NCBI RefSeq assembly: GCF_013184075.1 | Contig: NZ_JABEQQ010000001.1 | Coordinates: 496,001-560,000 of the forward strand | Direction of reading: 5' to 3' | DNA: 64,000 nucleotides | Origin: Lentilactobacillus kribbianus | GTDB taxonomy: Bacteria > Bacillota > Bacilli > Lactobacillales > Lactobacillaceae | Shown here: one piece after another, positions 1 to 64,000 of the stretch | Position numbering within the stretch: the first letter of the stretch is position 1 | Layout of the letters: each line of letters begins with the position of its first letter | Translations under genes and position numbers: made by a program | Notes under the pieces: generated by a model | The model's database searches: none | The model's input: only the letters and a program-made list of their open reading frames with translations | Told to the model about the DNA's origin: nothing

Positions 1-594
1 CTGCCAACTAGTAGAGCCAAATGAATTGGCAGCTTCTATCAGGTCTTCTGGCACTTGACGAATTCCCAAGTTAGTCATTCTTACAGTTGGAGGCATCGCA
101 AAAATAACTGATGCAACTACTCCTGGAGCCATCCCAATTCCAAAGAATGCAACCGCAGGAATCAAATAAACAAAGGCTGGCATTGTCTGCATAAAATCTA
201 AAATCGGATTGACAATCGTTTTAACTTTATTGCTTTTAGCCATCCAAATCCCTAACGGAATTCCAATTACAATCGCAATTAAACTAGAAGTTAGTACTAA
301 CGTAAGGGTTTGAGTCATATCTCGCCAATATCCTTGATTGGCAATATACCAAAATCCCAGCACTTCTAAAATTATTAAACTCCATTTTTGTTTATTGCGG
401 TTAGCATACAAAGTAATAGCCACAATTATTACCACAAATAACCATGCTGGTAATAAATCAAATAACCATTGAAATGAATTAATAATGGCATTTAAGAAAT
501 TAGTGATTCCTTGAAAGAAACCTTCAAATTGAGTTAACCAATTAACAAATTCATTAACCCATTTTGCAAGTGGCAACTTAGGTAAATTAAACAT
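1..594 (-). CDS. opuAB: OpuA-type glycine betaine ABC transporter, permease (partial)
   Basis: This is the membrane permease of an osmolyte (glycine betaine/proline) ABC importer. The visible protein starts MFNLPKLPLAKW and has an N-terminal segment of about 60 residues with a hydrophobic helix. Typical BPD_transp_1 helices follow, ending near IRQVPEDLIEAANSFGS, the coupling-loop region that contacts the ATPase. The start ATG at 592-594 overlaps the end of the ATPase gene by 8 bases, so the two are translationally coupled. The C-terminal part, possibly with a fused substrate-binding domain as in Lactococcus OpuABC, lies outside the window. The substrate is inferred from the family and the CBS-bearing ATPase partner. 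Confidence 0.9.
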   Translation of the reverse strand, partial: MFNLPKLPLAKWVNEFVNWLTQFEGFFQGITNFLNAIINSFQWLFDLLPAWLFVVIIVAITLYANRNKQKWSLIILEVLGFWYIANQGYWRDMTQTLTLVLTSSLIAIVIGIPLGIWMAKSNKVKTIVNPILDFMQTMPAFVYLIPAVAFFGIGMAPGVVASVIFAMPPTVRMTNLGIRQVPEDLIEAANSFGSTSWQ

Positions 595-1786
595 AGTCTA
601 CACCTCCATTACCGTTTAATGCATCTAAAATCGCACCACGAATAATAATACCTCGTAGTCGTTTTTTATCATCCAATACCGCAATTGGAATTGGAGAATG
701 TGATGCTTCGTCCATCATATCTTTTAGTGGTGTATCTAGTGCAACGGTTGGAACATCATGCCTAAGAATCCCCGTCAAAGAACGATTATTATCTTTAATC
801 AATTGAATTACATCAGCTGAATCAATTAAGCCCACCATTTGATGCTTATTATCAATCACGTAAAGACTGGAGATTTCATTTTCTCGCATCCGCCGTAATG
901 CTAGACGCGGACCATCCTTTTCAATATTTACCGTAACTGGTCTAATCATAACCTTGCTGGCAGTCAGCACTTTACTTCGATCAACGTCTTCAATAAAGCG
1001 TTCGACATAGTCATTAGCTGGATGTGTCAAAATATCTTCTGGCGACCCAATTTGCACAATCTCACCATCACGCATAATCATAATATGATCCCCAATTCTC
1101 AATGCCTCATTAAGATCATGAGAAATAAAAATAATGGTTTTTTGCATATTTTCTTGTAAATCTAATAATTCATTTTGCATTTCTTTTCTGTTAAGGGGAT
1201 CTAACGCAGAAAAAGCCTCATCCATCAATAAGATTTCTGGATCATTAGCCAATGCTCTAGCCAGCCCAACTCGCTGCTGCATTCCCCCAGAAAGTTGAGT
1301 GGGATATTGATCGTTGTAGCCGGTTAAGCCCACCATTTCGAGAGCTTTAGCGGCTTTTTGTTGGCGATCAGTTTTATCCATTCCTTGAATTTCCAAGCCA
1401 TATTCAGCATTTTCTAAGACCGTTCGATTTGGTAATAACGCAAAATTTTGAAACACCATACTCATTTTATGACGACGCATATTTCTTAGTTCATCTTTGT
1501 TCATAGTCATTACGTCCTTGCCGTCCAAAATGACTTGACCATTAGTGGGGTCAATTAGTCGATTTATCATTCTAATCGTAGTGGATTTACCACTACCAGA
1601 AAGGCCCATAATCACAAATATTTCTCCGTCTTCCACCGTAAAATTGGCTCGATCAACTCCGATCGTAGCTCCAGTTTCCTTCAAAATATCTGCTTTACTA
1701 GCTCCATCCGTGAGGAGTTTCTTGGCCTTATTGACCCGTTTTCCAAAAATTTTAGTTAAGTTCTTAACCTCTACTTTAGTAGTCAA
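587..1786 (-). CDS. opuAA: Glycine betaine/proline ABC transporter ATPase with CBS domains
   Basis: This 399-residue ATPase powers osmolyte uptake under hyperosmotic stress. Walker A is GLSGSGKST at residues 61-69, the signature LSGGMQQ is near 165-171 and Walker B ILLMDE near 185-190. Residues from about 275 on form a tandem CBS module; in lactococcal OpuA this module responds to ionic strength or c-di-AMP (family knowledge). The start is a TTG codon at 1784-1786, 7 bases after a strong GGAGG; no ATG fits. The permease gene follows with overlap. A hairpin with U-tracts lies between this gene and any upstream promoter (see 1839-1870). Confidence 0.93.
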   Translation of the reverse strand: MTTKVEVKNLTKIFGKRVNKAKKLLTDGASKADILKETGATIGVDRANFTVEDGEIFVIMGLSGSGKSTTIRMINRLIDPTNGQVILDGKDVMTMNKDELRNMRRHKMSMVFQNFALLPNRTVLENAEYGLEIQGMDKTDRQQKAAKALEMVGLTGYNDQYPTQLSGGMQQRVGLARALANDPEILLMDEAFSALDPLNRKEMQNELLDLQENMQKTIIFISHDLNEALRIGDHIMIMRDGEIVQIGSPEDILTHPANDYVERFIEDVDRSKVLTASKVMIRPVTVNIEKDGPRLALRRMRENEISSLYVIDNKHQMVGLIDSADVIQLIKDNNRSLTGILRHDVPTVALDTPLKDMMDEASHSPIPIAVLDDKKRLRGIIIRGAILDALNGNGGVDYV

Positions 1787-1838
1787 GCAACAACCTCCTT
1801 AAGTTATAAATTTGGCCCTTGAGACCAATATACAAAAA

Positions 1839-1870
1839 AGAACTCATCCAATTAGATAAGTTCTCTTTTT
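1839..1870. terminator. Hairpin with T-tracts upstream of opuAA
   Basis: A 10-bp stem (AGAACTcATC pairing with GATaAGTTCT, one mismatch) has an A-tract before and a T-tract after it, so it reads as a terminator on both strands. It lies only about 50 bp upstream of the opuAA start, and no other minus-strand gene precedes it. It may isolate the MerR gene region, or be an attenuator in the opuA leader. The stretch 1871-2077 holds no gene that I can see. Confidence 0.5.
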
Positions 1871-2077
1871 TTAAAACGTATATACTACCCTAACATAAAT
1901 AAAATATGTTGTAAAATCAGTCTTTTTGATTATAAAAGTATACCTTTTCACAATTAAATTCGAATTTTATAAATATCTCACTCTTTAAAAATCAACCGAA
2001 AATTGTTACTATCAACGTTTCTCTTCGATTTACATTTTCAATCAATCCTTTTATAGTTAATTCACAAAAACAAGTTC

Positions 2078-2108
2078 TTGACCTTGACGCCACGGCAACC
2101 CTTATATT
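2078..2108 (+). promoter_or_regulatory. MerR-type promoter with 19-bp spacer
   Basis: The -35 TTGACC (2078-2083) and -10 TATATT (2103-2108) are 19 bp apart, the lengthened spacing typical of promoters controlled by MerR-family proteins. The spacer carries an imperfect inverted repeat, CTTGACG with a GTTGCCG-like arm. It sits just upstream of the MerR gene at 2129, so autoregulation is the simple reading. Confidence 0.6.
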
Positions 2109-2128
2109 CTTAATTAGGAGGTGCAAAC

Positions 2129-2887
2129 ATGCAGTATACCATTAAACAATTATCCGATTTGGTGGGAATCAGTACGCGGACGTTGCGCTATTACGATCAA
2201 ATTAATTTACTTAAACCAGCTACTATTAGCGAGGCCGGTTACCGACTTTATGGCCCAAAGCAGGTGCAGCGGTTACGCCAAATCATGACCTACCGCGCTT
2301 TAGATTTTTCATTGGCGGATATCGCGACAATTTTAACGAAAAAGCCAGACCAGTTGACTGCCGATCTCAATCAACAGTTACTTCACTTACAACACCAAGC
2401 TCAACAACTGCAGTTAACTATCGAAACCGTCCAACAACAAATTTTAATTAATCAAGGAGTAAGTCAAATGACAGACCAAGAACAATTTGAAATTTTTAAG
2501 CAACAACAACTAGCCGAAAACGAAGAGCAATTTGGAGCCGAAGTTCGTGATAAATATGGTGAAGCAACTATTACGGCCACCAATCAAAAATACGCCCAAT
2601 TAAATGAAGAACAGTTTGCGGCCATACAAAAAACGGAAAATCAATTAATTGAATTATTGAAAGCCACTGTGGCCCATCCCACCACCAGTGCTGAAAATCA
2701 AACCACTATTTTTCAGTTGCACAAACAATGGCTAACCTATACGTGGTCCAACTATTCTAGCGCTGCTCATCGGGGATTAGCTGATATGTACTTGGCCGAC
2801 GAACGGTTTACTCGTTATTACGATGATCGTGCCGGTAGTGGTGCCACTCAGTTGTTGTGCAATAATATTTACGCCGCCACTAAATAG
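2129..2887 (+). CDS. MerR-family regulator with TipAS effector domain
   Basis: The 252-residue protein opens with a MerR winged helix-turn-helix (YTIKQLSDLVGISTRTLRYYD, about residues 3-23) plus the wing and dimerisation helix to about 110. The rest is a TipAS-type domain with the usual QFEIFKQQ start and a HRGLADMYLADERFTRYYD-like end. TipA proteins bind thiopeptides and other drugs and activate resistance genes (family knowledge). The ATG follows AGGAGGTG. Its promoter has the 19-bp MerR spacing. No obvious efflux target is adjacent; the next gene is yaaA, starting 54 bp later. Confidence 0.88.
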   Translation: MQYTIKQLSDLVGISTRTLRYYDQINLLKPATISEAGYRLYGPKQVQRLRQIMTYRALDFSLADIATILTKKPDQLTADLNQQLLHLQHQAQQLQLTIETVQQQILINQGVSQMTDQEQFEIFKQQQLAENEEQFGAEVRDKYGEATITATNQKYAQLNEEQFAAIQKTENQLIELLKATVAHPTTSAENQTTIFQLHKQWLTYTWSNYSSAAHRGLADMYLADERFTRYYDDRAGSGATQLLCNNIYAATK

Positions 2888-2941
2888 CCGGGTACTATGT
2901 TAAAATGTTGGTATCAATTTCTAGAAACGAGACTAGTAATC

Positions 2942-3685
2942 ATGAAAATTATCATTGCGCCCGCCAAAAAAATGATCGTTGATACCGATAACTTTGTAGC
3001 CGAAACGACGCCCCTTTATTTAAGTGAAGCTAGCCAATTATTAGCTCGATTACGTCAATTAACTTTTACCGAGCTTAAAGCCCTTTGGCATTGTAGTGAT
3101 CAGTTAGCGACTGCCAATTATCAACGACTCCTAAAAATGAATTTAACCACGGATTTAACGCCCGCCATCATGGCCTTTACTGGCTTACAGTATCAATACA
3201 TGGCTCCCGATTTATTCACAACCGCAGCCTTAGAGTATGTTAAAAGCAATCTACGAATTCTATCTGGATTTTACGGTAGCTTACGGCCATTTGACGGAAT
3301 CACGGCATATCGGCTAGAAATGCAGGCACCATTACAGCTAGGCCAGACTACGAACTTATACCAGTTTTGGGGTAACAAGATTTATACCGCTTTAGCAATT
3401 AATAATGAACCCGTGATTGACCTCGCTTCTAACGAATACGCCAAAACTATTCGACCATATCTACAACCAAATGAAGTCTTTATTGATATCATTTTTGGAC
3501 AGTTAATCGAGGGAAAAGTCAAAACTAAGGCAACTTTAGCTAAAATGGCGCGGGGGGAAATGGTGCGGTATTTGGCAGAAAATAACGTCCAAACGCTTAC
3601 CGAATTAAAACAATTTGATCACTTGAATTACCAGTTCCAAGCGCCTTTGTCGACGCCCACTAAATTAGTGTTTATTCAAAAATAG
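2942..3685 (+). CDS. yaaA: YaaA-family peroxide stress protein
   Basis: The product is about 247 residues and belongs to the YaaA/DUF328 family, which in E. coli limits free iron and DNA damage during H2O2 stress. The family opening MKIIIAPAKKM is present, and the C-terminal half has the conserved VFIDIIFGQLIEGKVKTKAT region followed by KMARGEMVRYLAEN. I start at the ATG of MKIII (2942); the longer reading frame from 2897 adds 15 non-conserved residues. The gene is probably transcribed with the MerR gene and ends in a strong terminator. Confidence 0.9.
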   Translation: MKIIIAPAKKMIVDTDNFVAETTPLYLSEASQLLARLRQLTFTELKALWHCSDQLATANYQRLLKMNLTTDLTPAIMAFTGLQYQYMAPDLFTTAALEYVKSNLRILSGFYGSLRPFDGITAYRLEMQAPLQLGQTTNLYQFWGNKIYTALAINNEPVIDLASNEYAKTIRPYLQPNEVFIDIIFGQLIEGKVKTKATLAKMARGEMVRYLAENNVQTLTELKQFDHLNYQFQAPLSTPTKLVFIQK

Positions 3686-3713
3686 GACAACGCTTTTATA
3701 GCGTTGTCCTATT
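3681..3713. terminator. Bidirectional Rho-independent terminator
   Basis: A perfect 13-bp stem (AATAGGACAACGC and its complement) around a 7-base loop lies between the convergent yaaA and ArsR-family genes, so it can serve both. Confidence 0.9.
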
Positions 3714-3718
3714 TAATA

Positions 3719-4042
3719 TTATGCATTCACATGAGGTTCACCTTTAATTTCATGTTTAACATGATTCATCATATCGTCAACCAGCTCCACAATATGGGGA
3801 TCATCCAACCGATATAAGATGCGGGTGCCTACTCGTTTTTTAGCAACTAACTGGTAGCGAAATAACACCCCCAGATGTTTAGACACCACTGATTGGGGGA
3901 GGCTCATTGCCGCGATAATTGTCGAAACGGTCACGTAGTCCGTTTGTTCCCGTAAAAAATATAAAATATCAATTCGAATACTATTGCCTAACACCCGATA
4001 TATCTGGGCCGCTTCAGCAATCAAGGCCGCTTTATTAGTCAT
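3719..4042 (-). CDS. ArsR/SmtB-family metal sensor, CzrA-like
   Basis: This 107-residue winged-helix repressor has the ArsR recognition helix (LPQSVVSKHLGVL, about residues 48-60). It has no cysteine, so the CadC/ArsR alpha3 thiol site is absent. The last helix instead carries D81-x-H83-(10 residues)-H94-x2-H97, exactly the alpha5 spacing known from zinc/cobalt sensors such as CzrA. I therefore infer a Zn(II)/Co(II)-responsive repressor. It follows the CadD-like gene by 18 bases and shares its promoter, which contains a perfect inverted repeat. Confidence 0.88.
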   Translation of the reverse strand: MTNKAALIAEAAQIYRVLGNSIRIDILYFLREQTDYVTVSTIIAAMSLPQSVVSKHLGVLFRYQLVAKKRVGTRILYRLDDPHIVELVDDMMNHVKHEIKGEPHVNA

Positions 4043-4060
4043 AATGATTACCTCACCTTA

Positions 4061-4624
4061 TTATATCCATGCAAGGATGTGGTTAAGAAAGCCACTGTCC
4101 CAAAAAACATATAAGCCAATCGCCACATAAACTATTTTAGTCCCCATTTCACCATAGCGATTCATTATTGTTTGAACTACTGGAATATTGCCAATTAGCT
4201 TAATTATAACCACAATAACGATGGAGAGCCCGATTAAAAATAATAAGACTAACAAAAATTGGCTAAGGGTTAGCCCGGTCAAAATCGGTAAAAAGATGGA
4301 GAGATTACAACCCGCACAAACGGATAAATAAGTAATAAAAGTGGCCATAATTGGTGCATGATGTTGGTTGTTGCTAATATCATCCGGATCGTCTTTAAAT
4401 GCCATGTAAATGGGTAAAATACCGAGGATACCCAGTAACCATTCTGGTAAAAATAACGCTAAAAGTTGGCCCGCAAAAAAGCTAAGACCAACTAATAGTG
4501 TAATACCCATAATGTAGCCCACCATTACTTTTTTAAGTTCGTACTTTTTCAGTAAAAATAATAAAATAAAGAAAAAATCCAAGTTAACTCCGATAAAAGT
4601 AATTAATATTAAACTCCAATTCAT
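4061..4624 (-). CDS. cadD: CadD-family cadmium/metal resistance transporter
   Basis: The 187-residue membrane protein has five or six hydrophobic helices and matches the CadD/LysE-like superfamily: ITFIGVNLDFFFILLFLL at the N-terminus, a short acidic loop (KDDPDDIS), then SVCAGCNLSIFLPIL and a final helix around GTKIVYVAIGLYVFWDSGF. CadD exports or sequesters cadmium (family knowledge). The longer frame from 4654 would start inside the operator, so I take the ATG at 4622-4624 with AGAGGATGA before it. The CzrA-like sensor follows, which suggests zinc or cadmium induction. Confidence 0.85.
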   Translation of the reverse strand: MNWSLILITFIGVNLDFFFILLFLLKKYELKKVMVGYIMGITLLVGLSFFAGQLLALFLPEWLLGILGILPIYMAFKDDPDDISNNQHHAPIMATFITYLSVCAGCNLSIFLPILTGLTLSQFLLVLLFLIGLSIVIVVIIKLIGNIPVVQTIMNRYGEMGTKIVYVAIGLYVFWDSGFLNHILAWI

Positions 4625-4635
4625 CCCATCATCCT

Positions 4636-4694
4636 CTCTATATATTCTGTTCACGGAATATATAGAGCATACTTCGTCTCGCTAAAAAGGGCAA
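4636..4694 (-). promoter_or_regulatory. cadD-sensor promoter and palindromic operator
   Basis: On the minus strand, -35 TTGCCC (4689-4694) and -10 TATGCT (4666-4671) are 17 bp apart. Immediately downstream is a perfect inverted repeat with 12-bp arms, CTCTATATATTC (4636-4647) and its complement (4656-4667), over an 8-bp centre. It spans the expected transcription start and ends at the ribosome site of cadD. It is the best candidate operator for the CzrA-like protein. Confidence 0.75.
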
Positions 4695-4699
4695 CCCTC

Positions 4700-5107
4700 T
4701 TATTGAAGGGCTAAAGCCAAAATTCGTTGTTCAATCTCATCACGGACCTGGCGAAAGACAACTAATTTTTCAGCGACCGTGCCGGCTGCTAAGGCCGGAT
4801 CAGGTAAGGGCCAATGGATTTTTCGAACGGCGGGCGGTGTGACTGGGCACCGATCCCGTGCATCCCCACACAAAGTAACCACTATATCACAGCTATTTAA
4901 ATACTGCTGATCAATCAACTGTGATTGTTGCTGGGAAATATCAAGGCCTACCTCTTGCATCACCTGCACCGCTAGTGGATTGAGTCCGTGCGTTTCAATA
5001 CCCGCGCTGGCTACCTGCCACTGCGATCCTAAAATTTGCTTAGCAAAGCCCTCTGCCATTTGACTGCGACAAGAATTACCGGTGCAAAGAAAATAAATTT
5101 GCTTCAT
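4700..5107 (-). CDS. arsC: Thioredoxin-coupled arsenate reductase (LMW phosphatase fold)
   Basis: The 135-residue enzyme would reduce arsenate to arsenite. It has the P-loop C8-TGNSC-R14-S and the two extra redox cysteines C80 and C87 in [11 protein letters not shown]. With Cys8 they form the three-cysteine relay of the S. aureus/B. subtilis ArsC class. The WPLPDPA motif supplies the general acid. The start at 5107 follows AAGGAGAG; the longer frame has no ribosome site. It lies upstream of cadD on the same strand, but cadD has its own promoter. No arsenite exporter is visible. Confidence 0.93.
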
Positions 5108-5287
5108 GTTTGCTCTCCTTGTGAGTGGTATAAGTGCTACTAGTATGATAGTTCTTAGTAAAATAGGCAATTAATTTTACATTATCCCTAATTTATGTTT
5201 ATTTTAGCTTTTCTTTAAGACCCGTTAAAGTTCCTTCCCGTAGGCTTAACTCATCTTCTAAAAAATTTGAGTAAAGGTTGTGTACAT

Positions 5288-6655
5288 ATGAATTTTATTA
5301 AACGGGCGTGGTTAAATACCAGTGCCAAATGGGGGCGGACGGCCTTACTAACTTTGGTCACCTCGGCCATCTTAATATTTGTGCTGGCTGGTTTATTAAT
5401 TAGTAACGCTGCTAATAAAGCAACGGAACAGGCTAAGCGAAGTGTCGGTTCCACCCTCACGTTGTCAGCGAACCGGGAAAAAGCTTTTAAAAAAATGCAA
5501 GCATCAGCAACTAGCTCAAGTAGTAGTAGCCGGCCTAAGCTAACGATGACGCCAGTGAAACTAAGTGATGCTAAAAAAATTGCCCAAAATAAGAATATTT
5601 CGGATTATAACGTTACCGTGAATAGTTCGGTGAACGCCAAATCCTTTGATGCGGTTTCCACTACGTCGGCCAGTCCGATGGGTAACAAGATGGGTGGTTC
5701 CGGCAGTTCTACCAATGGTGATATCACAGTTACCGGGGTTTCCAGCACTAATTTAGTAAGTAGTTTTCAATCTAAAAGTAGTAAAATCACCTCTGGTCGC
5801 GGCCTAACGACGGCTGATGCAGGCACCAATAATACCGTTATTGAAAGTGAATTAGCCTCCCAAGATAACCTTAAAGTTGGCGATACCATCACGGTTAAGA
5901 ATCCAAGTAATAGTAAGAAGACTTACAAGCTTAAAATCGTGGGGATTTACAAGGCATCTAGTATTTCATCAACGACCATGATGGGCAATGATCCTTCCAA
6001 CACGATTTATACTTCCTATACTTTTGCTAATACCGTTAAAGGCAGTAAATATGCCAACACTGCTGATGATGCCAGCTATCAAACCGTTAAAAAATCTATG
6101 AGTACCGTTAGTGGCTTTGCTAATAAGATCGTGTGGTTAGTAGCCTTAGCGGGTACGATTATCCTCGCTTTAATCGTTATCTTGATGGTTAGAGAGCGAC
6201 GGTATGAAATTGGCGTGCTCTTATCTCTAGGCGAATCACGCCTCAAAATCATTGGACAATTTTTTGCAGAATTAGTAATCGTACTAGTAGTCTCGCTAGT
6301 CATTGCGGGAGCTGGCGGCCAGTTAGTAGGGAATAAATTAGGCCAGCAACTAGTATCGTCAGCCCAAACTACCCAAACCAGCAGTTCGCAAACTACTGGA
6401 AACCAACCTGGTAGTCGTGGCGAGGCTCCCGGAGGCAACCGTGGCGGTGCAGCTGGCGGTCACGGCCCAATGGGTAGTTCGCCTACTGCAACCCAAAAGC
6501 AGAAAGCAACGAAAACCAAATTAGAAACTAAGGTCAACGCGACTGAATTAATGGAACTAGGCGGCTTTGGTCTCTCCATTATGTTTATCGCCGTCTTAAT
6601 CGGCTCATTTGGAATTTTGCGACTCGAACCGAAAAAAGTCTTAATTGACGATTAG
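5288..6655 (+). CDS. ABC transporter permease, FtsX/MacB type
   Basis: The 455-residue permease has one N-terminal helix (about residues 18-40), a large extracytoplasmic domain of about 230 residues, and three more helices (around IVWLVALAGTIILALIVILMV, the following FFAELVIVLVVSLVIAGAG, and the C-terminal GFGLSIMFIAVLIGSFGIL). A Ser/Gln/Gly-rich loop of about 60 residues sits between helices 3 and 4. The layout is MacB/FtsX. The partner ATPase follows 11 bases after the stop. The substrate is unknown: antimicrobial peptide export or sensing are the usual roles. ATG 5288 is chosen over an upstream TTG. Confidence 0.85.
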   Translation: MNFIKRAWLNTSAKWGRTALLTLVTSAILIFVLAGLLISNAANKATEQAKRSVGSTLTLSANREKAFKKMQASATSSSSSSRPKLTMTPVKLSDAKKIAQNKNISDYNVTVNSSVNAKSFDAVSTTSASPMGNKMGGSGSSTNGDITVTGVSSTNLVSSFQSKSSKITSGRGLTTADAGTNNTVIESELASQDNLKVGDTITVKNPSNSKKTYKLKIVGIYKASSISSTTMMGNDPSNTIYTSYTFANTVKGSKYANTADDASYQTVKKSMSTVSGFANKIVWLVALAGTIILALIVILMVRERRYEIGVLLSLGESRLKIIGQFFAELVIVLVVSLVIAGAGGQLVGNKLGQQLVSSAQTTQTSSSQTTGNQPGSRGEAPGGNRGGAAGGHGPMGSSPTATQKQKATKTKLETKVNATELMELGGFGLSIMFIAVLIGSFGILRLEPKKVLIDD

Positions 6656-6666
6656 GAGGAATCAAG

Positions 6667-7332
6667 ATGACAGTAATGCTAACCACTAAAGACTTAACCT
6701 ATTGGTACGAAAATAGTGATAATCCCTTATTTCAAAACGTCAACCTGCAATTCGAACCCGGCAAACTATATGCCATCGTGGGCAAAAGCGGTTCTGGTAA
6801 AACAACCTTCCTCTCTCTTTTGGCTGGGTTAGATCAACCTAAGGCGGGAGATATTTTATACGAAGGCACGCCGCTTAAACGGATTGGCCTCACCAACTAC
6901 CGCCGTCACGACGTTTCAGTCGTCTTTCAGGCTTACAATCTTTTCACGTATATGTCGCCACTAAACAATTTAATGACCGCAATGGCGATTACTAATTCCA
7001 CTCATCAAGGTAACAAACAATATGCTACCGAGATCTTAGCTAGCGTGGGAATCGCTCAAGCAGATATTACTAGAAACGTCACACATCTTTCCGGTGGTCA
7101 GCAGCAACGAGTGGCCATTGCGCGGACGATGGCCTGCGATGCTCCGCTGGTAGTTGCTGATGAACCAACGGGTAATTTAGACGAGCAAAATACCCAATCC
7201 ATTATCAAGCAGTTTCAACAATTAGCCCATCAACAGGGTAAATGTGTCATCTTAGTTACCCATGAGCCAGATGTTGCCAAACAATGCGATCAACAAATCC
7301 AGCTCGTTAATCACAAATTCAGCGTAGTGTAA
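6667..7332 (+). CDS. ABC transporter ATPase, MacB/LolD type
   Basis: The 221-residue ATPase has Walker A GKSGSGKTT near residues 38-46, signature LSGGQQQR near 141-148 and Walker B VVADEPTG shortly after, with an H-loop VTHEP. This size and the ADEPTGNLD form are typical of the ATPase that pairs with FtsX/MacB permeases. It starts 11 bases after the permease stop, behind TAGGAGGAATCAAG. A strong terminator follows, so the pair forms a two-gene operon with no adjacent two-component system. Confidence 0.92.
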   Translation: MTVMLTTKDLTYWYENSDNPLFQNVNLQFEPGKLYAIVGKSGSGKTTFLSLLAGLDQPKAGDILYEGTPLKRIGLTNYRRHDVSVVFQAYNLFTYMSPLNNLMTAMAITNSTHQGNKQYATEILASVGIAQADITRNVTHLSGGQQQRVAIARTMACDAPLVVADEPTGNLDEQNTQSIIKQFQQLAHQQGKCVILVTHEPDVAKQCDQQIQLVNHKFSVV

Positions 7333-7344
7333 GATATATAAAAA

Positions 7345-7371
7345 AAAGGAAACCTAAATAGGTTTCCTTTT
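7345..7371. terminator. Bidirectional terminator
   Basis: The stem AAAGGAAACCTA with its perfect complement and flanking A/T runs separates the ABC operon from the convergent hydrolase gene. Confidence 0.88.
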
Positions 7372-7375
7372 TTAT

Positions 7376-8215
7376 TTAAATACCATTATCAATCGCCTTA
7401 GGCTGTAGTTCATCGTTAGCAACGAAGCGATCCAAAAACAACATTGATTGCACAAATACTTCATCCAAATATCCTTTGGCATGCTTAGTGCCAGCCACAA
7501 AATGGCTTTCTGACGGAATCTGAAATTGATTTAACGTCTCCACCATTGTAGTCACTCCGGTCGTTGGCACAAATTCATTCAAAGAGTTGGCCATAAAAAT
7601 CGGACCCGTTTTTTCATTAACGCGGTGGTACGGTGTTGCTTTAAACCAGAGTTCTTCACTTTCACTATTATCAAAGTAATTCATGATAAACCACTTGTAA
7701 AAGGCATCATTAGAGCCATCTTGATTAATCGTAGCACTCGCCCCATTAAAATTTTGCTTAGTATCTGGTTGCGCGACCACTTCCTTATGCGTGGCCAACC
7801 AGTCATCAATATCTAAAATCCCGGATAAAGAAACTGCCGGAATCCCATATTTAATCGCTAGTTCCACGGCCATGTTTCCCCCAACAGAAGAACCGACGAC
7901 TCCAATTTTATTCTTATCAAATCCAAACCGATTAGCGTGAAATTGTAACCATTCATAAACATTTTCCATGTCCACTAACGGATCAGGATAATGGCCTTGT
8001 GGCACAATGCGATAATTAGGCACTATCACAAAGTAGCCTTCCCCCGCTAATCGAGTTGCCCAATCGGCGTCTTTTAATTTGTCACCACGAAACCAGCCAC
8101 CACCATGAATATCAATAATGGCCCCTTTATTCGTAATACTATCGTCCCAATAATAATCTAATTTCAAGTTATTTTGTGGATCGTAATCCACATCCAATTT
8201 CTGCTTAATTGTCAT
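7376..8215 (-). CDS. Alpha/beta hydrolase (HSL/BD-FAE-like esterase)
   Basis: The 279-residue cytoplasmic protein has the oxyanion motif HGGG (residues 37-40), the nucleophile elbow G-S-S110-V-G, and a C-terminal histidine in GTKHAKGY (about 245). These are features of the hormone-sensitive-lipase/carboxylesterase branch. It probably hydrolyses short-chain or feruloyl-type esters; the substrate is not determinable here. The ATG follows GGGGGGATTTTA. It is monocistronic between terminators. Confidence 0.85.
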   Translation of the reverse strand: MTIKQKLDVDYDPQNNLKLDYYWDDSITNKGAIIDIHGGGWFRGDKLKDADWATRLAGEGYFVIVPNYRIVPQGHYPDPLVDMENVYEWLQFHANRFGFDKNKIGVVGSSVGGNMAVELAIKYGIPAVSLSGILDIDDWLATHKEVVAQPDTKQNFNGASATINQDGSNDAFYKWFIMNYFDNSESEELWFKATPYHRVNEKTGPIFMANSLNEFVPTTGVTTMVETLNQFQIPSESHFVAGTKHAKGYLDEVFVQSMLFLDRFVANDELQPKAIDNGI

Positions 8216-8354
8216 TAAAATCCCCCCTGAATTAAAATTTCATCAACGTTAGGTTTACTTTATGCCAATCTCTAATCTTTTACCAGTAAGTCGCTTATTA
8301 ATAATAATTAAAATCGTCCTAATTATAATCATTAAGACCTAATAGGCATTATTT

Positions 8355-8384
8355 TTGATTTATTTATACCTGATTTAGTATGCT
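8355..8384 (+). promoter_or_regulatory. Probable promoter of the Asp23 operon
   Basis: TTGATT (8355-8360) and TATGCT (8379-8384) are 18 bp apart, about 48 bp before the first gene of the envelope-stress operon. No other element stands out in 8216-8432. Confidence 0.5.
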
Positions 8385-8432
8385 AAAGGTAATTCAAGAT
8401 AACTAGCAATTCAAAGAAAAGGAGTGATTGAT

Positions 8433-8684
8433 ATGTTCGGTTGGATATGGTCATTAATTGTCGGTGCAATCATTGGGGTCATCGCTGGAGCTATTACAAA
8501 TAAGGGTAGCTCAATGGGCTGGATTGCAAATATTGCTGCCGGTTTGATTGGTTCTTGGCTCGGACAAGCCTTACTGGGTACTTGGGGACCACAGTTAGCC
8601 GGAATGGCACTAATTCCTTCGATTGCAGGAGCGGTTATTTTAGTTATAATTGTTTCTTTAATCGCAGGATCAAGCCAAAAATAA
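8433..8684 (+). CDS. GlsB/YeaQ/YmgE-family stress membrane protein
   Basis: The 83-residue, glycine-rich integral membrane protein has three helices: FGWIWSLIVGAIIGVIAGAI, the next around IANIAAGLIGSWLGQALLG, and the last at IPSIAGAVILVIIVSLI. It matches the transglycosylase-associated (GlsB) family. In enterococci GlsB is encoded with Gls24 and is linked to stress resistance. The ATG at 8433 follows AAAGGAGTG. It is the first gene of the Asp23 operon. Confidence 0.88.
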   Translation: MFGWIWSLIVGAIIGVIAGAITNKGSSMGWIANIAAGLIGSWLGQALLGTWGPQLAGMALIPSIAGAVILVIIVSLIAGSSQK

Positions 8685-8696
8685 GGTGGTGCGAAC

Positions 8697-9242
8697 ATGC
8701 GATTAGTTAATAAAATCCTGTTCGGCTTAGTGGGCATAGTGTTAATGGGATTTGCCCTTTATCAAATTAGTCTATGGTTTTTCATTCCGGGGCTGTCCGA
8801 TTGGGCTCACACCATCGATAACAGTCAACAAGTGGTCTTACCCTATGTTTGGTTAGTTATTTTAGTGCTTATCGGTTTAGTCGGGTTAAGCCTGCTGCTC
8901 CTGGGTATTTTTCGTCCCGTTACCCAAAAGAAACTAGTGCTTACTAACACTACCGGAAAACTAGAAATTCCTGAAGCTATTTTAGCTAAAAATTTACAAT
9001 ATGCCTTAGTGGAACAATTCGGTCTAGTGGAACCCAAAGTCGACATTAAGTTATTACGGTCCCAGCGAGCTAAAGTCAAGGTCCGCGCTAACGTTAACGA
9101 TGAACAAAATATCGAGCACTTAGCCACGGCGATTAATCAATATTTGAGTGAATATTTACAAGATCGCTTAGATATCACCGCGGTGAAGCCAGTCGCTCAA
9201 CTATCACCGCTCAATCGGAACAAACGAGTTACCGTGGTTTGA
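8697..9242 (+). CDS. amaP: Alkaline shock response membrane anchor AmaP
   Basis: The 181-residue protein has two N-terminal transmembrane helices (about residues 8-28 and 50-73) and a soluble C-terminal domain. AmaP tethers the abundant Asp23 protein to the membrane in staphylococci. It sits directly between the GlsB-like and DUF2273 genes, 12 bases after the former, which is the usual order. The start is the ATG after AAGGTGGTG. Confidence 0.9.
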   Translation: MRLVNKILFGLVGIVLMGFALYQISLWFFIPGLSDWAHTIDNSQQVVLPYVWLVILVLIGLVGLSLLLLGIFRPVTQKKLVLTNTTGKLEIPEAILAKNLQYALVEQFGLVEPKVDIKLLRSQRAKVKVRANVNDEQNIEHLATAINQYLSEYLQDRLDITAVKPVAQLSPLNRNKRVTVV

Positions 9243-9255
9243 GGGGGTGGATGAG

Positions 9256-9438
9256 ATGAATAACGGTTTAATTGGTGCGGGAATAGGTATAATCCTCGGC
9301 ATCGTATGGGTCTTTCAAGGCTTCTTGGCGGCCCTTTTGGTAGCTATTTTAGGTATTATTGGCTGGCTCATTGGCCGCTTTATCAAAATTGATTTTGCGG
9401 CATTAGGACAAAAGATTCAACAACTGCTTTCAAAGTAA
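9256..9438 (+). CDS. DUF2273 small membrane protein
   Basis: The 60-residue protein is almost entirely hydrophobic (LIGAGIGIILGIVWVF onward), ending in a short basic/amphipathic tail. DUF2273 proteins accompany Asp23/AmaP operons; their role is unknown. I prefer the ATG at 9256, 9 bases after GAGGGGG. A GTG at 9247 and an ATG at 9251 (other frame) are nearby. Confidence 0.87.
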   Translation: MNNGLIGAGIGIILGIVWVFQGFLAALLVAILGIIGWLIGRFIKIDFAALGQKIQQLLSK

Positions 9439-9462
9439 ATTTATTTAAAGGAGAAATTAACC

Positions 9463-9882
9463 ATGAATACAGAACACCCTAATCCGCAAACTAAGTTAAC
9501 TTTTAATGATGATGTGATTAAAAAAATCGCCGGAATTGCTTCTCGCAATGTTGATGGCGTGTTATCACTGGAAGGCGGGATGTTTAGTAATCTCAGCAAT
9601 CGTTTCCGCAGTGATTCCGACCCGACTCAAGGAGTAAACGCCCAAGTCGGCGAAAAGCAGGTCACAATTAGCCTAAACATTACTGTCGAATACGGTAAGG
9701 ATATGCGGCAAATCTTTAACCAAGTTTGTCAACGAGTTACCCAAGATATTCAGCGACTCACCGGGCTAGAAGTAATCGAAGTGGCCGTAGAGGTAGATGA
9801 CGTAATGAGTAAACAAGAATGGCAAGAACAAGCCACCGGCAAACCTAATTCAAATATTGAAAATAACAGCCAAGTTGAATAA
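9463..9882 (+). CDS. Asp23/Gls24-family envelope stress protein (first copy)
   Basis: The 139-residue soluble protein has the family features: an N-terminal FNDDVIKKIAGIASRNVDGVLSLEG-type segment, the central VTISLNITVEYGKDMRQIFNQV, and a C-terminal EVAVEVDDVM. It probably polymerises beneath the membrane through AmaP. It begins behind AAAGGAG and ends 17 bases before the second copy. Confidence 0.92.
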   Translation: MNTEHPNPQTKLTFNDDVIKKIAGIASRNVDGVLSLEGGMFSNLSNRFRSDSDPTQGVNAQVGEKQVTISLNITVEYGKDMRQIFNQVCQRVTQDIQRLTGLEVIEVAVEVDDVMSKQEWQEQATGKPNSNIENNSQVE

Positions 9883-9899
9883 TGAAAGGAAGCGCGATT

Positions 9900-10319
9900 A
9901 TGGATAAAACTACTAACCCAACTAACACTGAACAGGTCATTTATTTTGATGATGAAGTTTTAGAAAAAATTGCTGGTAAAACCGCTGCTGAAATCGATGG
10001 AATTTTGAGCTTACAAGGTAACCTCTTAGATAATATTTCTGATCGTTTCACCAGTGGTGATAATCCCGAATCTGGTGTTGATATTGACTTAGACCCTGAT
10101 CAAAAAACGGTTGCGATTGAACTAAATGCCATTTTGGAATATGGTAAACGGGCTGAAGATATTTTAGATAAATTAACTACTAAAATTGCCAGCGCGGTCA
10201 AATTAATGACTGGTTACCAAGTGACTGAAGTAAAATTACAGGTTAAAGATCTCTTAACCAAGGAAGAATGGCAACAAAAACAAACACCTAAAAAAGAAAA
10301 AAGTAAGAAACATGATTAA
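9900..10319 (+). CDS. Asp23/Gls24-family envelope stress protein (second copy)
   Basis: The 139-residue paralogue of the preceding gene shares the same plan (IYFDDEVLEKIAGKTAAEIDGI at the start and VAIELNAILEYGKRAEDIL in the middle). It ends in a lysine-rich tail (KKEKSKKHD) that the first copy lacks. I take the ATG at 9900, after AAAGGAAG; the frame from 9882 begins in the first gene's stop region. A strong terminator follows, closing the operon. Confidence 0.92.
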   Translation: MDKTTNPTNTEQVIYFDDEVLEKIAGKTAAEIDGILSLQGNLLDNISDRFTSGDNPESGVDIDLDPDQKTVAIELNAILEYGKRAEDILDKLTTKIASAVKLMTGYQVTEVKLQVKDLLTKEEWQQKQTPKKEKSKKHD

Positions 10320-10324
10320 AAAAA

Positions 10325-10356
10325 GGTGCTGGCAAAAATCTGCCAGCACCTTTTAT
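10325..10356. terminator. Bidirectional terminator of the Asp23 operon and ClC gene
   Basis: A perfect 10-bp stem (GGTGCTGGCA and complement) around a 6-base loop, with A- and T-tracts, lies between the convergent genes. Confidence 0.92.
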
Positions 10357-11597
10357 TTTTGTTTCAAAATAACATTGCCCACCATAACTGATACCGCCAC
10401 CGCTACTCCTAGTGGCAAAAAGGCCGAGTAGTTCAAATGACAAATTTCAAATAACATAAATAAAGCCATTAAGGGTGCTTGTTGTGAAGTAGCCAATAAG
10501 GCGCTCGCCCCGATTACACCAGCCTGCCAAATCGCAATACCTGGGAAAAAGAGGTTAACAACAAAACCAACGATTACACCAATCACGGCTCCTAATGAAA
10601 TAGAGGGCGTTAATGTCCCACCGGCTGCGCCCGCCTTCAAAGTTAACGGTGTCACTAGTGCTTTGGCCAACCCGCCTAACAGTAAAATCACAATCATTTT
10701 CGAAGTATGTAACTGCAGCGCCAAGGCTGCTAAAGCACGCCCATTACCCATAATTTGAGGAAAGACCATTGCAATTCCTCCCACTAATAAGCTCACTAAT
10801 GGCAATTGCCACAAAACAGCTGTGCCCGTGGCCTTCTTAACCCCTGCTTGTTTAAATAACCGACGAAAATAAGCCCCGACGACCCCACAAATTGGGGCAA
10901 TAACTACCACCAGCCAGAGTGACGAACTACTAAAATCACTGCCACCAACCAAGTAATAAGGGTGAAAGCCATGAGTAATAGCGCCCACTACCATCGCTGT
11001 AGTCGACATGATTAAGCTAACTGTAACCGTTCGTTTAGTCACTTTATTAAGTAAAATTTCCACGCTAAACAACATGCCCGTAATCGGGGCAATATAAATT
11101 CCGGCAAAGCCAGCCCCTGCGGCTGCCGCAATGAATAATTGCCGGTCTTCATCGCTGACTTTAACCTTGCGAACTTTATCTAGTAGCTGGACCAAAGTTT
11201 GCGCAATTAGGGCTCCTAGTTGCCGTGGAGCTAACTCACGCCCCACCGAGCCCCCCGTACCAACATAAAAGATTTGGGTAAAGACATCTAAAATCGTGGA
11301 CCACCACGGTAAGTGTTCCCCCTTAATAGCTGCACTAATAGTAACGGTCGGCTGCATTTTAGTACTAAGAGCCCACCAACTAATAGCTGCAATAATCCCG
11401 CCCAAGGTTAAAGACAGTAACCGCTGGATCGGGGTGACCAAAATAGCAGTTGGCTGCAGCGCACTTTCGTTAAAGCCTAGAAAGAGGGCCTCAATCAGAT
11501 CCAAAAATTCTCCAATCACGATGGCCCCCGCTCCCACTAGCCCTCCTAAAATAATTGTGGAGACAATTAGTGTCACGTTACTGTGGCGATTTAGCAT
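10353..11597 (-). CDS. ClC-family chloride/anion channel or H+ antiporter
   Basis: The 414-residue polytopic protein is a ClC family member with the central GSVGRELAPRQ motif, a variant of GREGP that keeps the gating glutamate, and the later GAAGGTLTPSISLGA segment in place of GxFxP. The usual GSGIP serine filter is not recognisable near the N-terminus, so ion selectivity (chloride, fluoride or other) cannot be assigned. Bacterial ClCs act in acid resistance or fluoride export. It is monocistronic. Confidence 0.85.
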   Translation of the reverse strand: MLNRHSNVTLIVSTIILGGLVGAGAIVIGEFLDLIEALFLGFNESALQPTAILVTPIQRLLSLTLGGIIAAISWWALSTKMQPTVTISAAIKGEHLPWWSTILDVFTQIFYVGTGGSVGRELAPRQLGALIAQTLVQLLDKVRKVKVSDEDRQLFIAAAAGAGFAGIYIAPITGMLFSVEILLNKVTKRTVTVSLIMSTTAMVVGAITHGFHPYYLVGGSDFSSSSLWLVVVIAPICGVVGAYFRRLFKQAGVKKATGTAVLWQLPLVSLLVGGIAMVFPQIMGNGRALAALALQLHTSKMIVILLLGGLAKALVTPLTLKAGAAGGTLTPSISLGAVIGVIVGFVVNLFFPGIAIWQAGVIGASALLATSQQAPLMALFMLFEICHLNYSAFLPLGVAVAVSVMVGNVILKQK

Positions 11598-11770
11598 TAT
11601 AGCGTCTTCCTTTCTTCAGTTAAATCACATAACTGCTACTTATTCTAGCATTTTTAGCGGGACCAAAGAAAACGCAAATAAAATATTTTTCCGTTTTTAA
11701 TAGCGTAATCCTTACCTTGCTTTATTAATGATAAAATATCAATAAAATAATTTAATTAAGAGGTGGTTGC

Positions 11771-12643
11771 ATGTCCATACGTTTAGGTAGCATCGAAGCT
11801 GGAGGGACTAAGTTTGTTTGTGCTGTCGGTGATGAAAATTATCAAATCCAAGATATGATTAGTTTTCCCACCACTACTCCTCAAGCAACTTTACAACAAG
11901 CTATTAATTTTTTTAGTCAGTTCCCTGATTTGGCTGCGATTTCTGTGGCTTCGTTTGGTCCAATTGAAATTCGTCCTCATTCACCTCAATACGGCTATAT
12001 TACTAATACCCCCAAAGCAGGTTGGCAGAACGTGGACTTTATTGGTCCTTTAAAAACAGCGTTTAATCTTCCTATTGTCTGGACCACTGACGTGAATGGT
12101 TCGGCTTACGGTGAATTTATTTTAGCACCAGAAGCATTGCAATCACTAGTCTATTACACTATCGGTACCGGCGTCGGGGCTGGTATAGTTACTAATGGTG
12201 ATTTTGCTGGTGCTATCGGCCATCCGGAAGCCGGCCACATTCGGGTAAAACGTCATCCCGCCGACTTAGATTTTGCTGGTATTTGTCCATATCACGGCGA
12301 CTGTCTAGAGGGCTTAGTAAGTGGTCCCACCTTTGAAGCACGGACCGGCCATCCTGGTAAAGAGGTGCCCTTAAGTGATCCAGTTTGGGACATCATGGCC
12401 TTTTACGTTGCTCAAGCAGCCCTTAATACCACGTTAATGTTACGACCTCAACGTATTATTTTTGGTGGTGGGGTGGTTAGTGAACCCTTCTTGCAAAAGG
12501 TACGAAGTGAATTTCAAATATTGTTAAACGACTACGTAGCTATTGGAGATTTAACCCAATACATTACCATGCCAGTAGCTGCTAACAATGGTTCGGCTAC
12601 TATTGGTAATTTTGCGTTGGCCTTGCGTGCGGTAACTAAATAA
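11771..12643 (+). CDS. scrK: ROK-family fructokinase
   Basis: The 290-residue sugar kinase has the N-terminal phosphate motif EAGGTKFVCAVG, the GTGVGAG glycine loop near residue 135, and the ROK zinc site GHPEAGHIRVKRH followed by CPYHGDC. This combination and length match the Mg-dependent fructokinase/GmuE branch that makes fructose 6-phosphate. The ATG follows AAGAGGTGG. It stands alone, with a terminator downstream and no adjacent sucrose PTS, so ScrK is a family-level call. Confidence 0.85.
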   Translation: MSIRLGSIEAGGTKFVCAVGDENYQIQDMISFPTTTPQATLQQAINFFSQFPDLAAISVASFGPIEIRPHSPQYGYITNTPKAGWQNVDFIGPLKTAFNLPIVWTTDVNGSAYGEFILAPEALQSLVYYTIGTGVGAGIVTNGDFAGAIGHPEAGHIRVKRHPADLDFAGICPYHGDCLEGLVSGPTFEARTGHPGKEVPLSDPVWDIMAFYVAQAALNTTLMLRPQRIIFGGGVVSEPFLQKVRSEFQILLNDYVAIGDLTQYITMPVAANNGSATIGNFALALRAVTK

Positions 12644-12647
12644 TTCA

Positions 12648-12680
12648 AAAACACCCACCCCATTAGGTGAGTGTTTTTTT
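12648..12680 (+). terminator. Terminator after fructokinase
   Basis: AAAACACcCACC pairs with GGTGAGTGTTTT (one mismatch) and is followed by eight T residues. Confidence 0.85.
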
Positions 12681-12738
12681 TGACAGTTTGTAATTTCCAT
12701 GATAAAGTTATCGTCGATGTAAATGGTAATTATTATCA
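12680..12738 (+). promoter_or_regulatory. Promoter with Fur-family (Zur-like) box
   Basis: TTGACA (12680-12685) and TAAAGT (12703-12708) are 17 bp apart. Fifteen bases further is the 7-1-7 repeat TGGTAAT-T-ATTATCA (12724-12738), one mismatch from the classical Fur-family box. The same box and spacing occur upstream of the rpmG-rpmF paralogues at 14365, which points to the zinc regulator Zur. Confidence 0.7.
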
Positions 12739-12790
12739 TTTACTCGATAAAAGTTATTAACTCATTGAATTTCAAACAAGGAGAATTAAC

Positions 12791-12904
12791 ATGGAAAAAA
12801 CAGATTTAGCTAGTGCTTACAGTCGCTTAAAAAGTCCCAATATCAAAACCCGCAAGCGAGCCCTTAAAACCATTAAGGAAGCCAAACAAAATCATCATAA
12901 GTAG
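12791..12904 (+). CDS. 37-residue basic protein, putative metal homeostasis family
   Basis: A short reading frame starts ATG at 12791, behind ACAAGGAGAATTAAC, and encodes a 37-residue, highly basic protein with the core LKSPNIKTRKRALKT. The same core is encoded at 23566-23667. The strong ribosome site, dedicated promoter with Fur-family box and conserved paralogue support a real gene. I recall small lactobacillus proteins of this size annotated as putative metal homeostasis proteins; the function is unproven. Confidence 0.8.
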   Translation: MEKTDLASAYSRLKSPNIKTRKRALKTIKEAKQNHHK

Positions 12905-12938
12905 TTGTTAATTTACCAGTGATGAACTTGGTGAATTT

Positions 12939-13334
12939 TTAGTAATCACACTGTAACTTCATGTCTTGTGCCAACCCTAATTCGTTTAAGCGATGCTGAC
13001 CCCAGGCAAACATTTGCTCAATAATTGGCACCAAACTTTCCCCGACGGTAGTCAAACTGTAAAAGACCGCTTTGCGATTATTTACTAATTTTTCTGTTCG
13101 CGTAACTAAACCATCATCTCCCAGTTCTTTTAACTGTTGCGCCAACATTTTATGGGTTACATCTACTAGTAATCGTTGAATTTGATTAAATCGCATCGTG
13201 CCATCATGACACAAGTGATAAATAATCACAATTTTATATTTACCTGAAAACATCGATAAAGTATATTCCTTCGCACAATCAATTTCTTTTCTGGCAATTT
13301 TTTCTTGAGCGTATTTTCTTACACAATCAGTCAT
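12939..13334 (-). CDS. HxlR-family transcriptional regulator
   Basis: The 131-residue winged-helix protein has the HxlR pattern: an N-terminal cysteine (C4), another cysteine in the first helix (IDCAKEYTLSMFSGKYKIVI), the wing region RTEKLVNNRKAVFYSLT, and the C-terminal dimer helix. Several HxlR proteins sense electrophiles or disulfide stress through the N-terminal cysteine. It is divergent from the aldo/keto reductase gene at 13465. The 130-bp gap has overlapping TATAAT/TATACT boxes and inverted repeats (ACGCAC/GTGCGT at about 13353), so it probably controls that gene. Confidence 0.88.
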   Translation of the reverse strand: MTDCVRKYAQEKIARKEIDCAKEYTLSMFSGKYKIVIIYHLCHDGTMRFNQIQRLLVDVTHKMLAQQLKELGDDGLVTRTEKLVNNRKAVFYSLTTVGESLVPIIEQMFAWGQHRLNELGLAQDMKLQCDY

Positions 13335-13464
13335 TAAACTCTCCCAAATTCATACGCACAAAAAAGTGCGTTATTGCTATTCGTTTGTAACGGTATCTAT
13401 AATATACTTACAAGTTCTCACGAACAAATTATTACAGTAGTTTTGCTTGGAAAGGAAGTAAATT

Positions 13465-14271
13465 ATGGAAAATCAAACTTTAAGTAACGGGGTTACCATT
13501 CCTATGATGGGTTTTGGAACCTACCTAATCGATAAGGCCGATGTCAAAGACATGATGCAAACCGCTTTGGATGCTGGTTATCGTCATTTTGACTTTGCTG
13601 AAATTTACGGCAATCAAGCAGAAATTGGTGATGTACTAAGTCAAACTGATATTAACCGTGAAGATTTATTTTTAACTTCAAAGGTTTGGAACGCTGACCA
13701 AGGTTATGAAAGTACCTTGAAAGCTTTTGATAAAGCACTTCATGATCTTCAAGTTGATTACTTGGACCTTTACCTAATTCACTGGCCTAATGAAGAAAAC
13801 TTCCAACTATCACTTGATACTTGGAAAGCCTTGGAAACTCTTTACAAACAAAAAAAGGTTCGTGCCATTGGTGTTTCGAACTTTTCACAAGATCAATTAA
13901 ACCAAGTTTTTGAGATGGCTGAAATCAAACCGATGGTTAACCAAATTGAACGCCACCCTTATAAAACACAAGCTGATTTAGGTGCGTTTGATACTGCTAA
14001 CGATATTGTTAATGAAGGTTACTCACCAATCGGCCATGGTCACTTAATTTTGGAAGATCCCGTTATCTTGGAATTAGCCGCTAAATATGGTAAGACCCCT
14101 GCTCAAGTAGTTTTGAGATGGCAAATTGATACTGGTTTCGTAGTCTTTCCTAAGTCAACTAAACCAGCTCGTATCCAAGAAAACATTGATATTTTCGACT
14201 TTAAGTTAACTGATGAAGATATTCAAAAAATTAACGCTTTGGATCAAGACAAGCATTTAAACTATGACTAA
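13465..14271 (+). CDS. Aldo/keto reductase (2,5-diketogluconate reductase type)
   Basis: The 268-residue NADPH-dependent carbonyl reductase carries the catalytic tetrad D43, Y48, K73 and H106 in FDFAEIYG, TSKVWN and LIHWP, and the cofactor-binding VFPKSTKPARIQEN near the C-terminus. Such enzymes reduce aldehydes and methylglyoxal. It is probably controlled by the divergent HxlR regulator. The start follows GGAAAGGAAG, and a terminator lies directly behind it. Confidence 0.92.
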   Translation: MENQTLSNGVTIPMMGFGTYLIDKADVKDMMQTALDAGYRHFDFAEIYGNQAEIGDVLSQTDINREDLFLTSKVWNADQGYESTLKAFDKALHDLQVDYLDLYLIHWPNEENFQLSLDTWKALETLYKQKKVRAIGVSNFSQDQLNQVFEMAEIKPMVNQIERHPYKTQADLGAFDTANDIVNEGYSPIGHGHLILEDPVILELAAKYGKTPAQVVLRWQIDTGFVVFPKSTKPARIQENIDIFDFKLTDEDIQKINALDQDKHLNYD

Positions 14272-14273
14272 AC

Positions 14274-14306
14274 AAAAAGCATTCCGCCAATCGGAATGCT
14301 TTTTGT
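14274..14306 (+). terminator. Terminator after aldo/keto reductase
   Basis: AAAAAGCATTCCG pairs perfectly with its complement across a 5-base loop, followed by T residues. Confidence 0.9.
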
Positions 14307-14321
14307 AATTACCTCCTCGAA

Positions 14322-14379
14322 TTGACTTTAACTAGCAGCAATGCTAAAGTAAGTAACAACTAAATGGTAATTATTATCA
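14322..14379 (+). promoter_or_regulatory. Promoter with Zur-like box before rpmG-rpmF
   Basis: TTGACT (14322-14327) and TAAAGT (14345-14350) are 17 bp apart; 14 bases later lies TGGTAAT-T-ATTATCA (14365-14379). The layout is nearly the same as at 12680-12738. Since the genes behind it are zinc-free ribosomal proteins, zinc control by a Zur-type repressor is the best reading. Confidence 0.75.
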
Positions 14380-14405
14380 TTTGTCACTAACGGAGGATTT
14401 TTTTA

Positions 14406-14555
14406 ATGCGTAAAAATATTATTCTAGAATGCTTAGAAACTGGTGAACGACTTTATTTAACCAGCAAAAACGTTCGCAACACCCCGGATCGATTGAAGCT
14501 GAAAAAATACTCACCTAAGCTCAATCGCCCCGCCGTTTTTCAAGAAATTAAATAA
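14406..14555 (+). CDS. rpmG: Ribosomal protein L33, zinc-independent (C-) form
   Basis: The 49-residue protein keeps the L33 frame ([27 protein letters not shown]) but has lost the two CxxC zinc knuckles: the first is CLET and the second SPKL. This is the C- type of L33, which in many bacteria replaces the zinc form when zinc is scarce. It has a strong GGAGG site and lies 21 bases before the L32 gene. The Zur-like box in its promoter fits that role. Confidence 0.93.
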
Positions 14556-14576
14556 TTACAGAAAGGAGCCACTACT

Positions 14577-14744
14577 ATGGCAGTTCCCGCAAGACGAACA
14601 TCCAAGACGAAAAAAAATAGTCGTCGTGGTCAACAAAAACTAAAGCAACCCGCTATCTCCATTGATGCTCGGACCGGTGAATATCATTTGAGTCACCACG
14701 TCAGCGCAGATGGTTATTACAACGGTCAAAAAGTAATTAAATAA
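14577..14744 (+). CDS. rpmF: Ribosomal protein L32, zinc-independent (C-) form
   Basis: The 55-residue protein starts with the invariant [13 protein letters not shown] of L32, but all four zinc cysteines of the usual CPNCGEYKLSHRVC...CG segment are missing; [10 protein letters not shown] is what remains. It is thus a C- paralogue. It is coupled to the C- L33 gene behind AGAAAGGAG. Zinc-containing L32 and L33 genes should exist elsewhere in the genome (inference). Confidence 0.93.
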
Positions 14745-14764
14745 ACTTCATAGTGCCGTTACTT

Positions 14765-14797
14765 CCCCCGTTAATTTAATTAGCGGGGGTTTTTTGA
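14765..14797 (+). terminator. Terminator after rpmF
   Basis: The stem CCCCCGTTAA / TTAGCGGGGG (one wobble/mismatch) is followed by six T residues. Confidence 0.9.
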
Positions 14798-14861
14798 AGG
14801 TAAATGATTGTCACCAATGATTACTGGGATTATGATGACAGCCAAAAGGGGGAGATTTATC

Positions 14862-15527
14862 GTGAGTAAGAAGGATAATATTGCCGAACAACCTGGTTTT
14901 GGCGCCCTGTTAACAATGGTAGCAGGTGCCATTGATGCCTATACTTTTATGCTGCATGGTGAAGTCTTTGCCGGTTTGCAAACTGGAAACTTAATTTTGT
15001 TGGGACTTAACTTAGGTAAAGGACAATTTGAGATGAGTGTACGCTACGCATTATCGTTATTGGCTTTCTTTTTAGGGACTATCTTAATTCGGCTATTACA
15101 ACGAAGTCATTGGTTTAAGAACGCTGATAAGTTCCGACGCCAAATGATTTTAGCGTATGAGTTTATGTTATTAGTAATAGTGGCGGTGATTGGACAAATT
15201 TTACCCAATTTATTAACTACTTCTATTTTATCTATGGCTGCCGCTGCGGAATTACAGGAATTTCGGCGTTTAGCAGGCGGTCCCTTTACCCCATTGATGA
15301 TGACTGGTAATTTACGAACCTTAGCGGAAAGTAGCTTTGATGCCATTATTTATCATGAAACCTCGGCTCAACAAAAGCTCAAAGTAACTGGTCTGATCAT
15401 GGTAACCTTTGCTTTAGGGGCAGGGTTGGTGGCCGGTCTAATTCCATTACTGGGAGCCTTCACCATCTTATTTCCAGCCGGGCTCATCGTAATTGCTTTT
15501 CTGCTAATCACTTTCAATAATCATTAA
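14862..15527 (+). CDS. DUF1275 (YoaK-type) membrane protein
   Basis: The protein of about 221 residues has six hydrophobic stretches and the DUF1275 hallmark GAIDAYTFMLHGEVFAGLQTGN near the N-terminus, followed later by GGPFTPLMMTGNLR. The function is unknown. I start at GTG 14862, which follows AGGGGGAGA and gives MSKKDNIAEQ; the longer frame from 14808 has no ribosome site. A terminator follows directly. Confidence 0.85.
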   Translation: MSKKDNIAEQPGFGALLTMVAGAIDAYTFMLHGEVFAGLQTGNLILLGLNLGKGQFEMSVRYALSLLAFFLGTILIRLLQRSHWFKNADKFRRQMILAYEFMLLVIVAVIGQILPNLLTTSILSMAAAAELQEFRRLAGGPFTPLMMTGNLRTLAESSFDAIIYHETSAQQKLKVTGLIMVTFALGAGLVAGLIPLLGAFTILFPAGLIVIAFLLITFNNH

Positions 15528-15564
15528 AGGCCTCAGGCAATAGATGTTGTCTGAAGCTTTTTTA
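15528..15564 (+). terminator. Terminator after DUF1275 gene
   Basis: GCcTCAGGCAA pairs with TTGTCTGAaGC, followed by T6. Confidence 0.82.
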
Positions 15565-15587
15565 TTTTCAGTTAAATCCTCAATGCA

Positions 15588-15640
15588 AAAGGTTGAAAAA
15601 ACTCACTTTAATCAAAAATGAGATTTTTCAACCTTTTTCA
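15588..15640. promoter_or_regulatory. Long hairpin upstream of the first oppA
   Basis: AAAAGGTTGAAAAA(A)CTCA pairs with TGAG(A)TTTTTCAACCTTTT across a 13-base loop. It could be a second terminator or a regulatory hairpin. The second oppA also has a degenerate ATGAGA...TTTTTTCACA stretch at about the same distance upstream (21655-21680). Confidence 0.5.
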
Positions 15641-15700
15641 CATATTTTTTATCCGCATTAAACGGCTATATATCAGCATAAACCACGTTTGTCATTTGTT

Positions 15701-15721
15701 AAATGAGAAAATTTCTCATTT
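15701..15721. promoter_or_regulatory. 21-bp palindromic operator, oppA copy 1
   Basis: AAATGAGAAA-A-TTTCTCATTT is a perfect palindrome. The same element (central base T) lies upstream of the second oppA at 21741. In both cases it ends 77-78 bp before the oppA start and is followed by ACAA. The cognate regulator is not in the window and I do not recognise the motif. Confidence 0.7.
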
Positions 15722-15798
15722 ACAAATAGATTTTTATCATTTAGTATTGTCCCTAACTTAAATAGACCTTAAAAATTTTGGAAAGTGAGTGAGTACAT

Positions 15799-17430
15799 AT
15801 GAAACTTAAACCAACGATTACATTTGGAGTGGTAGCTTTATTTGGTAGTACCCTTTTAGCAGCCTGTGGTTCCGGTTCGGCCACTGATAGTAGCAAGGCC
15901 ACCAACAAAACCTTGAATATTCAAACTCCTTCTAGCTTAACCACGATGGATATTTCGAAGTCAACCGACATTGTTTCCGCCCAAACCTTAAATAACACTA
16001 ACGAAGGTTTGCTGAAATTTGGTAAAAACAGTTCGCTGCAAAAAGCAATTGCTAAAGATTGGCAGATTTCTAGCGATGGTAAACGTTACACTTATAATTT
16101 GCGTCCTGCTAAATGGAGCAACGGTGATGACGTTACTGCCCAAGATTTTGTTTACTCTTGGCAACGAACGGTCGATCCTAAAACCGCATCCCAATATGCT
16201 TACTTGTTTGATAACGTTAAAAACGCTACTAAGATTAACTCCGGTAAATTAAGCCCAAATCAATTGGGGGTCAAAGCCGAAGGAAAACATAAATTAGTAG
16301 TCGAATTAAACCACGCTCAAAGTTACTTCAATCAATTAGTAGCTAACCCTCAATTTTACCCACAAAATAAAAAAGCGGTGAAAAAATATGGGAGCAAATA
16401 CGGTACTACCAGTCAAGATATGGTTTACAACGGTCCATTTAAACTAACCGGCTGGAATGGGACTAATGATACCTGGACCATGACTAAAAATAACAACTAC
16501 TGGAATGCTAAAGACGTTAAACTCAATAAAGTTAAGTACTGGACTGTTAAGGATCCCCAAACTGCTTTATCTCAATACGAAGCCGGCAAACTTGATTTAA
16601 CCAACTTATCTGGTAGCCAAGTACAACAATATACCCACAACAAAGATTATGTTTTAAGAAAAACAGCTTCTACTTTCTACCTAGAAATGAATGAAAAGAA
16701 GCAACCCATTTTCAAAAATGTTAAAGCACGCCAAGCATTATCTTTGATTGCTAATCGAAAACAATTTACTGACAAGATTTTAAAAGATGGCTCTCAACCA
16801 GCCAATAGTTTAGTACCAACCAATATGCAATATCGTGATGGCAAGGATTTCGCAACTGAATCCACTAATAAAACAATAACGGCTTATAACCAAACTAAGG
16901 CGAAGAAACTTTGGCAAGAAGCCCTAAAAGAAACTGGTAAATCAAGTATTAACTTGAATCTTTTGTCTGATGATACTCCTGCTGGTAAAAATACAACTGA
17001 GTATCTACAATCTCAATTTGAAAAACTACCCGGATTAAAGATTACCAACCAAAATTTACCATTCAAAACGAGATTAGCTCGTTCACAAGCTGGTGATTTC
17101 GACTTAGTAGTATCTGCTTGGATCGCCGACTATCCGGATGCTAGTTCATTCCTAGATTTGTTTACTACCAAGAGTTCTTACAATAACGGTAAATGGTCTA
17201 ATGCTGAATACGATAAGTTAGTAAAAGATGCTGGTGGTAGTTTAGCCAACCAACCAGCTGCTCGTTGGGATGCAATGTTAAAAGCAAATAAATTAATAGC
17301 CAATCAAGCTGGGGTTATTCCGTTGTATCAACAAGCACAATCACAATTAGTTAAATCAAACGTCAAGGGAGTCGTTTACTTCCCAACCGGATCAAGCTGG
17401 GATTACAGCCACGCATATTTAACTAAGTAA
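15799..17430 (+). CDS. oppA: Oligopeptide ABC transporter substrate-binding lipoprotein (OppA 1)
   Basis: The 543-residue SBP_bac_5 protein has a signal peptide with lipobox LLAACG, so Cys is about residue 23. Family landmarks are the N-terminal LTTMDISKSTDIVSAQTLNN, then TYNLRPAKWSNGDDVTAQDFVYSWQRTVDP and the YNGPFKLTGW region. It captures peptides outside the cell and delivers them to OppBC. It is the first gene of oppABCDF, and a close paralogue ends the block. The 25-bp gap to oppB suits one transcript. Confidence 0.95.
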   Translation: MKLKPTITFGVVALFGSTLLAACGSGSATDSSKATNKTLNIQTPSSLTTMDISKSTDIVSAQTLNNTNEGLLKFGKNSSLQKAIAKDWQISSDGKRYTYNLRPAKWSNGDDVTAQDFVYSWQRTVDPKTASQYAYLFDNVKNATKINSGKLSPNQLGVKAEGKHKLVVELNHAQSYFNQLVANPQFYPQNKKAVKKYGSKYGTTSQDMVYNGPFKLTGWNGTNDTWTMTKNNNYWNAKDVKLNKVKYWTVKDPQTALSQYEAGKLDLTNLSGSQVQQYTHNKDYVLRKTASTFYLEMNEKKQPIFKNVKARQALSLIANRKQFTDKILKDGSQPANSLVPTNMQYRDGKDFATESTNKTITAYNQTKAKKLWQEALKETGKSSINLNLLSDDTPAGKNTTEYLQSQFEKLPGLKITNQNLPFKTRLARSQAGDFDLVVSAWIADYPDASSFLDLFTTKSSYNNGKWSNAEYDKLVKDAGGSLANQPAARWDAMLKANKLIANQAGVIPLYQQAQSQLVKSNVKGVVYFPTGSSWDYSHAYLTK

Positions 17431-17455
17431 ATTTGGAAAGGACGGGGATTAGCCA

Positions 17456-18382
17456 ATGGCCAAATACTTATTAAAGCGGCTCTTTTACCTCTTATTAACC
17501 CTATTCATTGTTATTACCATTACCTTCTTCTTGATGAAGTTACTACCCGGAACACCCTTAAATAATCAGGCCAAGCTAAGCAAATCACAAATTGCCGTGA
17601 TCTATCAGCAATATGGACTGGATAAGCCCGTTTGGCAGCAATACCTATCTTATTTAGGCAACATCTTACACGGTAACTTCGGAACTTCTTTTCAGTTCAG
17701 TGATCAACCCGTTTCCTATCTCATTAGCAGTAGAATTGGGGCTTCTTTACAACTTGGTTTTCAAGCCATCATCGTTGGGGTACCTATCGGAACCTTGATT
17801 GGGGCCATTGGAGCGGTCAAGAAAAATACTTGGGTGGATACCACTACTACCATTATTTCGATTTTAGGAATCTCAATTCCGAGTTTCGTCTTGGCAGTCC
17901 TCTTTCAATACTTCTTTGGAGTTAAATTACACTGGTTTCCGATTGCCAATTGGGGCAGTTTCATCTTCACCGTTTTGCCAACCCTAGCATTAGCAGTCTC
18001 ACCTCTAGCCGAATCAGCACGGTTTATGCGAACCGAAATGGTCGATGTCATGAACTCTGATTATATTGAGTTAGCTAAAGCTAAAGGATTAACCAAAATT
18101 GGTATTATTTATCACCACGCCCTAAGAAACAGCTTGATTCCTTTGTTAACCGTGGTGGGTCCGTTAGCCGTTGGTATCATGACTGGTTCAATGGTAGTCG
18201 AGAATATTTTCTCTATTCCCGGCATTGGTGAACTATTTGTTAAATCCGTTTTGACCAACGATTACCCCACCATCATGGGACTCACCATCGTTTACAGTGT
18301 CATGTTAATGGTGGTACTGCTTATCACTGATATTATCTACAGTCTGGTTGATCCACGGATTAGATTAACTGATAAGGGCTAA
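17456..18382 (+). CDS. oppB: Oligopeptide ABC transporter permease OppB
   Basis: The 308-residue permease has six transmembrane helices, the first at about residues 9-29, and the OppB/DppB coupling loop ELAKAKGLTKIGIIYHHALRNSLIPLLT around 203-230. It forms the translocation channel with OppC, encoded 17 bases downstream. Confidence 0.95.
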   Translation: MAKYLLKRLFYLLLTLFIVITITFFLMKLLPGTPLNNQAKLSKSQIAVIYQQYGLDKPVWQQYLSYLGNILHGNFGTSFQFSDQPVSYLISSRIGASLQLGFQAIIVGVPIGTLIGAIGAVKKNTWVDTTTTIISILGISIPSFVLAVLFQYFFGVKLHWFPIANWGSFIFTVLPTLALAVSPLAESARFMRTEMVDVMNSDYIELAKAKGLTKIGIIYHHALRNSLIPLLTVVGPLAVGIMTGSMVVENIFSIPGIGELFVKSVLTNDYPTIMGLTIVYSVMLMVVLLITDIIYSLVDPRIRLTDKG

Positions 18383-18399
18383 AGAAAGAAGGTTATCAA

Positions 18400-19494
18400 A
18401 TGACTAATCAAACTAATCAACCAACTGAAGCAGAACTCACAACTAATTTGCCTACTGATAATAATGAGCCAGCAGCTTATCAACCAGTTGCCACCGACTT
18501 TCAGGTTATTTCGGCAGACGAAAAAAAACATCTGGATGACGAAAAAATTTCAGCACCATCCCTAACGTTTACCCAAGATGCTTGGCGCCGCTTAAAGAAA
18601 AATAAAAGCGCCATGGTCTCCATGGTTATTCTCTTGATTTTCTTTGTTTTGGCTTTTGGTTCGGGAATCTTTGAAACTCATAATCCTAATGCACAAAATC
18701 CAGCGGTAACTAATTTGCCCGCTAAAGTGCCAGGAGTTCCCATTCCGGGACTTAACGGAACCATCATGCAAGGTGGAATTAGAGTTGATGCTTATAAGCA
18801 AGCTGGGGTAAAGCCTGGCACCTTTTACCTAATGGGAACCGACCAATTCGGGCGGGACTTGTTCTCTCGTGTCCTTTACGGTACTCGAATTTCGCTAACG
18901 ATCGCGTTAGTGGCCACCTTCTTTGACCTCACCATTGGTATTGCTTACGGGATTATTTCGGGCTGGAAAGGTGGTCGCATTGATAACTTTATGCAACGAA
19001 TTATTGAAATTATCATGTCGATTCCCAACCTAGTAGTTATCATTTTATTGATTTTAGTTTTAAAACCCGGAATGGTTTCCATTATCTTGGCAATTGCCAT
19101 TACCAGTTGGGTTAGCATGGCTCGGTTGGTGCGAGCGGAAACCATGCAACTGAAAAATCAGGAATTTATCTTAGCAGCGCGATCATTAGGTGAAAGCCCA
19201 ATCAAAATCGCCCTGAAACACCTGTTACCTAACCTTTCCAGTGTCATTATTATTAACACAATGTTCACCATTCCTAGTGCTATCTTCTTTGAAGCCCTCT
19301 TATCGTATATCGGGATCGGAATTTCAGCACCACAAGCATCTTTGGGAACTTTACTAAATGATGGGCAAAAGAACTTTCAATTTTTGTCATACCAAATGTG
19401 GTTTCCAGCCATTGTCCTTTCTATCTTAATGATTTGTTTTAACTTGTTTGGCGATGGTCTTAGAGATGCCTTTGATCCAAAGTCTAAAGAGTAG
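18400..19494 (+). CDS. oppC: Oligopeptide ABC transporter permease OppC
   Basis: The 364-residue permease has a polar N-terminal extension of about 70 residues (rich in T, N, E), then helix 1 (MVSMVILLIFFVLAFGSGIF) and a periplasmic-side loop. A five-helix BPD_transp core follows, with the coupling loop ILAARSLGESPIKIALKHLLPN. It pairs with OppB. A short gap of 8 bases leads to oppD. Confidence 0.95.
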   Translation: MTNQTNQPTEAELTTNLPTDNNEPAAYQPVATDFQVISADEKKHLDDEKISAPSLTFTQDAWRRLKKNKSAMVSMVILLIFFVLAFGSGIFETHNPNAQNPAVTNLPAKVPGVPIPGLNGTIMQGGIRVDAYKQAGVKPGTFYLMGTDQFGRDLFSRVLYGTRISLTIALVATFFDLTIGIAYGIISGWKGGRIDNFMQRIIEIIMSIPNLVVIILLILVLKPGMVSIILAIAITSWVSMARLVRAETMQLKNQEFILAARSLGESPIKIALKHLLPNLSSVIIINTMFTIPSAIFFEALLSYIGIGISAPQASLGTLLNDGQKNFQFLSYQMWFPAIVLSILMICFNLFGDGLRDAFDPKSKE

Positions 19495-19502
19495 GTGATA
19501 AT

Positions 19503-20597
19503 ATGGAAAATGCTAAGAATATTTTAGAGGTTCGTAATCTCGAAATTAACTTTAATACCTACGCTGGTACCGTTCGAGCTATTCGTAACGTGAGTTTTGA
19601 TTTGCGTCGTGGTGAAACGCTAGCGATTGTTGGTGAATCAGGTTCGGGTAAATCAGTGACCACTCGAGCTATCATGGGCCTCCTCGCTAACAATGCGGTG
19701 GTTGCTAATGGGACCATCGAATATGACGGGAAAGACCTATTAAAGCAGTCCAACCGCCAAATGGAAAAAATTCGCAGCGTAGACATCGCGGAAATTTTTC
19801 AAGATCCGATGACTTCTTTAGACCCCACGATGAAAATTGGCAAGCAAATTGCCGAACCGTTGATTGTCCATAAGGGTGTCAAGCCTGATAAGGCTCGAGA
19901 AGCCGCGTTAAAAATGATGGAGGCTGTGGGCATCACGAATGCCCAAGAGCGTATTAACGACTATCCGCACCAATTTTCCGGGGGGATGCGGCAACGAATC
20001 GTGATTGCGATTGCCTTAATTAACCATCCGGATATTTTAATTGCGGATGAACCTACCACAGCCTTGGACGTTACGATTCAAGCCCAAATTTTGAATTTAA
20101 TGCGTCGACTCCAAAATATGATTAATACGTCCATTATTTTTATTACCCACGATTTAGGGGTCGTAGCAGGCATGGCAGATCGTGTTGCCGTTATGTACGC
20201 TGGTAAGATTGTGGAATATGGCAAAGCCGATGAAATTTTTTACAATCCTAAGCACCCGTACACCTGGGGCCTACTAGAATCAATGCCAACCTTAGATACT
20301 GATGCTGAATACTTGCCCTCCATTCCGGGAACGCCTCCTGATTTATTGAACCCACCAGTGGGCGATGCCTTTGCTCCTAGAAATAAATATGCTTTAGAAG
20401 TGGATTTAAAAGCGGAGCCACCGTTCTTTGAAGTTTCGCCCACGCACTTTGCCGCTACCTGGCTGCTTGATCCACGAGCCCCCCAAATCAATCCACCCGA
20501 AATTATTGTGCAACGCCAACAAAAATATGAAAACGAACGGCAACAATTAATTAATGCCGACCGTTTAAATCATCATAGTGCAGAGGAGGACCTCTAA
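19503..20597 (+). CDS. oppD: Oligopeptide ABC transporter ATPase OppD
   Basis: The 364-residue ATPase has Walker A GESGSGKS near residues 40-47, signature FSGGMRQR near 158-165 and Walker B ILIADEPT. The C-terminal oligo_HPY extension includes [22 protein letters not shown]. It hydrolyses ATP for peptide uptake with OppF. The stop codon abuts the oppF start. Confidence 0.95.
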
Positions 20598-21542
20598 ATG
20601 ACAGAAAATAATTCGGATAAGATTCTTGAGGTCAAGCACCTTAACCAGTTTTTCAACGTTGGCAAAGCCGATGAGGTGCGGGCGGTCAATGACGTTAGTT
20701 TTGATATTTATCGGGGCGAAACTTTTGGTCTCGTGGGCGAATCTGGTTCAGGTAAAACCACTACCGGTCGTGCCATCATCCACTTATACGAGCCCACTAG
20801 TGGTGAAATTATTTATAATGGCCAAAATATCGATGCCCTCAAATCACGCTCGCAGCAACAACACTTTCGGCGGCAGATGCAAATGATTTTTCAAGACCCT
20901 TATGCTTCATTAAATCCCCGGATGAAGGTCCAAGATATTGTAGCTGAGGGAATTGATATTAACCACCTTGCCCAAGATAAGGATGATCGTAACCAACAAG
21001 TTGCTCAATTATTGGAAACTGTCGGGTTAAACAAGGACCACGCGAGCCGGTACCCGCATGAATTTTCCGGTGGTCAGCGGCAAAGAATTGGGATTGCCCG
21101 GGCCCTTGCGGTTAATCCAGATTTTATTATCTGTGATGAACCCATCTCCGCTCTAGATGTTTCGATTCAGGCTCAAGTCGTCAACCTGTTAAAGAAACTA
21201 CAAAAGGAAAAGGGCCTAACCTACCTCTTTATCGCTCATGATCTTTCGATGGTGAAGTATATTTCGGATAGAATCGGCGTGATGCATTATGGCAAAATGC
21301 TAGAAATTGCTAGCGCTGATGAAATTTACAGCCATCCGCTCCACGACTATACCCGTAGCTTGCTTTCTGCGGTCCCCATTCCTGATCCCCGTCTGGAACG
21401 AGCCCGTGAAGAGATTGCCTATGATCCCGCTGCAGAATCGGATGGTCAAAAGCGCGAGTTAGTCGAAATCACCCCTAATCACTTTGTGCGGGCAGCCCCC
21501 GCTGAAGTAGCTATGTATCGTGAACGAGCGGCAGCAAAATAA
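20598..21542 (+). CDS. oppF: Oligopeptide ABC transporter ATPase OppF
   Basis: The 314-residue ATPase has Walker [10 protein letters not shown], signature FSGGQRQR, Walker [15 protein letters not shown] and the oligo_HPY tail ([16 protein letters not shown]). It starts at the base after the oppD stop behind GAGGAGGACC, so the two are coupled. A terminator follows, so the second oppA has its own promoter. Confidence 0.95.
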
Positions 21543-21554
21543 TCATGAGCACCT

Positions 21555-21592
21555 AAAGAGTGAACCAAAGTCGTCTTGGTTCACTCTTTTTT
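21555..21592 (+). terminator. Terminator after oppF
   Basis: AAGAGTGAACCAA pairs with TTGGTTCACTCTT, followed by a T-tract. Confidence 0.9.
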
Positions 21593-21740
21593 ATTGAAAT
21601 CAAAGAGCCCTAAGCCATCTGCTTATGAAAATAATAATCTAATTTTCCGGCCTAAAATGAGAAACCAAAATTTTTTCACAACTTTTATTTAACCTTTTAC
21701 TCCCTGATTTAATTGGATTTAACTTTAACTATACCAAAAT

Positions 21741-21761
21741 AAATGAGAAATTTTCTCATTT
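21741..21761. promoter_or_regulatory. 21-bp palindromic operator, oppA copy 2
   Basis: AAATGAGAAA-T-TTTCTCATTT is the reverse complement of the element at 15701-15721. It ends 78 bp before the second oppA start. This is evidence for joint control of the two binding proteins by one unidentified repressor or activator. Confidence 0.7.
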
Positions 21762-21839
21762 ACAACTCATCTTTCTTACGTTACTATTATTTCAATCTTA
21801 AATGTAGTTTAAACATCAATCAGAAAGAGAGTGGTAACT

Positions 21840-23468
21840 ATGAACTTAAGAGCAACCGTGACCTTTGGTGTTGTTGCTTTATTCGGCACTACCTTATTAA
21901 CCGCCTGTGGCTCCAATTCGGCTAATACTACTAAAGCAACCCATAAAACCGTTAACGTTCAAATTGCTTCGAGCTTAACGACGATGGACATTTCCAAAAG
22001 TACCGACGTGGTTTCAGCTCAAACCTTGAATAATACCAACGAAGGACTGCTAAAGTTCGGTAAAAATAGTTCCTTGACTCCGGCTCTCGCTAAAAGTTGG
22101 CATACCGCTAATAACGGTAAACAGTACATATACAATTTACGTCCTGCTAAATGGAGTAACGGCGATGAAGTTACTGCGCAAGACTTCGTTTATTCTTGGC
22201 GACGCACGGTGGATCCTAAAACCGCCTCTCAATACGCTTACTTGTTTGACAATATCCAAAATGCCACTAAAATCAATGCCGGCAAGCTAGCCGTTAATCA
22301 ATTAGGAGTGCATGCCGCTGGTAAGTATAAATTAGTAGTTGATCTAAATCACGCCCAAAGCTACTTCAATCAGTTAGTCGCTAATATTCAGTTTTATCCT
22401 CAAAATGAACGCGCGGTTAAAAAATACGGAAGTAAGTATGGAACTACTAGTCAAGCCATGGTCTACAATGGTCCTTTCAAGTTAACTGGCTGGAACGGTA
22501 CCAATGATACCTGGACGATGGTCAAAAACCCCAGTTATCGGGCTGCTAGCAGTGTTCGTTTGAATAAGGTTAAATACTGGACGGTCAAAGATCCCCAAAC
22601 GGCACTGTCCCAATATGAAGCTGGCAAGTTAGATATCACCAATTTATCAGGTAGCCAAGTGCAACAATATACCAAGAATAAAGATTATGTCTTACGAAAC
22701 TCAGCTTCCACTTATTACTTACAAATGAATGAAAAGAAACAACCATTTTTCAAGAACGTTAAAGCCCGCCAAGCGCTTTCTCTAATCACCAACCGCGAAC
22801 AGTTCGTGGATAAGATTTTAAAGAATGGTTCCACCGTGGCTAACGGCGTCGTCCCCACTAAAATGCAATATCGCGATGGCCAAGATTTTGCGACTGCTTC
22901 AGCCGACAAGCAAATGACCGCATATAACGAAGCTAAGGCTAAGCAATTATGGAAGGAAGCTTTAAAAGAAAGTGGTAAATCCAGTGTTAGCTTTGATCTC
23001 TTAGCTGATGATACTCCGATCGGTAAAAACACGACCGAGTACTTACAGTCACAATTCGAAAAGCTACCCGGACTTAAGATTACCAACCAAAATCTTCCCT
23101 TCAAGACTCGGCTCACCCGGGAATCAACTGGGAATTTCGATATGGATATTTCCGCTTGGAACGCTGACTATCCGGACGCTAGCACTTTCTTGGATCTCTT
23201 CACCACCAACAATGAATATAATAACGGCAAGTGGTCCAACAAGCAGTACGATCAGTTAATGAAGACGGCGGATGGTGCGGAAGCCAATGACGCCACTAAG
23301 CGCTGGGATACTATGTTACAGGCCAACCGACTGCTTACTAATCAAGCCGGCATCGTGCCTATCTATCAACAAGCTGCTCCTCAATTAGTTAAATCCAATG
23401 TTAAGGGAGTTATTTACTTCCCTACTGGCGCTAACTGGGATTACAGCAAGGCTTACTTAACTAAGTAA
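21840..23468 (+). CDS. oppA: Oligopeptide substrate-binding lipoprotein (OppA 2)
   Basis: The 542-residue paralogue of the OppA at 15799 is similar along its whole length, with lipobox LLTACG. Differences cluster in the middle and the last 100 residues, such as NIQFYPQNERAV for NPQFYPQNKKAV. It lacks its own permeases and probably feeds the same OppBCDF complex with another peptide set. The ATG at 21840 follows AGAAAGAGAGTGG; a GTG at 21831 is less likely. It has a separate promoter region and its own terminator. Confidence 0.94.
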   Translation: MNLRATVTFGVVALFGTTLLTACGSNSANTTKATHKTVNVQIASSLTTMDISKSTDVVSAQTLNNTNEGLLKFGKNSSLTPALAKSWHTANNGKQYIYNLRPAKWSNGDEVTAQDFVYSWRRTVDPKTASQYAYLFDNIQNATKINAGKLAVNQLGVHAAGKYKLVVDLNHAQSYFNQLVANIQFYPQNERAVKKYGSKYGTTSQAMVYNGPFKLTGWNGTNDTWTMVKNPSYRAASSVRLNKVKYWTVKDPQTALSQYEAGKLDITNLSGSQVQQYTKNKDYVLRNSASTYYLQMNEKKQPFFKNVKARQALSLITNREQFVDKILKNGSTVANGVVPTKMQYRDGQDFATASADKQMTAYNEAKAKQLWKEALKESGKSSVSFDLLADDTPIGKNTTEYLQSQFEKLPGLKITNQNLPFKTRLTRESTGNFDMDISAWNADYPDASTFLDLFTTNNEYNNGKWSNKQYDQLMKTADGAEANDATKRWDTMLQANRLLTNQAGIVPIYQQAAPQLVKSNVKGVIYFPTGANWDYSKAYLTK

Positions 23469-23517
23469 GTGCCTTCAGACCTTCTCAAATTGGTATTAAG
23501 TTAATTAAAATCACAAT

Positions 23518-23557
23518 AAAAAAGCAGAAACCCCTTGCTAAGGTTTCTGCTTTTTTA
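23518..23557 (+). terminator. Terminator after second oppA
   Basis: AAAAGCAGAAACC pairs with GGTTTCTGCTTTT, followed by T residues. It can also act on the minus-strand small gene at 23566. Confidence 0.9.
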
Positions 23558-23565
23558 TTAGCTTA

Positions 23566-23667
23566 TTAACGTTTTAGATCATGCAAAGTCTTCAATGCTC
23601 GTTTGCGAGTCTTAATATTAGGACTCTTGAGTTTTCTTAATGCGGTAGCTTTATCTTGTTTTTCCAT
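23566..23667 (-). CDS. 33-residue basic protein, paralogue of 12791 gene
   Basis: This 33-residue basic protein shares MEK at its start and the block LKSPNIKTRKRALKT with the protein encoded at 12791-12904. The ATG at 23667 follows AAAGGAGAC. Its upstream region has a 7-1-7 Fur-family repeat (23689-23703). Two copies with the same kind of box argue for a metal-regulated family; no function can be assigned. Confidence 0.78.
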   Translation of the reverse strand: MEKQDKATALRKLKSPNIKTRKRALKTLHDLKR

Positions 23668-23688
23668 GTTAGTCTCCTTTGAGTTAAA

Positions 23689-23703
23689 TAGTAATAATTA
23701 CTT
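23689..23703 (-). promoter_or_regulatory. Fur-family (Zur/PerR-like) box
   Basis: The minus strand reads AAGTAAT-T-ATTACTA, sharing the GTAATTATTA core with the boxes at 12724 and 14365. A TATACT -10 candidate lies just upstream (about 23711-23716). Confidence 0.6.
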
Positions 23704-23789
23704 TTTAGAAGTATATTCTTCTATTTAAGTGTCAAGCAATTAGAAACACCTAAAAAAAGACAATCTCTGACTAAGATTGCCTTTTTAGC

Positions 23790-24749
23790 TTAATTAATAA
23801 CGTACTGTGGTGCTTGCTGTGCCGCTACTGCTAACACATTATCAGCAACAATATTTCCCATGGCATTTCGAGCTTCCACCGTAGCGTTTCCCAGATGCGG
23901 GGTTAAAATAACGTTTTTCATGGCCGTTAACCCTGCGGTCACCTTAGGCTCATGTTCGTAAACATCAAGGGCCGCCCCACCAATTTCACCTGCTTGTAAG
24001 GCCGCTACTAAAGCGGCTTCGTCCACAATGGGACCCCGACCCACATTAATCAAAGCAGCGGTCGACTTCATTTGTTTAAAGGCAGCGGCATTGAATTGGT
24101 GGAAATTACTATCATTTAAGGGGGCATTGATACTAATATAATCACTAGTTTGCAATAGCTCATCCATAGAAACATAGTGCGCGCCCAAACTGCGTTCTTG
24201 TGGATCAGCTAATTGGTGGTGTTGCCAATAGTTAACCTTCATGGACAGACCCCGGGCCTTTTGCGCTACCGCTTGTCCGATATTACCCATTCCTACGATT
24301 CCTAAGGTCTTTCCCGCAATTTCGTGGCCTAAGAAAAATAATGGTGACCAGCCTGGAAAACCAGTGGTGCGCATCAGCATATCGCCTTCTACAATGCGAT
24401 GACTTAAAGCCAAAATTAATCCTAGCGTTACTTCCGCTACGGCGTTGGTAGAAACTAAGGGCGTATTAGTCACCGGAATCTGTTTAGCCCGGGCATAGGT
24501 AAAATCGATATTGTTAAACCCAGCCCCGAAATTAGCAATTAATTTTAACTTAGGAGCACCATCAATGATTTCTCGATCAACCTGCGTCGATAATGGTGTG
24601 ATTAAAAAATCCACATCGGTTACGGCGGCTAATAGTTCAGCGTGAGATATTAAAGTCTCACCAGAATACATCGTAACGTCTAAGCCGGCTGCCTGTAACT
24701 TGTTGACGGTAATTTCTGGTAATTGGGCTGATACAAATACTTTCATCAT
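23790..24749 (-). CDS. D-2-hydroxyacid dehydrogenase (glyoxylate/hydroxypyruvate reductase-like)
   Basis: The 319-residue NAD(P)H enzyme has the Rossmann motif GIVGMGNIGQAVA near residue 145. Its catalytic Arg is in INVGRGPIVDE, the Glu in LDVYEHEP and the His in LTPHLGNAT. This is the GyaR/GhrB branch rather than D-lactate dehydrogenase. GGAGGAGTTATC precedes two in-frame ATGs; I use the first. It is monocistronic. Confidence 0.9.
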   Translation of the reverse strand: MMKVFVSAQLPEITVNKLQAAGLDVTMYSGETLISHAELLAAVTDVDFLITPLSTQVDREIIDGAPKLKLIANFGAGFNNIDFTYARAKQIPVTNTPLVSTNAVAEVTLGLILALSHRIVEGDMLMRTTGFPGWSPLFFLGHEIAGKTLGIVGMGNIGQAVAQKARGLSMKVNYWQHHQLADPQERSLGAHYVSMDELLQTSDYISINAPLNDSNFHQFNAAAFKQMKSTAALINVGRGPIVDEAALVAALQAGEIGGAALDVYEHEPKVTAGLTAMKNVILTPHLGNATVEARNAMGNIVADNVLAVAAQQAPQYVIN

Positions 24750-24880
24750 GATAACTCCTCCTATTAACTAGTTGGTGCCTTCTTAGTTAAAGTATAAAAC
24801 CGCTTTCATGAAAGTACAATCTAAAAAAGACTAATCGCTGGATTACTCCTTAATTAGCCTTTTTATTTATATCGATTAAA

Positions 24881-25813
24881 TTATTCGGCAATATTAATAA
24901 TAATTTTACCAGAAACGTGACCATCTTGACTGGAAGCCAAAGCCTTTTTAACGGCTTCTAATTCAAAATCAAATTGTTCATTGATAAAAGTTTTCACTTT
25001 TCGGTCCCGAACAGCGGCCACAATTTCAGTTAATGCTTTTTGATTAGGTTCCGTTTTGTTAAATTTAGCAGTAATGCCAAAGTTGTTCGCTTCGTCATCA
25101 TCTGGCATTTGGGCAGTTGAAACCAAAACCCCGCCCTTTTTAACCAATTCATAAGTGTGATCTAAGCTATCTCCGCCCACTAAATCAAGAACGGCATCAA
25201 ATGGTTCCACGCCATCAAAAGCGTGAATGTTATGGTAATCAAAGACCCCATCAACGCCAACTTGTTGCAAGAAATCATCGTGATCAGGACTTGCAGTAAT
25301 ATAAACTTTAATGCCACGAGCTTTAGCAAATTGAGCAGCAAAAGTACCTACAGCACCAGCTCCACCTTGAATTAAGAGACGTTGTCCATCCGTAAGATTT
25401 AAAGCATCAAGAGCTTCTAAGGCTGTCAATCCAGCTAATGGTAAAGCAGCCCCCGTCTTAAAGTCAATTTCATCAGGTAATTTAGTCGCCCATTTAGCTT
25501 CGGTCACAGCATATTCTGCATAGGTTCCTTGGTAGGATGCCACGTAAGAAATAACCCGGTCACCAGCCTTAAAATCAGTTACATCATCCCCCACTGATTC
25601 TACGACCCCCGCGATATCTAAACCAGGAGTGATTGGAAATGGTAGGTCTAACATTTCTTTCATCAAACCATCTCTAACTTTCCAATCCATTGGGTTAACA
25701 CTAACCGCACTAGTTTTAATCAAAATTTCATTAGGTTGGGGTTCTGGAATGGATACATCAGCCATTTCCAAAACCGAATTGTCACCATATTCATTATATT
25801 GAATCCTCTTCAT
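24881..25813 (-). CDS. NADP-dependent quinone oxidoreductase (MDR superfamily)
   Basis: The 310-residue zinc-independent medium-chain reductase has the N-terminal GroES-like fold (SVNPMDWKVRDG, LPFPITPGLDIAGVV) and the nucleotide loop IQGGAGAVGTFAAQFAK near 148. It probably reduces quinones or enones. It is preceded by AGGGGGAG and is a single gene. Another MDR enzyme lies at 42244. Confidence 0.9.
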   Translation of the reverse strand: MKRIQYNEYGDNSVLEMADVSIPEPQPNEILIKTSAVSVNPMDWKVRDGLMKEMLDLPFPITPGLDIAGVVESVGDDVTDFKAGDRVISYVASYQGTYAEYAVTEAKWATKLPDEIDFKTGAALPLAGLTALEALDALNLTDGQRLLIQGGAGAVGTFAAQFAKARGIKVYITASPDHDDFLQQVGVDGVFDYHNIHAFDGVEPFDAVLDLVGGDSLDHTYELVKKGGVLVSTAQMPDDDEANNFGITAKFNKTEPNQKALTEIVAAVRDRKVKTFINEQFDFELEAVKKALASSQDGHVSGKIIINIAE

Positions 25814-25974
25814 ATAAACTCCCCCTAACCATTATTAGTTACTTATGCTTTACGTGTATATGCTATCACACCTGGATATAATTTGTGAACTAACTCGATT
25901 TATTAAATTTAAAATGACAGGTATTACGATCAAAAAACAGGCTCGTCAAAAGTGACTTGCCTGCTTTAATTTAC

Positions 25975-26316
25975 TTATTTTTGAAAAAATTCATCAGCAC
26001 ATGCCAGCGCTTTACCACCATATACTGTGGCTGGACCGCCACCCATCATGATAGCAACGTTAATTGTTTCCACTAATTCGTCGCGAGAAGCACCTAATTT
26101 CAAAGCACTTTTAACGTGTTGAACAATGCATCCTTCACAGCGCATCGCAACCGAAATGGCAATAGCTTGTAGTTCTTTGGTTTTACTATCCAAAGCACCC
26201 GCTTGAATGGCCTCACGGTGAAGTTGTCTAAACCCATTTCCGGCGGCACCAGCACTAGCAAATAATTTTTGATTATTAGCCTTAATTTCGGTTAACTGTT
26301 CCTGGTAATCTGTCAT
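25975..26316 (-). CDS. Carboxymuconolactone decarboxylase / AhpD-like protein
   Basis: The 113-residue protein has the AhpD-like CxxC with proton-relay histidine, MRCEGCIVQHV (about residues 57-67), and the C-terminal EETINVAIMMGGGPATVYG-type helix. Family members reduce peroxides or partner with peroxiredoxins. No ahpC lies nearby. The start follows AGGAGGGCTC. Confidence 0.9.
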   Translation of the reverse strand: MTDYQEQLTEIKANNQKLFASAGAAGNGFRQLHREAIQAGALDSKTKELQAIAISVAMRCEGCIVQHVKSALKLGASRDELVETINVAIMMGGGPATVYGGKALACADEFFQK

Positions 26317-26455
26317 GATGAGCCCTCCTAATAGTCTTTAATTAGCCTTAGCATACCGCAATGTAAGCGCTTCGTCAAAGCTGCGTTTTTTACTAAAAAA
26401 GCCTCACAATAACTGAATTGTGGGGTTTTAATATTTAATATTTATTTTTTAATGT

Positions 26456-27409
26456 CTATACCCTGTTAAGCTGTAAAAAGCGATTCAATTCTAGTGAAGT
26501 AGGATAGCCATCATTATCGCCAGCACTTTGAATAGCCAAGGCTCCCAAAGCATTAGCTCTGACCAAACAATCCCGCATAGACAAATGTTCGAGCAAGCCA
26601 GAAATTAATCCGGCAGCAAAACCATCTCCGGCACCCACCGTATCCACTACATGATCAACGTTAAAAGACGCCACATGACAATATTCACCATCCCGATTAA
26701 AGGAATACGCTCCGGCTTCGCCACTCTTTAAAATTACCTGAGATGTCCGACCCTGCTTAAAGTAAAAATCAGCCATTTCTTGTGGTTTACTTAGTCCTGT
26801 TAATCGAGCACCTTCATTAAGTCCTGGGATAATAATATCCGCTTCTTGAGCCACCAAATTAATCGTTTCAATCATTTGTATCTCAGACGACCACAACGAT
26901 TCTCGAATATTAGGATCAAAAATTACCATGACGTTATTTTCATGAGCCAGATTAATTAAGTGCCTAATCACCGTTCTTAGTTTTGGTGATAACGCAATCG
27001 AAATTCCGGTAATGTGTAAATAACTAACGCCAGTGAAATCAATTTGCGCAATTTCTTCATCGGTTAATTGATTGATAGCACTGTTATTACGGAAATACTC
27101 TATTTCCGGGTCCCCAGCATCTACTAATTGTTTAAAGTAAAAGCCAGTGTAAGAGTCATTAGTTTGAAAAACATATGATGTTCCGATTTGTTTTTGACTT
27201 AAATCGTCGAAAATAAATTTGCCAACCGCATCATTAGCAATTTTTGAAATATATTGGACAAAATGACCAAGTCTAGTAACTCCAGTGGCAACGTTTAATT
27301 CCGCACCGGCGGAAAACTTTTGGAAGTTATGCGCAGCACTTAGCGGCTGATTAACGTCTTGAGAAGCATAAACTGCCAGCGGTTCACCCACCGTTAATAG
27401 TTCATTCAT
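26456..27409 (-). CDS. PfkB-family sugar kinase, KdgK-like
   Basis: The 317-residue kinase has PfkB signature 2 DTVGAGDGFAAGLISG near 258-273, with the catalytic Asp, and the N-terminal FSAGAELNVATGVTRLG. The overall pattern is closest to 2-keto-3-deoxygluconate kinases. No KDG aldolase is adjacent, so the substrate is tentative. I start at the ATG at 27409 after AAGAGGG; the longer frame adds 12 basic residues without a ribosome site. Confidence 0.85.
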   Translation of the reverse strand: MNELLTVGEPLAVYASQDVNQPLSAAHNFQKFSAGAELNVATGVTRLGHFVQYISKIANDAVGKFIFDDLSQKQIGTSYVFQTNDSYTGFYFKQLVDAGDPEIEYFRNNSAINQLTDEEIAQIDFTGVSYLHITGISIALSPKLRTVIRHLINLAHENNVMVIFDPNIRESLWSSEIQMIETINLVAQEADIIIPGLNEGARLTGLSKPQEMADFYFKQGRTSQVILKSGEAGAYSFNRDGEYCHVASFNVDHVVDTVGAGDGFAAGLISGLLEHLSMRDCLVRANALGALAIQSAGDNDGYPTSLELNRFLQLNRV

Positions 27410-27540
27410 AAGGGCCCTCTTTTCTTGCTTTCCCCTGAACAGCACTAATCATTCAATAACTGTTTATGGTGGCTACTTTTTTATCGTCACTAGTGATTAT
27501 AATACGGTCACTATCCTTTAATAAAGGATGGCTTTACTTT

Positions 27541-27729
27541 TTAACTCCATCTGGTCCAGATAAATTTTACCAAATTAAACACTAGCATTAAAACTAGCAC
27601 TGGTACCACCACTAAAATCAAAAAATTACCATCAGCCAACCAGTTACTGTTCACTAGCATTAACAAGGTTCTAACCACTAGGACAATTATAAATGAGGCC
27701 AACAACACTTTGACTTCAAAAGTTTTCAT
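27541..27729 (-). CDS. Small two-helix membrane protein, unknown
   Basis: The 62-residue protein has two hydrophobic segments (about residues 7-25 and 36-56) and a basic C-terminus KFIWTRWS. I do not recognise a family. A strong ribosome site (TAAGGAGAAATA) supports translation. Confidence 0.6.
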   Translation of the reverse strand: MKTFEVKVLLASFIIVLVVRTLLMLVNSNWLADGNFLILVVVPVLVLMLVFNLVKFIWTRWS

Positions 27730-27902
27730 TATTTCTCCTTAAAAACTTATTATAGTTCACTCTAATAATTTTTATTTCATTAAAAGTAACCGACGTCTTT
27801 ATCAAAATCACTACATCAACAACAAATTAATCCTTAATTAAAACTAATCGAACCTTTTTTTAAAACTTATGAGTTTATAATTTGACTTTTCTTTAGAATC
27901 AT

Positions 27903-27923
27903 TATAATGTGAAAGCGTTAACA
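27903..27923 (+). promoter_or_regulatory. nox promoter -10 and cre site
   Basis: TATAAT (27903-27908) is followed directly by TGAAAGCGTTAACA (27910-27923), which fits the cre consensus TGWAANCGNTNWCA at every fixed position. CcpA bound here would cover the transcription start and repress nox on preferred sugars. Confidence 0.75.
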
Positions 27924-27972
27924 GGATTAACGCAACCCAATTGGTTGTTTAAACTTAGGAGGGTATTATTTT

Positions 27973-29343
27973 ATGGAAAAAACAAAAGTTATTATTGTCG
28001 GGGCTTCTCATGGTGGTCATGAATCTATGCGTGCCTTGCTAGATAATTACGCTAATCTAGATATCACTTTATTTGAAGCCGGTGACTTCGTTTCCTTTAT
28101 GTCTTGTGGGATGGAATTATTCTTAGAAAATCAAGTTACTAACGTTAACGATGTTCGTAACTTCTCACCAGAACAGTTCACCACTCAAGGCGTTAACATC
28201 ATGAATAACCACGAAGTTACTAAGATTAACGCTGATAATAAGACGGTTACCGTAAAAGAGGTTACCACTGGGGCGACTAGTGAGTACGCCTACGACAAAT
28301 TAATTTTAAGTTCCGGCGTTACACCTAACAACCTACCGATTCCTGGCACTGACTTAGCCAATGTTTATCTGATGCGGGGCTATGATTGGGCCCATAAAAT
28401 TAAACAACAACTGGATAATCCAGCCATTCAAAATGTCACCGTCATTGGGGCTGGCTATATTGGTATTGAAGCCGCTGAAGCTAGCCGAAAAGCTGGTAAA
28501 AACGTTACCTTACTAGACGTGATTGATCGGCCTTTAGGCATTTATCTGGATCCAGATATGACCGATATTATTGAAAAAGAACTCACTAATAATGGTGTTC
28601 AAGTAGTAATGAAAGCTGACGTTCAAGCCTTTGAAGGTAGTGATAAAGTCACCAGTGTTAAAACAGCCACTGCCAGTTACCCAACTGACTTAGTTATTCA
28701 AGCGGCCGGCGTTAAACCTAATACTAAATGGTTAGATGGAATTGTTGAACTAGATTCCAAGGGCTTTATTAAAAATGATGAATACCTTCGGACTAACCTA
28801 AAAGACGTTTACGCTATTGGGGATGCTACTTTGGCTTACTCGATTCCCGCCCAACAAAAAATGCCCATTGCCTTGGCGACTGTGGTCCGGCGCGAAGCTC
28901 GCTATGTGGTTGAACACCTATTTGAAAAAACCCCTACGGTTCCATTTAAGGGCGTGGTCGGTTCATCAGCCTTAAGTGTCTTTGACTATCATTTTGCTGC
29001 TAGTGGTTTAAATCAAACAACCGCCAAGCGCGCTGGTCTCAACATTAAAACTTCATTTTATGAAGATACCTTGCGGCCTACTTATGTTCCCGCAGGAGCT
29101 GATAATCCAAAAGTTTACGTCCAATTAGCCTTTAATCCTCAAACTCACCAAATTTTAGGTGGCGCTGTTCTTTCTACTTATGATATTACGGCTCAAGGTA
29201 ACGTCCTTGCGCTAGCAGTTAGTCAAAAGATGACGCTAGAAGAATTAGCCGATACCGATTTCTTCTTCCAACCCGGCTTCGATCGTCAATGGAGTCTATT
29301 AAACTTAGCCGCTCAAAATGCTTTGGGAGAATCTAAATTTTAA
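27973..29343 (+). CDS. nox: NADH oxidase, H2O-forming
   Basis: The 456-residue flavoprotein of the pyridine nucleotide-disulfide family would reduce O2 to water with NADH. It has the FAD motif near the N-terminus (VIIVGASHGGHE), a single redox-active Cys45 in SFMSCGMELF, the NAD loop VIGAGYIGIEAAEA, and YAIGDATLAYS for FAD. It regenerates NAD+ and lowers O2 in lactic acid bacteria. The ribosome site is AGGAGGG. Its promoter carries a perfect cre. Confidence 0.93.
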   Translation: MEKTKVIIVGASHGGHESMRALLDNYANLDITLFEAGDFVSFMSCGMELFLENQVTNVNDVRNFSPEQFTTQGVNIMNNHEVTKINADNKTVTVKEVTTGATSEYAYDKLILSSGVTPNNLPIPGTDLANVYLMRGYDWAHKIKQQLDNPAIQNVTVIGAGYIGIEAAEASRKAGKNVTLLDVIDRPLGIYLDPDMTDIIEKELTNNGVQVVMKADVQAFEGSDKVTSVKTATASYPTDLVIQAAGVKPNTKWLDGIVELDSKGFIKNDEYLRTNLKDVYAIGDATLAYSIPAQQKMPIALATVVRREARYVVEHLFEKTPTVPFKGVVGSSALSVFDYHFAASGLNQTTAKRAGLNIKTSFYEDTLRPTYVPAGADNPKVYVQLAFNPQTHQILGGAVLSTYDITAQGNVLALAVSQKMTLEELADTDFFFQPGFDRQWSLLNLAAQNALGESKF

Positions 29344-29358
29344 AATAGTGTATGTAAT

Positions 29359-29390
29359 AAACGCCCGCCCTGAAACAGGACGAGCGTTTT
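29359..29390. terminator. Bidirectional terminator
   Basis: AAACGCcCGcCCTG pairs with CAGGaCGaGCGTTT around AAA, followed by T7, between convergent nox and SDR genes. Confidence 0.85.
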
Positions 29391-29391
29391 T

Positions 29392-30285
29392 TTATAAATT
29401 AATCGCCTTGCCGCCAGTAACCCCATAAATTTGGGCAGTCACATAGCTCGCATCATTAGAAGCTAGAAAAACATAAACAGGAGCTAATTCTACTGGCTGT
29501 CCCGCTCGAGTCATTAGCGTGTTTTGCCCAAAATTAGGCAAGGCTGCTGGTGGTTGGCCATGGTCTAATTGCAGTGCTGTCCAAATTGGTCCCGGAGCGA
29601 CCCCGTTAACCCGAATTCCTTTAGCGGCTAATTGTTTCGCCAGTCCCACCGTAAAGTTGGCAATCGCAGCTTTGGTGGCGGCGTAATCTAATAAATGATC
29701 CGACGGACTAAAGGCTTGAATCGAAGTGGTCGTAATAATACTACTTCCAGCCGGTAACGTTGGTAATGCGGCTTTAACAATCGCAAACATGGCCACAATA
29801 TTGATCGTGAAAGTATCTTTGACCTGCTGCAGAGGCAGCTCACTAATATCTGCTTGAGACGTTTGGTGCGCGGCGTTTAGGACTAAGGTATCTAAGCCCC
29901 CTAACTCCGTGACCGCTTGCTGCACCAGAGCTTGAGGCGCATTCTCATCTAACAAATCATACGGTAATAATACCGCCTTGCGTCCGGCCTCTTGGATATA
30001 TTGGGCGACTTGATCAGCGTCTGATTCCTCACCAGGTAAATATTGAATGGCCACATCGGCTCCTTCCCGAGCAAAAGCAATCGCGGCGGCGCGCCCAATA
30101 CCGGAATCACCACCCGTGATTAATACCCGGCGGTTAAGCAACTTTTGGTGCCCCACATAACTATCTTCGCCACAATCTGGTTGGGGGTCCATTTTATTTT
30201 GCAAAGCCGGCGCTGATTGATCTTGGCGCTTAAATTTATCGTCATAAAATAGCTTTCGGGGGTCTCTCAAATTAGGTTCTGTCAT
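29392..30285 (-). CDS. SDR family oxidoreductase (YhdF/YghA-like)
   Basis: The 297-residue short-chain dehydrogenase has an N-terminal extension of about 50 residues (MTEPNLRDPRKLFYDDKF). The extension leads to ITGGDSGIGRAAA, LNAAH for NNAG, the catalytic Ser in TTTSIQAFS and YAATK. The extended form is the general-stress YhdF/YghA group. The substrate is unknown. Confidence 0.9.
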   Translation of the reverse strand: MTEPNLRDPRKLFYDDKFKRQDQSAPALQNKMDPQPDCGEDSYVGHQKLLNRRVLITGGDSGIGRAAAIAFAREGADVAIQYLPGEESDADQVAQYIQEAGRKAVLLPYDLLDENAPQALVQQAVTELGGLDTLVLNAAHQTSQADISELPLQQVKDTFTINIVAMFAIVKAALPTLPAGSSIITTTSIQAFSPSDHLLDYAATKAAIANFTVGLAKQLAAKGIRVNGVAPGPIWTALQLDHGQPPAALPNFGQNTLMTRAGQPVELAPVYVFLASNDASYVTAQIYGVTGGKAINL

Positions 30286-30363
30286 CTTAAGTCCTCACTT
30301 TCTATTTCGAATTACCTTAAAGATAACCAATTTACGCTCTTTTTTGAAATTTGACGCCTAAGT

Positions 30364-30411
30364 AATAAGCCAAATGCTCGTCCCGGTAAAGGGACGGGCA
30401 TTTGGCTTATT
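30364..30411. terminator. Strong bidirectional terminator
   Basis: AATAAGCCAAATGC-CGTCCC pairs with GGGACG-GCATTTGGCTTATT. It terminates the rsgA relic on the minus strand. Confidence 0.88.
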
Positions 30412-30955
30412 GTTTTAAATGTTTTAACATTTGCTTCATTTCGTGTTTACTACCGAACATGCGCTTGATTTTTTCGTTTTCCAACTCCCGAGAATTTAGG
30501 CTACTATAGGCCATTTCTCGTTGTAACTTTTGGTAACTTGCAAACCGTTCGGCAGATAATTCTCCAGCCGTAATTGCCTTTTGCACGGCGCATCCCGGTT
30601 CAGTTTGATGTTAGCAGTCCTTAAATTTACATTGGGCGGCCAATTGTTCAATATCTTCAAAGGTTTTCGCTAAATCACCAGTCTGAATCCGCAACTCTCG
30701 CATTCCGGGGGTATCAATGACGATTCCCCCTGTTGGTAATTTCAATAGTTGCCGTAACGTAGTGGTGTGCCGCCCTTTATCGTCATCTTCTCGGATCGCT
30801 TTGGTGGCAAACACATCTTGACCCATTAATCCGTTAATTAACGTGGACTTACCGACCCCTGAGGAACCCACGAAGGCCATCGTTTGGTTGTTATCAGTGT
30901 ACTGGCGCAACTGCTCATAGCCCGCATTTTGCTTAGCACGATCAAAAGCAAACAG
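30407..30955 (-). pseudogene. rsgA: Truncated and nonsense-mutated RsgA-type GTPase
   Basis: The reading frame encodes the GTPase and zinc parts of RsgA: AFVGSSGVGKSTLIN, RHTTTLRQL, VIDTPGMREL, then CKFKDC. It is broken in two ways. The N-terminal OB-fold domain is gone: homology begins only about 30 residues before the P-loop, right after a TGA at 30956-30958. An in-frame TAA at 30611-30613 also interrupts CKFKDC-[stop]-HQTEPGCAV, where a glutamine (CAA) would be expected. The frame then continues open for about 67 codons to 30407. It may be a second rsgA copy; the housekeeping rsgA should lie elsewhere. Confidence 0.88.
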
Positions 30956-30971
30956 TCAATTTTAAGTAAAC

Positions 30972-32177
30972 TCAGCGGTAGCTAACCTTAGTGACGGTTT
31001 GTGGTCTATGCATTTGTTTCGCTCGCACATAAATTTGGTAAGCGACCGTTTTTTTATAATTTTCAAAGCGGGCTTGAAAATGTTGTAAAGCTATTTCATA
31101 TTCCAATGGTAAGTTTTCTGCTTGCACAAAAGCTAACATCTCCGTCAATAACTGGCGCCCTTCGCGGGCAAAGGCACAGCGATGCGTCACTGATTCCAAG
31201 GCAACCCGTTCATTAATTTCGTGAGCTAGCGCTAATTGGGCTGGTAGCTGCTTAGTATCTAAACGCGGTAAGCTCGCAAAATAAAGAGCCATGACTTGTA
31301 ATAAGCGCAACTGATTGGCCGTAACGGCGCTCGCCACGAAAGGATTCGAGTCAAAAGTTCGCAATTCTAAATGCGTAATTCCTTGATTCAGTAAAGTTTG
31401 CGGTGCTTTGCTACTACCACTTTTTAAGCGCACCGCCTCATAATATTCCCGGGGTTTAAACAAACGGCCGCTTTGAATGGCCGCTTCAATGGCGGCCACA
31501 TACGCGGCCACACTGCGATAATCTCCTCTAACATCATTAGTAAATCCTAGCGAGCTACTCCGGATACTACGGACTGGCCGGGTCAGTGGTTTATCAAAAT
31601 AACTAGCATCAGCCAACGGCGTGGCGCCAAATAAATACGTTAATTCCCACCGATTTAACATGAAATACTGGGCAATTTGTAAATATAGTTCGTTGGCATC
31701 AGCGTATTGATATCGTTGCACTAAATATTGGACGGCGGTGGGGCTAAAACTTAAATTAATATGCACCCCATTGTTTAATAGCTGACGAACATCATATTTT
31801 TGCACACATTTTAAGCGGTACTGGTTAATTTCGGGCGTCGCCTCTCCAATCGGAATATAAGCCGATAACTTCGGCGGACAACTATAATGCCACAACTTTT
31901 CCGCCGGCATAATCTGGCGTTGGACTGCCTCTGCCAGTTCTGTAGCAAAGTTGACCGCCTCCGTTACCTTTCGGTATGGCGGTAAAACTAGTTCCATTTG
32001 GGCCGTACAAAATTCACCTTTGACGTATTGCTGCCACCGTCCCAGCGCTTGGGGAAACGGCCGGAGACTCAGTTCATTGTTAGCATTAACTCTGGTTTTT
32101 TCTATTTCAATGCCCATCTTGATTTGATTAGTGATAATCTGAGCTAAATTGGCTGATTCACTATCTTTTAAATCCAT
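30972..32177 (-). CDS. gshA: Glutamate-cysteine ligase (single-domain GshA)
   Basis: The 401-residue protein resembles the ligase half of GshA/GshAB: FCTAQMELVLPPYRKV, the SAYIPIGEA region, NNGVHINLSFS, and RSIRSSSLGF with YAAxEAAI later. It would make gamma-glutamylcysteine from Glu and Cys. No ATP-grasp glutathione synthetase domain follows; the frame stops at TGA and 16 bases later the rsgA relic begins. I use the ATG at 32177 behind GAGGTG; a GTG lies 9 bases upstream. Confidence 0.82.
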   Translation of the reverse strand: MDLKDSESANLAQIITNQIKMGIEIEKTRVNANNELSLRPFPQALGRWQQYVKGEFCTAQMELVLPPYRKVTEAVNFATELAEAVQRQIMPAEKLWHYSCPPKLSAYIPIGEATPEINQYRLKCVQKYDVRQLLNNGVHINLSFSPTAVQYLVQRYQYADANELYLQIAQYFMLNRWELTYLFGATPLADASYFDKPLTRPVRSIRSSSLGFTNDVRGDYRSVAAYVAAIEAAIQSGRLFKPREYYEAVRLKSGSSKAPQTLLNQGITHLELRTFDSNPFVASAVTANQLRLLQVMALYFASLPRLDTKQLPAQLALAHEINERVALESVTHRCAFAREGRQLLTEMLAFVQAENLPLEYEIALQHFQARFENYKKTVAYQIYVRAKQMHRPQTVTKVSYR

Positions 32178-32294
32178 CCTAAGCACCTCAATCCTTAATT
32201 TATCATTTTCATTAATTATAAATTATGGTTTTTACCATAAGCAAATATAAGGATTATCTTCACAAGGCGCCTAAGAAGCGCCAACAACTAACGC

Positions 32295-32675
32295 TTACAT
32301 AACCTGACGAGCGGTAAACAACCACCGGTTCCCTTGGTGCTGCAGTTAATGTTGGATCAATTGACAATCCACCACTGTCTTGGCGAGCGGATCAATAATT
32401 AGTAACGTTGATTGGGCAGTGACCGTGTTATCGACCACGGCCGTAATCAGGGGGGCCACCGTTAAATGCTGAGCATGAGCTGGTTCTTGCCCCCACGTTT
32501 TTTGCGTAAAATTAATTAAGTTAGCCGATCCCGTCACGGTTCCTTTGATGCCGGTAATACCACCATCAGTAGTAAATAACGCGGCGTACGCTTTTGCATT
32601 TCGCTGCGTGGCCAATTGATCGGCCTGAATGATGATTTTAAAAATAGCTAGTTGATCTTCTGCCGTTAATTGCAT
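32295..32675 (-). pseudogene. SnoaL/NTF2-like protein with in-frame stop near the end
   Basis: A good start (GGGGGATGAACAG-ATG) leads to a 109-residue SnoaL-like protein, DQLAIFKIIIQADQLATQRN and YAALFTTDGGITGIKG, that stops at TAA (32346-32348). The same frame continues with LQHQGNRWLFTARQVM and a second TAA at 32295. That tail has the G-x-W-x-F-x-x-R end of the family, so the first TAA probably replaced CAA (QHQ). The protein may still be made without its last beta strand. Function unknown. Confidence 0.75.
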
Positions 32676-32786
32676 CTGTTCATCCCCCTTTTGGCCTCAT
32701 TATAACCATTTAACTCCCATTAATGAGCTTTTAACCCCCGTCGATGAGCTACTCCTGCTACAATGTGCTCCAAAGGGGGCATTATT

Positions 32787-33485
32787 ATGCGATTAGTTTT
32801 TCATGGACACGCATGTATCGAAGTACAATTAAATAACGGAACGGTTTTACTGGTCGATCCTTGGATTGTGGGTAATCCCCAAAGTGATATCGATTTAAAT
32901 TTTCAGTGTGATGCCATTTTAGTCACTCATGGTCATCAACACCACAGTGGCGACATGATTACGCTCAGCCAGCGCAACCACGCTCCAATTATTGGGATGG
33001 GTGAACTCGTTTACTACGCTGAACAACACGGTGCGCCAGCTGGTCACGCTATGGATTTAGGAGGCCAATGGCAATTTGATTTTGGCACCATCAAAACCAC
33101 CCATGCGCAACACAGTTCCAGCCTGATAGTAGACGGTCAACCCATCTATATGGGCGAAGCATGTGGCTTTTTGATTATGGCCGACCACCAAATTATTTAC
33201 ATAGCGGGCGATACTTCTAATTATGGGGATATGACCCTCTTTGGCAAAGCTTACGACATTGACGTAGCCGTGTTACCGATTGGTGATAACTACACCATGG
33301 GTCCTAAAGCCGCCGCGAGTGCCGCCCAACGAGTTCAAGCGCGATTCGTTATTCCGGTTCACTACAATACTTTTCCAGATATCCAACAAGATCCGCGGGC
33401 CTTTGCGACATTGTTGCCCGCTGGAATGGTTAAAGTCTTAAATCCGGGCGATCAATTCGACCTGCCGAACCAATCCCCCCAATAA
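32787..33485 (+). CDS. UPF0173 metal-dependent hydrolase (MBL fold)
   Basis: The 232-residue protein of the YtkL/UPF0173 group starts MRLVFHGHACIEV and has the metal motif THGHQHHSGD, a GEACGFLI segment, IAGDTSNYGDM and the final VIPVHYNTFP histidine. Family members are beta-lactamase-fold hydrolases of unknown substrate. The ATG at 32787 follows AAAGGGGGC; the longer frame adds 8 residues with no ribosome site. Confidence 0.9.
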   Translation: MRLVFHGHACIEVQLNNGTVLLVDPWIVGNPQSDIDLNFQCDAILVTHGHQHHSGDMITLSQRNHAPIIGMGELVYYAEQHGAPAGHAMDLGGQWQFDFGTIKTTHAQHSSSLIVDGQPIYMGEACGFLIMADHQIIYIAGDTSNYGDMTLFGKAYDIDVAVLPIGDNYTMGPKAAASAAQRVQARFVIPVHYNTFPDIQQDPRAFATLLPAGMVKVLNPGDQFDLPNQSPQ

Positions 33486-33570
33486 AAATAATTGCTTTTC
33501 TAGAATAAATAGCATATGCTTATCTCATCAACTTACAAAAAGTAAGTAAAACGACTGGAGGCTTAATCTT

Positions 33571-34623
33571 ATGGTAGACGTAAATAAATTAGAATTTGGG
33601 ATCGAAACTTTTGGTGACATTGTTGCCAACGAAGACGGCAGTTTAACATCGGCTGCAGAGTCCATTCGCCAAATTGTCCGCGAAGGTGAACTCGCCGATC
33701 AACTAGGCATCAACGTGATTGGCGTTGGTGAGCATCATCGCCCTGACTACAGTGTTTCTAGTCCCGAGACCGTTTTGGCCGCAATTGCTTCCGTCACTAA
33801 GCAAATTAAGTTAGCGACTGCCGTGACCGTTTTGAGTTCTGATGATCCAGTGCGGGTTTACGAACGCTTTGCTACTTTAGATGGTCTCTCCAACGGACGG
33901 GCCCAGGTCATGTTAGGTCGGGGTTCGTTTACTGAATCATTTCCGCTCTTTGGCTATGATCTAACCGATTACGATGATCTCTTTAACGAAAAATTGGAAC
34001 TATTTGATTTGCTCCGCAAGGAAGACGCCGTTACCTGGTCCGGTAAGTTCCGCCCCGGATTAAAGGACCAAGAAGTGTATCCTAAGACCGAAAAGGAACT
34101 CGAAACTTACATCGGTATTGGTGGTTCGCCAGAATCCATCATCCGCGCCGCTAAATTTGGCTATAAAGTTATCATCGCCATTATCGGGGGCCAAGCTGAC
34201 CGCTTCAAGCCTTATATTGACCTTTATCACAAGGCTGCAGCCCAGTTAAATATGCCGGTCTATCCAGTGGCGGTTCACTCTCATGGCTTTATTGCCGATG
34301 ATGAAGGTGAAGCTGTTGAAGTGGCCTTTAAAAACATCAAAGCTAACTTTGACCGCATTGGACTTACCCGGGGCTGGGCCCCTATGAGTCGCGAACAGTT
34401 TGATAACGAAACTAAAGTCGGTTCATTTTACGTTGGTGATCCCGAAACGGTCGCCCAACGCATTGCCCGCACCATTGACCTTTTGGACCTAGGTCGTTTT
34501 GACTTGGTCTACGGGGCTGGGAATCAAACCGCGGCGCAACGAGAACGGATGATTGAACTTTACGCTACCAAAGTTATTCCGCGGGTAAAAGAAATTCTTT
34601 TGGCAAAGGAGGCAGCTAAGTAA
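33571..34623 (+). CDS. LLM-class flavin-dependent oxidoreductase
   Basis: The 350-residue luciferase-like monooxygenase has VIGVGEHHRPDYSVSSPE near residues 48-65, the KLATAVTVLSSDDPVRVYERFATLD strand and GRAQVMLGRGSF. It probably uses FMNH2 to oxidise an unknown small molecule. It overlaps the F420-reductase-like gene by one base (TAATG), so the two work together. The start follows ACTGGAGG. Confidence 0.9.
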   Translation: MVDVNKLEFGIETFGDIVANEDGSLTSAAESIRQIVREGELADQLGINVIGVGEHHRPDYSVSSPETVLAAIASVTKQIKLATAVTVLSSDDPVRVYERFATLDGLSNGRAQVMLGRGSFTESFPLFGYDLTDYDDLFNEKLELFDLLRKEDAVTWSGKFRPGLKDQEVYPKTEKELETYIGIGGSPESIIRAAKFGYKVIIAIIGGQADRFKPYIDLYHKAAAQLNMPVYPVAVHSHGFIADDEGEAVEVAFKNIKANFDRIGLTRGWAPMSREQFDNETKVGSFYVGDPETVAQRIARTIDLLDLGRFDLVYGAGNQTAAQRERMIELYATKVIPRVKEILLAKEAAK

Positions 34624-35306
34624 TGACCTTCAAACGAATTGGGATTATCGGCGCTGGTAAAGTGGGGATTGTGCTAGCCGGCTTAGCCCTCAAAGCGGGT
34701 TACGAGGTGCGCATTGCTGGCTCTGGCGCTGTAAAAAAAATTGCTTTAACCATTGAAACCTTGGTACCAGGAGCCATCGCCACCGAAAACGCCGATTTAG
34801 TCGCGAACAGTGACCTAATTATTTTAGCGATTCCGCTCAGTCGCTATCACAATATTGCACCAGAACTACTAAAGGATAAGTTAGTTATCGACGCGATGAA
34901 TTACTGGTGGGAAACCGATGGTATTCGTGAAGAAGTTTTAGCACCGGATTCTACTTCTAGCGAACAAGTCCAGGAGTACTTCAAGGATAGTACCATCGTG
35001 AAAACCTTTAATCACATGGGCTATCATAACCTGCAAGAAGAAGCCAAGTCGCACGGGGCGCCTAACCGCAAAGCGTTATTAGTTACTGGTGATAATCCGG
35101 CGGCAGTGGACCAAGTGGCTGAATTTGTAGACTCCATGGGGTTTGATCCCATTGTCCACTACAATTTGGCGGACGGTATCATGACCGAACCCGGCAGTCC
35201 CTTATTTGGTGCTAGTCTAACCGCGACTGAACTAAACAAAGTCATTGAAAACTTTGATCAAACCGAGTTTGGCAAGCAAATTAAAGCCGCAAAGAAAACT
35301 AATTAA
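34623..35306 (+). CDS. NADP-binding oxidoreductase, F420-dependent reductase-like
   Basis: The 227-residue Rossmann protein (IGIIGAGKVGIVLAGLALKAGYEVRIAG) is of the NADPH:F420 oxidoreductase/NADP_F420 fold. Lactobacilli do not make F420, so it probably handles flavin or another NADP-linked step for the coupled LLM monooxygenase (inference). The start ATG shares a base with the upstream stop. A terminator follows. Confidence 0.88.
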   Translation: MTFKRIGIIGAGKVGIVLAGLALKAGYEVRIAGSGAVKKIALTIETLVPGAIATENADLVANSDLIILAIPLSRYHNIAPELLKDKLVIDAMNYWWETDGIREEVLAPDSTSSEQVQEYFKDSTIVKTFNHMGYHNLQEEAKSHGAPNRKALLVTGDNPAAVDQVAEFVDSMGFDPIVHYNLADGIMTEPGSPLFGASLTATELNKVIENFDQTEFGKQIKAAKKTN

Positions 35307-35307
35307 T

Positions 35308-35338
35308 AAAAAACGCGAACTAGGTTCGCGTTTTTTTA
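35308..35338. terminator. Bidirectional terminator
   Basis: AAACGCGAAC pairs with GTTCGCGTTT across TAG(G), with T7. Confidence 0.9.
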
Positions 35339-35345
35339 GTGGGTA

Positions 35346-36581
35346 CTATTTAGAAACCGTTAAACCTTTAAGTCCTGGCAACGTCAACATAGTCACCAAG
35401 CTCAATAAGTATAATGCCGATAAAGAACCCATGACTACCGTCAGTGAGTAGTGATCCATCAAAATACCGATGACCACTGATGAGAATCCCCCCACCGCTC
35501 GGCCCACATTAACGATCACGTTGTTAGCCGTTGACCGAATTTCGGTTGGATAAAGGCGCGAAATTACGGCCCCGTAGCCGCCAAACATCCCGTTTGAGAA
35601 GAAACCGACCACCGCTCCGATAATTAAAAGGGATACTAAATTATGCGCTAAGGTAATGGTGTAAACCATTAAGGCGGACGCGATTAAGAAGATCCCAAAT
35701 GCCCGCCGCGGACCAAAATAGTCCAAGATGGTGCCAAACGTCATCATTCCTAGACTCATTCCTATAATCGTCGCAATCATCCACAATGAAGAACTAGAAA
35801 CATTTAATCCCAGTTGTTTCTGCACAATAATGGGTAACCAGTTCATCAAGCCAAAGTAACCGGCAATTTGAACGGTAGTCATCACCATCAGTGCCCCACT
35901 TTGATAGGCCACTTTAGGAGAACTGAACATGTATTTGAACACCGCTTTAATCGTGGATTCATGGTGTTCTTGTTGAGATTGAATGAATTCATCGGTTTCA
36001 CTCAAATGCCGCCGTACAAAGTAAGTTAGAACTACCGGTACAATCCCCACTAAGAATAAGGCGTGCCACCCGAAGCGCGGAATAATTAGGGCCGCCAAGA
36101 CAGCCGCTAAAATGGCACCAACTTGGCCGCCAATCGCCGCAATGGAGGTCATTTTGCCAATCTGATTTTTATGAAATGATTCCGCAATCATGGCAATCCC
36201 GACTCCGTATTCACCACCGGCCCCAATACCGGCTAGAAACCGCAGTATGTAAATTTCGGTGATATTATTGGCGACCGCCATCATCGCGGTCGCCAGGGCA
36301 AAGATAAAAATGGTATAGGTAAAGGTCTTCACCCGGCCAAAGCGATCTCCGATTAAGCCAAATAAAACGCCGCCAAACAGCATCCCGAGGTTAGTGATGG
36401 AGCCGATTAAGCCCGCTGCTCCGCCACTTAAATGCAATTGCGAAATCATGGAACTCATGGTAAACGATAAAAAAAGCACATCCATATTTTCCAGCGCAAA
36501 GCCAGAACTGGTCGAAGCAATCGTCCATTTCTGCTTAGTCGTCAAACTATGGGTGTGTTCAATAGTTGCGGTATCTTTCAT
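35346..36581 (-). CDS. MFS transporter, aromatic acid/sugar:H+ symporter type
   Basis: The 411-residue, 12-helix carrier has the MFS motif FGLIGDRFGRVKTF between helices 2 and 3, RFLAGIGAGGEYGVGIAMIAE in helix 4, and a GYGAVISRLYPTEIRSTANN stretch in the second half. These fit the sugar porter/AAHS group. The substrate cannot be told. It is monocistronic with a GGAGG site. Confidence 0.88.
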   Translation of the reverse strand: MKDTATIEHTHSLTTKQKWTIASTSSGFALENMDVLFLSFTMSSMISQLHLSGGAAGLIGSITNLGMLFGGVLFGLIGDRFGRVKTFTYTIFIFALATAMMAVANNITEIYILRFLAGIGAGGEYGVGIAMIAESFHKNQIGKMTSIAAIGGQVGAILAAVLAALIIPRFGWHALFLVGIVPVVLTYFVRRHLSETDEFIQSQQEHHESTIKAVFKYMFSSPKVAYQSGALMVMTTVQIAGYFGLMNWLPIIVQKQLGLNVSSSSLWMIATIIGMSLGMMTFGTILDYFGPRRAFGIFLIASALMVYTITLAHNLVSLLIIGAVVGFFSNGMFGGYGAVISRLYPTEIRSTANNVIVNVGRAVGGFSSVVIGILMDHYSLTVVMGSLSALYLLSLVTMLTLPGLKGLTVSK

Positions 36582-36701
36582 ACGCTATTCCTCCAAATGA
36601 ATGCTCGCTGACATTCGTTATTTTTTACTGGCTTGATTATTTCACGAACTAAAACATAAATCAAGCCCATATTATTCAGAAAATCATTTTACGAAAATTA
36701 C

Positions 36702-36865
36702 TTGACAGTTATTTTAGGTATGGTAAAGTTAACTACAAATAACAGAGCTTTAATTTGGTTCAGAGAAGCCAAAAGCGGACGAATAATAATCCAGTCCGTG
36801 AACTCGTGGGATTAGTAAGTTGAAATAAGCCTTGCTATAACTGCGTTTTATCGGGCTTTTTTTGT
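36702..36865 (+). promoter_or_regulatory. pyr operon leader: promoter, PyrR site and attenuator
   Basis: TTGACA (36702-36707) and TAAAGT (36724-36729) are 16 bp apart. The leader holds TTTGGTTCAGAGAAGCCAA (about 36754-36772), which matches the PyrR-binding anti-antiterminator loop CAGAGARGCC with closing stem. A terminator follows, AAGCC (36827-36831) pairing with GGGCTT (36853-36858) plus T7. UMP-bound PyrR should favour termination before pyrF. pyrR itself is not in the window. Confidence 0.8.
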
Positions 36866-36890
36866 ACCCAAAATTAGGAGGTTGACAGCA

Positions 36891-37610
36891 ATGGGACCAT
36901 TAATTATTTCTTTAGACGTCGCTCAACGGGCTGATTTATTTCAATTAATCGATCAATTTGACGCTAATGAAACTCTCACCGTCAAAATCGGCATGGGAAT
37001 GTTTTATGGTGAAGGACCGCAAATTGTTCGGGATTTACTAAACATGGGCCATCATATCTTTTTAGATTTAAAGCTACATGATATTCCTAATACCGTAGAA
37101 AATGGAATGCGCCAAATCGGTCGGTTAGGTGTTACTTATACCACGGTACATGCTTTGGGCGGCGCTCAAATGATAGCTCAAGCAAAACGGGGACTCCTTA
37201 GTGGCGCTCAAGATGCTGGTGTCGCTCCCGCTAGACTGCTCGCAGTGACAGAATTAACCTCGATTACACCGCAAGAATTACAAGCCGAGCAAAATTGCCG
37301 CCTCGATATGGCGGATCAAGTGGTAAGCTTAGCGCAGCTGGCTAAAAAAGCGGGCGCAGACGGCGTGATCACCTCCCCGCTAGAGGTTCCCACGCTTCAA
37401 AAGCAGGTCGGAAAAGATTTCTTGTACGTAACTCCGGGCATTCGCCCCCATGGTGCGCCCCAAGATGATCAGGCGCGGACGGCCACCCCGCGGGAAGCAG
37501 CCTTAAAGGGCAGTAATGCACTGGTCATCGGCCGTCCCATTATTCAGGCCGCTAATCCCGTTAATACCTATCATCAACTTTTAGAGGAGTGGGAAAATGC
37601 AGAACGCTAA
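36891..37610 (+). CDS. pyrF: Orotidine 5'-phosphate decarboxylase
   Basis: The 239-residue TIM-barrel enzyme forms UMP from OMP. It has the start LIISLDVAQR, KIGMGMF, and the catalytic D-x-K-x-x-D of FLDLKLHDIPNTV, ending with the phosphate-gripper GALVIGRPI-type NALVIGRPI. The ATG at 36891 follows TAGGAGG. It overlaps pyrE by 14 bases. Confidence 0.95.
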   Translation: MGPLIISLDVAQRADLFQLIDQFDANETLTVKIGMGMFYGEGPQIVRDLLNMGHHIFLDLKLHDIPNTVENGMRQIGRLGVTYTTVHALGGAQMIAQAKRGLLSGAQDAGVAPARLLAVTELTSITPQELQAEQNCRLDMADQVVSLAQLAKKAGADGVITSPLEVPTLQKQVGKDFLYVTPGIRPHGAPQDDQARTATPREAALKGSNALVIGRPIIQAANPVNTYHQLLEEWENAER

Positions 37611-38244
37611 AATTATTGATACTTTAACCGCCGACCAAATTATTAGTTTATCGTTAACCAAACCCTTTCAGTATGCCAGTGGGATGTTAGCCCCGATTTA
37701 CACCGATTTTCGTTTAACTATTGCTAATCCCCAATTAAGAGAGCTAATTGCTACTGGTTTGGCTGAAATGATTCAAACCTACTATCCCGATGCTACTGTT
37801 ATTGGCGGCGTCGCCACTGCCGGGATCCCCCATGCCGCTTGGGTAGCTCAAAAGCTTAACTTGCCCCTCATTTATGTTCGTTCTAAGGCCAAGGATCATG
37901 GGGCTAACAAACAAATTGAAGGCCGTTTAAGTACCACTGATCAAGTTGTTTTAATTGACGATTTGATCTCGACGGGCGGCAGCGTCTTAAAAGCCGTCCA
38001 AGCTGTGCGGGATGCTGGTTACCACGTTGCGGGAGTGGCCGCAATTTATACGTATCAGTTTCCCGATGCCCAGCAAAATTTTGCTGATGCCCACACCACC
38101 TTGCATCCCTTGTTAACTTACACCGATGTGATTCAACAAGCTTTTGATCAGGGCCAAGTTTCCCAAGAACAATTTGACTATCTTAGTGCCTGGCACAAGG
38201 ATCCTTGGCATTGGGTCAGTCAGGAGGTTAAAAATGAGTCCTAA
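37597..38244 (+). CDS. pyrE: Orotate phosphoribosyltransferase
   Basis: The 215-residue enzyme converts orotate and PRPP to OMP. It has the catalytic loop [15 protein letters not shown] and the PRPP motif [13 protein letters not shown]. Its start lies inside the 3' end of pyrF and its end overlaps pyrD by 11 bases, giving a tightly coupled set. Confidence 0.95.
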
Positions 38245-39178
38245 ACTAAACTTGCAAACTACTATTGCTGGCATTGATTTTAGGAATCCTATTCTTAACG
38301 CTGCTGGTGTTTGGTGTCAGTCTACTGCCGAACTCGATACGCTTTTAACTTCTAGTGCTGGTGGTGCCGTCACTAAAAGTGCTACCGTCAAATCTCGTTT
38401 GGGTAACGCTACCCCCCGATTAAAATCATTACCACTCGGTAGCATTAACTCGATGGGTTTACCTAACTACGGCTTTCAATATTATTTAGATTACGTTACC
38501 AAACAGCAAGCAACTGATCAGCATAATCTCATTTTATCCATTGCCGGTCTCAGTGTGGCCGATAATTTAACCATGCTAAGACAAATTCAATCCAGTGACT
38601 ATACTGGACTAGTCGAACTAAATCTTTCCTGTCCCAATGTCGCCGGTAAATCTCAGGTCGGTTATGATTTCGCTGCTGTTGCTGATTTATTAGCCACCAT
38701 TTTTACGTTTTTTGACGGTAAATTAGGACTGAAATTACCACCATATTTTGACTTACATCAGTTTGATGAACTGAGTGCCATCTTGAATCAATACCCGCTA
38801 GCTTATATCAACGCCATTAATTCAATCGGAAACGGCCTAATAGTTGATCCCCTCACCGAAAGCGTGGTTATTAAACCAAAAGGTGGCTTTGGAGGGATCG
38901 GTGGAAATTATGTTAAACCCACCGCTTTAGCTAATGTCCGGGCCTTTCGTTTACGACTTAACCCAACTATTAAAATTATCGGAACCGGAGGGATTAGTTC
39001 GGGACAAGATGTCTTTGAACATATCTTATGTGGCGCTGATTTAGTCCAAATCGGCACAGCTTTAGGTACTGAGGGTCCTGCTATTTTTGAACGGGTAACC
39101 AATGAATTAAGCGACTTAATGGCAGCAAAAGGTTACCAAAACCTCGCTGATTTTCGCGGTAAATTAAAAACGCTATAA
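38234..39178 (+). CDS. pyrD: Dihydroorotate dehydrogenase, class 1A
   Basis: The 314-residue FMN enzyme oxidises dihydroorotate, probably with fumarate as acceptor (class 1A family knowledge). The class 1 active-site cysteine lies in [18 protein letters not shown], with the FMN phosphate loop [21 protein letters not shown]. The ATG at 38234 follows CAGGAGG. There is no pyrK partner, which supports 1A rather than 1B. Confidence 0.93.
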
Positions 39179-39210
39179 AAAAGCTCGAAGCCATGGCTTC
39201 GAGCTTTTTA
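39177..39210. terminator. Bidirectional terminator after pyrD
   Basis: AAAGCTCGAAGCC pairs with GGCTTCGAGCTTT around AT, with T-tract. Confidence 0.9.
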
Positions 39211-39212
39211 GG

Positions 39213-39959
39213 TTAAAAATACGCTTGATAGCCTAACACGACTGCCAAGATCAGCGCAAAAATACCGACAGTAGTCTTGATAAATCGTGAAGGAATGTAG
39301 CGCACAATCACCGGACCGAGGTACCCGCCCACAAATAACCCGATTAATAGCGGAATAATGACCTGCCAAGCAATCGTCAGTTGCCATGCGAACAGACTAG
39401 CGGAAACTACGTTATTAGTGAAAGTAGCAAAATTACGCATAGAATTATAAATTGCGTAATCTTCGTGAACCAACTGTGATAAGACGGCAATCATTAACAA
39501 GCCCGCTGCAGCACCAAAATAACCACTGTAAATTCCCACCAAGAAAACGGCCATCCAGCGCAAACGGTTCCACCAAGGATTATTTTCCGTAGTTGATTTC
39601 GCGATGGGGCGAGGCGTTAAGATTAAAATTCCCGCCAGCAAAATAAAAATCGGGACAACTTTTTGAAACCCTGCGTTAGAACTATGAATTAAAATCAGGG
39701 CCCCTAATACCCCACCGGCAGTATTTAAGAGAGCAATTTTTAAGGCTAGGCGCCAATGGTGTTTAAGTTCAGGTAACGAGGACAACACGGTACCTAACCC
39801 ACCACCGACTTGAGCAACGGTAATCGTAGCGTTAGCGGTAATCGGCGCGATCCCCACCGATAGTAACACTGGATACAAAGTTAACGAGGCCATCCCGACG
39901 ATGCCCGTCAGAATACCAGCAATTAAACTCATCATGATTAAGAAAATTAAGGTTCCCAT
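39213..39959 (-). CDS. TauE/SafE-family membrane permease
   Basis: The 248-residue protein has about eight hydrophobic helices and two TauE repeats: GILTGIVGMASLTLYPVLLSVG at the N-terminus and GIYSGYFGAAAGLLMIAVLSQ in the middle. The family exports sulfite, sulfoacetate and similar organic anions. No sulfur genes are adjacent. Confidence 0.87.
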   Translation of the reverse strand: MGTLIFLIMMSLIAGILTGIVGMASLTLYPVLLSVGIAPITANATITVAQVGGGLGTVLSSLPELKHHWRLALKIALLNTAGGVLGALILIHSSNAGFQKVVPIFILLAGILILTPRPIAKSTTENNPWWNRLRWMAVFLVGIYSGYFGAAAGLLMIAVLSQLVHEDYAIYNSMRNFATFTNNVVSASLFAWQLTIAWQVIIPLLIGLFVGGYLGPVIVRYIPSRFIKTTVGIFALILAVVLGYQAYF

Positions 39960-40131
39960 TTTAGCTCCTTATGAATTATTCTGCCCCAAATTGACCCAAA
40001 CTAACCCGAATAAACCGCCACACTTCCGGTTGTTTAGCATCAAAGTCCGATGGCAAAAAGCCAATTATTATTCTTATTGTACCAGAAAAACTTAATAATT
40101 AATGGTTAAAAAATAATGAATCCCGAAATAA

Positions 40132-40178
40132 AACTGGGTGGTAAAAGTTCAGTCCAAGACCAAACTTCACCACCCAAA
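40132..40178. terminator. Terminator between TauE and lactate oxidase genes
   Basis: GGGTGGTaaaAGTT pairs with AACTTcACCACCC, with A/T tracts on both sides. It can stop lactate oxidase transcription on the minus strand. Confidence 0.75.
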
Positions 40179-40203
40179 AAATTATTTTTATTGTTGTTAT
40201 TGG

Positions 40204-41313
40204 TTAGTAGTTAAAGTCCGCTAATTTAGCTTGTTTAACTTCAGCAATCGTCTTAGTACCCGCCAATTGCATGGTAGTCGCAAATTCATGATTGAGTTCT
40301 TGAATGGCATCTTGAACCCCTAAGGACCCACCCAAGGCGAGAGCATAAACAAATGGGCGTCCTAACGCTACTAAATCAGCTCCGGCAGCCAAGGACTTAA
40401 AGACATCGGAACCACGGCGAACCCCACTATCAAAGATAATCGGAACTCGACCAGCAACCGCAGTGGCAATCGCACTAAGCGCATCAAATGAAGCGGGACC
40501 ACCATTTAATTGACGGCCACCATGGTTAGAAACATAAACGCCAGCGGCACCGGCCCCAATAGCTAATTCAGCGTCTTCAGGAGTTTGAATTCCCTTGACA
40601 ATCACCGGTAAACCACTGTATTCCGCAATTCTTCTCACGTCATCTGGACTAATTTTTTGCGCAGCAGCGGCATAAATTTCCGCAATACCTTGCCCTTTAC
40701 CAGCCCCTTGACTAAACTTCTCTAGGTTGGCCATTGGGATTGGGAATTGGAAATTATTAATAATATCAGCTTCCCGATAGCCATCAACCGTGGCATCGGC
40801 GGTTAAAATAATTCCTTTGACCCCGGCCTTTTTAGCTTCATCTAAAATCGCTTCATTGAATTTCCAATCTTTACTCATATAAAGTTGGAAAAATTGGGGA
40901 GCGCCAGCCCCAGCGGCAGCTGTATCTGCAATAGAAGCAGAAGAATAAGTACTTTGAGCCATCAAAGCGCCTTCGTCGGCAAACGCCTTAGCTGTAGCCA
41001 CTTCCCCTTTAGAATGTGCTAACCCTTGCGCTGCTAAAGGTGCCATCATTACTGGTGTTTGCAAATCAATCCCAAAAACATTCGTACTTAAATCAGGATT
41101 ATCGATATTAGCCAAAGTCCGGGGATAAATTTGCTTATGAGTAAAGGCTTTTCGATTTTGGGCTAAGGTCCAGTCATCTTCTGATCCACCAACTATGTAA
41201 CCAAAACCACCCGTAGGAATAATAGCTTGTGCTCGCTTTTCTAATGATGCTAAGTTTAAAACATTAATATGTTCTTCACGGTCACTTTGTTCGTATCCAT
41301 TAATAACTGTCAT
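40204..41313 (-). CDS. Lactate oxidase / FMN alpha-hydroxyacid oxidase
   Basis: The 369-residue FMN enzyme of the LOX/glycolate oxidase family has GGFGYIVGGSEDDWTLAQN, the FMN strand MAPLAAQGLAHSKGE, FQLYMSKD, and the active-site His-Arg pair in YVSNHGGRQLNGGPASFD. The length and the LxxHxxGE-type start match bacterial lactate oxidases, which make pyruvate and H2O2. Lactate dehydrogenase-type substrates other than L-lactate are possible. It has a strong AGGAGG site. Confidence 0.88.
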   Translation of the reverse strand: MTVINGYEQSDREEHINVLNLASLEKRAQAIIPTGGFGYIVGGSEDDWTLAQNRKAFTHKQIYPRTLANIDNPDLSTNVFGIDLQTPVMMAPLAAQGLAHSKGEVATAKAFADEGALMAQSTYSSASIADTAAAGAGAPQFFQLYMSKDWKFNEAILDEAKKAGVKGIILTADATVDGYREADIINNFQFPIPMANLEKFSQGAGKGQGIAEIYAAAAQKISPDDVRRIAEYSGLPVIVKGIQTPEDAELAIGAGAAGVYVSNHGGRQLNGGPASFDALSAIATAVAGRVPIIFDSGVRRGSDVFKSLAAGADLVALGRPFVYALALGGSLGVQDAIQELNHEFATTMQLAGTKTIAEVKQAKLADFNY

Positions 41314-41408
41314 AATATAGCCTCCTAATAAATTGCTTAAGGCTATTCTAGTTCACTTACTTTTAATAAGCAACCGTTTTGTTGATATTATCGTTAGCTT
41401 TAACTAAA

Positions 41409-41440
41409 AAAACTGCTAGTTTCCTTAGTCCTAGCAGTTG
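41409..41440 (-). terminator. Terminator after isochorismatase gene
   Basis: ACTGCTAG pairs with CTAGCAGT across 11 bases, with a T run on the minus strand. Confidence 0.8.
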
Positions 41441-41446
41441 GGGCCG

Positions 41447-41980
41447 TTATTTAGCTAAGGTTTGAGCTACTGAGATAATTTGAGCCCCGTACATCGTTTT
41501 AATATAATCTAAGGCCGTTTGATACGCTGGCTCATTTAAGGCTTCAGTGGTTTCTGTCGGTACCGTCACCGAATATCCGCGTAAATAAGCGTCTGCGGCT
41601 GAATGTTGGATACAAATATTGGTGACCACTCCCGTTAAAATAAGGTGATCCACCTGCAGATCACGTAATAAAGTATCCAAACCCGTTTCAAAAAAGGCAC
41701 TGTAAGTCCGTTTTTCCAATGAATAGTCACCGGGCTGTGGAGCTAATTCAGGGATAATCTCGCTGCCCCACGTTCCCTTCATACTGTGTTCTCCCCAAAT
41801 TTTCAATTCGTGATCGACTGGATAGTGCGCATCAGATACATAAATAACTGGCAGTGATTGCTGGTGGGCTCGCTTTATCAAATCATTAATGGGTTGAACC
41901 GTCTTTAAAGCCCGGTCATTCTTTAATGTGCCAGTCAAAAAATCGTTAGTCATATCAATTACCAAAACTGCTGATTGCAT
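41447..41980 (-). CDS. Isochorismatase-family cysteine hydrolase (nicotinamidase-like)
   Basis: The 177-residue hydrolase has the catalytic triad Asp9 (VLVIDMTNDF), Lys in SLEKRTYSAF and Cys in LTGVVTNICIQHSAADAY with the cis-peptide VVT. It could be a nicotinamidase or another amidase. Nicotinamidase metal ligands (D-x-H...H) appear as DAHYPVDH. The 263-bp gap upstream (41981-42243) contains only promoter-like AT-rich DNA; I see no gene there. Confidence 0.88.
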   Translation of the reverse strand: MQSAVLVIDMTNDFLTGTLKNDRALKTVQPINDLIKRAHQQSLPVIYVSDAHYPVDHELKIWGEHSMKGTWGSEIIPELAPQPGDYSLEKRTYSAFFETGLDTLLRDLQVDHLILTGVVTNICIQHSAADAYLRGYSVTVPTETTEALNEPAYQTALDYIKTMYGAQIISVAQTLAK

Positions 41981-42243
41981 TTGAAGTCTCCTTTAAAAAT
42001 TGATAAATGAGTTACACTAATTAGTATTAAGATACCATAAATGTTAGGACTTGATAAGCTAACTAATAAGCGAGACGATCAATTATCAAGATATACCAAT
42101 CCTTGTATTCAGGTCATTAACGGCGTAAGTTAGCTTTAGCCATTACCAACAGTCCTGGCAGGGAAACTTTGAAACTAAATAATTGAATTCCCCCGGGTTA
42201 TCCCCTACACTTTAGGCAGCTGAATACAGAGGAGGATTTCATT

Positions 42244-43170
42244 ATGCAAGCATTTGGATATGATCACAGTGGGGGCCCAGAAGTATTTGAAGAATACGAC
42301 GTGGCCCTTCCTACGTTAAAAGATACCGATATTTTAATCGAAAATAAAGCGTTTGGGTTAAATAACTTTGAACGTTCTCAGCGCGCGGGAGTCTTTGGTG
42401 CCACCACCCAGCGCCGGATTCCAGGTCGCGACGTTGCCGGCATCGTTAAACAAACAGGATCAGCCATTACGAAATTTCACCCCGGCGATCGTGTAGTAGC
42501 GCATGGCCATCATTCCTATGCTGAATATGCTACTAGTAGCGAAGCCAATACCGTGCTTATCCCAGCCCAGATCTCCTTTGCCGCAGCGGCCGCGATTGTA
42601 ACCCCAGGGATCACTGCTTATAATGCACTGCATTACTTTGGTCAGGCACAACCCGGGCAAGTCGTGATTGTCAAAGGCGCTTCCGGGGGCGTGGGTTCGC
42701 TGGCGGCTCAATTAGCCCTCAACTTGGGCGATCAAGTGATTGGAATTGGCTCTAGTAGAAATGAAGCATACGTCAAATCATTAGGGGTCACTGAATACGT
42801 GGCCTACGATCAACAAGATCCGGCGAAAGTTTTACAGGATCAGGCCGACCTGGTAATCAATGCCGCAATGAACGGAGCCTCTAGCCAGGAAGATATTGCG
42901 ATGGTTAAGCCCGGGGGAATTATTGCCACGGTTGCCCATGATGAAGCCGTGGTGACCGATAAAAAAGTGCAAATCAACCATATCAGTCCTACCCGAGAAG
43001 TACCTGATACTAAAGCCCTGCAAACGATCATGGATTTAATGGCAAGCCAAAAATTAACGATTAAGATTGGTGACGTCTTACCATTTACCCTTGCAGGAGT
43101 TCGGCAAGGTCATACGATCCTAGAAAACCCCCATGCGGGGCGCGTTATTATCGCTAAGGACGCTAACTAA
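42244..43170 (+). CDS. Zinc-independent quinone/alcohol oxidoreductase (MDR)
   Basis: The 308-residue medium-chain reductase has N-terminal IPGRDVAGIVKQTGSAI and the NADPH loop VKGASGGVGSLAAQLALNLGDQVIGIG. It is distant from the enzyme at 24881. It probably reduces quinones or enals. It starts behind GAGGAGGATTTC and ends in its own terminator. Confidence 0.9.
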   Translation: MQAFGYDHSGGPEVFEEYDVALPTLKDTDILIENKAFGLNNFERSQRAGVFGATTQRRIPGRDVAGIVKQTGSAITKFHPGDRVVAHGHHSYAEYATSSEANTVLIPAQISFAAAAAIVTPGITAYNALHYFGQAQPGQVVIVKGASGGVGSLAAQLALNLGDQVIGIGSSRNEAYVKSLGVTEYVAYDQQDPAKVLQDQADLVINAAMNGASSQEDIAMVKPGGIIATVAHDEAVVTDKKVQINHISPTREVPDTKALQTIMDLMASQKLTIKIGDVLPFTLAGVRQGHTILENPHAGRVIIAKDAN

Positions 43171-43182
43171 ATTAATTTCACA

Positions 43183-43213
43183 ACAAACCCCCAAGCCTAA
43201 CTTGGGGGTTTTA
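43183..43213 (+). terminator. Terminator after MDR gene
   Basis: CCCCCAAG pairs with CTTGGGGG across five bases, with TTTT. Confidence 0.9.
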
Positions 43214-43307
43214 TTGTGGGATAATTGTGAGAGGCGCGTTTAGATTTAACTGCTATAATAGATCATGACTTTTTTCACAATCAAAAATTTAATCCTAGGA
43301 GCAACTC

Positions 43308-44473
43308 ATGAACGAAATTCTCAAAGAACAATTTCTGGTCGACGACCTCTCTGCTGATCAACAACACGTTATTGCAGATATCAACGACTACATTAAACAT
43401 AGTCTTAATCAAAAACAACATTCGATTGCTATCATTGACGGTGCTGCTGGTACTGGTAAATCAGTGGTTTTAATGGAATTGGTCCGTAAATATATGACTG
43501 ATCACCATTATAAAACGTCGCTAGTAGTGAACCATCCTGAACTCTACAAAGCTTATCGTGATCTGGGTTCAGCTATTCCTAACTTAAAAGTAGGTGACAT
43601 TCGTCGCCCGACCTCACTGATTAACTATGCGCAAAAAAATCACAAAAAATACGATATTATTTTTGTCGATGAAGCTCATCTTTTATACTCTAAATCCGAA
43701 CCCTACGCGCATTATCGTGGGCAAAATCAATTAACAGATTTGATGGATTTAGCCAAAGTCGTGGTCGCCGTTTATGACTTCGACCAAGTCTTTCAATCCA
43801 AGATGTATTGGGATAAGGACTTATTGATGAAAACCATCGGCAAGCACCCATACAAATTATTTAATATGAATTTCCAATACCGGATGGTTGCTAGTGACGA
43901 ACAAGTACAGTGGATGGATGATTTGACGGCAGAAAAACCAATTAAAGCTTTCCCTAATAATAGTGATTTTGAGTTTCAGGTATTCGATCAAGCCGGCGTG
44001 ATGTTTGATGCAATCAAGCAACGAAACCAAGAAGTGGGGATGAGCCGAATGGTGGCAACCTCAGGATTCCCACGGATTGATGGTCGTCACAACGTCGAAA
44101 TGGATACCTTCAATTTACCTTGGGATGAGTGGGACCCGCAACGTACCCATTGGGCCAAGCGAGAAGGCTCAATTACTCAAGTAGGAACCATTTACACGTT
44201 GCAAGGCTTTGATTTGAATTACGTAGGAATGATTATCGGCCATCATTTGGCTATGATCCTAAAACCGATACCATGACGATCATTCCAGAAAAGTATTCTC
44301 ACAAAGAGATATTCAAAAAACGTAAGGATATCAAGTTCACTCCAGCAGAATACAAGGTCTTCATCGCTAACGTCTTAAACGTATTGATGAAACGTGGTAA
44401 GTACGGTTTGTACTTGACCGCTTATGATGATGCCTTACGCCACCGCTTATTAGAATTAAATTCGCAATCGTAA
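43308..44473 (+). pseudogene. DUF2075 P-loop protein, frameshifted
   Basis: The first frame (43308-44276) gives a P-loop ATPase of the DUF2075 helicase-like family: IDGAAGTGKSVVLME, then FVDEAHLLYSK and FQYRM. After GTIYTLQGFDLNYVGMIIG it shifts out of frame and stops. The neighbouring frame resumes at once with PSFGYDPKTDTMTIIPEKYSHKE and runs to the family C-terminus (YLTAYDDALRHRLLEL) at 44473. The break is at about 44240, where GGCC stands where GGCCC would restore the frame. It is a single-base deletion, or a sequencing error. Good start: CTAGGAGCAACTC. Confidence 0.88.
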
Positions 44474-44820
44474 TTTCAATTAGCCTGGCAACGGGCTTTT
44501 TTATTTTGTCTCTTTTAAGCAAGCAAAGTTAAGATAAACTGACGAATTAATTTTAAGTAACAGCCCCCACGGTAATTGATAACCACTGCTTCTCATGCTC
44601 ACTGTGACACTAATAGCTTAGTTCCCCTTGGTCTCCCAAATGTAATCTTTTTGCTACACCGCAACATCCTAAGATAACTGATTTTATTCATCTACAAAGC
44701 ATTAAGCTTTAATAAATTAAATAAAAAACGGACAGTAAAATATCAGTTAAATACCGACTTTTTTACTATCCATAAAATGATTCGATGTTTTTTACTTTAA
44801 TTCAACTACCAAATTTTTAA
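44474..44820. other. Intergenic region with two terminators
   Basis: It contains a weak stem AGCC/GGGCT plus T6 (44482-44505) after the DUF2075 gene, and GGAcAGTAAAA pairing with TTTTACTaTCC (44730-44771) ahead of the minus-strand rbsB end. I see no gene, tRNA or repeat in the remaining sequence. Confidence 0.6.
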
Positions 44821-45771
44821 TTATTTAGCTTCTTTACTTGTAACTAATTTAATTGGAGATTTAATATTTTTATCGATCTTTTTGCCTGAGAAATAATCAT
44901 AAATAGCTTGTAAAGCCAATTTACCTTCTTGTTTGGGTTCTTGGGCTACAATACCGTCAATTGTACCGTTCTTAACGGCGGCTAATCCATCTGGAGTTCC
45001 ATCAACAGAAACAATTTTGATATCTTTATTTTTAATGGCTTTTGCAGCACCTAATGCCATTTCATCATTTTGAGCGAAAATTCCCTTGATATCACCATGA
45101 GCTTGTAAAATATTTTGCATAACACTCAAACCTTTAGCTCGATCAAAATTAGCGCTTTGTTTAGTAACCACATCGAGTTTTCCTTTAACTTCTTTTTCAA
45201 ATCCTTTTCCACGTTGAACCGCAGCATCGGCACCGGGGGTTCCTTCTAATTCAGCCACCTTAGCATCTTTACCAACAATTTTTTCTAGATATTGACCAGC
45301 CATCTTACCAGCCAAAACATTATCAGAAGCTACCGTTGTCAGTAACTTACCACCGTTAGAGCCACGGTCACAAGCAACAACGGGAATACCGGCATCATTA
45401 GCTTTTTTAATTGCAGGCACAATAGCATCAGAATCTACTGGATTAATAATAATTACGTCTACTTTTTTAGTAACTAAATCAGAAATTTGGTTGTTTTGCT
45501 TGGCACTATCATTTTGAGCATCAAATGTTTGAACCTTAGTATCGTTTTTCTTAGCTGTCTCATCCACACCTTGTTTTAAATTAACAAAGAATGGATTACT
45601 TAATGTAGATAAAGACATTCCTACTTTAATATCTTTTTTAGCTTTTTTAGTAACTTTAGTATCATTACTATTTTTTTTGCCAACTGTAGCATTGCCACAG
45701 CCAGTTAAAAGAAATAATCCTGCCGTTAACACAGTAAGTGAAGTTAAGAATTTTTTTGAATTTTTTTTCAT
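44821..45771 (-). CDS. rbsB: Ribose ABC transporter substrate-binding lipoprotein
   Basis: The 316-residue periplasmic-binding-protein type 1 lipoprotein has lipobox LLTGCG (Cys about 25). It resembles RbsB, with GMSLSTLSNPFFVNLKQGVDE, the ITTVASDN-like region LTTVASDNVLAG, and IFAQNDEMALGA. It is the last gene of rbsDACB. Ribose is the likely ligand; no ribokinase gene is in the operon. Confidence 0.92.
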   Translation of the reverse strand: MKKNSKKFLTSLTVLTAGLFLLTGCGNATVGKKNSNDTKVTKKAKKDIKVGMSLSTLSNPFFVNLKQGVDETAKKNDTKVQTFDAQNDSAKQNNQISDLVTKKVDVIIINPVDSDAIVPAIKKANDAGIPVVACDRGSNGGKLLTTVASDNVLAGKMAGQYLEKIVGKDAKVAELEGTPGADAAVQRGKGFEKEVKGKLDVVTKQSANFDRAKGLSVMQNILQAHGDIKGIFAQNDEMALGAAKAIKNKDIKIVSVDGTPDGLAAVKNGTIDGIVAQEPKQEGKLALQAIYDYFSGKKIDKNIKSPIKLVTSKEAK

Positions 45772-45789
45772 GATTAATTTCCTCTTTTT

Positions 45790-46755
45790 TTAGTTTTTAG
45801 CTTGTTTGCGATCTAATAAAACAGCAATTAAAATAACAATTCCTTTGACGATTTGTTGATAAAAACTTGAAATTCCTAATAAATTCATCCCATTATTTAA
45901 AACTCCAATGATCAATGCCCCAATAAGAGTTCCTGATATTTTACCAGTCCCTCCTGCCAATGAGGTTCCACCTAAAACTACGGCCGCGATTGCGTCCATT
46001 TCATAACCACTACCAGCATCTGGTTGAGCCGATGATAACTGCGAAGTTAACACCATTCCTGCAACTGCCGCTAGCAGTCCCGCAACAACATAAATCCAAA
46101 TTAAAATATGATTTACTTTTACTCCAGCTACAAACGCTGCTTTTTGGTTACCACCAATAGCAAAGGTTCTTCGCCCAAATGCTGTTTTATGCATTAAAAT
46201 ATAAAAAATTATATAAGCGATTAACATTAAATAAACTTGAAAGGGAACCCCAAACAAATATCCTTGCCCAATGAATTGAAAGGAAAAACTATCATTCATT
46301 TTCGGCCCAGTAATTGGATTACCATTAGTTAATACATAAGTCATCCCCCGAAAAATTGACATTGTGGCCAACGTAACGATAAAAGGTGCTGCTTTTCCGT
46401 ACGCAATTAAAAAGCCATTAACTGCTCCAAAAACTGCCCCAAAAATAACACCAATAATAAACGCTAAAATAGGTGATATCCCGTTTAAAATTAACTTCGC
46501 TGATATTGCTCCACTCAATGCTAAGATGGCACCTACAGATAAATCAATACCACCAGTTAAAATAACAAATTGCATGCCAAAGGCAATTAAGGCATTGATA
46601 GACACTTGTTGCAGCAAGTTCATTAAATTAGGAATTGTTAAAAAAGAAGTATTTAAAATACTAACAATTACTACCAATCCAATTAAAGCCACTAGTGGAC
46701 CCATTTTCGTATAAAATTGCCCTAGGTTAAAAGGTTGTTTTGTTTCACTACTCAT
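45790..46755 (-). CDS. rbsC: Ribose ABC transporter permease
   Basis: The 321-residue BPD_transp_2 permease has eight to ten helices and the conserved GGIDLSVGAILALSGAISA, with the coupling segment GGNQKAAFVAGVKVN and AAVVLGGTSLAGG. It overlaps rbsA by 8 bases. Confidence 0.94.
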   Translation of the reverse strand: MSSETKQPFNLGQFYTKMGPLVALIGLVVIVSILNTSFLTIPNLMNLLQQVSINALIAFGMQFVILTGGIDLSVGAILALSGAISAKLILNGISPILAFIIGVIFGAVFGAVNGFLIAYGKAAPFIVTLATMSIFRGMTYVLTNGNPITGPKMNDSFSFQFIGQGYLFGVPFQVYLMLIAYIIFYILMHKTAFGRRTFAIGGNQKAAFVAGVKVNHILIWIYVVAGLLAAVAGMVLTSQLSSAQPDAGSGYEMDAIAAVVLGGTSLAGGTGKISGTLIGALIIGVLNNGMNLLGISSFYQQIVKGIVILIAVLLDRKQAKN

Positions 46756-48238
46756 CTAATTTACCTCCTGTGGCTAAAGTCATTACTTTTTCTTGCGTTG
46801 CCACCGATGTTAGAATTTCGCCGGTAATTTGGCCTTCATATACCACTATAATTCGATCAGAAAAACCAATTACTTCTTGTAGATCACTAGAAATCATGAT
46901 AATTGCTACACCACGATCAGTTAGCTCATTCATCAGGTCATAAATTTCTCGTTTAGCCCCGACATCAACTCCACGCGTAGGTTCATCTAAGATTAATATT
47001 TGTGAACCAGTTCCAACCCACTTAGCTAAAACTACTTTTTGTTGATTACCACCAGATAATGATCGTGCTGTTGCCGTTCGATCAACTGTTTTTATAGTTA
47101 ATCTTTTGATTAATAAATCAATAAAAGTATTTTCATTCTTCTGATCTAAAAGACCATGTTTACTAAACTCATTTAAACTAGGCAAACCAATATTATCAGC
47201 AATGGCTGCGTCTAAAATCAAACCTTCTTCTTTTCTGTTCTCTGTTAAAAAGCCAATACCGTGTTTAATAGCATCACTAGGGTTATATATTTTAACTTCT
47301 TTATTATTTACCCATATCGTACCGGTATCATAGTGATCAATTCCAAACAGAGCCCGCATTATTTCAGTTCTACCAGATCCCATTAATCCTGAAAATGCTA
47401 ACAGTTCGCCCTCTTTAACGGAAAAAGAAATATCTTGAAACACCCCATTACTAGTAAAATTAGCTATTTTTAATCGTGTTTTACCATAATGAGGTTGCCG
47501 CTCTGGATAAAAATCAGCCAAATCACGTCCTACCATATCCTTCACAATTTGATGAATATTAGTTTCAGCAGTTTTATAATTGGCCACCGTCAAACCATCT
47601 CGCATCACCGTGATTTCATCCGTAATTTCAAAAATTTCTTGCATACGATGAGAAATATAGATTATTCCGACACCTTGTTGCTTTAATTTACGAATAATCG
47701 TAAACATTTTATCAATTTCGGTTTCGGTTAAAGCTGCTGATGGTTCATCCATAATCAGTATTTTAGTATCATTCATTAGGGATTTGGCTATTTCAATTAT
47801 CTGCTGATTACCAACACTTAAATCACCAATTTTAGTCGTTAAATCTATGTTGGCATCTAATTGCTCAAGCGTTTGGGTTGCTTTGGCTATCATTGATTTA
47901 TCATCTAGCATTCCGAATTTTGTTTTTAATTCTTTATTTAAAAACATATTCTCGATAACGGTCATTTCAGCAAAGTTATTCATTTCTTGATGGATAAAGC
48001 TAATACCATGTTGCTCGGCGTCAAAAGCATTTTTATACGTTAACTCCTGACCATCAACAATGATTTTTCCACTATCAGCAGTTAATAAACCCGTTAAAAT
48101 ATTCATCAATGTTGATTTTCCGGCACCATTTTCGCCCATCAACGCCTTAACTTGACCGCCATTTATTGAAAAATTAACATCTTTTAAAACGTGATTTTGA
48201 TCAAATGACTTAGATATTCCTTTTAATTCTATTTTCAA
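46748..48238 (-). CDS. rbsA: Ribose ABC transporter double ATPase
   Basis: The 496-residue protein has two ABC domains. The first carries GENGAGKST near 36-44 and IMDEPSAAL. The second, degenerate at its P-loop (GLMGSGRTE), has signature LSGGNQQK and ILDEPTRGVDVG. This is the layout of RbsA and related monosaccharide importers. Confidence 0.95.
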   Translation of the reverse strand: MKIELKGISKSFDQNHVLKDVNFSINGGQVKALMGENGAGKSTLMNILTGLLTADSGKIIVDGQELTYKNAFDAEQHGISFIHQEMNNFAEMTVIENMFLNKELKTKFGMLDDKSMIAKATQTLEQLDANIDLTTKIGDLSVGNQQIIEIAKSLMNDTKILIMDEPSAALTETEIDKMFTIIRKLKQQGVGIIYISHRMQEIFEITDEITVMRDGLTVANYKTAETNIHQIVKDMVGRDLADFYPERQPHYGKTRLKIANFTSNGVFQDISFSVKEGELLAFSGLMGSGRTEIMRALFGIDHYDTGTIWVNNKEVKIYNPSDAIKHGIGFLTENRKEEGLILDAAIADNIGLPSLNEFSKHGLLDQKNENTFIDLLIKRLTIKTVDRTATARSLSGGNQQKVVLAKWVGTGSQILILDEPTRGVDVGAKREIYDLMNELTDRGVAIIMISSDLQEVIGFSDRIIVVYEGQITGEILTSVATQEKVMTLATGGKLDE

Positions 48239-48264
48239 ACTATCACCTCGATTTCAAATATTAT

Positions 48265-48660
48265 TTAAAATGTAACTCCACTTTCTAAAATAATATTAGC
48301 GTAAGGTGTCATTTCTCCTGTTCTAATAAAGGCTTTTGTTTTTTTCAGATTCTTTTTTAACTCTTCATGTGTTACAAAATCAATTGAAACATCGGGAAGT
48401 ATCTTCTTTATAACCATTAATTGATCTGGGTTATATTTTTTAATTTCTTCTGCTAAGTAAACTTTTTGAACTTCCATTTCTGAAAGAAGATTTATCAATA
48501 CCTCTTCTAAACTGGGAGTACCAGCAGATACTGCCAAATCAATTTTAGAAATATCATTAGGAACAGGCATACCCGCATCACCAACTGAAAGCCAATCATT
48601 ATGTCCCATATTGGCAACCACTGCAGCTATATTGGAATTAATAATGCCACGCTTTTTCAT
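48265..48660 (-). CDS. rbsD: D-ribose pyranase
   Basis: The 131-residue protein starts [22 protein letters not shown], carrying the catalytic His of RbsD, and ends near [14 protein letters not shown]. It interconverts pyranose and furanose forms of ribose. The ATG at 48660 follows GTGAGGAAT. First in the rbsDACB operon. The region is more AT-rich than its surroundings. Confidence 0.95.
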
Positions 48661-48696
48661 ATTATTCCTCACTATTACTTATATATTTTTAAACAA

Positions 48697-48710
48697 TGAA
48701 AGCGTATACA
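48697..48710. promoter_or_regulatory. cre / LacI-type site before rbsD
   Basis: TGAAAGCGTATACA fits the cre consensus with one mismatch. It could bind CcpA or an unlinked RbsR; both are LacI-family. Confidence 0.6.
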
Positions 48711-48841
48711 GCATTTCATATGGCTATATTATAATATTAAAAGAGAAAAATCAATAGAATAATACGTTTTTTTTATTTTATATATCATTATATAAGCAAG
48801 TATAGACCACTTTTGTATGCAATATATATTTTCACAAAAAA

Positions 48842-48898
48842 ATATGATCACATAAAAATAAATTATTTTTACATTTATCTTTACATGATCATATCAAT
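48842..48898 (-). terminator. Terminator after SDR gene
   Basis: On the minus strand ATATGATCATGTAAA pairs with TTTATGTGATCATAT across an AT-rich loop, followed by T7. Confidence 0.7.
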
Positions 48899-48910
48899 TA
48901 AATTTTATCT

Positions 48911-49648
48911 TTATTGCGCTGACATCCCACCATCAACCACAAACTCTGAACCGGTAGAGTAACTAGAATCATCGGAAGCCAAGAATAAGACCATTTGCGA
49001 AACTTCCTCCGGTTCTGCAATCCGACGCAGCGGAATCGCTTTAGCAAATTGTTTAACAGCTTCGGCCGTTCCTGCTTGCGAAATCATTGGTGTTTCAATA
49101 ACACCAGGGTGAATCGAATTAACGCGCACGCCGCTAGGGGCCAGTTCTAAAGCCGCCGCTTTGGTCATGCCCCGAACTGCAAATTTGGTATCAGTATATC
49201 CGACGGCTCCCCCTACTAGACCGTTTAAAGAAGAAACATTAATAATGGAACCAGCGTGTTGTGCCACCATTTCCTTAGCCACTGCTTTCAGACCTAAAAA
49301 AGTACCTAATTGATTAATCTGGAAAATCTTAATATAGTCGGCTTCACTAATCTCTTGCAGGGGTTTGGCAAAAGTAATGCCCGCGTTGTTCACCAAAATA
49401 TCGATCTGGCCAAACTGCGCTTTAGTGGCCGCTACCACGTGCTCCCAATCAGCGGCACTAGCAACGTCCTGCTTGATAAATAAAGCCTTGTCTGGTCCTA
49501 ACGCAGCTGCTAATTGTTCCCCCTCGGCTTGCTTAACATCAGTAATAACGACTTGAGCTCCCTCACTAACAAATAGCTTTGCGTGAGCAGCCCCCATTCC
49601 TTGAGCAGCACCAGTAATAATGGCGACTTTGCCAGCTAGTTTTCCCAT
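48911..49648 (-). CDS. SDR family oxidoreductase, RADH-like
   Basis: The 245-residue short-chain dehydrogenase has ITGAAQGMGAAHA for the cofactor, NNAGIT, catalytic Ser in INVSSLNG, and Y-x-x-x-K as YTDTK. It ends TGSEFVVDGGMSAQ, close to the C-terminus of Lactobacillus R-specific alcohol dehydrogenase. It is a paralogue of 56368. The substrate is unknown; ketone or glucose reduction is possible. A cre-like operator lies 18 bases upstream of the start. Confidence 0.88.
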   Translation of the reverse strand: MGKLAGKVAIITGAAQGMGAAHAKLFVSEGAQVVITDVKQAEGEQLAAALGPDKALFIKQDVASAADWEHVVAATKAQFGQIDILVNNAGITFAKPLQEISEADYIKIFQINQLGTFLGLKAVAKEMVAQHAGSIINVSSLNGLVGGAVGYTDTKFAVRGMTKAAALELAPSGVRVNSIHPGVIETPMISQAGTAEAVKQFAKAIPLRRIAEPEEVSQMVLFLASDDSSYSTGSEFVVDGGMSAQ

Positions 49649-49666
49649 AATTGTCAGCCTCCTAAT

Positions 49667-49680
49667 TGTATTCGATTACA
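49667..49680. promoter_or_regulatory. cre-like operator before SDR gene
   Basis: TGTATTCGATTACA differs by one base from the TGTAATCGATTACA palindrome at 54998 and from the cre consensus. Confidence 0.5.
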
Positions 49681-49756
49681 TTGAGCTATTATAACGTATT
49701 TCAATTTTGCCGGCTATAGCTACCAAAAAAGACGATGTTACCATCGTCTTGACTGA

Positions 49757-49885
49757 TTATTCTGTTTTATCCTTCATTTTTTCGGCCAAGGCTTTAGATG
49801 GATAATATTGATCCCCGATATCAATCTGGGCACCATAAGCATCATACAAAATGGGAGTAGTCTTCCCCCAAAATAAAAATATTAT
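49757..49885 (-). pseudogene. C-terminal gene fragment, unidentified
   Basis: A 42-codon open stretch without a start codon reads WGKTTPILYDAYGAQIDIG then DQYYPSKALAEKMKDKTE and a TAA. It looks like the C-terminus of a real protein: ordered composition and codon use like its neighbours. An in-frame TAG lies directly upstream (49886-49888). I do not recognise the family. The rest of the 49681-50023 gap shows no other gene. Confidence 0.4.
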
Positions 49886-50023
49886 CTATTACGTTTAACT
49901 ACTTATTATTAAACCATTACCTAGGCTCTTTTTCAATGAAGCGCTTACGTTAGAGTTATCTGATGTAGCTTTCTGGTAAGTCCAGTCATATCTAATTCTA
50001 ATTATATTAATTTATGATAAATA

Positions 50024-50060
50024 AAAACGCCTCTCAGAAAAATTTCTGCGGAGCGTTTTA
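50024..50060 (-). terminator. Terminator of the SorC operon
   Basis: AAAACGCcTC-CAGAAA pairs with TTTCTG-GGaGCGTTTT, T-rich on the minus-strand side. Confidence 0.75.
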
Positions 50061-50074
50061 CTGTTCATAATTAT

Positions 50075-51031
50075 TTAAGTAGTTGCGTGATTCATTTCCA
50101 ACAATAATTGAGCACTTTGTTGATCAATAAAGACCTCGTTTGCATAACCCGAACGCAGTACCGTTGCTAAAGCTGTAACCTGTGTCGTTTTGTTCACAAT
50201 CACCATGGAATGTTCTTTATAACGCAAATTCTCTAGTGGAATTGAAACCGTTCGTTGTTCGATTTCAGATACTACTGGATTACCATTGCCATCAATAAAG
50301 TGGGATAAAACTTCACCGACTGCCTGATCCTGGACTTGCTGTTGTTCAGTTGCAGTAAAATAATTATCATTATTTAAAAAGTGGCTTTGCGAAACATCTT
50401 CAATGCTAAAGATAGCAATATTAGAAACTCGACCTAATTTTTCAACATATCTAACATGATTTTCTTGTTCAGCAAGCGCCTTATTTTTAGGATCAGCAAA
50501 CATAATTGGTAACGGTAATAGTTGAACCATTGCATTATAAGCCTGTGAGAATTGACTTAGCGCTTCTAACCCCATGAAATGGTCAACCGGATCGGTAAAA
50601 ATACCATCTAGTTGAACAACTTCGACATCTCGCACCGTTTTCGGCAGTAGTCCCTTAGCCACTTGAAGAATACTTTGACCACGACCCAAGCCAATAATGT
50701 CACCGTTTTTAATTAAATTATTTAAATAATCAGTGGCAGATTCACAAACTCGTTCTAATTTCATTTTTTGGTCATCTTGAGAAGTAGAGACAACCGTAAA
50801 ATCTACATCATCATAGAGATTTGTAAGTTGATTAGATAACGTTTGGGCATCACGCAAATGATCATTTACCGTAATGGTCACAAGTCCTTTTTCCCTAGCA
50901 GTGGCTAATAGGCGCGAAACCGTGGTGCGCGAAATGGCTTCCTTTTTGGCAATTTGGTTTTGTTCGATCCCATCAATATAATATTGACGAGCTACTCTGA
51001 GGATTTGTTCACGTCGTTTTAAATTATCTAT
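50075..51031 (-). CDS. SorC/DeoR-family sugar-binding regulator, apparent ATA start
   Basis: The full family-length protein (about 318 residues) has an N-terminal SorC helix-turn-helix, DNLKRREQILRVARQYY then IEQNQIAKKEAISRTTVSRLL, and a sugar-phosphate-binding domain with GDIIGLGRGQSILQVAKGL and VVQLDGIFTDPVDH. The HTH frame has no ATG, GTG or TTG. A GGGAGGAG site lies 10 bases before ATA (51029-51031), where Met is expected. The first standard start is GTG at 50879-50881, which would delete the HTH. It is the last gene of the permease-epimerase-kinase operon and probably controls it. Confidence 0.8.
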   Translation of the reverse strand: MDNLKRREQILRVARQYYIDGIEQNQIAKKEAISRTTVSRLLATAREKGLVTITVNDHLRDAQTLSNQLTNLYDDVDFTVVSTSQDDQKMKLERVCESATDYLNNLIKNGDIIGLGRGQSILQVAKGLLPKTVRDVEVVQLDGIFTDPVDHFMGLEALSQFSQAYNAMVQLLPLPIMFADPKNKALAEQENHVRYVEKLGRVSNIAIFSIEDVSQSHFLNNDNYFTATEQQQVQDQAVGEVLSHFIDGNGNPVVSEIEQRTVSIPLENLRYKEHSMVIVNKTTQVTALATVLRSGYANEVFIDQQSAQLLLEMNHATT

Positions 51032-51059
51032 TGTTCTTACTCCTCCCTAAAGATTTATT

Positions 51060-52559
51060 TTAAATATTTGAAAACTCTTGGTAAAAATCCTTAAGGTTAT
51101 TATACGCTTTTTTGTACATATCAAAATAACGATTATAGATTTCATGTTTTTCTAGGTTAGGGGTAACCTTTTCATCGATTTTAATCCATTTCGATGCATC
51201 TTGAGGATCAATGCTATTAATACCAACACCAGCTAAAATGGCACTCCCTAAATTAGCTTCTCCGCCAGACTTGGTGGTTAAAATAGTCTTACCAGTTACA
51301 TCTGCGATCATTTGATCCATTTTCTTGGAGTGACTGACACCACCAACTAGTGTGATAGAATCGCCCACTTCATCCCCAAATTGTTCAATACTTTGACGAA
51401 CTGAGTAAGCAATCGCTTCTTGAAAGGCGTTATAAATTTCATATTTGGTAGTTTTAAGAGATAGACCTAAAATGGTTCCTCGAATATCTGAATCCCACAA
51501 TGGACTTCGTTCTCCCATAAAAAATGGTAGCACTAGCAAGCCGTTACTACCGGCTGGAACATCACTACTTTGAAAATCGAGCTCTTTAGGGCCATCATTT
51601 TCATCAAATTCAGTAGCAAATTCTTTAACAAACCACGCCACAATTGCCCCAGCTGTATTAGCTCCAGCAAAATTATAATAGTAATCTTTAGGCTTATAGG
51701 AATAAGGCCAGATGATCAACTTTTTATCTCTAAGGGGTTTTTCAGTTACTAATGCCGCATTCATTGAAGTACCAAGAGCCACCGTAACTTTTCCGGGTTC
51801 AAAAACACCAGTTCCAACGGTAGCAGGGCCCACATCAACCCCAGTATTAAAGACTGGTGTCCCTGCCTTTAATCCTAATCGAGCAGCCCATTTATCATTA
51901 ACCCGACCAGCTACATCGGTACTTTCAACAAATTTTTGCGGTAATTTATCGATATCAATTCCCAACTTATCAGCTAATTCTTGTGACCACTCGTCTTTAT
52001 TAATATCAAAGACTCCAGCTAAATTACCAGCAGCCGAGTAATTAATACTTTGTTGACCGGTCAGTTGATAAATCACGTAGGATTCAGGTGGTAAAAATTT
52101 AGCGGTTTGTTGATACAATTCCGGCTTGTTTTTCTTTAACCACATTAATTTAGTGTACCCATAGTAAGGATCTGACAAATTAGCTGTAACATCCATTAAT
52201 TCAGTATCACTAACTAAATCAGCTACTTTTTTTGTCTCTTTAGTGGCTCGGCGGTCCATCCAAATCAATGCCGGTCCCAACACTTTACCAGTTGTATCTA
52301 CCGGAATACCAGAACCACCGTAAAGACCGTCAATTCCAATTGCCACAATATCTTCGTCATTAACTTTAGAAGCTAAGGTTCTAATTAGTGAGGCAACGGC
52401 ATTAAACCAATCTTGCGCATTAGCTTCAGCCCAACCAGGATGTGGCGTTGCAAAAGAATAATTATCCTTCTTTTGAGCAATTATTTCGCCTTCAGTCGTT
52501 AACAAAATGGCTTTGGTGCCTGATGTTCCAATATCAATTCCTAAAATATATTTAGTCAT
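51060..52559 (-). CDS. FGGY-family carbohydrate kinase
   Basis: The 499-residue kinase has the phosphate-1 motif LGIDIGTSGTKA, the actin-fold GTSMNAALV, GERSPLWDSDIRG, and the FGGY C-terminal LVGGVSHSKKMDQMIADVTG. It resembles gluconokinase/xylulokinase-type enzymes, but the sugar is uncertain. Neighbours (FucP-like permease, aldose epimerase-like protein, SorC regulator) point to a pentose, deoxysugar or polyol. Confidence 0.88.
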   Translation of the reverse strand: MTKYILGIDIGTSGTKAILLTTEGEIIAQKKDNYSFATPHPGWAEANAQDWFNAVASLIRTLASKVNDEDIVAIGIDGLYGGSGIPVDTTGKVLGPALIWMDRRATKETKKVADLVSDTELMDVTANLSDPYYGYTKLMWLKKNKPELYQQTAKFLPPESYVIYQLTGQQSINYSAAGNLAGVFDINKDEWSQELADKLGIDIDKLPQKFVESTDVAGRVNDKWAARLGLKAGTPVFNTGVDVGPATVGTGVFEPGKVTVALGTSMNAALVTEKPLRDKKLIIWPYSYKPKDYYYNFAGANTAGAIVAWFVKEFATEFDENDGPKELDFQSSDVPAGSNGLLVLPFFMGERSPLWDSDIRGTILGLSLKTTKYEIYNAFQEAIAYSVRQSIEQFGDEVGDSITLVGGVSHSKKMDQMIADVTGKTILTTKSGGEANLGSAILAGVGINSIDPQDASKWIKIDEKVTPNLEKHEIYNRYFDMYKKAYNNLKDFYQEFSNI

Positions 52560-52583
52560 TCTTTGCTCTCCTCGTTAAACTTA

Positions 52584-53600
52584 TTAATCCTTTAAACCGG
52601 TAGTAACTTCAAACTGCCGACTCTCACCGGGTTGCAACATAATTAAAGTCCCGGCCTTTTTAGCGGCTGTTCGACCTTCAGTGCGACTAGTGGCTGGTAA
52701 TGCAAAAGCAGCGACTTGTAAATCGGGATTATACATTAACCAACGAGTGACATTAGGAAATTCCTTAGTATTAAAAGAAACCATAACTGTGTGCTGACGA
52801 TCCATTTTCATTTCAAACTCTGCTTGGTCAACTTGTTGATTTAAGTCATCACCAAAATAAACAATTTCTGGATCAAAATGTTCTTCTTTATCCAATTCGT
52901 TAATTAGTTGGCCTGATGCCGCAATTTGTTTAGTGAAGGCTAGCCATTCTTTAGTGGGATGAATGTGATCCGGAATGGATTCTCGCAAATGAAAGGCTGT
53001 CTCGGGAATGTTTTGGCTAATTTGGGCGCCCTTAACAAACTTATAATTAATGTGAGTTAAATATTGTAATGGCATTTCTTGATAATCAGACAAGTTCTTT
53101 ACGAACATTTTAATGTCCAATAAAGCACTTCCCTTTTTCAAGGTAACTGATGGATTAGCAAAGTAATGATCACCAAATCCTTTCACATATTCAACTTGGC
53201 TGCTGACCGTAACAGCATCCTCATTAATTTCAATAAACGAGCTATCCATGGAAGTCAATGGGAACTCACCATGAGCATAATGATCATCTTCTGGACCAGG
53301 ATTACCGCTAGCCAAGAGACCAGAATGAAATTGAAATGGTCCGTAAGAATCGGTAATTTGTTTACCAGGGTAAGGTTGCTTGAAGGTGTTTTTCATTTTT
53401 AAATCAAATCCATCAAAAACAGCATCCCAAATCATTAAACCTTCGAACGGTAAAATAGTTAAATATCCTCTTGAGTTTTGAACCTTAAGGGCTTCTACCC
53501 CAGAATCATACTTAAAACTGGAAATTATAAATTCATCATTTTCCATCAATACTCGTGCTTGCTCTTGAAAATTATCTTTATATAAATTAATTTTGGTCAT
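52584..53600 (-). CDS. Aldose 1-epimerase-like (DUF4432) protein
   Basis: The 338-residue galactose-mutarotase-fold protein has GYLTILPFEGLMIWDAVFDG, FHSGLLASGNPGPEDDHYAHGEFP with candidate active-site histidines, then LTHINYKF. It probably interconverts anomers or epimers of the sugar handled by the adjacent kinase. It overlaps the permease gene by 14 bases. Confidence 0.82.
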   Translation of the reverse strand: MTKINLYKDNFQEQARVLMENDEFIISSFKYDSGVEALKVQNSRGYLTILPFEGLMIWDAVFDGFDLKMKNTFKQPYPGKQITDSYGPFQFHSGLLASGNPGPEDDHYAHGEFPLTSMDSSFIEINEDAVTVSSQVEYVKGFGDHYFANPSVTLKKGSALLDIKMFVKNLSDYQEMPLQYLTHINYKFVKGAQISQNIPETAFHLRESIPDHIHPTKEWLAFTKQIAASGQLINELDKEEHFDPEIVYFGDDLNQQVDQAEFEMKMDRQHTVMVSFNTKEFPNVTRWLMYNPDLQVAAFALPATSRTEGRTAAKKAGTLIMLQPGESRQFEVTTGLKD

Positions 53601-54960
53601 TTTTTGCTCCCTCTGCTAAACCGTCAAATGGATGCTTGATATAGTGATAGGCATAAATAATCATTGCTCCAAAGGTAAAGAAGTGCACTGCAAAGGAAAT
53701 GGTCATTGAACCCGTAATATCTGCAACCCATCCTTGAATGGCAGGCCATACCCCACCACCGACAACCATCATTACTAGCATTGCGCCGGCAGTTTCGGTT
53801 TGGTGTGGATCTTCAATAAAGCCAAGTGTTTCAGTATAAATAGTAGCGTAGCCAGGTCCCATTAAGCCAGAAACTAAAATAGCAATGTACACACCGCTAA
53901 AGTTGCGATCAATCATCATGGTACCAATGGCAATAAAACCAAGAACAGAATACCAGAAGAGCACTTTAAGATGCGGAATTTTTCTCATTAAATAATCAGC
54001 TAAAACTCGGCCGATGAAAAAGGCAATGTAACTTCCAATAACATAATTAGAAGAAGTTCGTTCATTAATAGCTGGGTTTAAGGTTAATGCCAAACGAATA
54101 GTAAATGACCAAACTGATACTTGAAGACCAACATACATAAACAAAGTGAACATGCCATAAGTAAAGTTGTGATTTTTAAGGAGTTGCATCACAGTTTTAC
54201 CAGTACTTTGCTCTTTAACTGCCTTATTTTTAGTTGGTTTACCACTTGGAAATTGAGTAATCATAAATAAGATAATCATGATTGCAATCACAATAATAAT
54301 GTACTTATATGGTTGCAGGGTTTTTTGGAGTGCTTCTTCACCCAAACGAACTCGAGCACTACCAGATACTTTGCTGAGTTTTTCATCTAGATTTGCTCCA
54401 TTAGTAAAGATCAAATATTTACCAAGTAAAATACCAACAATTGAGCCAATTGGGAGGAAGGTTTGCGAAATATTAAGCCGTAAAGTTCGTTGTTTTTCCG
54501 GTCCTAATAAAGCTGAATACGTATCAGCCGAAGTTTCGATGATAGTCAATCCAGTGGCCAAAACAAACAATGCCAATAAAAAGAAACCATAAGTAGCGGC
54601 AGCCGAAGCTGGGAAGAATAAAGCACAACCAATCAAATATAATAGCAATCCAATAATAATAGTTACTCTGTAAGAAGTCTTTTTAATTAGCCATGAAGCG
54701 GGAATCGCCATCACAAAATAACCTAATGAAAAAGCACTTTGAACATAGGCAGAAGCCAAGTTACTCAATTGAAAGATGGATTTGAATTGAGTAATTAAAA
54801 TATCATTTAAACTAGCGGCAGCTCCCCACATTGGAAATAATAATGATACCAAGATAAATTGAAGGACCGGGGCTTTACTCAAATAGCCATTACCTAATTC
54901 TTTACCACGAAATTTAAAAATCCCAAATTCGTGTGGCCCATTGTTCGTAGAATGTTCCAT
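53587..54960 (-). CDS. MFS sugar permease, FucP-type
   Basis: The 457-residue, 12-helix carrier has the FucP family stretch MWGAAASLNDILITQFKSIF and then SAYVQSAFSLGYFVMAIPASW, and the second-half GPGYATIYTETLG. FucP members import L-fucose, glucose/galactose or other sugars with H+. The ATG at 54960 follows AAGGAGAG; the longer frame runs into the operator. It is the first gene of the operon. Confidence 0.88.
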   Translation of the reverse strand: MEHSTNNGPHEFGIFKFRGKELGNGYLSKAPVLQFILVSLLFPMWGAAASLNDILITQFKSIFQLSNLASAYVQSAFSLGYFVMAIPASWLIKKTSYRVTIIIGLLLYLIGCALFFPASAAATYGFFLLALFVLATGLTIIETSADTYSALLGPEKQRTLRLNISQTFLPIGSIVGILLGKYLIFTNGANLDEKLSKVSGSARVRLGEEALQKTLQPYKYIIIVIAIMIILFMITQFPSGKPTKNKAVKEQSTGKTVMQLLKNHNFTYGMFTLFMYVGLQVSVWSFTIRLALTLNPAINERTSSNYVIGSYIAFFIGRVLADYLMRKIPHLKVLFWYSVLGFIAIGTMMIDRNFSGVYIAILVSGLMGPGYATIYTETLGFIEDPHQTETAGAMLVMMVVGGGVWPAIQGWVADITGSMTISFAVHFFTFGAMIIYAYHYIKHPFDGLAEGAKNDQN

Positions 54961-54997
54961 ATAATTTACTCTCCTTAAAAATAAAGTGTCTGTCATA

Positions 54998-55011
54998 TGT
55001 AATCGATTACA
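54998..55011. promoter_or_regulatory. Perfect cre-type palindrome before FucP operon
   Basis: TGTAATCGATTACA is a perfect palindrome that fits TGWAANCGNTNWCA throughout, 38 bases before the permease start. CcpA is the simplest ligand. Confidence 0.7.
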
Positions 55012-55120
55012 TGAGTCATTGTATCATAAAATGAACATATTCCCACATGTAAAATGAAATTTTTCCCATTTATTCCAAATAACTAACTTAAAATTAGCAA
55101 AACATTGCTTAATTGTAATA

Positions 55121-55145
55121 AAAAAGCCCGCCATTCTGGCAGACT
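55121..55145 (-). terminator. Terminator after RibD-like gene
   Basis: AGTCTGCC pairs with GGCGGGCT (G-U pairs) on the minus strand, followed by T6. Confidence 0.65.
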
Positions 55146-55165
55146 CTCCTCATTGTGAGTGGTTT

Positions 55166-55708
55166 TTATATTTTAGCTCTAGTATAAGTTAAATAAGCAT
55201 AGTTATTAATCTTAGTAGCCGCTTCTAATTGTAAAACGCGTTGTTTAGTCTCCCCCGTAAATAGTGAAATGCCACTACCTAAAATGACCGGAACCGTCGT
55301 GATTTGGTAAATATCAATCAAGTCAGCATTGATAAGTGCTGGAATTAAGCTGCTGCCACCAATAATCCAAATGTCATTTCCAGGTTCTTCTTTCAATCGT
55401 TTCACCAAATGAACAATATCCTCATGTACAAAGTGCCGGTGTGGAATTGATTGTGACTGCAGCTGACTAGTTAAAATATAGCTTTCTTGTCCCTCGTATG
55501 GATAAGAAGCAGGCGAAAGTTCGTTAACTACCTGATCATACGTTGTGCGTCCCATCACTACGGTATCAACGTGTTCCATCAATTTAGCATATTCATGGTC
55601 GACTTCATTAGTCGTGGCGTTGAATTCCAAAAAATCGATGGAACCATCCTTACGGGCAATATAACCATCTAAACTTTGGGCAATAAATAGAATTACTTTG
55701 CGGGCCAT
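55166..55708 (-). CDS. Dihydrofolate reductase-fold protein (RibD_C/YyaP-like)
   Basis: The 180-residue protein of the RibD C-terminal/DHFR-like fold has LFIAQSLDGYIARKDGSIDFL, VVMGRTTYDQV, and IWIIGGSSLIPALI, all NADPH-binding landmarks. YyaP/YwjB-type members have no defined substrate. A 24-bp palindrome lies 33 bases upstream. Confidence 0.9.
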   Translation of the reverse strand: MARKVILFIAQSLDGYIARKDGSIDFLEFNATTNEVDHEYAKLMEHVDTVVMGRTTYDQVVNELSPASYPYEGQESYILTSQLQSQSIPHRHFVHEDIVHLVKRLKEEPGNDIWIIGGSSLIPALINADLIDIYQITTVPVILGSGISLFTGETKQRVLQLEAATKINNYAYLTYTRAKI

Positions 55709-55740
55709 GTTTTATACACCATCCTTTTAAATTGTAAAAA

Positions 55741-55764
55741 GTGATTATTATTAATAATAATCAC
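55741..55764. promoter_or_regulatory. 24-bp perfect AT-rich palindrome
   Basis: GTGATTATTATT joined to its exact complement, between divergent RibD-like and tautomerase genes. It may be an operator for one or both; the sequence recalls Fur/PerR-type repeats but lacks their 7-1-7 spacing. Confidence 0.6.
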
Positions 55765-55918
55765 ATCACTACCAAAAAGGTTGTAAAAGCTCCTAAGCTT
55801 AGCCAATTTATGGTTTAGCTTATGTTTCTGAAAATTTATTAATGCCACCCAGATAATGGTATAATTTGTAGCGATAAGAATGGCTGAAACCTCGGCCGAT
55901 GATAAGGAGAATGAAACC

Positions 55919-56308
55919 ATGCCAGTTATGCGAATTGATATGATTAAAGGGCGTCCCGAAGCCGAAATTAAGCAAATTATGGATATTGCTTATGAAGTAA
56001 TGCTTGAAACTTTTAAGGTGCCTGACAAAGATCGTTACCAAGTAGTTACTCAACACGAAGCCTATGAAATGAACATTTTAGATACCGGTATCGGCATTGA
56101 ACGGACCGATAAAGTTTTACTCATTAGCCTCACTTCACGGGCCCGGACTCGCGATCAAAAGGAACTCTTCTACAAGCGCCTCGTCGAAGAACTTGAAACT
56201 CAAATCGGTTTGCGACCAGCAGACGTAGTGGTAAACCTCACTATTAATGGCGATGATGATTGGAGCTTTGGTAACGGCGAAGCTCACTTTGTAAATGGAA
56301 AATTGTAA
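55919..56308 (+). CDS. Tautomerase-family protein
   Basis: The 129-residue protein starts MPVMRIDMIKGR, so Pro becomes the N-terminal catalytic base after Met removal, as in the 4-oxalocrotonate tautomerase superfamily. The length (about 130) is that of the fused MSAD/DUF-type members. The ATG at 55919 is chosen because Pro2 must follow it and AAGGAGAA precedes it. The longer frame from 55880 would bury the proline. Confidence 0.9.
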   Translation: MPVMRIDMIKGRPEAEIKQIMDIAYEVMLETFKVPDKDRYQVVTQHEAYEMNILDTGIGIERTDKVLLISLTSRARTRDQKELFYKRLVEELETQIGLRPADVVVNLTINGDDDWSFGNGEAHFVNGKL

Positions 56309-56316
56309 TCAAATAA

Positions 56317-56358
56317 AAATGGTATTTTGACGTTTTCACGTTAAAATACCATTTTTTG
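56317..56358. terminator. Bidirectional terminator
   Basis: AAAATGGTATTTTgACG pairs with CGTtAAAATACCATTTT between convergent tautomerase and SDR genes. Confidence 0.9.
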
Positions 56359-56367
56359 TCTTTAAGT

Positions 56368-57108
56368 TTATTGAGCGGTGTAACCACCATCAACGACGAA
56401 TTCTGAACCAGTCGAAAATGACGATTCATCTGACGCTAAGTATAAAGTTAAATTAGCAATTTCTTGCGGATCGGCTAAGCGTTTCATAGGATGTAAGGCT
56501 TCCAAATCTGTTCGCATTTCTGGATAAGCATCAACCATTGGTGTATGAGCATATCCCGGATGCACAGAATTAATTCTGATTGGGTAATTTTGATCAGTAC
56601 AATAAAGGGCGGCTGATTTAGTAATCATTCGCACCCCACCCTTAGAAGCATTATAAGAGAATAGATTAGGAATCCCAATTAACCCAGCAATCGAAGAAAT
56701 ATTAACGATAGAGCCACCATTAACTTTCATGTTCTTAATACCATACTTGATCCCTAACATGACACCATCTAGGTCCACCGCTAATAATTTATGCCACTGG
56801 TCTAACTCAACATGTTCAGCATCATCGAACTGCAAAACACCGGCATTATTAATTAAAATATCGACCTTATTAAATCGCTCTATTGATTTTTTAAAAACAT
56901 TTTCCCAACCGGATTCATCTGCCACATCTTGTTCGATAAACATGGCGTTTTCTGAACCTAGTTCATCTAGCACCACATTTGCCTGTTGGACATCTAAATC
57001 CGTAATAACTACTTTGGCACCTTCGTTAACGAAAGTTTTTGCAATTGACGCACCAAATCCCTTGGCCCCACCTGTAACGATTGCAACTTTTCCACTGAGA
57101 CGGTTCAT
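56368..57108 (-). CDS. R-specific alcohol dehydrogenase-like SDR
   Basis: The 246-residue SDR resembles the L. brevis R-specific alcohol dehydrogenase: VTGGAKGFGASIAKTF, NNAGVLQFDDAE, LAVDLDGVMLGIKYGI, Ser in NISSIAG, YNASKGG and the exact ending TGSEFVVDGGYTAQ, where the terminal Gln binds Mg2+. It would reduce prochiral ketones with NADPH. The ATG at 57108 follows GGAGGC. Confidence 0.9.
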   Translation of the reverse strand: MNRLSGKVAIVTGGAKGFGASIAKTFVNEGAKVVITDLDVQQANVVLDELGSENAMFIEQDVADESGWENVFKKSIERFNKVDILINNAGVLQFDDAEHVELDQWHKLLAVDLDGVMLGIKYGIKNMKVNGGSIVNISSIAGLIGIPNLFSYNASKGGVRMITKSAALYCTDQNYPIRINSVHPGYAHTPMVDAYPEMRTDLEALHPMKRLADPQEIANLTLYLASDESSFSTGSEFVVDGGYTAQ

Positions 57109-57189
57109 ATAAAAGCCTCCCATTATAGTTTTTAGGTAATGAATTCAATATCTTTTAATCAATTTTATGTTAACGCTAAATTCATATAA

Positions 57190-57205
57190 TGTAAACGCTT
57201 TTACA
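57190..57205. promoter_or_regulatory. LacI/CcpA-type palindrome before SDR
   Basis: TGTAAA-CGCT-TTTACA has 6-bp arms around a 4-bp centre, about 80 bp upstream of the SDR start. It is two bases longer than a standard cre. Confidence 0.45.
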
Positions 57206-57263
57206 AGTTTTGATTATGCTTTACTCTATAAATGATGACGATCTGGTCACGGTTAACTTAGCA

Positions 57264-57299
57264 AAAAGAGTAACCACTCAACTGAGTGGTTACTCTTTT
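57264..57299. terminator. Terminator after GNAT gene
   Basis: AAAAGAGTAACCACTCA pairs perfectly with its complement across two bases plus T-tract; it overlaps the last codons of the acetyltransferase gene. Confidence 0.88.
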
Positions 57300-57742
57300 T
57301 TAAGACGCTTCATGTATAAAAGGGGATATGGATTGCCCTGCTCATCATGGGTTGTTTTCTTATAAGTTTCAAATCCCATATATTCATAAAATCCCTTAGC
57401 TAACGGATTTTGCTCATTCACCGCAAGATCATTAACTGAGTAGTTTTTAATTCCGTAATTCAATAATTTTTTGCCGTACCCCTTGCCTCTTTCCGTATCA
57501 GCAACAAAAAGCATTTCAAGATGTTGGTTATTAACTCCCATAAAACCTACCGGAACATGAGTTTCATTTTCGATAATAATTAACCGCTGCACTCCCATTA
57601 ATGCCTGCGGAACATATTGTTTAATGTGTTTGATTTCTTTTTCGGATAGGAAAAGGTGGGTTGCCTTAACTGAACTTTCCCAGACTAATAAAAGTTGTTG
57701 GATCAGCCCTTCGGAGCGGTATTTTATTTCAGTAATTTTCAT
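57290..57742 (-). CDS. GNAT-family N-acetyltransferase
   Basis: The 150-residue acetyltransferase has the acetyl-CoA loop ADTERGKGYGKKLLNYGI (about residues 90-107, the Q/RxxGxG/A motif) and the C-terminal NPLAKGFYEYMGFETYKKT. The acceptor is unknown. It lies downstream of the AT-rich STAND-type gene on the same strand, 67 bp away. Confidence 0.88.
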   Translation of the reverse strand: MKITEIKYRSEGLIQQLLLVWESSVKATHLFLSEKEIKHIKQYVPQALMGVQRLIIIENETHVPVGFMGVNNQHLEMLFVADTERGKGYGKKLLNYGIKNYSVNDLAVNEQNPLAKGFYEYMGFETYKKTTHDEQGNPYPLLYMKRLKKE

Positions 57743-57809
57743 TTATTACCTCACTGGTTGTGATTGTAATTTAAATAATCCTCTATCCTATTCATAATTC
57801 TATATTAAT

Positions 57810-60800
57810 TTAAAACCTTTCAATAAATTCCCTCATAAGAACATCCTGAATTTTATCTTTTAACTTTTCTTGTAAATTTTTCAAATACACTACGTCAGAA
57901 GGATCTTTAAATATAGTCAATAATTTAGAAACAAAATTAAGATCTTTTTTTATTTCTGGAACTTCAGAACCTGACCAGTATTTATTAAACTTCAAAATAC
58001 TAAACTCTTTTAACGGATAATTTTTATCAGCAATAATTTTAAAACAATAAAACATATCATCATATGAAAAAAATCTATTTTCTAAATTTAAAATTTTTTT
58101 AATTGTATTGATATCATTAGTATTTCGAAGTATTGTAGCTAACCATTCTTTCTTTGCATCTGTTCCTATAGCAAAAACTGCTTGCCATCCATTATTAAAA
58201 TATGAATACATAGGATTTCTATCTTCAATTTTGAGTTTGATTAAATCTAAGAATGATGGAGCTTTCCATAAAATCATTATTTTAGATTCAAGCATACCTT
58301 GACTCCACCAATAGTTAGAATTTAAATCATTAAAAAGGAAATTTATTATTTTCTTCTGAAAAATATCATCGTCTTTTAGTAAAATAAATAAAGAATTATT
58401 GATATCAATTTCATTAGGCAACCCAGCTATATAGAAATCATATAGTTTATTTTTTTCATGGATATTATCAAAAAATATCTTTGCATCAATATCTGATAAG
58501 AACCTAAATGAAAAAAACTGGCCATAATTAATTGTTTTGTCAATAATTAGTTCATTAATTTTACTATTTTCTTGTACTATTTTAGCAAGATTATCATACT
58601 GTACAATACCCCATTCTTCTTTATTAAAATTTTTTATCAATGAATATAGTATTTCTATATCATTTGCATTAGGATTTTTTATTGATGAATATATAAGATA
58701 AAAAAGCTGTTTATTTTCCCAATAACATGTTTTGAAATCATTTAAAAAACGACGAATTCCATACATACAGACTAATCGGTAAAGAATATGTGTATTTACC
58801 TTTTCCAATCCTGTTTCTAAAATAGATTTAATAAGAAATTCCTTTTGATCTTGATTTAATATTTTTAAACCATTTTCAAAACTTTGTTCAATCCTATCAA
58901 CATTTACAAGAGGATTAGATTTCATACATTTCGCAATACAATAAGAATACTTTTTTGATTCCATATAGGATTTATCTATCAAATGATTAATTTGTGGATT
59001 TTTCTTTAAATAAGGAATTTCTCCAGATATATTAGAATAATTGTTCATTATCCAATAACATTCTTGCAAAGAGTCAAATGAGTTCATCACTTGTTTTACA
59101 GAAATATCATTATTAATATAATCTAATCGTTTAGCCTCTACAGCTATAAATTTTTTATTGTCACTACTAATATTTGATGAAGCATTTGCTGCATCCAAAA
59201 ATGTGTTAATATCTACATCTGCAATTTTTTTCGTTTTATTTGTATAATTAATTTTTTCATGTACTAATGTTAGAAATGTATTTTCAGGAATAAGATTGTT
59301 CTTTACCAAATAACTAATAATATTTAAAATTTTCTTTCTAACAACCATATCGATAGAATTATCATCAAGATTATATTTTATATAACTGAAATTTCCATTA
59401 TCATTCATAACGGAATACTTACTACCTCGTGTATTCAAAAAAGAGCGGCATGTAAATAAAAGACATTCTGATACAACCAGATTATTTCTATGCATTTCTC
59501 GTTCAAAGGCGTTTATAGCTATTTTTAATATAGCATTAGGATCTAAAAGTTCAGGATTAAATCCAAATACTTCAATAAAGAAATTAGTAATATTAATTAC
59601 ATATTTACCATTTTTTTCCAAATAGTTTAGGCATTCGCTAACTACTATGCTAGTATTTTCCTTTATGTTTGCCCGTGTTAAAGTGCGCATAAGTTTAAGG
59701 AAATCATTATATTCACCTCTTGCACTCCTATCAAAATCTTTGAATTGAAAAGATGGTACATAATTAGTTAATGGTAATTTATTAATAATACTCATTTCCA
59801 TTTCGATAACCTTTGATTCTAAAAAAATACCAAACATCACTAAATAATCAATTTTGTTTTTTTCTGACATGCTAGAAATTGTTGAATCATAAAAGTCACG
59901 TGCAATTTTTCCTAATTTATTTTCATTTATTTCATTAATTTCGATTGCACTTGCACGATTTAAAGATGACACTAAATTATGAAATCCATAACTATATATC
60001 GTACTAAATAAATCTTTCAAATAAAAACGATGTGATTCAAAAAAATAATAATATAAGATATAATCTCGTAATGATTGGTCCTCTATACTAACTGCCTTGT
60101 TTTGAAAAATATTACAAATTTCTTTATCATTAAGCCACACCACATCGTTTACAAATTGATTCATTTCCAAATCAAGAACTTTTAAAATAGAAGAAAGATT
60201 ATTATTATCACGAAATTTAATTCGTTCAAAAACGGCTACGATAAATAAAGAACGCATACATGAATCTGATATTTTTGCATCATTTATTACGTATTTATAG
60301 TAATTGACCATAATAGAATGAGTATTTTTTAAAACATTAATCCCTTTTTCGCTGACTAACTTTGCTGCAATAACTGCTTGTCGAGGGTTATTATGTGATA
60401 ATTTAACTATTTGATTTCTAACGCCTTTATTTTCAGGGAAATATTCTTTCATTATTTGTCCAATAGTTTCATCATTTAACTCTTTTAAATAAAATAAATC
60501 TACATCATATTTATAACTAATTTTTTTAATATCAGATAAAGCGTAATCTCTAACTGTAATAATAAAATGCAAATTAATATTTTCTTGTAGAAATGAAAAA
60601 ATGCTTGCGAGGTCTTTCACCTCATTAACGTCATCAATTAATACATAATTATTTTTTGTCTTCGAGATAAAACCATCTAAATCATTGTATAAAAGTTGCC
60701 CATTACTTTTAACAAATAAACATTGATTATTAGGAATATCATCAAGTTTTCGTAATGATTCAATTGCAATTTTTGTTTTACCTGCTCCTGGTTTACCTGT

Positions 60801-61412
60801 AATAATTACAATTTGTTTGCTAATTATCAATTCATTTAATTTATTTACCTGGTTATCTTGGTCAACATACAGCGTATCTATTGGAGCATTAGTTTCACTT
60901 TTATCATGTTTTTCAATAAATTTATTAAAACTATTAATTTGTCCTGTCCAATTAGATAATTCAAAAAACTCTATAGCTAGTGTATGATACTCATCGATTA
61001 AATCCATTGCAATCATCGTTGAATTCAAAATAATCAGCGAATATGGTTTAGCCAAATTAATAAGTTCTTCATGTTTTTGCACTGAAATATTAGATCCTTC
61101 ATAACAACAAACAATTTTATCAATTTTGCCATGTTCTAATTTAGACTTTGTTTTTGCATCTCTAATATCAGATTCTAATTTTTTAACTGCATCTTTTCGT
61201 GTACCAAACATTGTCAAAATATACTTATCTGAATTATCTAAATATACATAAGTATCTGGTGTGCCTGGTGTAGTTTTATTGGAACCATCCATGGACCCAG
61301 GAGTGTACAATTCCCATCCATATTTTTGATGTAAATATCTATCGCAAAGTTTCTGAAATCTTCCTCCCTCCATTGATCGAATTTCACTTTCAATTTGGTT
61401 TAAACGATCCAT
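57810..61412 (-). CDS. 1200-residue STAND-type P-loop NTPase, putative defence protein
   Basis: Residues 1-150 form an N-terminal domain: EGGRFQKLCDRYL, then GSMDGSNKTTPGTPDTYV and YILTMFGTRKDAV. It is reminiscent of nuclease-like or effector/sensor domains found before prokaryotic STAND ATPases, but without a clear (D/E)xK. The NTPase follows: Walker A GKPGAGKT (206-213), Walker B YVLIDD (256-261), ITVRD (about 285-289). From about 330 to 1200 the protein is helical, Asn/Ile/Lys-rich and without recognisable motifs, like the superhelical sensor part of Avs/STAND proteins. Much more AT-rich than its neighbours. The start follows AGGAAGTG, 46 bases after the rlmH stop. A phage-sensing role is inference. 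Confidence 0.8.
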   Translation of the reverse strand: MDRLNQIESEIRSMEGGRFQKLCDRYLHQKYGWELYTPGSMDGSNKTTPGTPDTYVYLDNSDKYILTMFGTRKDAVKKLESDIRDAKTKSKLEHGKIDKIVCCYEGSNISVQKHEELINLAKPYSLIILNSTMIAMDLIDEYHTLAIEFFELSNWTGQINSFNKFIEKHDKSETNAPIDTLYVDQDNQVNKLNELIISKQIVIITGKPGAGKTKIAIESLRKLDDIPNNQCLFVKSNGQLLYNDLDGFISKTKNNYVLIDDVNEVKDLASIFSFLQENINLHFIITVRDYALSDIKKISYKYDVDLFYLKELNDETIGQIMKEYFPENKGVRNQIVKLSHNNPRQAVIAAKLVSEKGINVLKNTHSIMVNYYKYVINDAKISDSCMRSLFIVAVFERIKFRDNNNLSSILKVLDLEMNQFVNDVVWLNDKEICNIFQNKAVSIEDQSLRDYILYYYFFESHRFYLKDLFSTIYSYGFHNLVSSLNRASAIEINEINENKLGKIARDFYDSTISSMSEKNKIDYLVMFGIFLESKVIEMEMSIINKLPLTNYVPSFQFKDFDRSARGEYNDFLKLMRTLTRANIKENTSIVVSECLNYLEKNGKYVINITNFFIEVFGFNPELLDPNAILKIAINAFEREMHRNNLVVSECLLFTCRSFLNTRGSKYSVMNDNGNFSYIKYNLDDNSIDMVVRKKILNIISYLVKNNLIPENTFLTLVHEKINYTNKTKKIADVDINTFLDAANASSNISSDNKKFIAVEAKRLDYINNDISVKQVMNSFDSLQECYWIMNNYSNISGEIPYLKKNPQINHLIDKSYMESKKYSYCIAKCMKSNPLVNVDRIEQSFENGLKILNQDQKEFLIKSILETGLEKVNTHILYRLVCMYGIRRFLNDFKTCYWENKQLFYLIYSSIKNPNANDIEILYSLIKNFNKEEWGIVQYDNLAKIVQENSKINELIIDKTINYGQFFSFRFLSDIDAKIFFDNIHEKNKLYDFYIAGLPNEIDINNSLFILLKDDDIFQKKIINFLFNDLNSNYWWSQGMLESKIMILWKAPSFLDLIKLKIEDRNPMYSYFNNGWQAVFAIGTDAKKEWLATILRNTNDINTIKKILNLENRFFSYDDMFYCFKIIADKNYPLKEFSILKFNKYWSGSEVPEIKKDLNFVSKLLTIFKDPSDVVYLKNLQEKLKDKIQDVLMREFIERF

Positions 61413-61458
61413 ATTGCACTTCCTATCACTTAAAAATCAGTTATATTAAAAATTCTCA

Positions 61459-61938
61459 TCACTTATGATACGGACTACCCTCATTAATCATAAACGCCCG
61501 ATAAATCTGCTCCGTCAACACAGTACGCATCAATTGGTGCGGCATCGTGAACTTACCAAAGGAAATCTGGGTATTGGCTCGTTTCAAGACGGCTGGATCC
61601 ATTCCTAAAGAACCACCAATCACAAACGTTAAATCAGAGTGACCGTACGTGGTTAGTTGCTGTAATTCTGCCGCGAATTCTTCGGAGGTCCGTTCTTTAC
61701 CTAAGATGGCAAGTGCAAATACGTACTCGCGATCTTTTATTTTGCTTAAAATGCGTTCGCCTTCCTTTTGCATAACAGTGGCCATTTCGGCTGCACTCAA
61801 AGATTCCGGTGCTTTTTCATCGGGAACCTCAACGATTTCGAATTTGCAAAAACGGCCCAGTCTTTTAGCGTATTCCACAATCGCTTGTTTCCAGTATTTT
61901 TCTTTTAATTTTCCAACTACTACCAATTTGACGTTCAT
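61459..61938 (-). CDS. rlmH: 23S rRNA pseudouridine-1915 N3-methyltransferase
   Basis: The 159-residue SPOUT methyltransferase starts [16 protein letters not shown] and has [14 protein letters not shown], the SAM knot [11 protein letters not shown] and the invariant C-terminal EQIYRAF...GSPYHK. It acts on 70S ribosomes. The ATG at 61938 follows AGGAGAAT. Its 3' end (CCGTATCATAAGTGATG) resembles the staphylococcal SCC attachment core because both encode the same YHK end. Confidence 0.96.
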
Positions 61939-61988
61939 TTTTATTCTCCTCGTTATTATGTGTGGAAAACCCACCACTTTTTAACAGG

Positions 61989-62303
61989 TTGTCCACAGAG
62001 TTATCCACAGCTTTATGACAGCCTGTTATTTTTCTTGGCAAGCATTTTTTTTGGATTTGTCAATAATCAAATTATTTATCCACAGTCTTATGCACAACAT
62101 ACGTTCGCATCTATTTTTTACAAACCTTATTATACCAGCATTTTACTATCCGAACAAACCACTTTCATAAGCTATAAAAAAGTTATCCACAGGCAAAAAC
62201 GACTTATCCCCTTTTGCTAACCACAGCGAAATTACTTGGTATTTCAGCTTTTAGTTACGTAACTGACAGTTATGCACAGACTTGTCCACATAAGGTGGGA
62301 TAA
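61989..62303. other. DnaA-box cluster between rlmH and htrA
   Basis: TTATCCACA occurs at 62001-62009, 62076-62084 and 62183-62191. One-mismatch forms occur at 61989 (TTGTCCACA), 62088 and 62270 (TTATGCACA) and 62282 (TTGTCCACA). Weaker ones are at 62204 and, inverted, at 62295. All seven good boxes are on the + strand within about 300 bp of AT-rich DNA. The rest of 61939-62480 shows no gene. Confidence 0.85.
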
Positions 62304-62485
62304 CTTTTATTTTGAACTGTAAATTATCAGCTCACCTATTTATTTCCGTTCGTAATTTGGATTAAATTACCAAAATGATTTCGATTACATTAAGTTTCCG
62401 TTCGGATTTTAAACGTTAAAACTATTCACGGCTTTAACTAATTGCTGGTTTTAGCGCTATGGCGCTGTTTTTAACCAACAAAAAA

Positions 62486-62508
62486 ACCGGTTCGCAAACC
62501 GGCTTTGA
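62486..62508 (-). terminator. Terminator after htrA
   Basis: CCGGTT pairs with AACCGG on the minus strand, followed by T7. A second small stem (AGCGC/GCGCT) lies at 62453-62466. Confidence 0.8.
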
Positions 62509-62529
62509 TCATATTAACGTTTTATTTAG

Positions 62530-63774
62530 TTATTCGCCCGCACTTGAGTTAGAAGCGGTCGTTGTTTCAGACGCTTGTTTAGTTAATTTAACGGTAGTGG
62601 TCTTTTCCTTACCTTGATGGTAATAAGTTACCGATACCCTATCACCAATTTGGTGTTCGTATAACAAGTCTCTCAATGAGTTTTGCGTGGTGATCTTTTT
62701 ATCACCCAACTTGGTAATAACGTCGTACTTCTTAATTCCAGCTCGACCAGCTGGTGAAGTAGCACCCGCCTTCATCACCACTACCCCTTGGGTAACGGAA
62801 CTAGGTAACTTCAATACTGATTTTTGTTGATCAGCCGAAATGTTAGCTAGGTCTACGTAAGAAATCCCTAGCGCCGGACGAACTACCTTTCCATTTTGAA
62901 TTAACTGGTTAATAATCGTCACAACTTCGTTACTTGGAATGGCAAAGCCCATCCCCTCTACGCTGGTACCAGAACTATCGTTAGCCAACTTCATTGAATT
63001 AATTCCAATAACTTGACCGGCCATGTTTACTAATGGCCCACCCGAGTTCCCAGGGTTAATTGCTGTATCCGTTTGGATAACGGTCGCATTTCCAATCTGT
63101 TGGTTATTACTGTTAGTTTGCGGTACTTCTCGTTTTTTCGCTGAAATAATTCCTTGGGTGACTGATGTAGCGTAATCAGATCCTAGCGGTGAACCAATTG
63201 CAATGACTGGTTCAGCGACTTTAATAGCATCTGAATTACCAAAGGTCGCCACTTGTTTAACTTGACTAGCATCCATTTTTAAGACGGCTAAATCAGTAAC
63301 GGAATCTTTACCAACTACCTTAGCAGAAACCTTCTTACCATTGCTCAAAATGACTTCAATCGCACTAGAACCACTGACAACGTGATTATTGGTAACTATG
63401 TAGGCATCATTACCGCTCTTTTTATAAATAACCCCAGAACCTTCACTAGCCGTTTCTAGCTCGTCACTATCTTTAGAATTACTACTGCTGTTGCCACCAC
63501 CAAAAATAGAAGCTAAGCTACCGTCTTGTGACTGGGCTTTTTGCATATTAATAACCGATACCACGGCATTTTTATTATTCTCAAAGGCCGTTTCGGCTTG
63601 CGTTGACACGTTCACCTTAGTATTACTTACCTTGGCCGTACCATTTGAATTATTGGTCGACACTAATGAAGTCCCATTATTATTAAAGTATGAAATGCCA
63701 CCATATGCAATTCCCCCACCCAAAGCACCGGCTAGGGCAGCTGTGGCAACTATTTTCCCAAAACTATTACTCAT
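62530..63774 (-). CDS. htrA: HtrA/DegP-type membrane serine protease
   Basis: The 414-residue protein has an N-terminal membrane anchor (about residues 8-30), a Ser/Asn-rich linker, and a trypsin-like domain with the triad His in VTNNHVVSG, Asp in VTDLAVLKMD and Ser in NPGNSGGPLV. One C-terminal PDZ domain (GVVVMKAGATSPAGRAGIKKYDVI) follows. It degrades or refolds misfolded exported proteins. The place between walJ and rlmH is the standard order in lactobacilli. Confidence 0.96.
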   Translation of the reverse strand: MSNSFGKIVATAALAGALGGGIAYGGISYFNNNGTSLVSTNNSNGTAKVSNTKVNVSTQAETAFENNKNAVVSVINMQKAQSQDGSLASIFGGGNSSSNSKDSDELETASEGSGVIYKKSGNDAYIVTNNHVVSGSSAIEVILSNGKKVSAKVVGKDSVTDLAVLKMDASQVKQVATFGNSDAIKVAEPVIAIGSPLGSDYATSVTQGIISAKKREVPQTNSNNQQIGNATVIQTDTAINPGNSGGPLVNMAGQVIGINSMKLANDSSGTSVEGMGFAIPSNEVVTIINQLIQNGKVVRPALGISYVDLANISADQQKSVLKLPSSVTQGVVVMKAGATSPAGRAGIKKYDVITKLGDKKITTQNSLRDLLYEHQIGDRVSVTYYHQGKEKTTTVKLTKQASETTTASNSSAGE

Positions 63775-63851
63775 TATTAGTATTCCCTCCTAATAAATTC
63801 ATCGCTTTGTCGATGTTTACTTTCATTTTACCTTAAAATAACTGATTAACC

Positions 63852-64000
63852 TTAAACTACGATTAAACTAGAGGCATTTGCTACATCGGTATCAAATAAA
63901 TTAAAGTCATGACCAACTCCCAGGTCATGATCGCTCAAAATGGAAGCCACGGTTAAGTGCGCCAATGATTTTAAATTATTATGTTGGCTGCGATGGCCGA
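63852..64000 (-). CDS. walJ: WalJ/YycJ metallo-hydrolase, C-terminal end (partial)
   Basis: Forty-nine C-terminal codons are visible, including GHRSQHNNLKSLAHLTVASIL and ending LFDTDVANASSLIVV. They match the end of the MBL-fold WalJ/VicX protein that closes the walRK operon. The identification rests on the neighbourhood (htrA, rlmH) and the VxHD/LFDTD pattern; the rest lies beyond the window. Confidence 0.75.
   Translation of the reverse strand, partial: GHRSQHNNLKSLAHLTVASILSDHDLGVGHDFNLFDTDVANASSLIVV

Follow-up and report, generated by a model that had tools for sequence, protein, structure and literature searches.

Avs proteins combine an N-terminal effector, a STAND NTPase and a C-terminal sensor in one protein. 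Avs4 (AVAST type 4) has been solved bound to a phage portal protein (PDB 8dgf), Avs5 (AVAST type 5) is a SIR2-STAND protein, and the accessible text of PMC12931631 gives nSTAND3 as the NTPase family of Avs5. With respect to where such genes might travel, staphylococcal and enterococcal cassette chromosomes (SCC and ECC) insert at the rlmH 3' end, and the available part of PMC6222049 describes the enterococcal elements as sitting at rlmH with defence-related cargo. Streptococcal ICEs target rpsI, guaA and rumA and have repeats of 12-54 bp and site-specific tyrosine integrases, according to the part of PMC4701971 at hand.

Here we report on a 64,000-nucleotide stretch of Lentilactobacillus kribbianus DNA (the window; positions 496,001-560,000 of contig NZ_JABEQQ010000001.1) in which a gene for a 1200-residue protein lies behind rlmH. 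In our reading, with a probability of about 0.72, it encodes a single-protein Avs-like immune receptor that probably arrived as a very small cassette. A preliminary description had called it a candidate defence gene, and its foreign composition, its position alone in a site of mobile DNA and the presence of relatives inside BREX operons agree with this. Since we infer its antiphage activity from such data, "candidate" is still the right word.

Methods

Genomes were sampled at one per species. The gene was searched for with the single protein (E ≤ 0.001) in the family sample and with a profile (E ≤ 1e-10) in the order and phylum samples. Twenty-five genomes matched and 22 were kept; those left out were G897 (an N-domain match in a NACHT protein), G948 (N-terminal part unmatched) and G175 (a fragment). 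The 23-member alignment omits G058, G1030 and G542, where the gene is broken or split. It includes in addition two sequences from Leptospira, one from Paenibacillus and a partial one from Neomarinimicrobiota; the G540 sequence is cut by a contig end. Housekeeping neighbours were mostly assigned by Pfam, except guaA of G532 and rlmH of G111 and G252, which were assigned by reading. Repeats were sought around the far end of the gene, in a segment that begins 60 bp before this end and extends 500 bp beyond it, and are given with the number of 300 shuffles that reached the same score; G1030 stayed outside this analysis as its contig ends there.

Results

Gene and immediate setting

The features of the locus are given in Table 1. 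The order is rlmH, 46 bp, the receptor gene, 67 bp and a GNAT acetyltransferase gene, all on the minus strand, as expected from the earlier placement of the gene between rlmH and an accessory gene. The reading frame starts with ATG, has zero internal stops and is present in a single copy in its own genome (1.51 Mb, 3 contigs). Its GC content (25.6%, GC3 16.8%) is the lowest among the 52 window ORFs of at least 150 aa (mean GC 41.6%, sd 4.7; next lowest 34.0%), which bears out the AT-rich composition noted before. Also in line with that description, no recombinase gene adjoins it in the window ORF list, and the large serine recombinase family PF07508 (ccr type) has no match anywhere in the own genome.

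Table 1. Features at the rlmH locus of the window
Feature	Position	Strand	Basis
Avs-like STAND receptor gene, 1200 aa, 25.6% GC	57810..61412	-	ORF, composition, nSTAND3 PF20720
N-terminal domain, residues 1-155, predicted PD-(D/E)XK-like fold	60948..61412	-	model and nearest solved structure
Active-site region: P52-D53, then M68-x-G70 replacing (D/E)-x-K	61203..61256	-	23-member alignment
nSTAND3 NTPase, residues ~185-430	60123..60860	-	Pfam PF20720
C-terminal part, residues 431-1200, putative sensor	57813..60122	-	low-confidence model
Ribosome-binding-site-like AGGAAG	61419..61424	-	read from sequence
Foreign interval, flanked by DNA conserved in G018 and G019	57754..61454	-	sequence alignment
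rlmH-side junction TATCATAAGTGATGAG	61455..61470	-	identical in G018 and G019; all three diverge beyond
rlmH, its 3' end being the insertion site	61459..61938	-	ORF; PF02590
GNAT acetyltransferase, conserved distal flank	57290..57742	-	Pfam; ortholog position in sister species

In a scan of 57100-62500, a weak kind of evidence, the 46-bp gap was free of promoter-like matches and the minus strand of terminator-like ones, and transcription of the gene from the rlmH promoter is therefore plausible. The sister species G018 has the GNAT ortholog on the corresponding side of the interval, and in G019 the GNAT start is at the edge of the fetched region; the acetyltransferase gene is probably outside the inserted unit.

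An Avs5-type NTPase and a putative helical sensor

The protein matches the Pfam nSTAND3 model with 27.7 bits (cut-off 27.2), and all 23 members match this model at E ≤ 0.01. It has the Walker A motif GKPGAGKT (206-213), the Walker B motif IDD (D260-D261) and the motif TVRDY (286-290), and G209, G211, K212, D260 and D261 are invariant in the 23 alignment rows. The P-loop STAND-like NTPase proposed earlier is thus present, with Walker A and B intact as in the general Avs plan. Structure comparison of the NTPase (VIA-align) returned the AVAST5 filament and EfAvs5 in the first rows, Avs5 being the highest-Z match. In its nSTAND3 NTPase the protein therefore resembles Avs5; unlike Avs5, it has no Pfam SIR2 match up to E 10 and its predicted N-terminal fold is different.

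The C-terminal part was expected to comprise about 850 helical residues; our model predicts a mostly helical stretch of ~770 residues, with low confidence (mean pLDDT 59.1 and pTM 0.34 for the full model). Over residues 421-1200 its identity to the other 22 members of the alignment is 13-21%. A Foldseek search with the full model placed Avs4, Avs3 and Avs5 structures on top, with low TM-scores, consistent with the Avs/nSTAND plan suggested for the protein. All three parts of that plan are found in this one chain, the C-terminal part at low model confidence.

The collections of defence models gave no Avs name to the protein. PADLOC returned only mad8 (0.0033) for the window protein and 13 families for the 23 members, none of them Avs, and NCBIfam gave no Avs match for the window protein and none among the best 25 of 42 families for the 23 members. 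By the models listed, we judge from its sequence that it is not a catalogued Avs type. No close match to a characterised non-defence protein appeared among the matches listed. We set aside the results of searching the PDB with a profile of the full family, as the best 60 of 92 rows were P-loop proteins of a general kind and chance hits, interleukin-4 for instance.

A constrained N-terminal domain with an unusual centre

Neither Pfam (N-domains of 13 members; no credible match) nor the PDB sequences (no match) identified the N-terminal domain by sequence, so a fold search was needed. The predicted order of elements, helix-strand-strand-helix-strand, is that of PD-(D/E)XK proteins, and the best solved-structure match is the N-terminal domain of Avs4, with 16% identity over the aligned part; the fold is thus like that of Avs4 in this structure comparison. 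BFVD rows for the domain were uninformative, naming only general restriction-endonuclease-like proteins and RPB5.

The textbook centre, D...(D/E)xK, is absent from the window protein, in which D53 is followed by M68-x-G70 in place of the (D/E)xK of Avs4; the preliminary description had already seen no clear (D/E)xK centre. The presumed assignment of D53 and M68/G70 to the nuclease motif follows from the strand order of the model (strands 54-58 and 63-70) and the usual layout of the fold, as opposed to a residue-level superposition. At the acid column (M68) the 23 members have E in seven cases, M in 15 and T in one, and none has K at the lysine column (G70). On a family tree built without residues 66-72 the state of the acid column changes at least three times. 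The Met-x-Gly motif is common to a clade rather than a sign of decay in the window protein.

The alignment also has seven invariant positions, D24, G39, K46, G50, P52, D53 and K78, and two nearly invariant ones, G43 and D82. dN/dS was compared by region in seven ortholog pairs, which do not include the window copy. It ranged from 0.07 to 0.26 in the N-domain, from 0.12 to 0.23 in the NTPase and from 0.21 to 0.40 in the C-terminal part, which had the highest value in every pair. In five pairs, four of them with G478 as a partner, the N-domain had the lowest value of the three regions; G489/G548 and G208/G269 depart from this. The domain is therefore constrained rather than decayed, although it is without the textbook centre.

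Met-x-Gly in place of (D/E)-x-K would mean either that catalysis depends on other conserved residues, for which D24, K46, D53, K78 and D82 are candidates, or that the domain acts without cutting. The latter alternative, in which the receptor is real and the N-domain of the Met-x-Gly clade binds nucleic acid or oligomerises and blocks phage replication by occupation or via a host nuclease, draws on the loss of both the acid and the lysine in the window protein, on the composition of the two columns and on the repeated changes at the acid column. The invariant residues and the low dN/dS of the N-domain in five pairs (four with one genome in common) suit instead a working site with a changed layout, and we regard a non-cutting domain as possible, if on the unlikely side.

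The rlmH site within the genus

All 24 genus members have rlmH. Homology of the window locus to G018 and G019 reaches 61455 coming from rlmH and 57753 coming from the GNAT gene, and the flanks align at 78-81% on each side. Between the same flanks there are 3.5 kb of other DNA in G018 and 17.5 kb in G019. The G019 DNA encodes a pair of large serine recombinases, a Cch-type protein (DUF927 plus the Cch helix-turn-helix domain) and DUF1643, and has an att-like TATCACAAGTGATGAG (L096:3555); the recombinases, the Cch-type protein and DUF1643 together mark cassette chromosomes, and by its genes the G019 element is cassette-chromosome-like. In a third genus member, G011, the rlmH site is occupied by a SIR2_2 protein gene (1105 aa, 24% GC) for which no distal repeat was detected (249/300 shuffles). 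Among the literature matches listed there was no example of a Lactobacillus cassette chromosome at rlmH.

Like SCC and ECC, the window insert is at the rlmH 3' end; unlike them it consists of one gene and lacks a recombinase, and a distal att repeat was not detectable (294/300 shuffles). Apart from rlmH itself, the window holds no distal copy of the rlmH junction, and the three places elsewhere in the own genome that resemble it, each with 2 mismatches (control 2), are not near the gene. Judged by its own content, the insert is not an SCC element.

The tetranucleotide TGMG follows the rlmH stop codon at 8 of 39 loci, the window locus included, compared with 0.35 expected from base composition with kinship ignored. 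Its use as a mark of Ccr elements was weakened by four such loci in the other genus treated below, in which no intact recombinase was read; one of them has a recombinase fragment.

A single-ORF insert in another genus

A relative of the gene lies 20 bp behind rlmH in G111 and G252, two genomes of another genus; its protein is 28% identical to the window protein overall and 51% in the N-domain. In their sister species G136 and G159 both flanks match and the relative is absent from that rlmH, so that the site is empty. In G111 the flanking matches run up to L016:8226 on the left and resume at L016:11737 on the right, with the 14-bp repeat ATAAATAAGATACG common to both; the insert is 3,524 bp and its ORF 3,504 bp. 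The right repeat overlaps the stop codon of the ORF and is followed, as read by eye, by a hairpin and a T-run like those after rlmH in the empty sites. Both att-like repeats are also present in G252, where the left copy differs at one base within the 14. The empty sites, the repeat over the stop codon and the rlmH hairpin and T-run beyond the insert together indicate, at the level of DNA sequence, that a single ORF with its ribosome-binding site was inserted between rlmH and its terminator in G111. On the strength of this exact single-ORF insert in a relative, the window gene probably reached rlmH as a very small cassette as well. The window gene groups with those of G111 and G252 in a single clade (support 100/99), and a clade-wide preference for rlmH is therefore possible.

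Sites and neighbours across the family

Members lie on the 3' side of housekeeping genes in 12 of the 22 genomes, a count whose weight rests on the scarcity of such target genes per genome and not on a control set of unrelated genes. The target is rlmH in the own genome, G111, G252, G1030 and G058 (2.4 kb away, past a convergent gene), rpsI in G076, G582 and G585 (with an HTH gene between), guaA in G470 (convergent) and G532 (with a tyrosine integrase between), rlmD in G533 and mnmG in G707. In three genomes the relative is within a BREX operon, between PglX-type and PglZ genes as an accessory effector would be, whereas the window gene is alone; the main text of a BREX survey (PMC12839542), as far as available, does not contain the word nSTAND. 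The G612 relative is near a conjugation-type AAA_10 gene and that of G051 beside a resolvase; the remaining five genomes (G478, G489, G548, G540 and G542) fall outside these groups.

Repeats beyond chance were found in 5 of 11 cases (4 if G111 and G252 are one event), the window copy not being among these: G585 (51 bp, 0/300 shuffles), G707 (64 bp, 0), G111 (14 bp, 0), G252 (12 bp, 2) and G532 (14 bp with one mismatch, 4). No repeat beyond chance was seen in G058 (193), G582 (224), G076 (263), the own genome or G470 (none, 300), and the rlmD repeat of G533 was dropped as weak (19/300). When the whole downstream stretch was searched, only G585 and G707 were clear of 30 shuffles. The family thus shares target genes with the streptococcal ICEs, including 3'-end duplications at rpsI (G585) and guaA (G532), and differs from them in that its units span only a few kb and for the most part lack an integrase, although one is found in G532; there is no convincing repeat at rlmD or in G076, G582 and G470. 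Among orthologs of five genomes (72-87% DNA identity), the main match ends no more than about 25 bp from the ORF in 9 of 10 pairs, and three pairs have extra short matches elsewhere; G478 and G585 also have the upstream HTH gene and ~270 bp downstream in common.

Such sites raise the alternative that the gene serves competition between mobile elements and not phage defence, as cassette cargo that excludes plasmids or rival elements or stabilises its site. Members at attachment sites of cassette chromosomes and ICEs (site list in the available part of PMC4701971), those on Leptospira plasmids and the G612 member would fit this. Location informs more on how a gene travels than on what it senses, and BREX and Gabija neighbours point to phage; we therefore consider this alternative improbable. 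Competition between elements and phage defence are compatible ideas.

Distribution

Within the genus the gene is found in its own genome only (1 of 24), and presence at this locus with normal base composition in every relative is not what we see. The family sample had 10 of 397 genomes with a match, the order sample 17 of 395 and the phylum sample 4 of 398, the own genome being included in the last two. Thirteen Leptospira plasmid records match, none covering 80% of the query. A scan of genome contigs with the single protein gave no match, and with the profile it gave two, one distant member each in Paenibacillus and a Neomarinimicrobiota bin. The viral scans gave one true member, on a viral contig that has a terminase gene; another row was rejected since it reads as a DnaC-like protein. 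Phage records gave no match.

That the gene is a passenger being lost, which owes its presence solely to having lately reached a recombination hot spot, is very improbable: its closest N-domain relative, in G058 (69% across residues 1-174), is interrupted by several stop codons and the other 23 genus genomes are without a match, but the window copy is intact over 1200 codons despite its low GC content, and the intact orthologs (in pairs without the window copy) are under purifying selection.

Discussion

The protein plan, the neighbours and the evolution of the family fit a phage-sensing STAND receptor. By analogy with Avs proteins, from which trigger, oligomerisation and effector chemistry are all inferred, the helical C-terminal part would bind a phage protein, the STAND NTPase would then bind ATP and oligomerise, and the clustered N-terminal domains would attack nucleic acid, so that the infection would be stopped, often along with the cell.

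More speculatively, and with rather more doubt than belief, the family might represent a minimal immune cassette: a promoterless receptor ORF with a ribosome-binding site and a short direct repeat, inserted in trans or by some other route after a housekeeping stop codon and ahead of the terminator, expressed by host transcription and armed with a re-tooled PD-(D/E)XK effector that has a conserved non-canonical centre. Targets of such cassettes would be rlmH in this and a second genus, and perhaps rpsI, guaA, rlmD and mnmG elsewhere.

The family couples an Avs4-like N-terminal fold with the NTPase type of Avs5, is unnamed by the defence models listed, and this architecture had no description among the literature matches listed. 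That the textbook nuclease residues are jointly lost while the domain is constrained would imply a new active-site layout or a non-cutting effector. In the other genus, the exact empty site indicates that an immune-receptor gene came as one ORF at a cassette-chromosome site; this single-gene arrival of a relative suggests a very small mobile antiviral unit, and the movement of solitary defence genes becomes directly testable at that empty site.

rlmH sites and neighbours of the STAND relatives

The SIR2_2 gene of G011 (same genus) resembles the window's STAND gene in being large, AT-rich, solitary and located at rlmH; relatives were found in 7 of 246 genomes of the order, and a PADLOC search with the protein gave no match. 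At rlmH of the sister species G019 lies a cassette-chromosome-like element, which also carries arsenic-resistance-like genes (assigned by reading only). The reverse-transcriptase pair of the other sister species, G018, adjoins the ortholog of window gene 43308-44276, and the NACHT gene of G897, a genome outside the 22 kept, adjoins GajA, GajB and DUF499. The conserved HTH-domain gene at loci L079 and L078, divergent from the STAND gene there, is perhaps a regulator.

Features in other genomes (L, fetched locus with its own coordinates)
Feature	Genome	Position	Remarks
Two large serine recombinases, Cch-type protein, DUF1643	G019	L096:3555-17713	element at rlmH
SIR2_2 protein gene	G011	L097:11660-14977	1105 aa, 24% GC; immediately 3' of rlmH
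AAA_13 ATPase gene, large serine recombinase fragment	G267	L132:14754-17323	ATPase gene 23% GC; behind rlmH
EC042_2821-like + DUF3644 gene	G166	L021:6321-7163	adjoins STAND relative within BREX operon
NACHT protein	G897	L090:7060-10344	N-terminus matches STAND family's N-domain
Two RVT_1 reverse-transcriptase genes	G018	L095:7807-11167	22-24% GC; adjacent, divergent
HTH-domain gene		L079:12040-12993; L078:6745-7755	divergent from STAND gene
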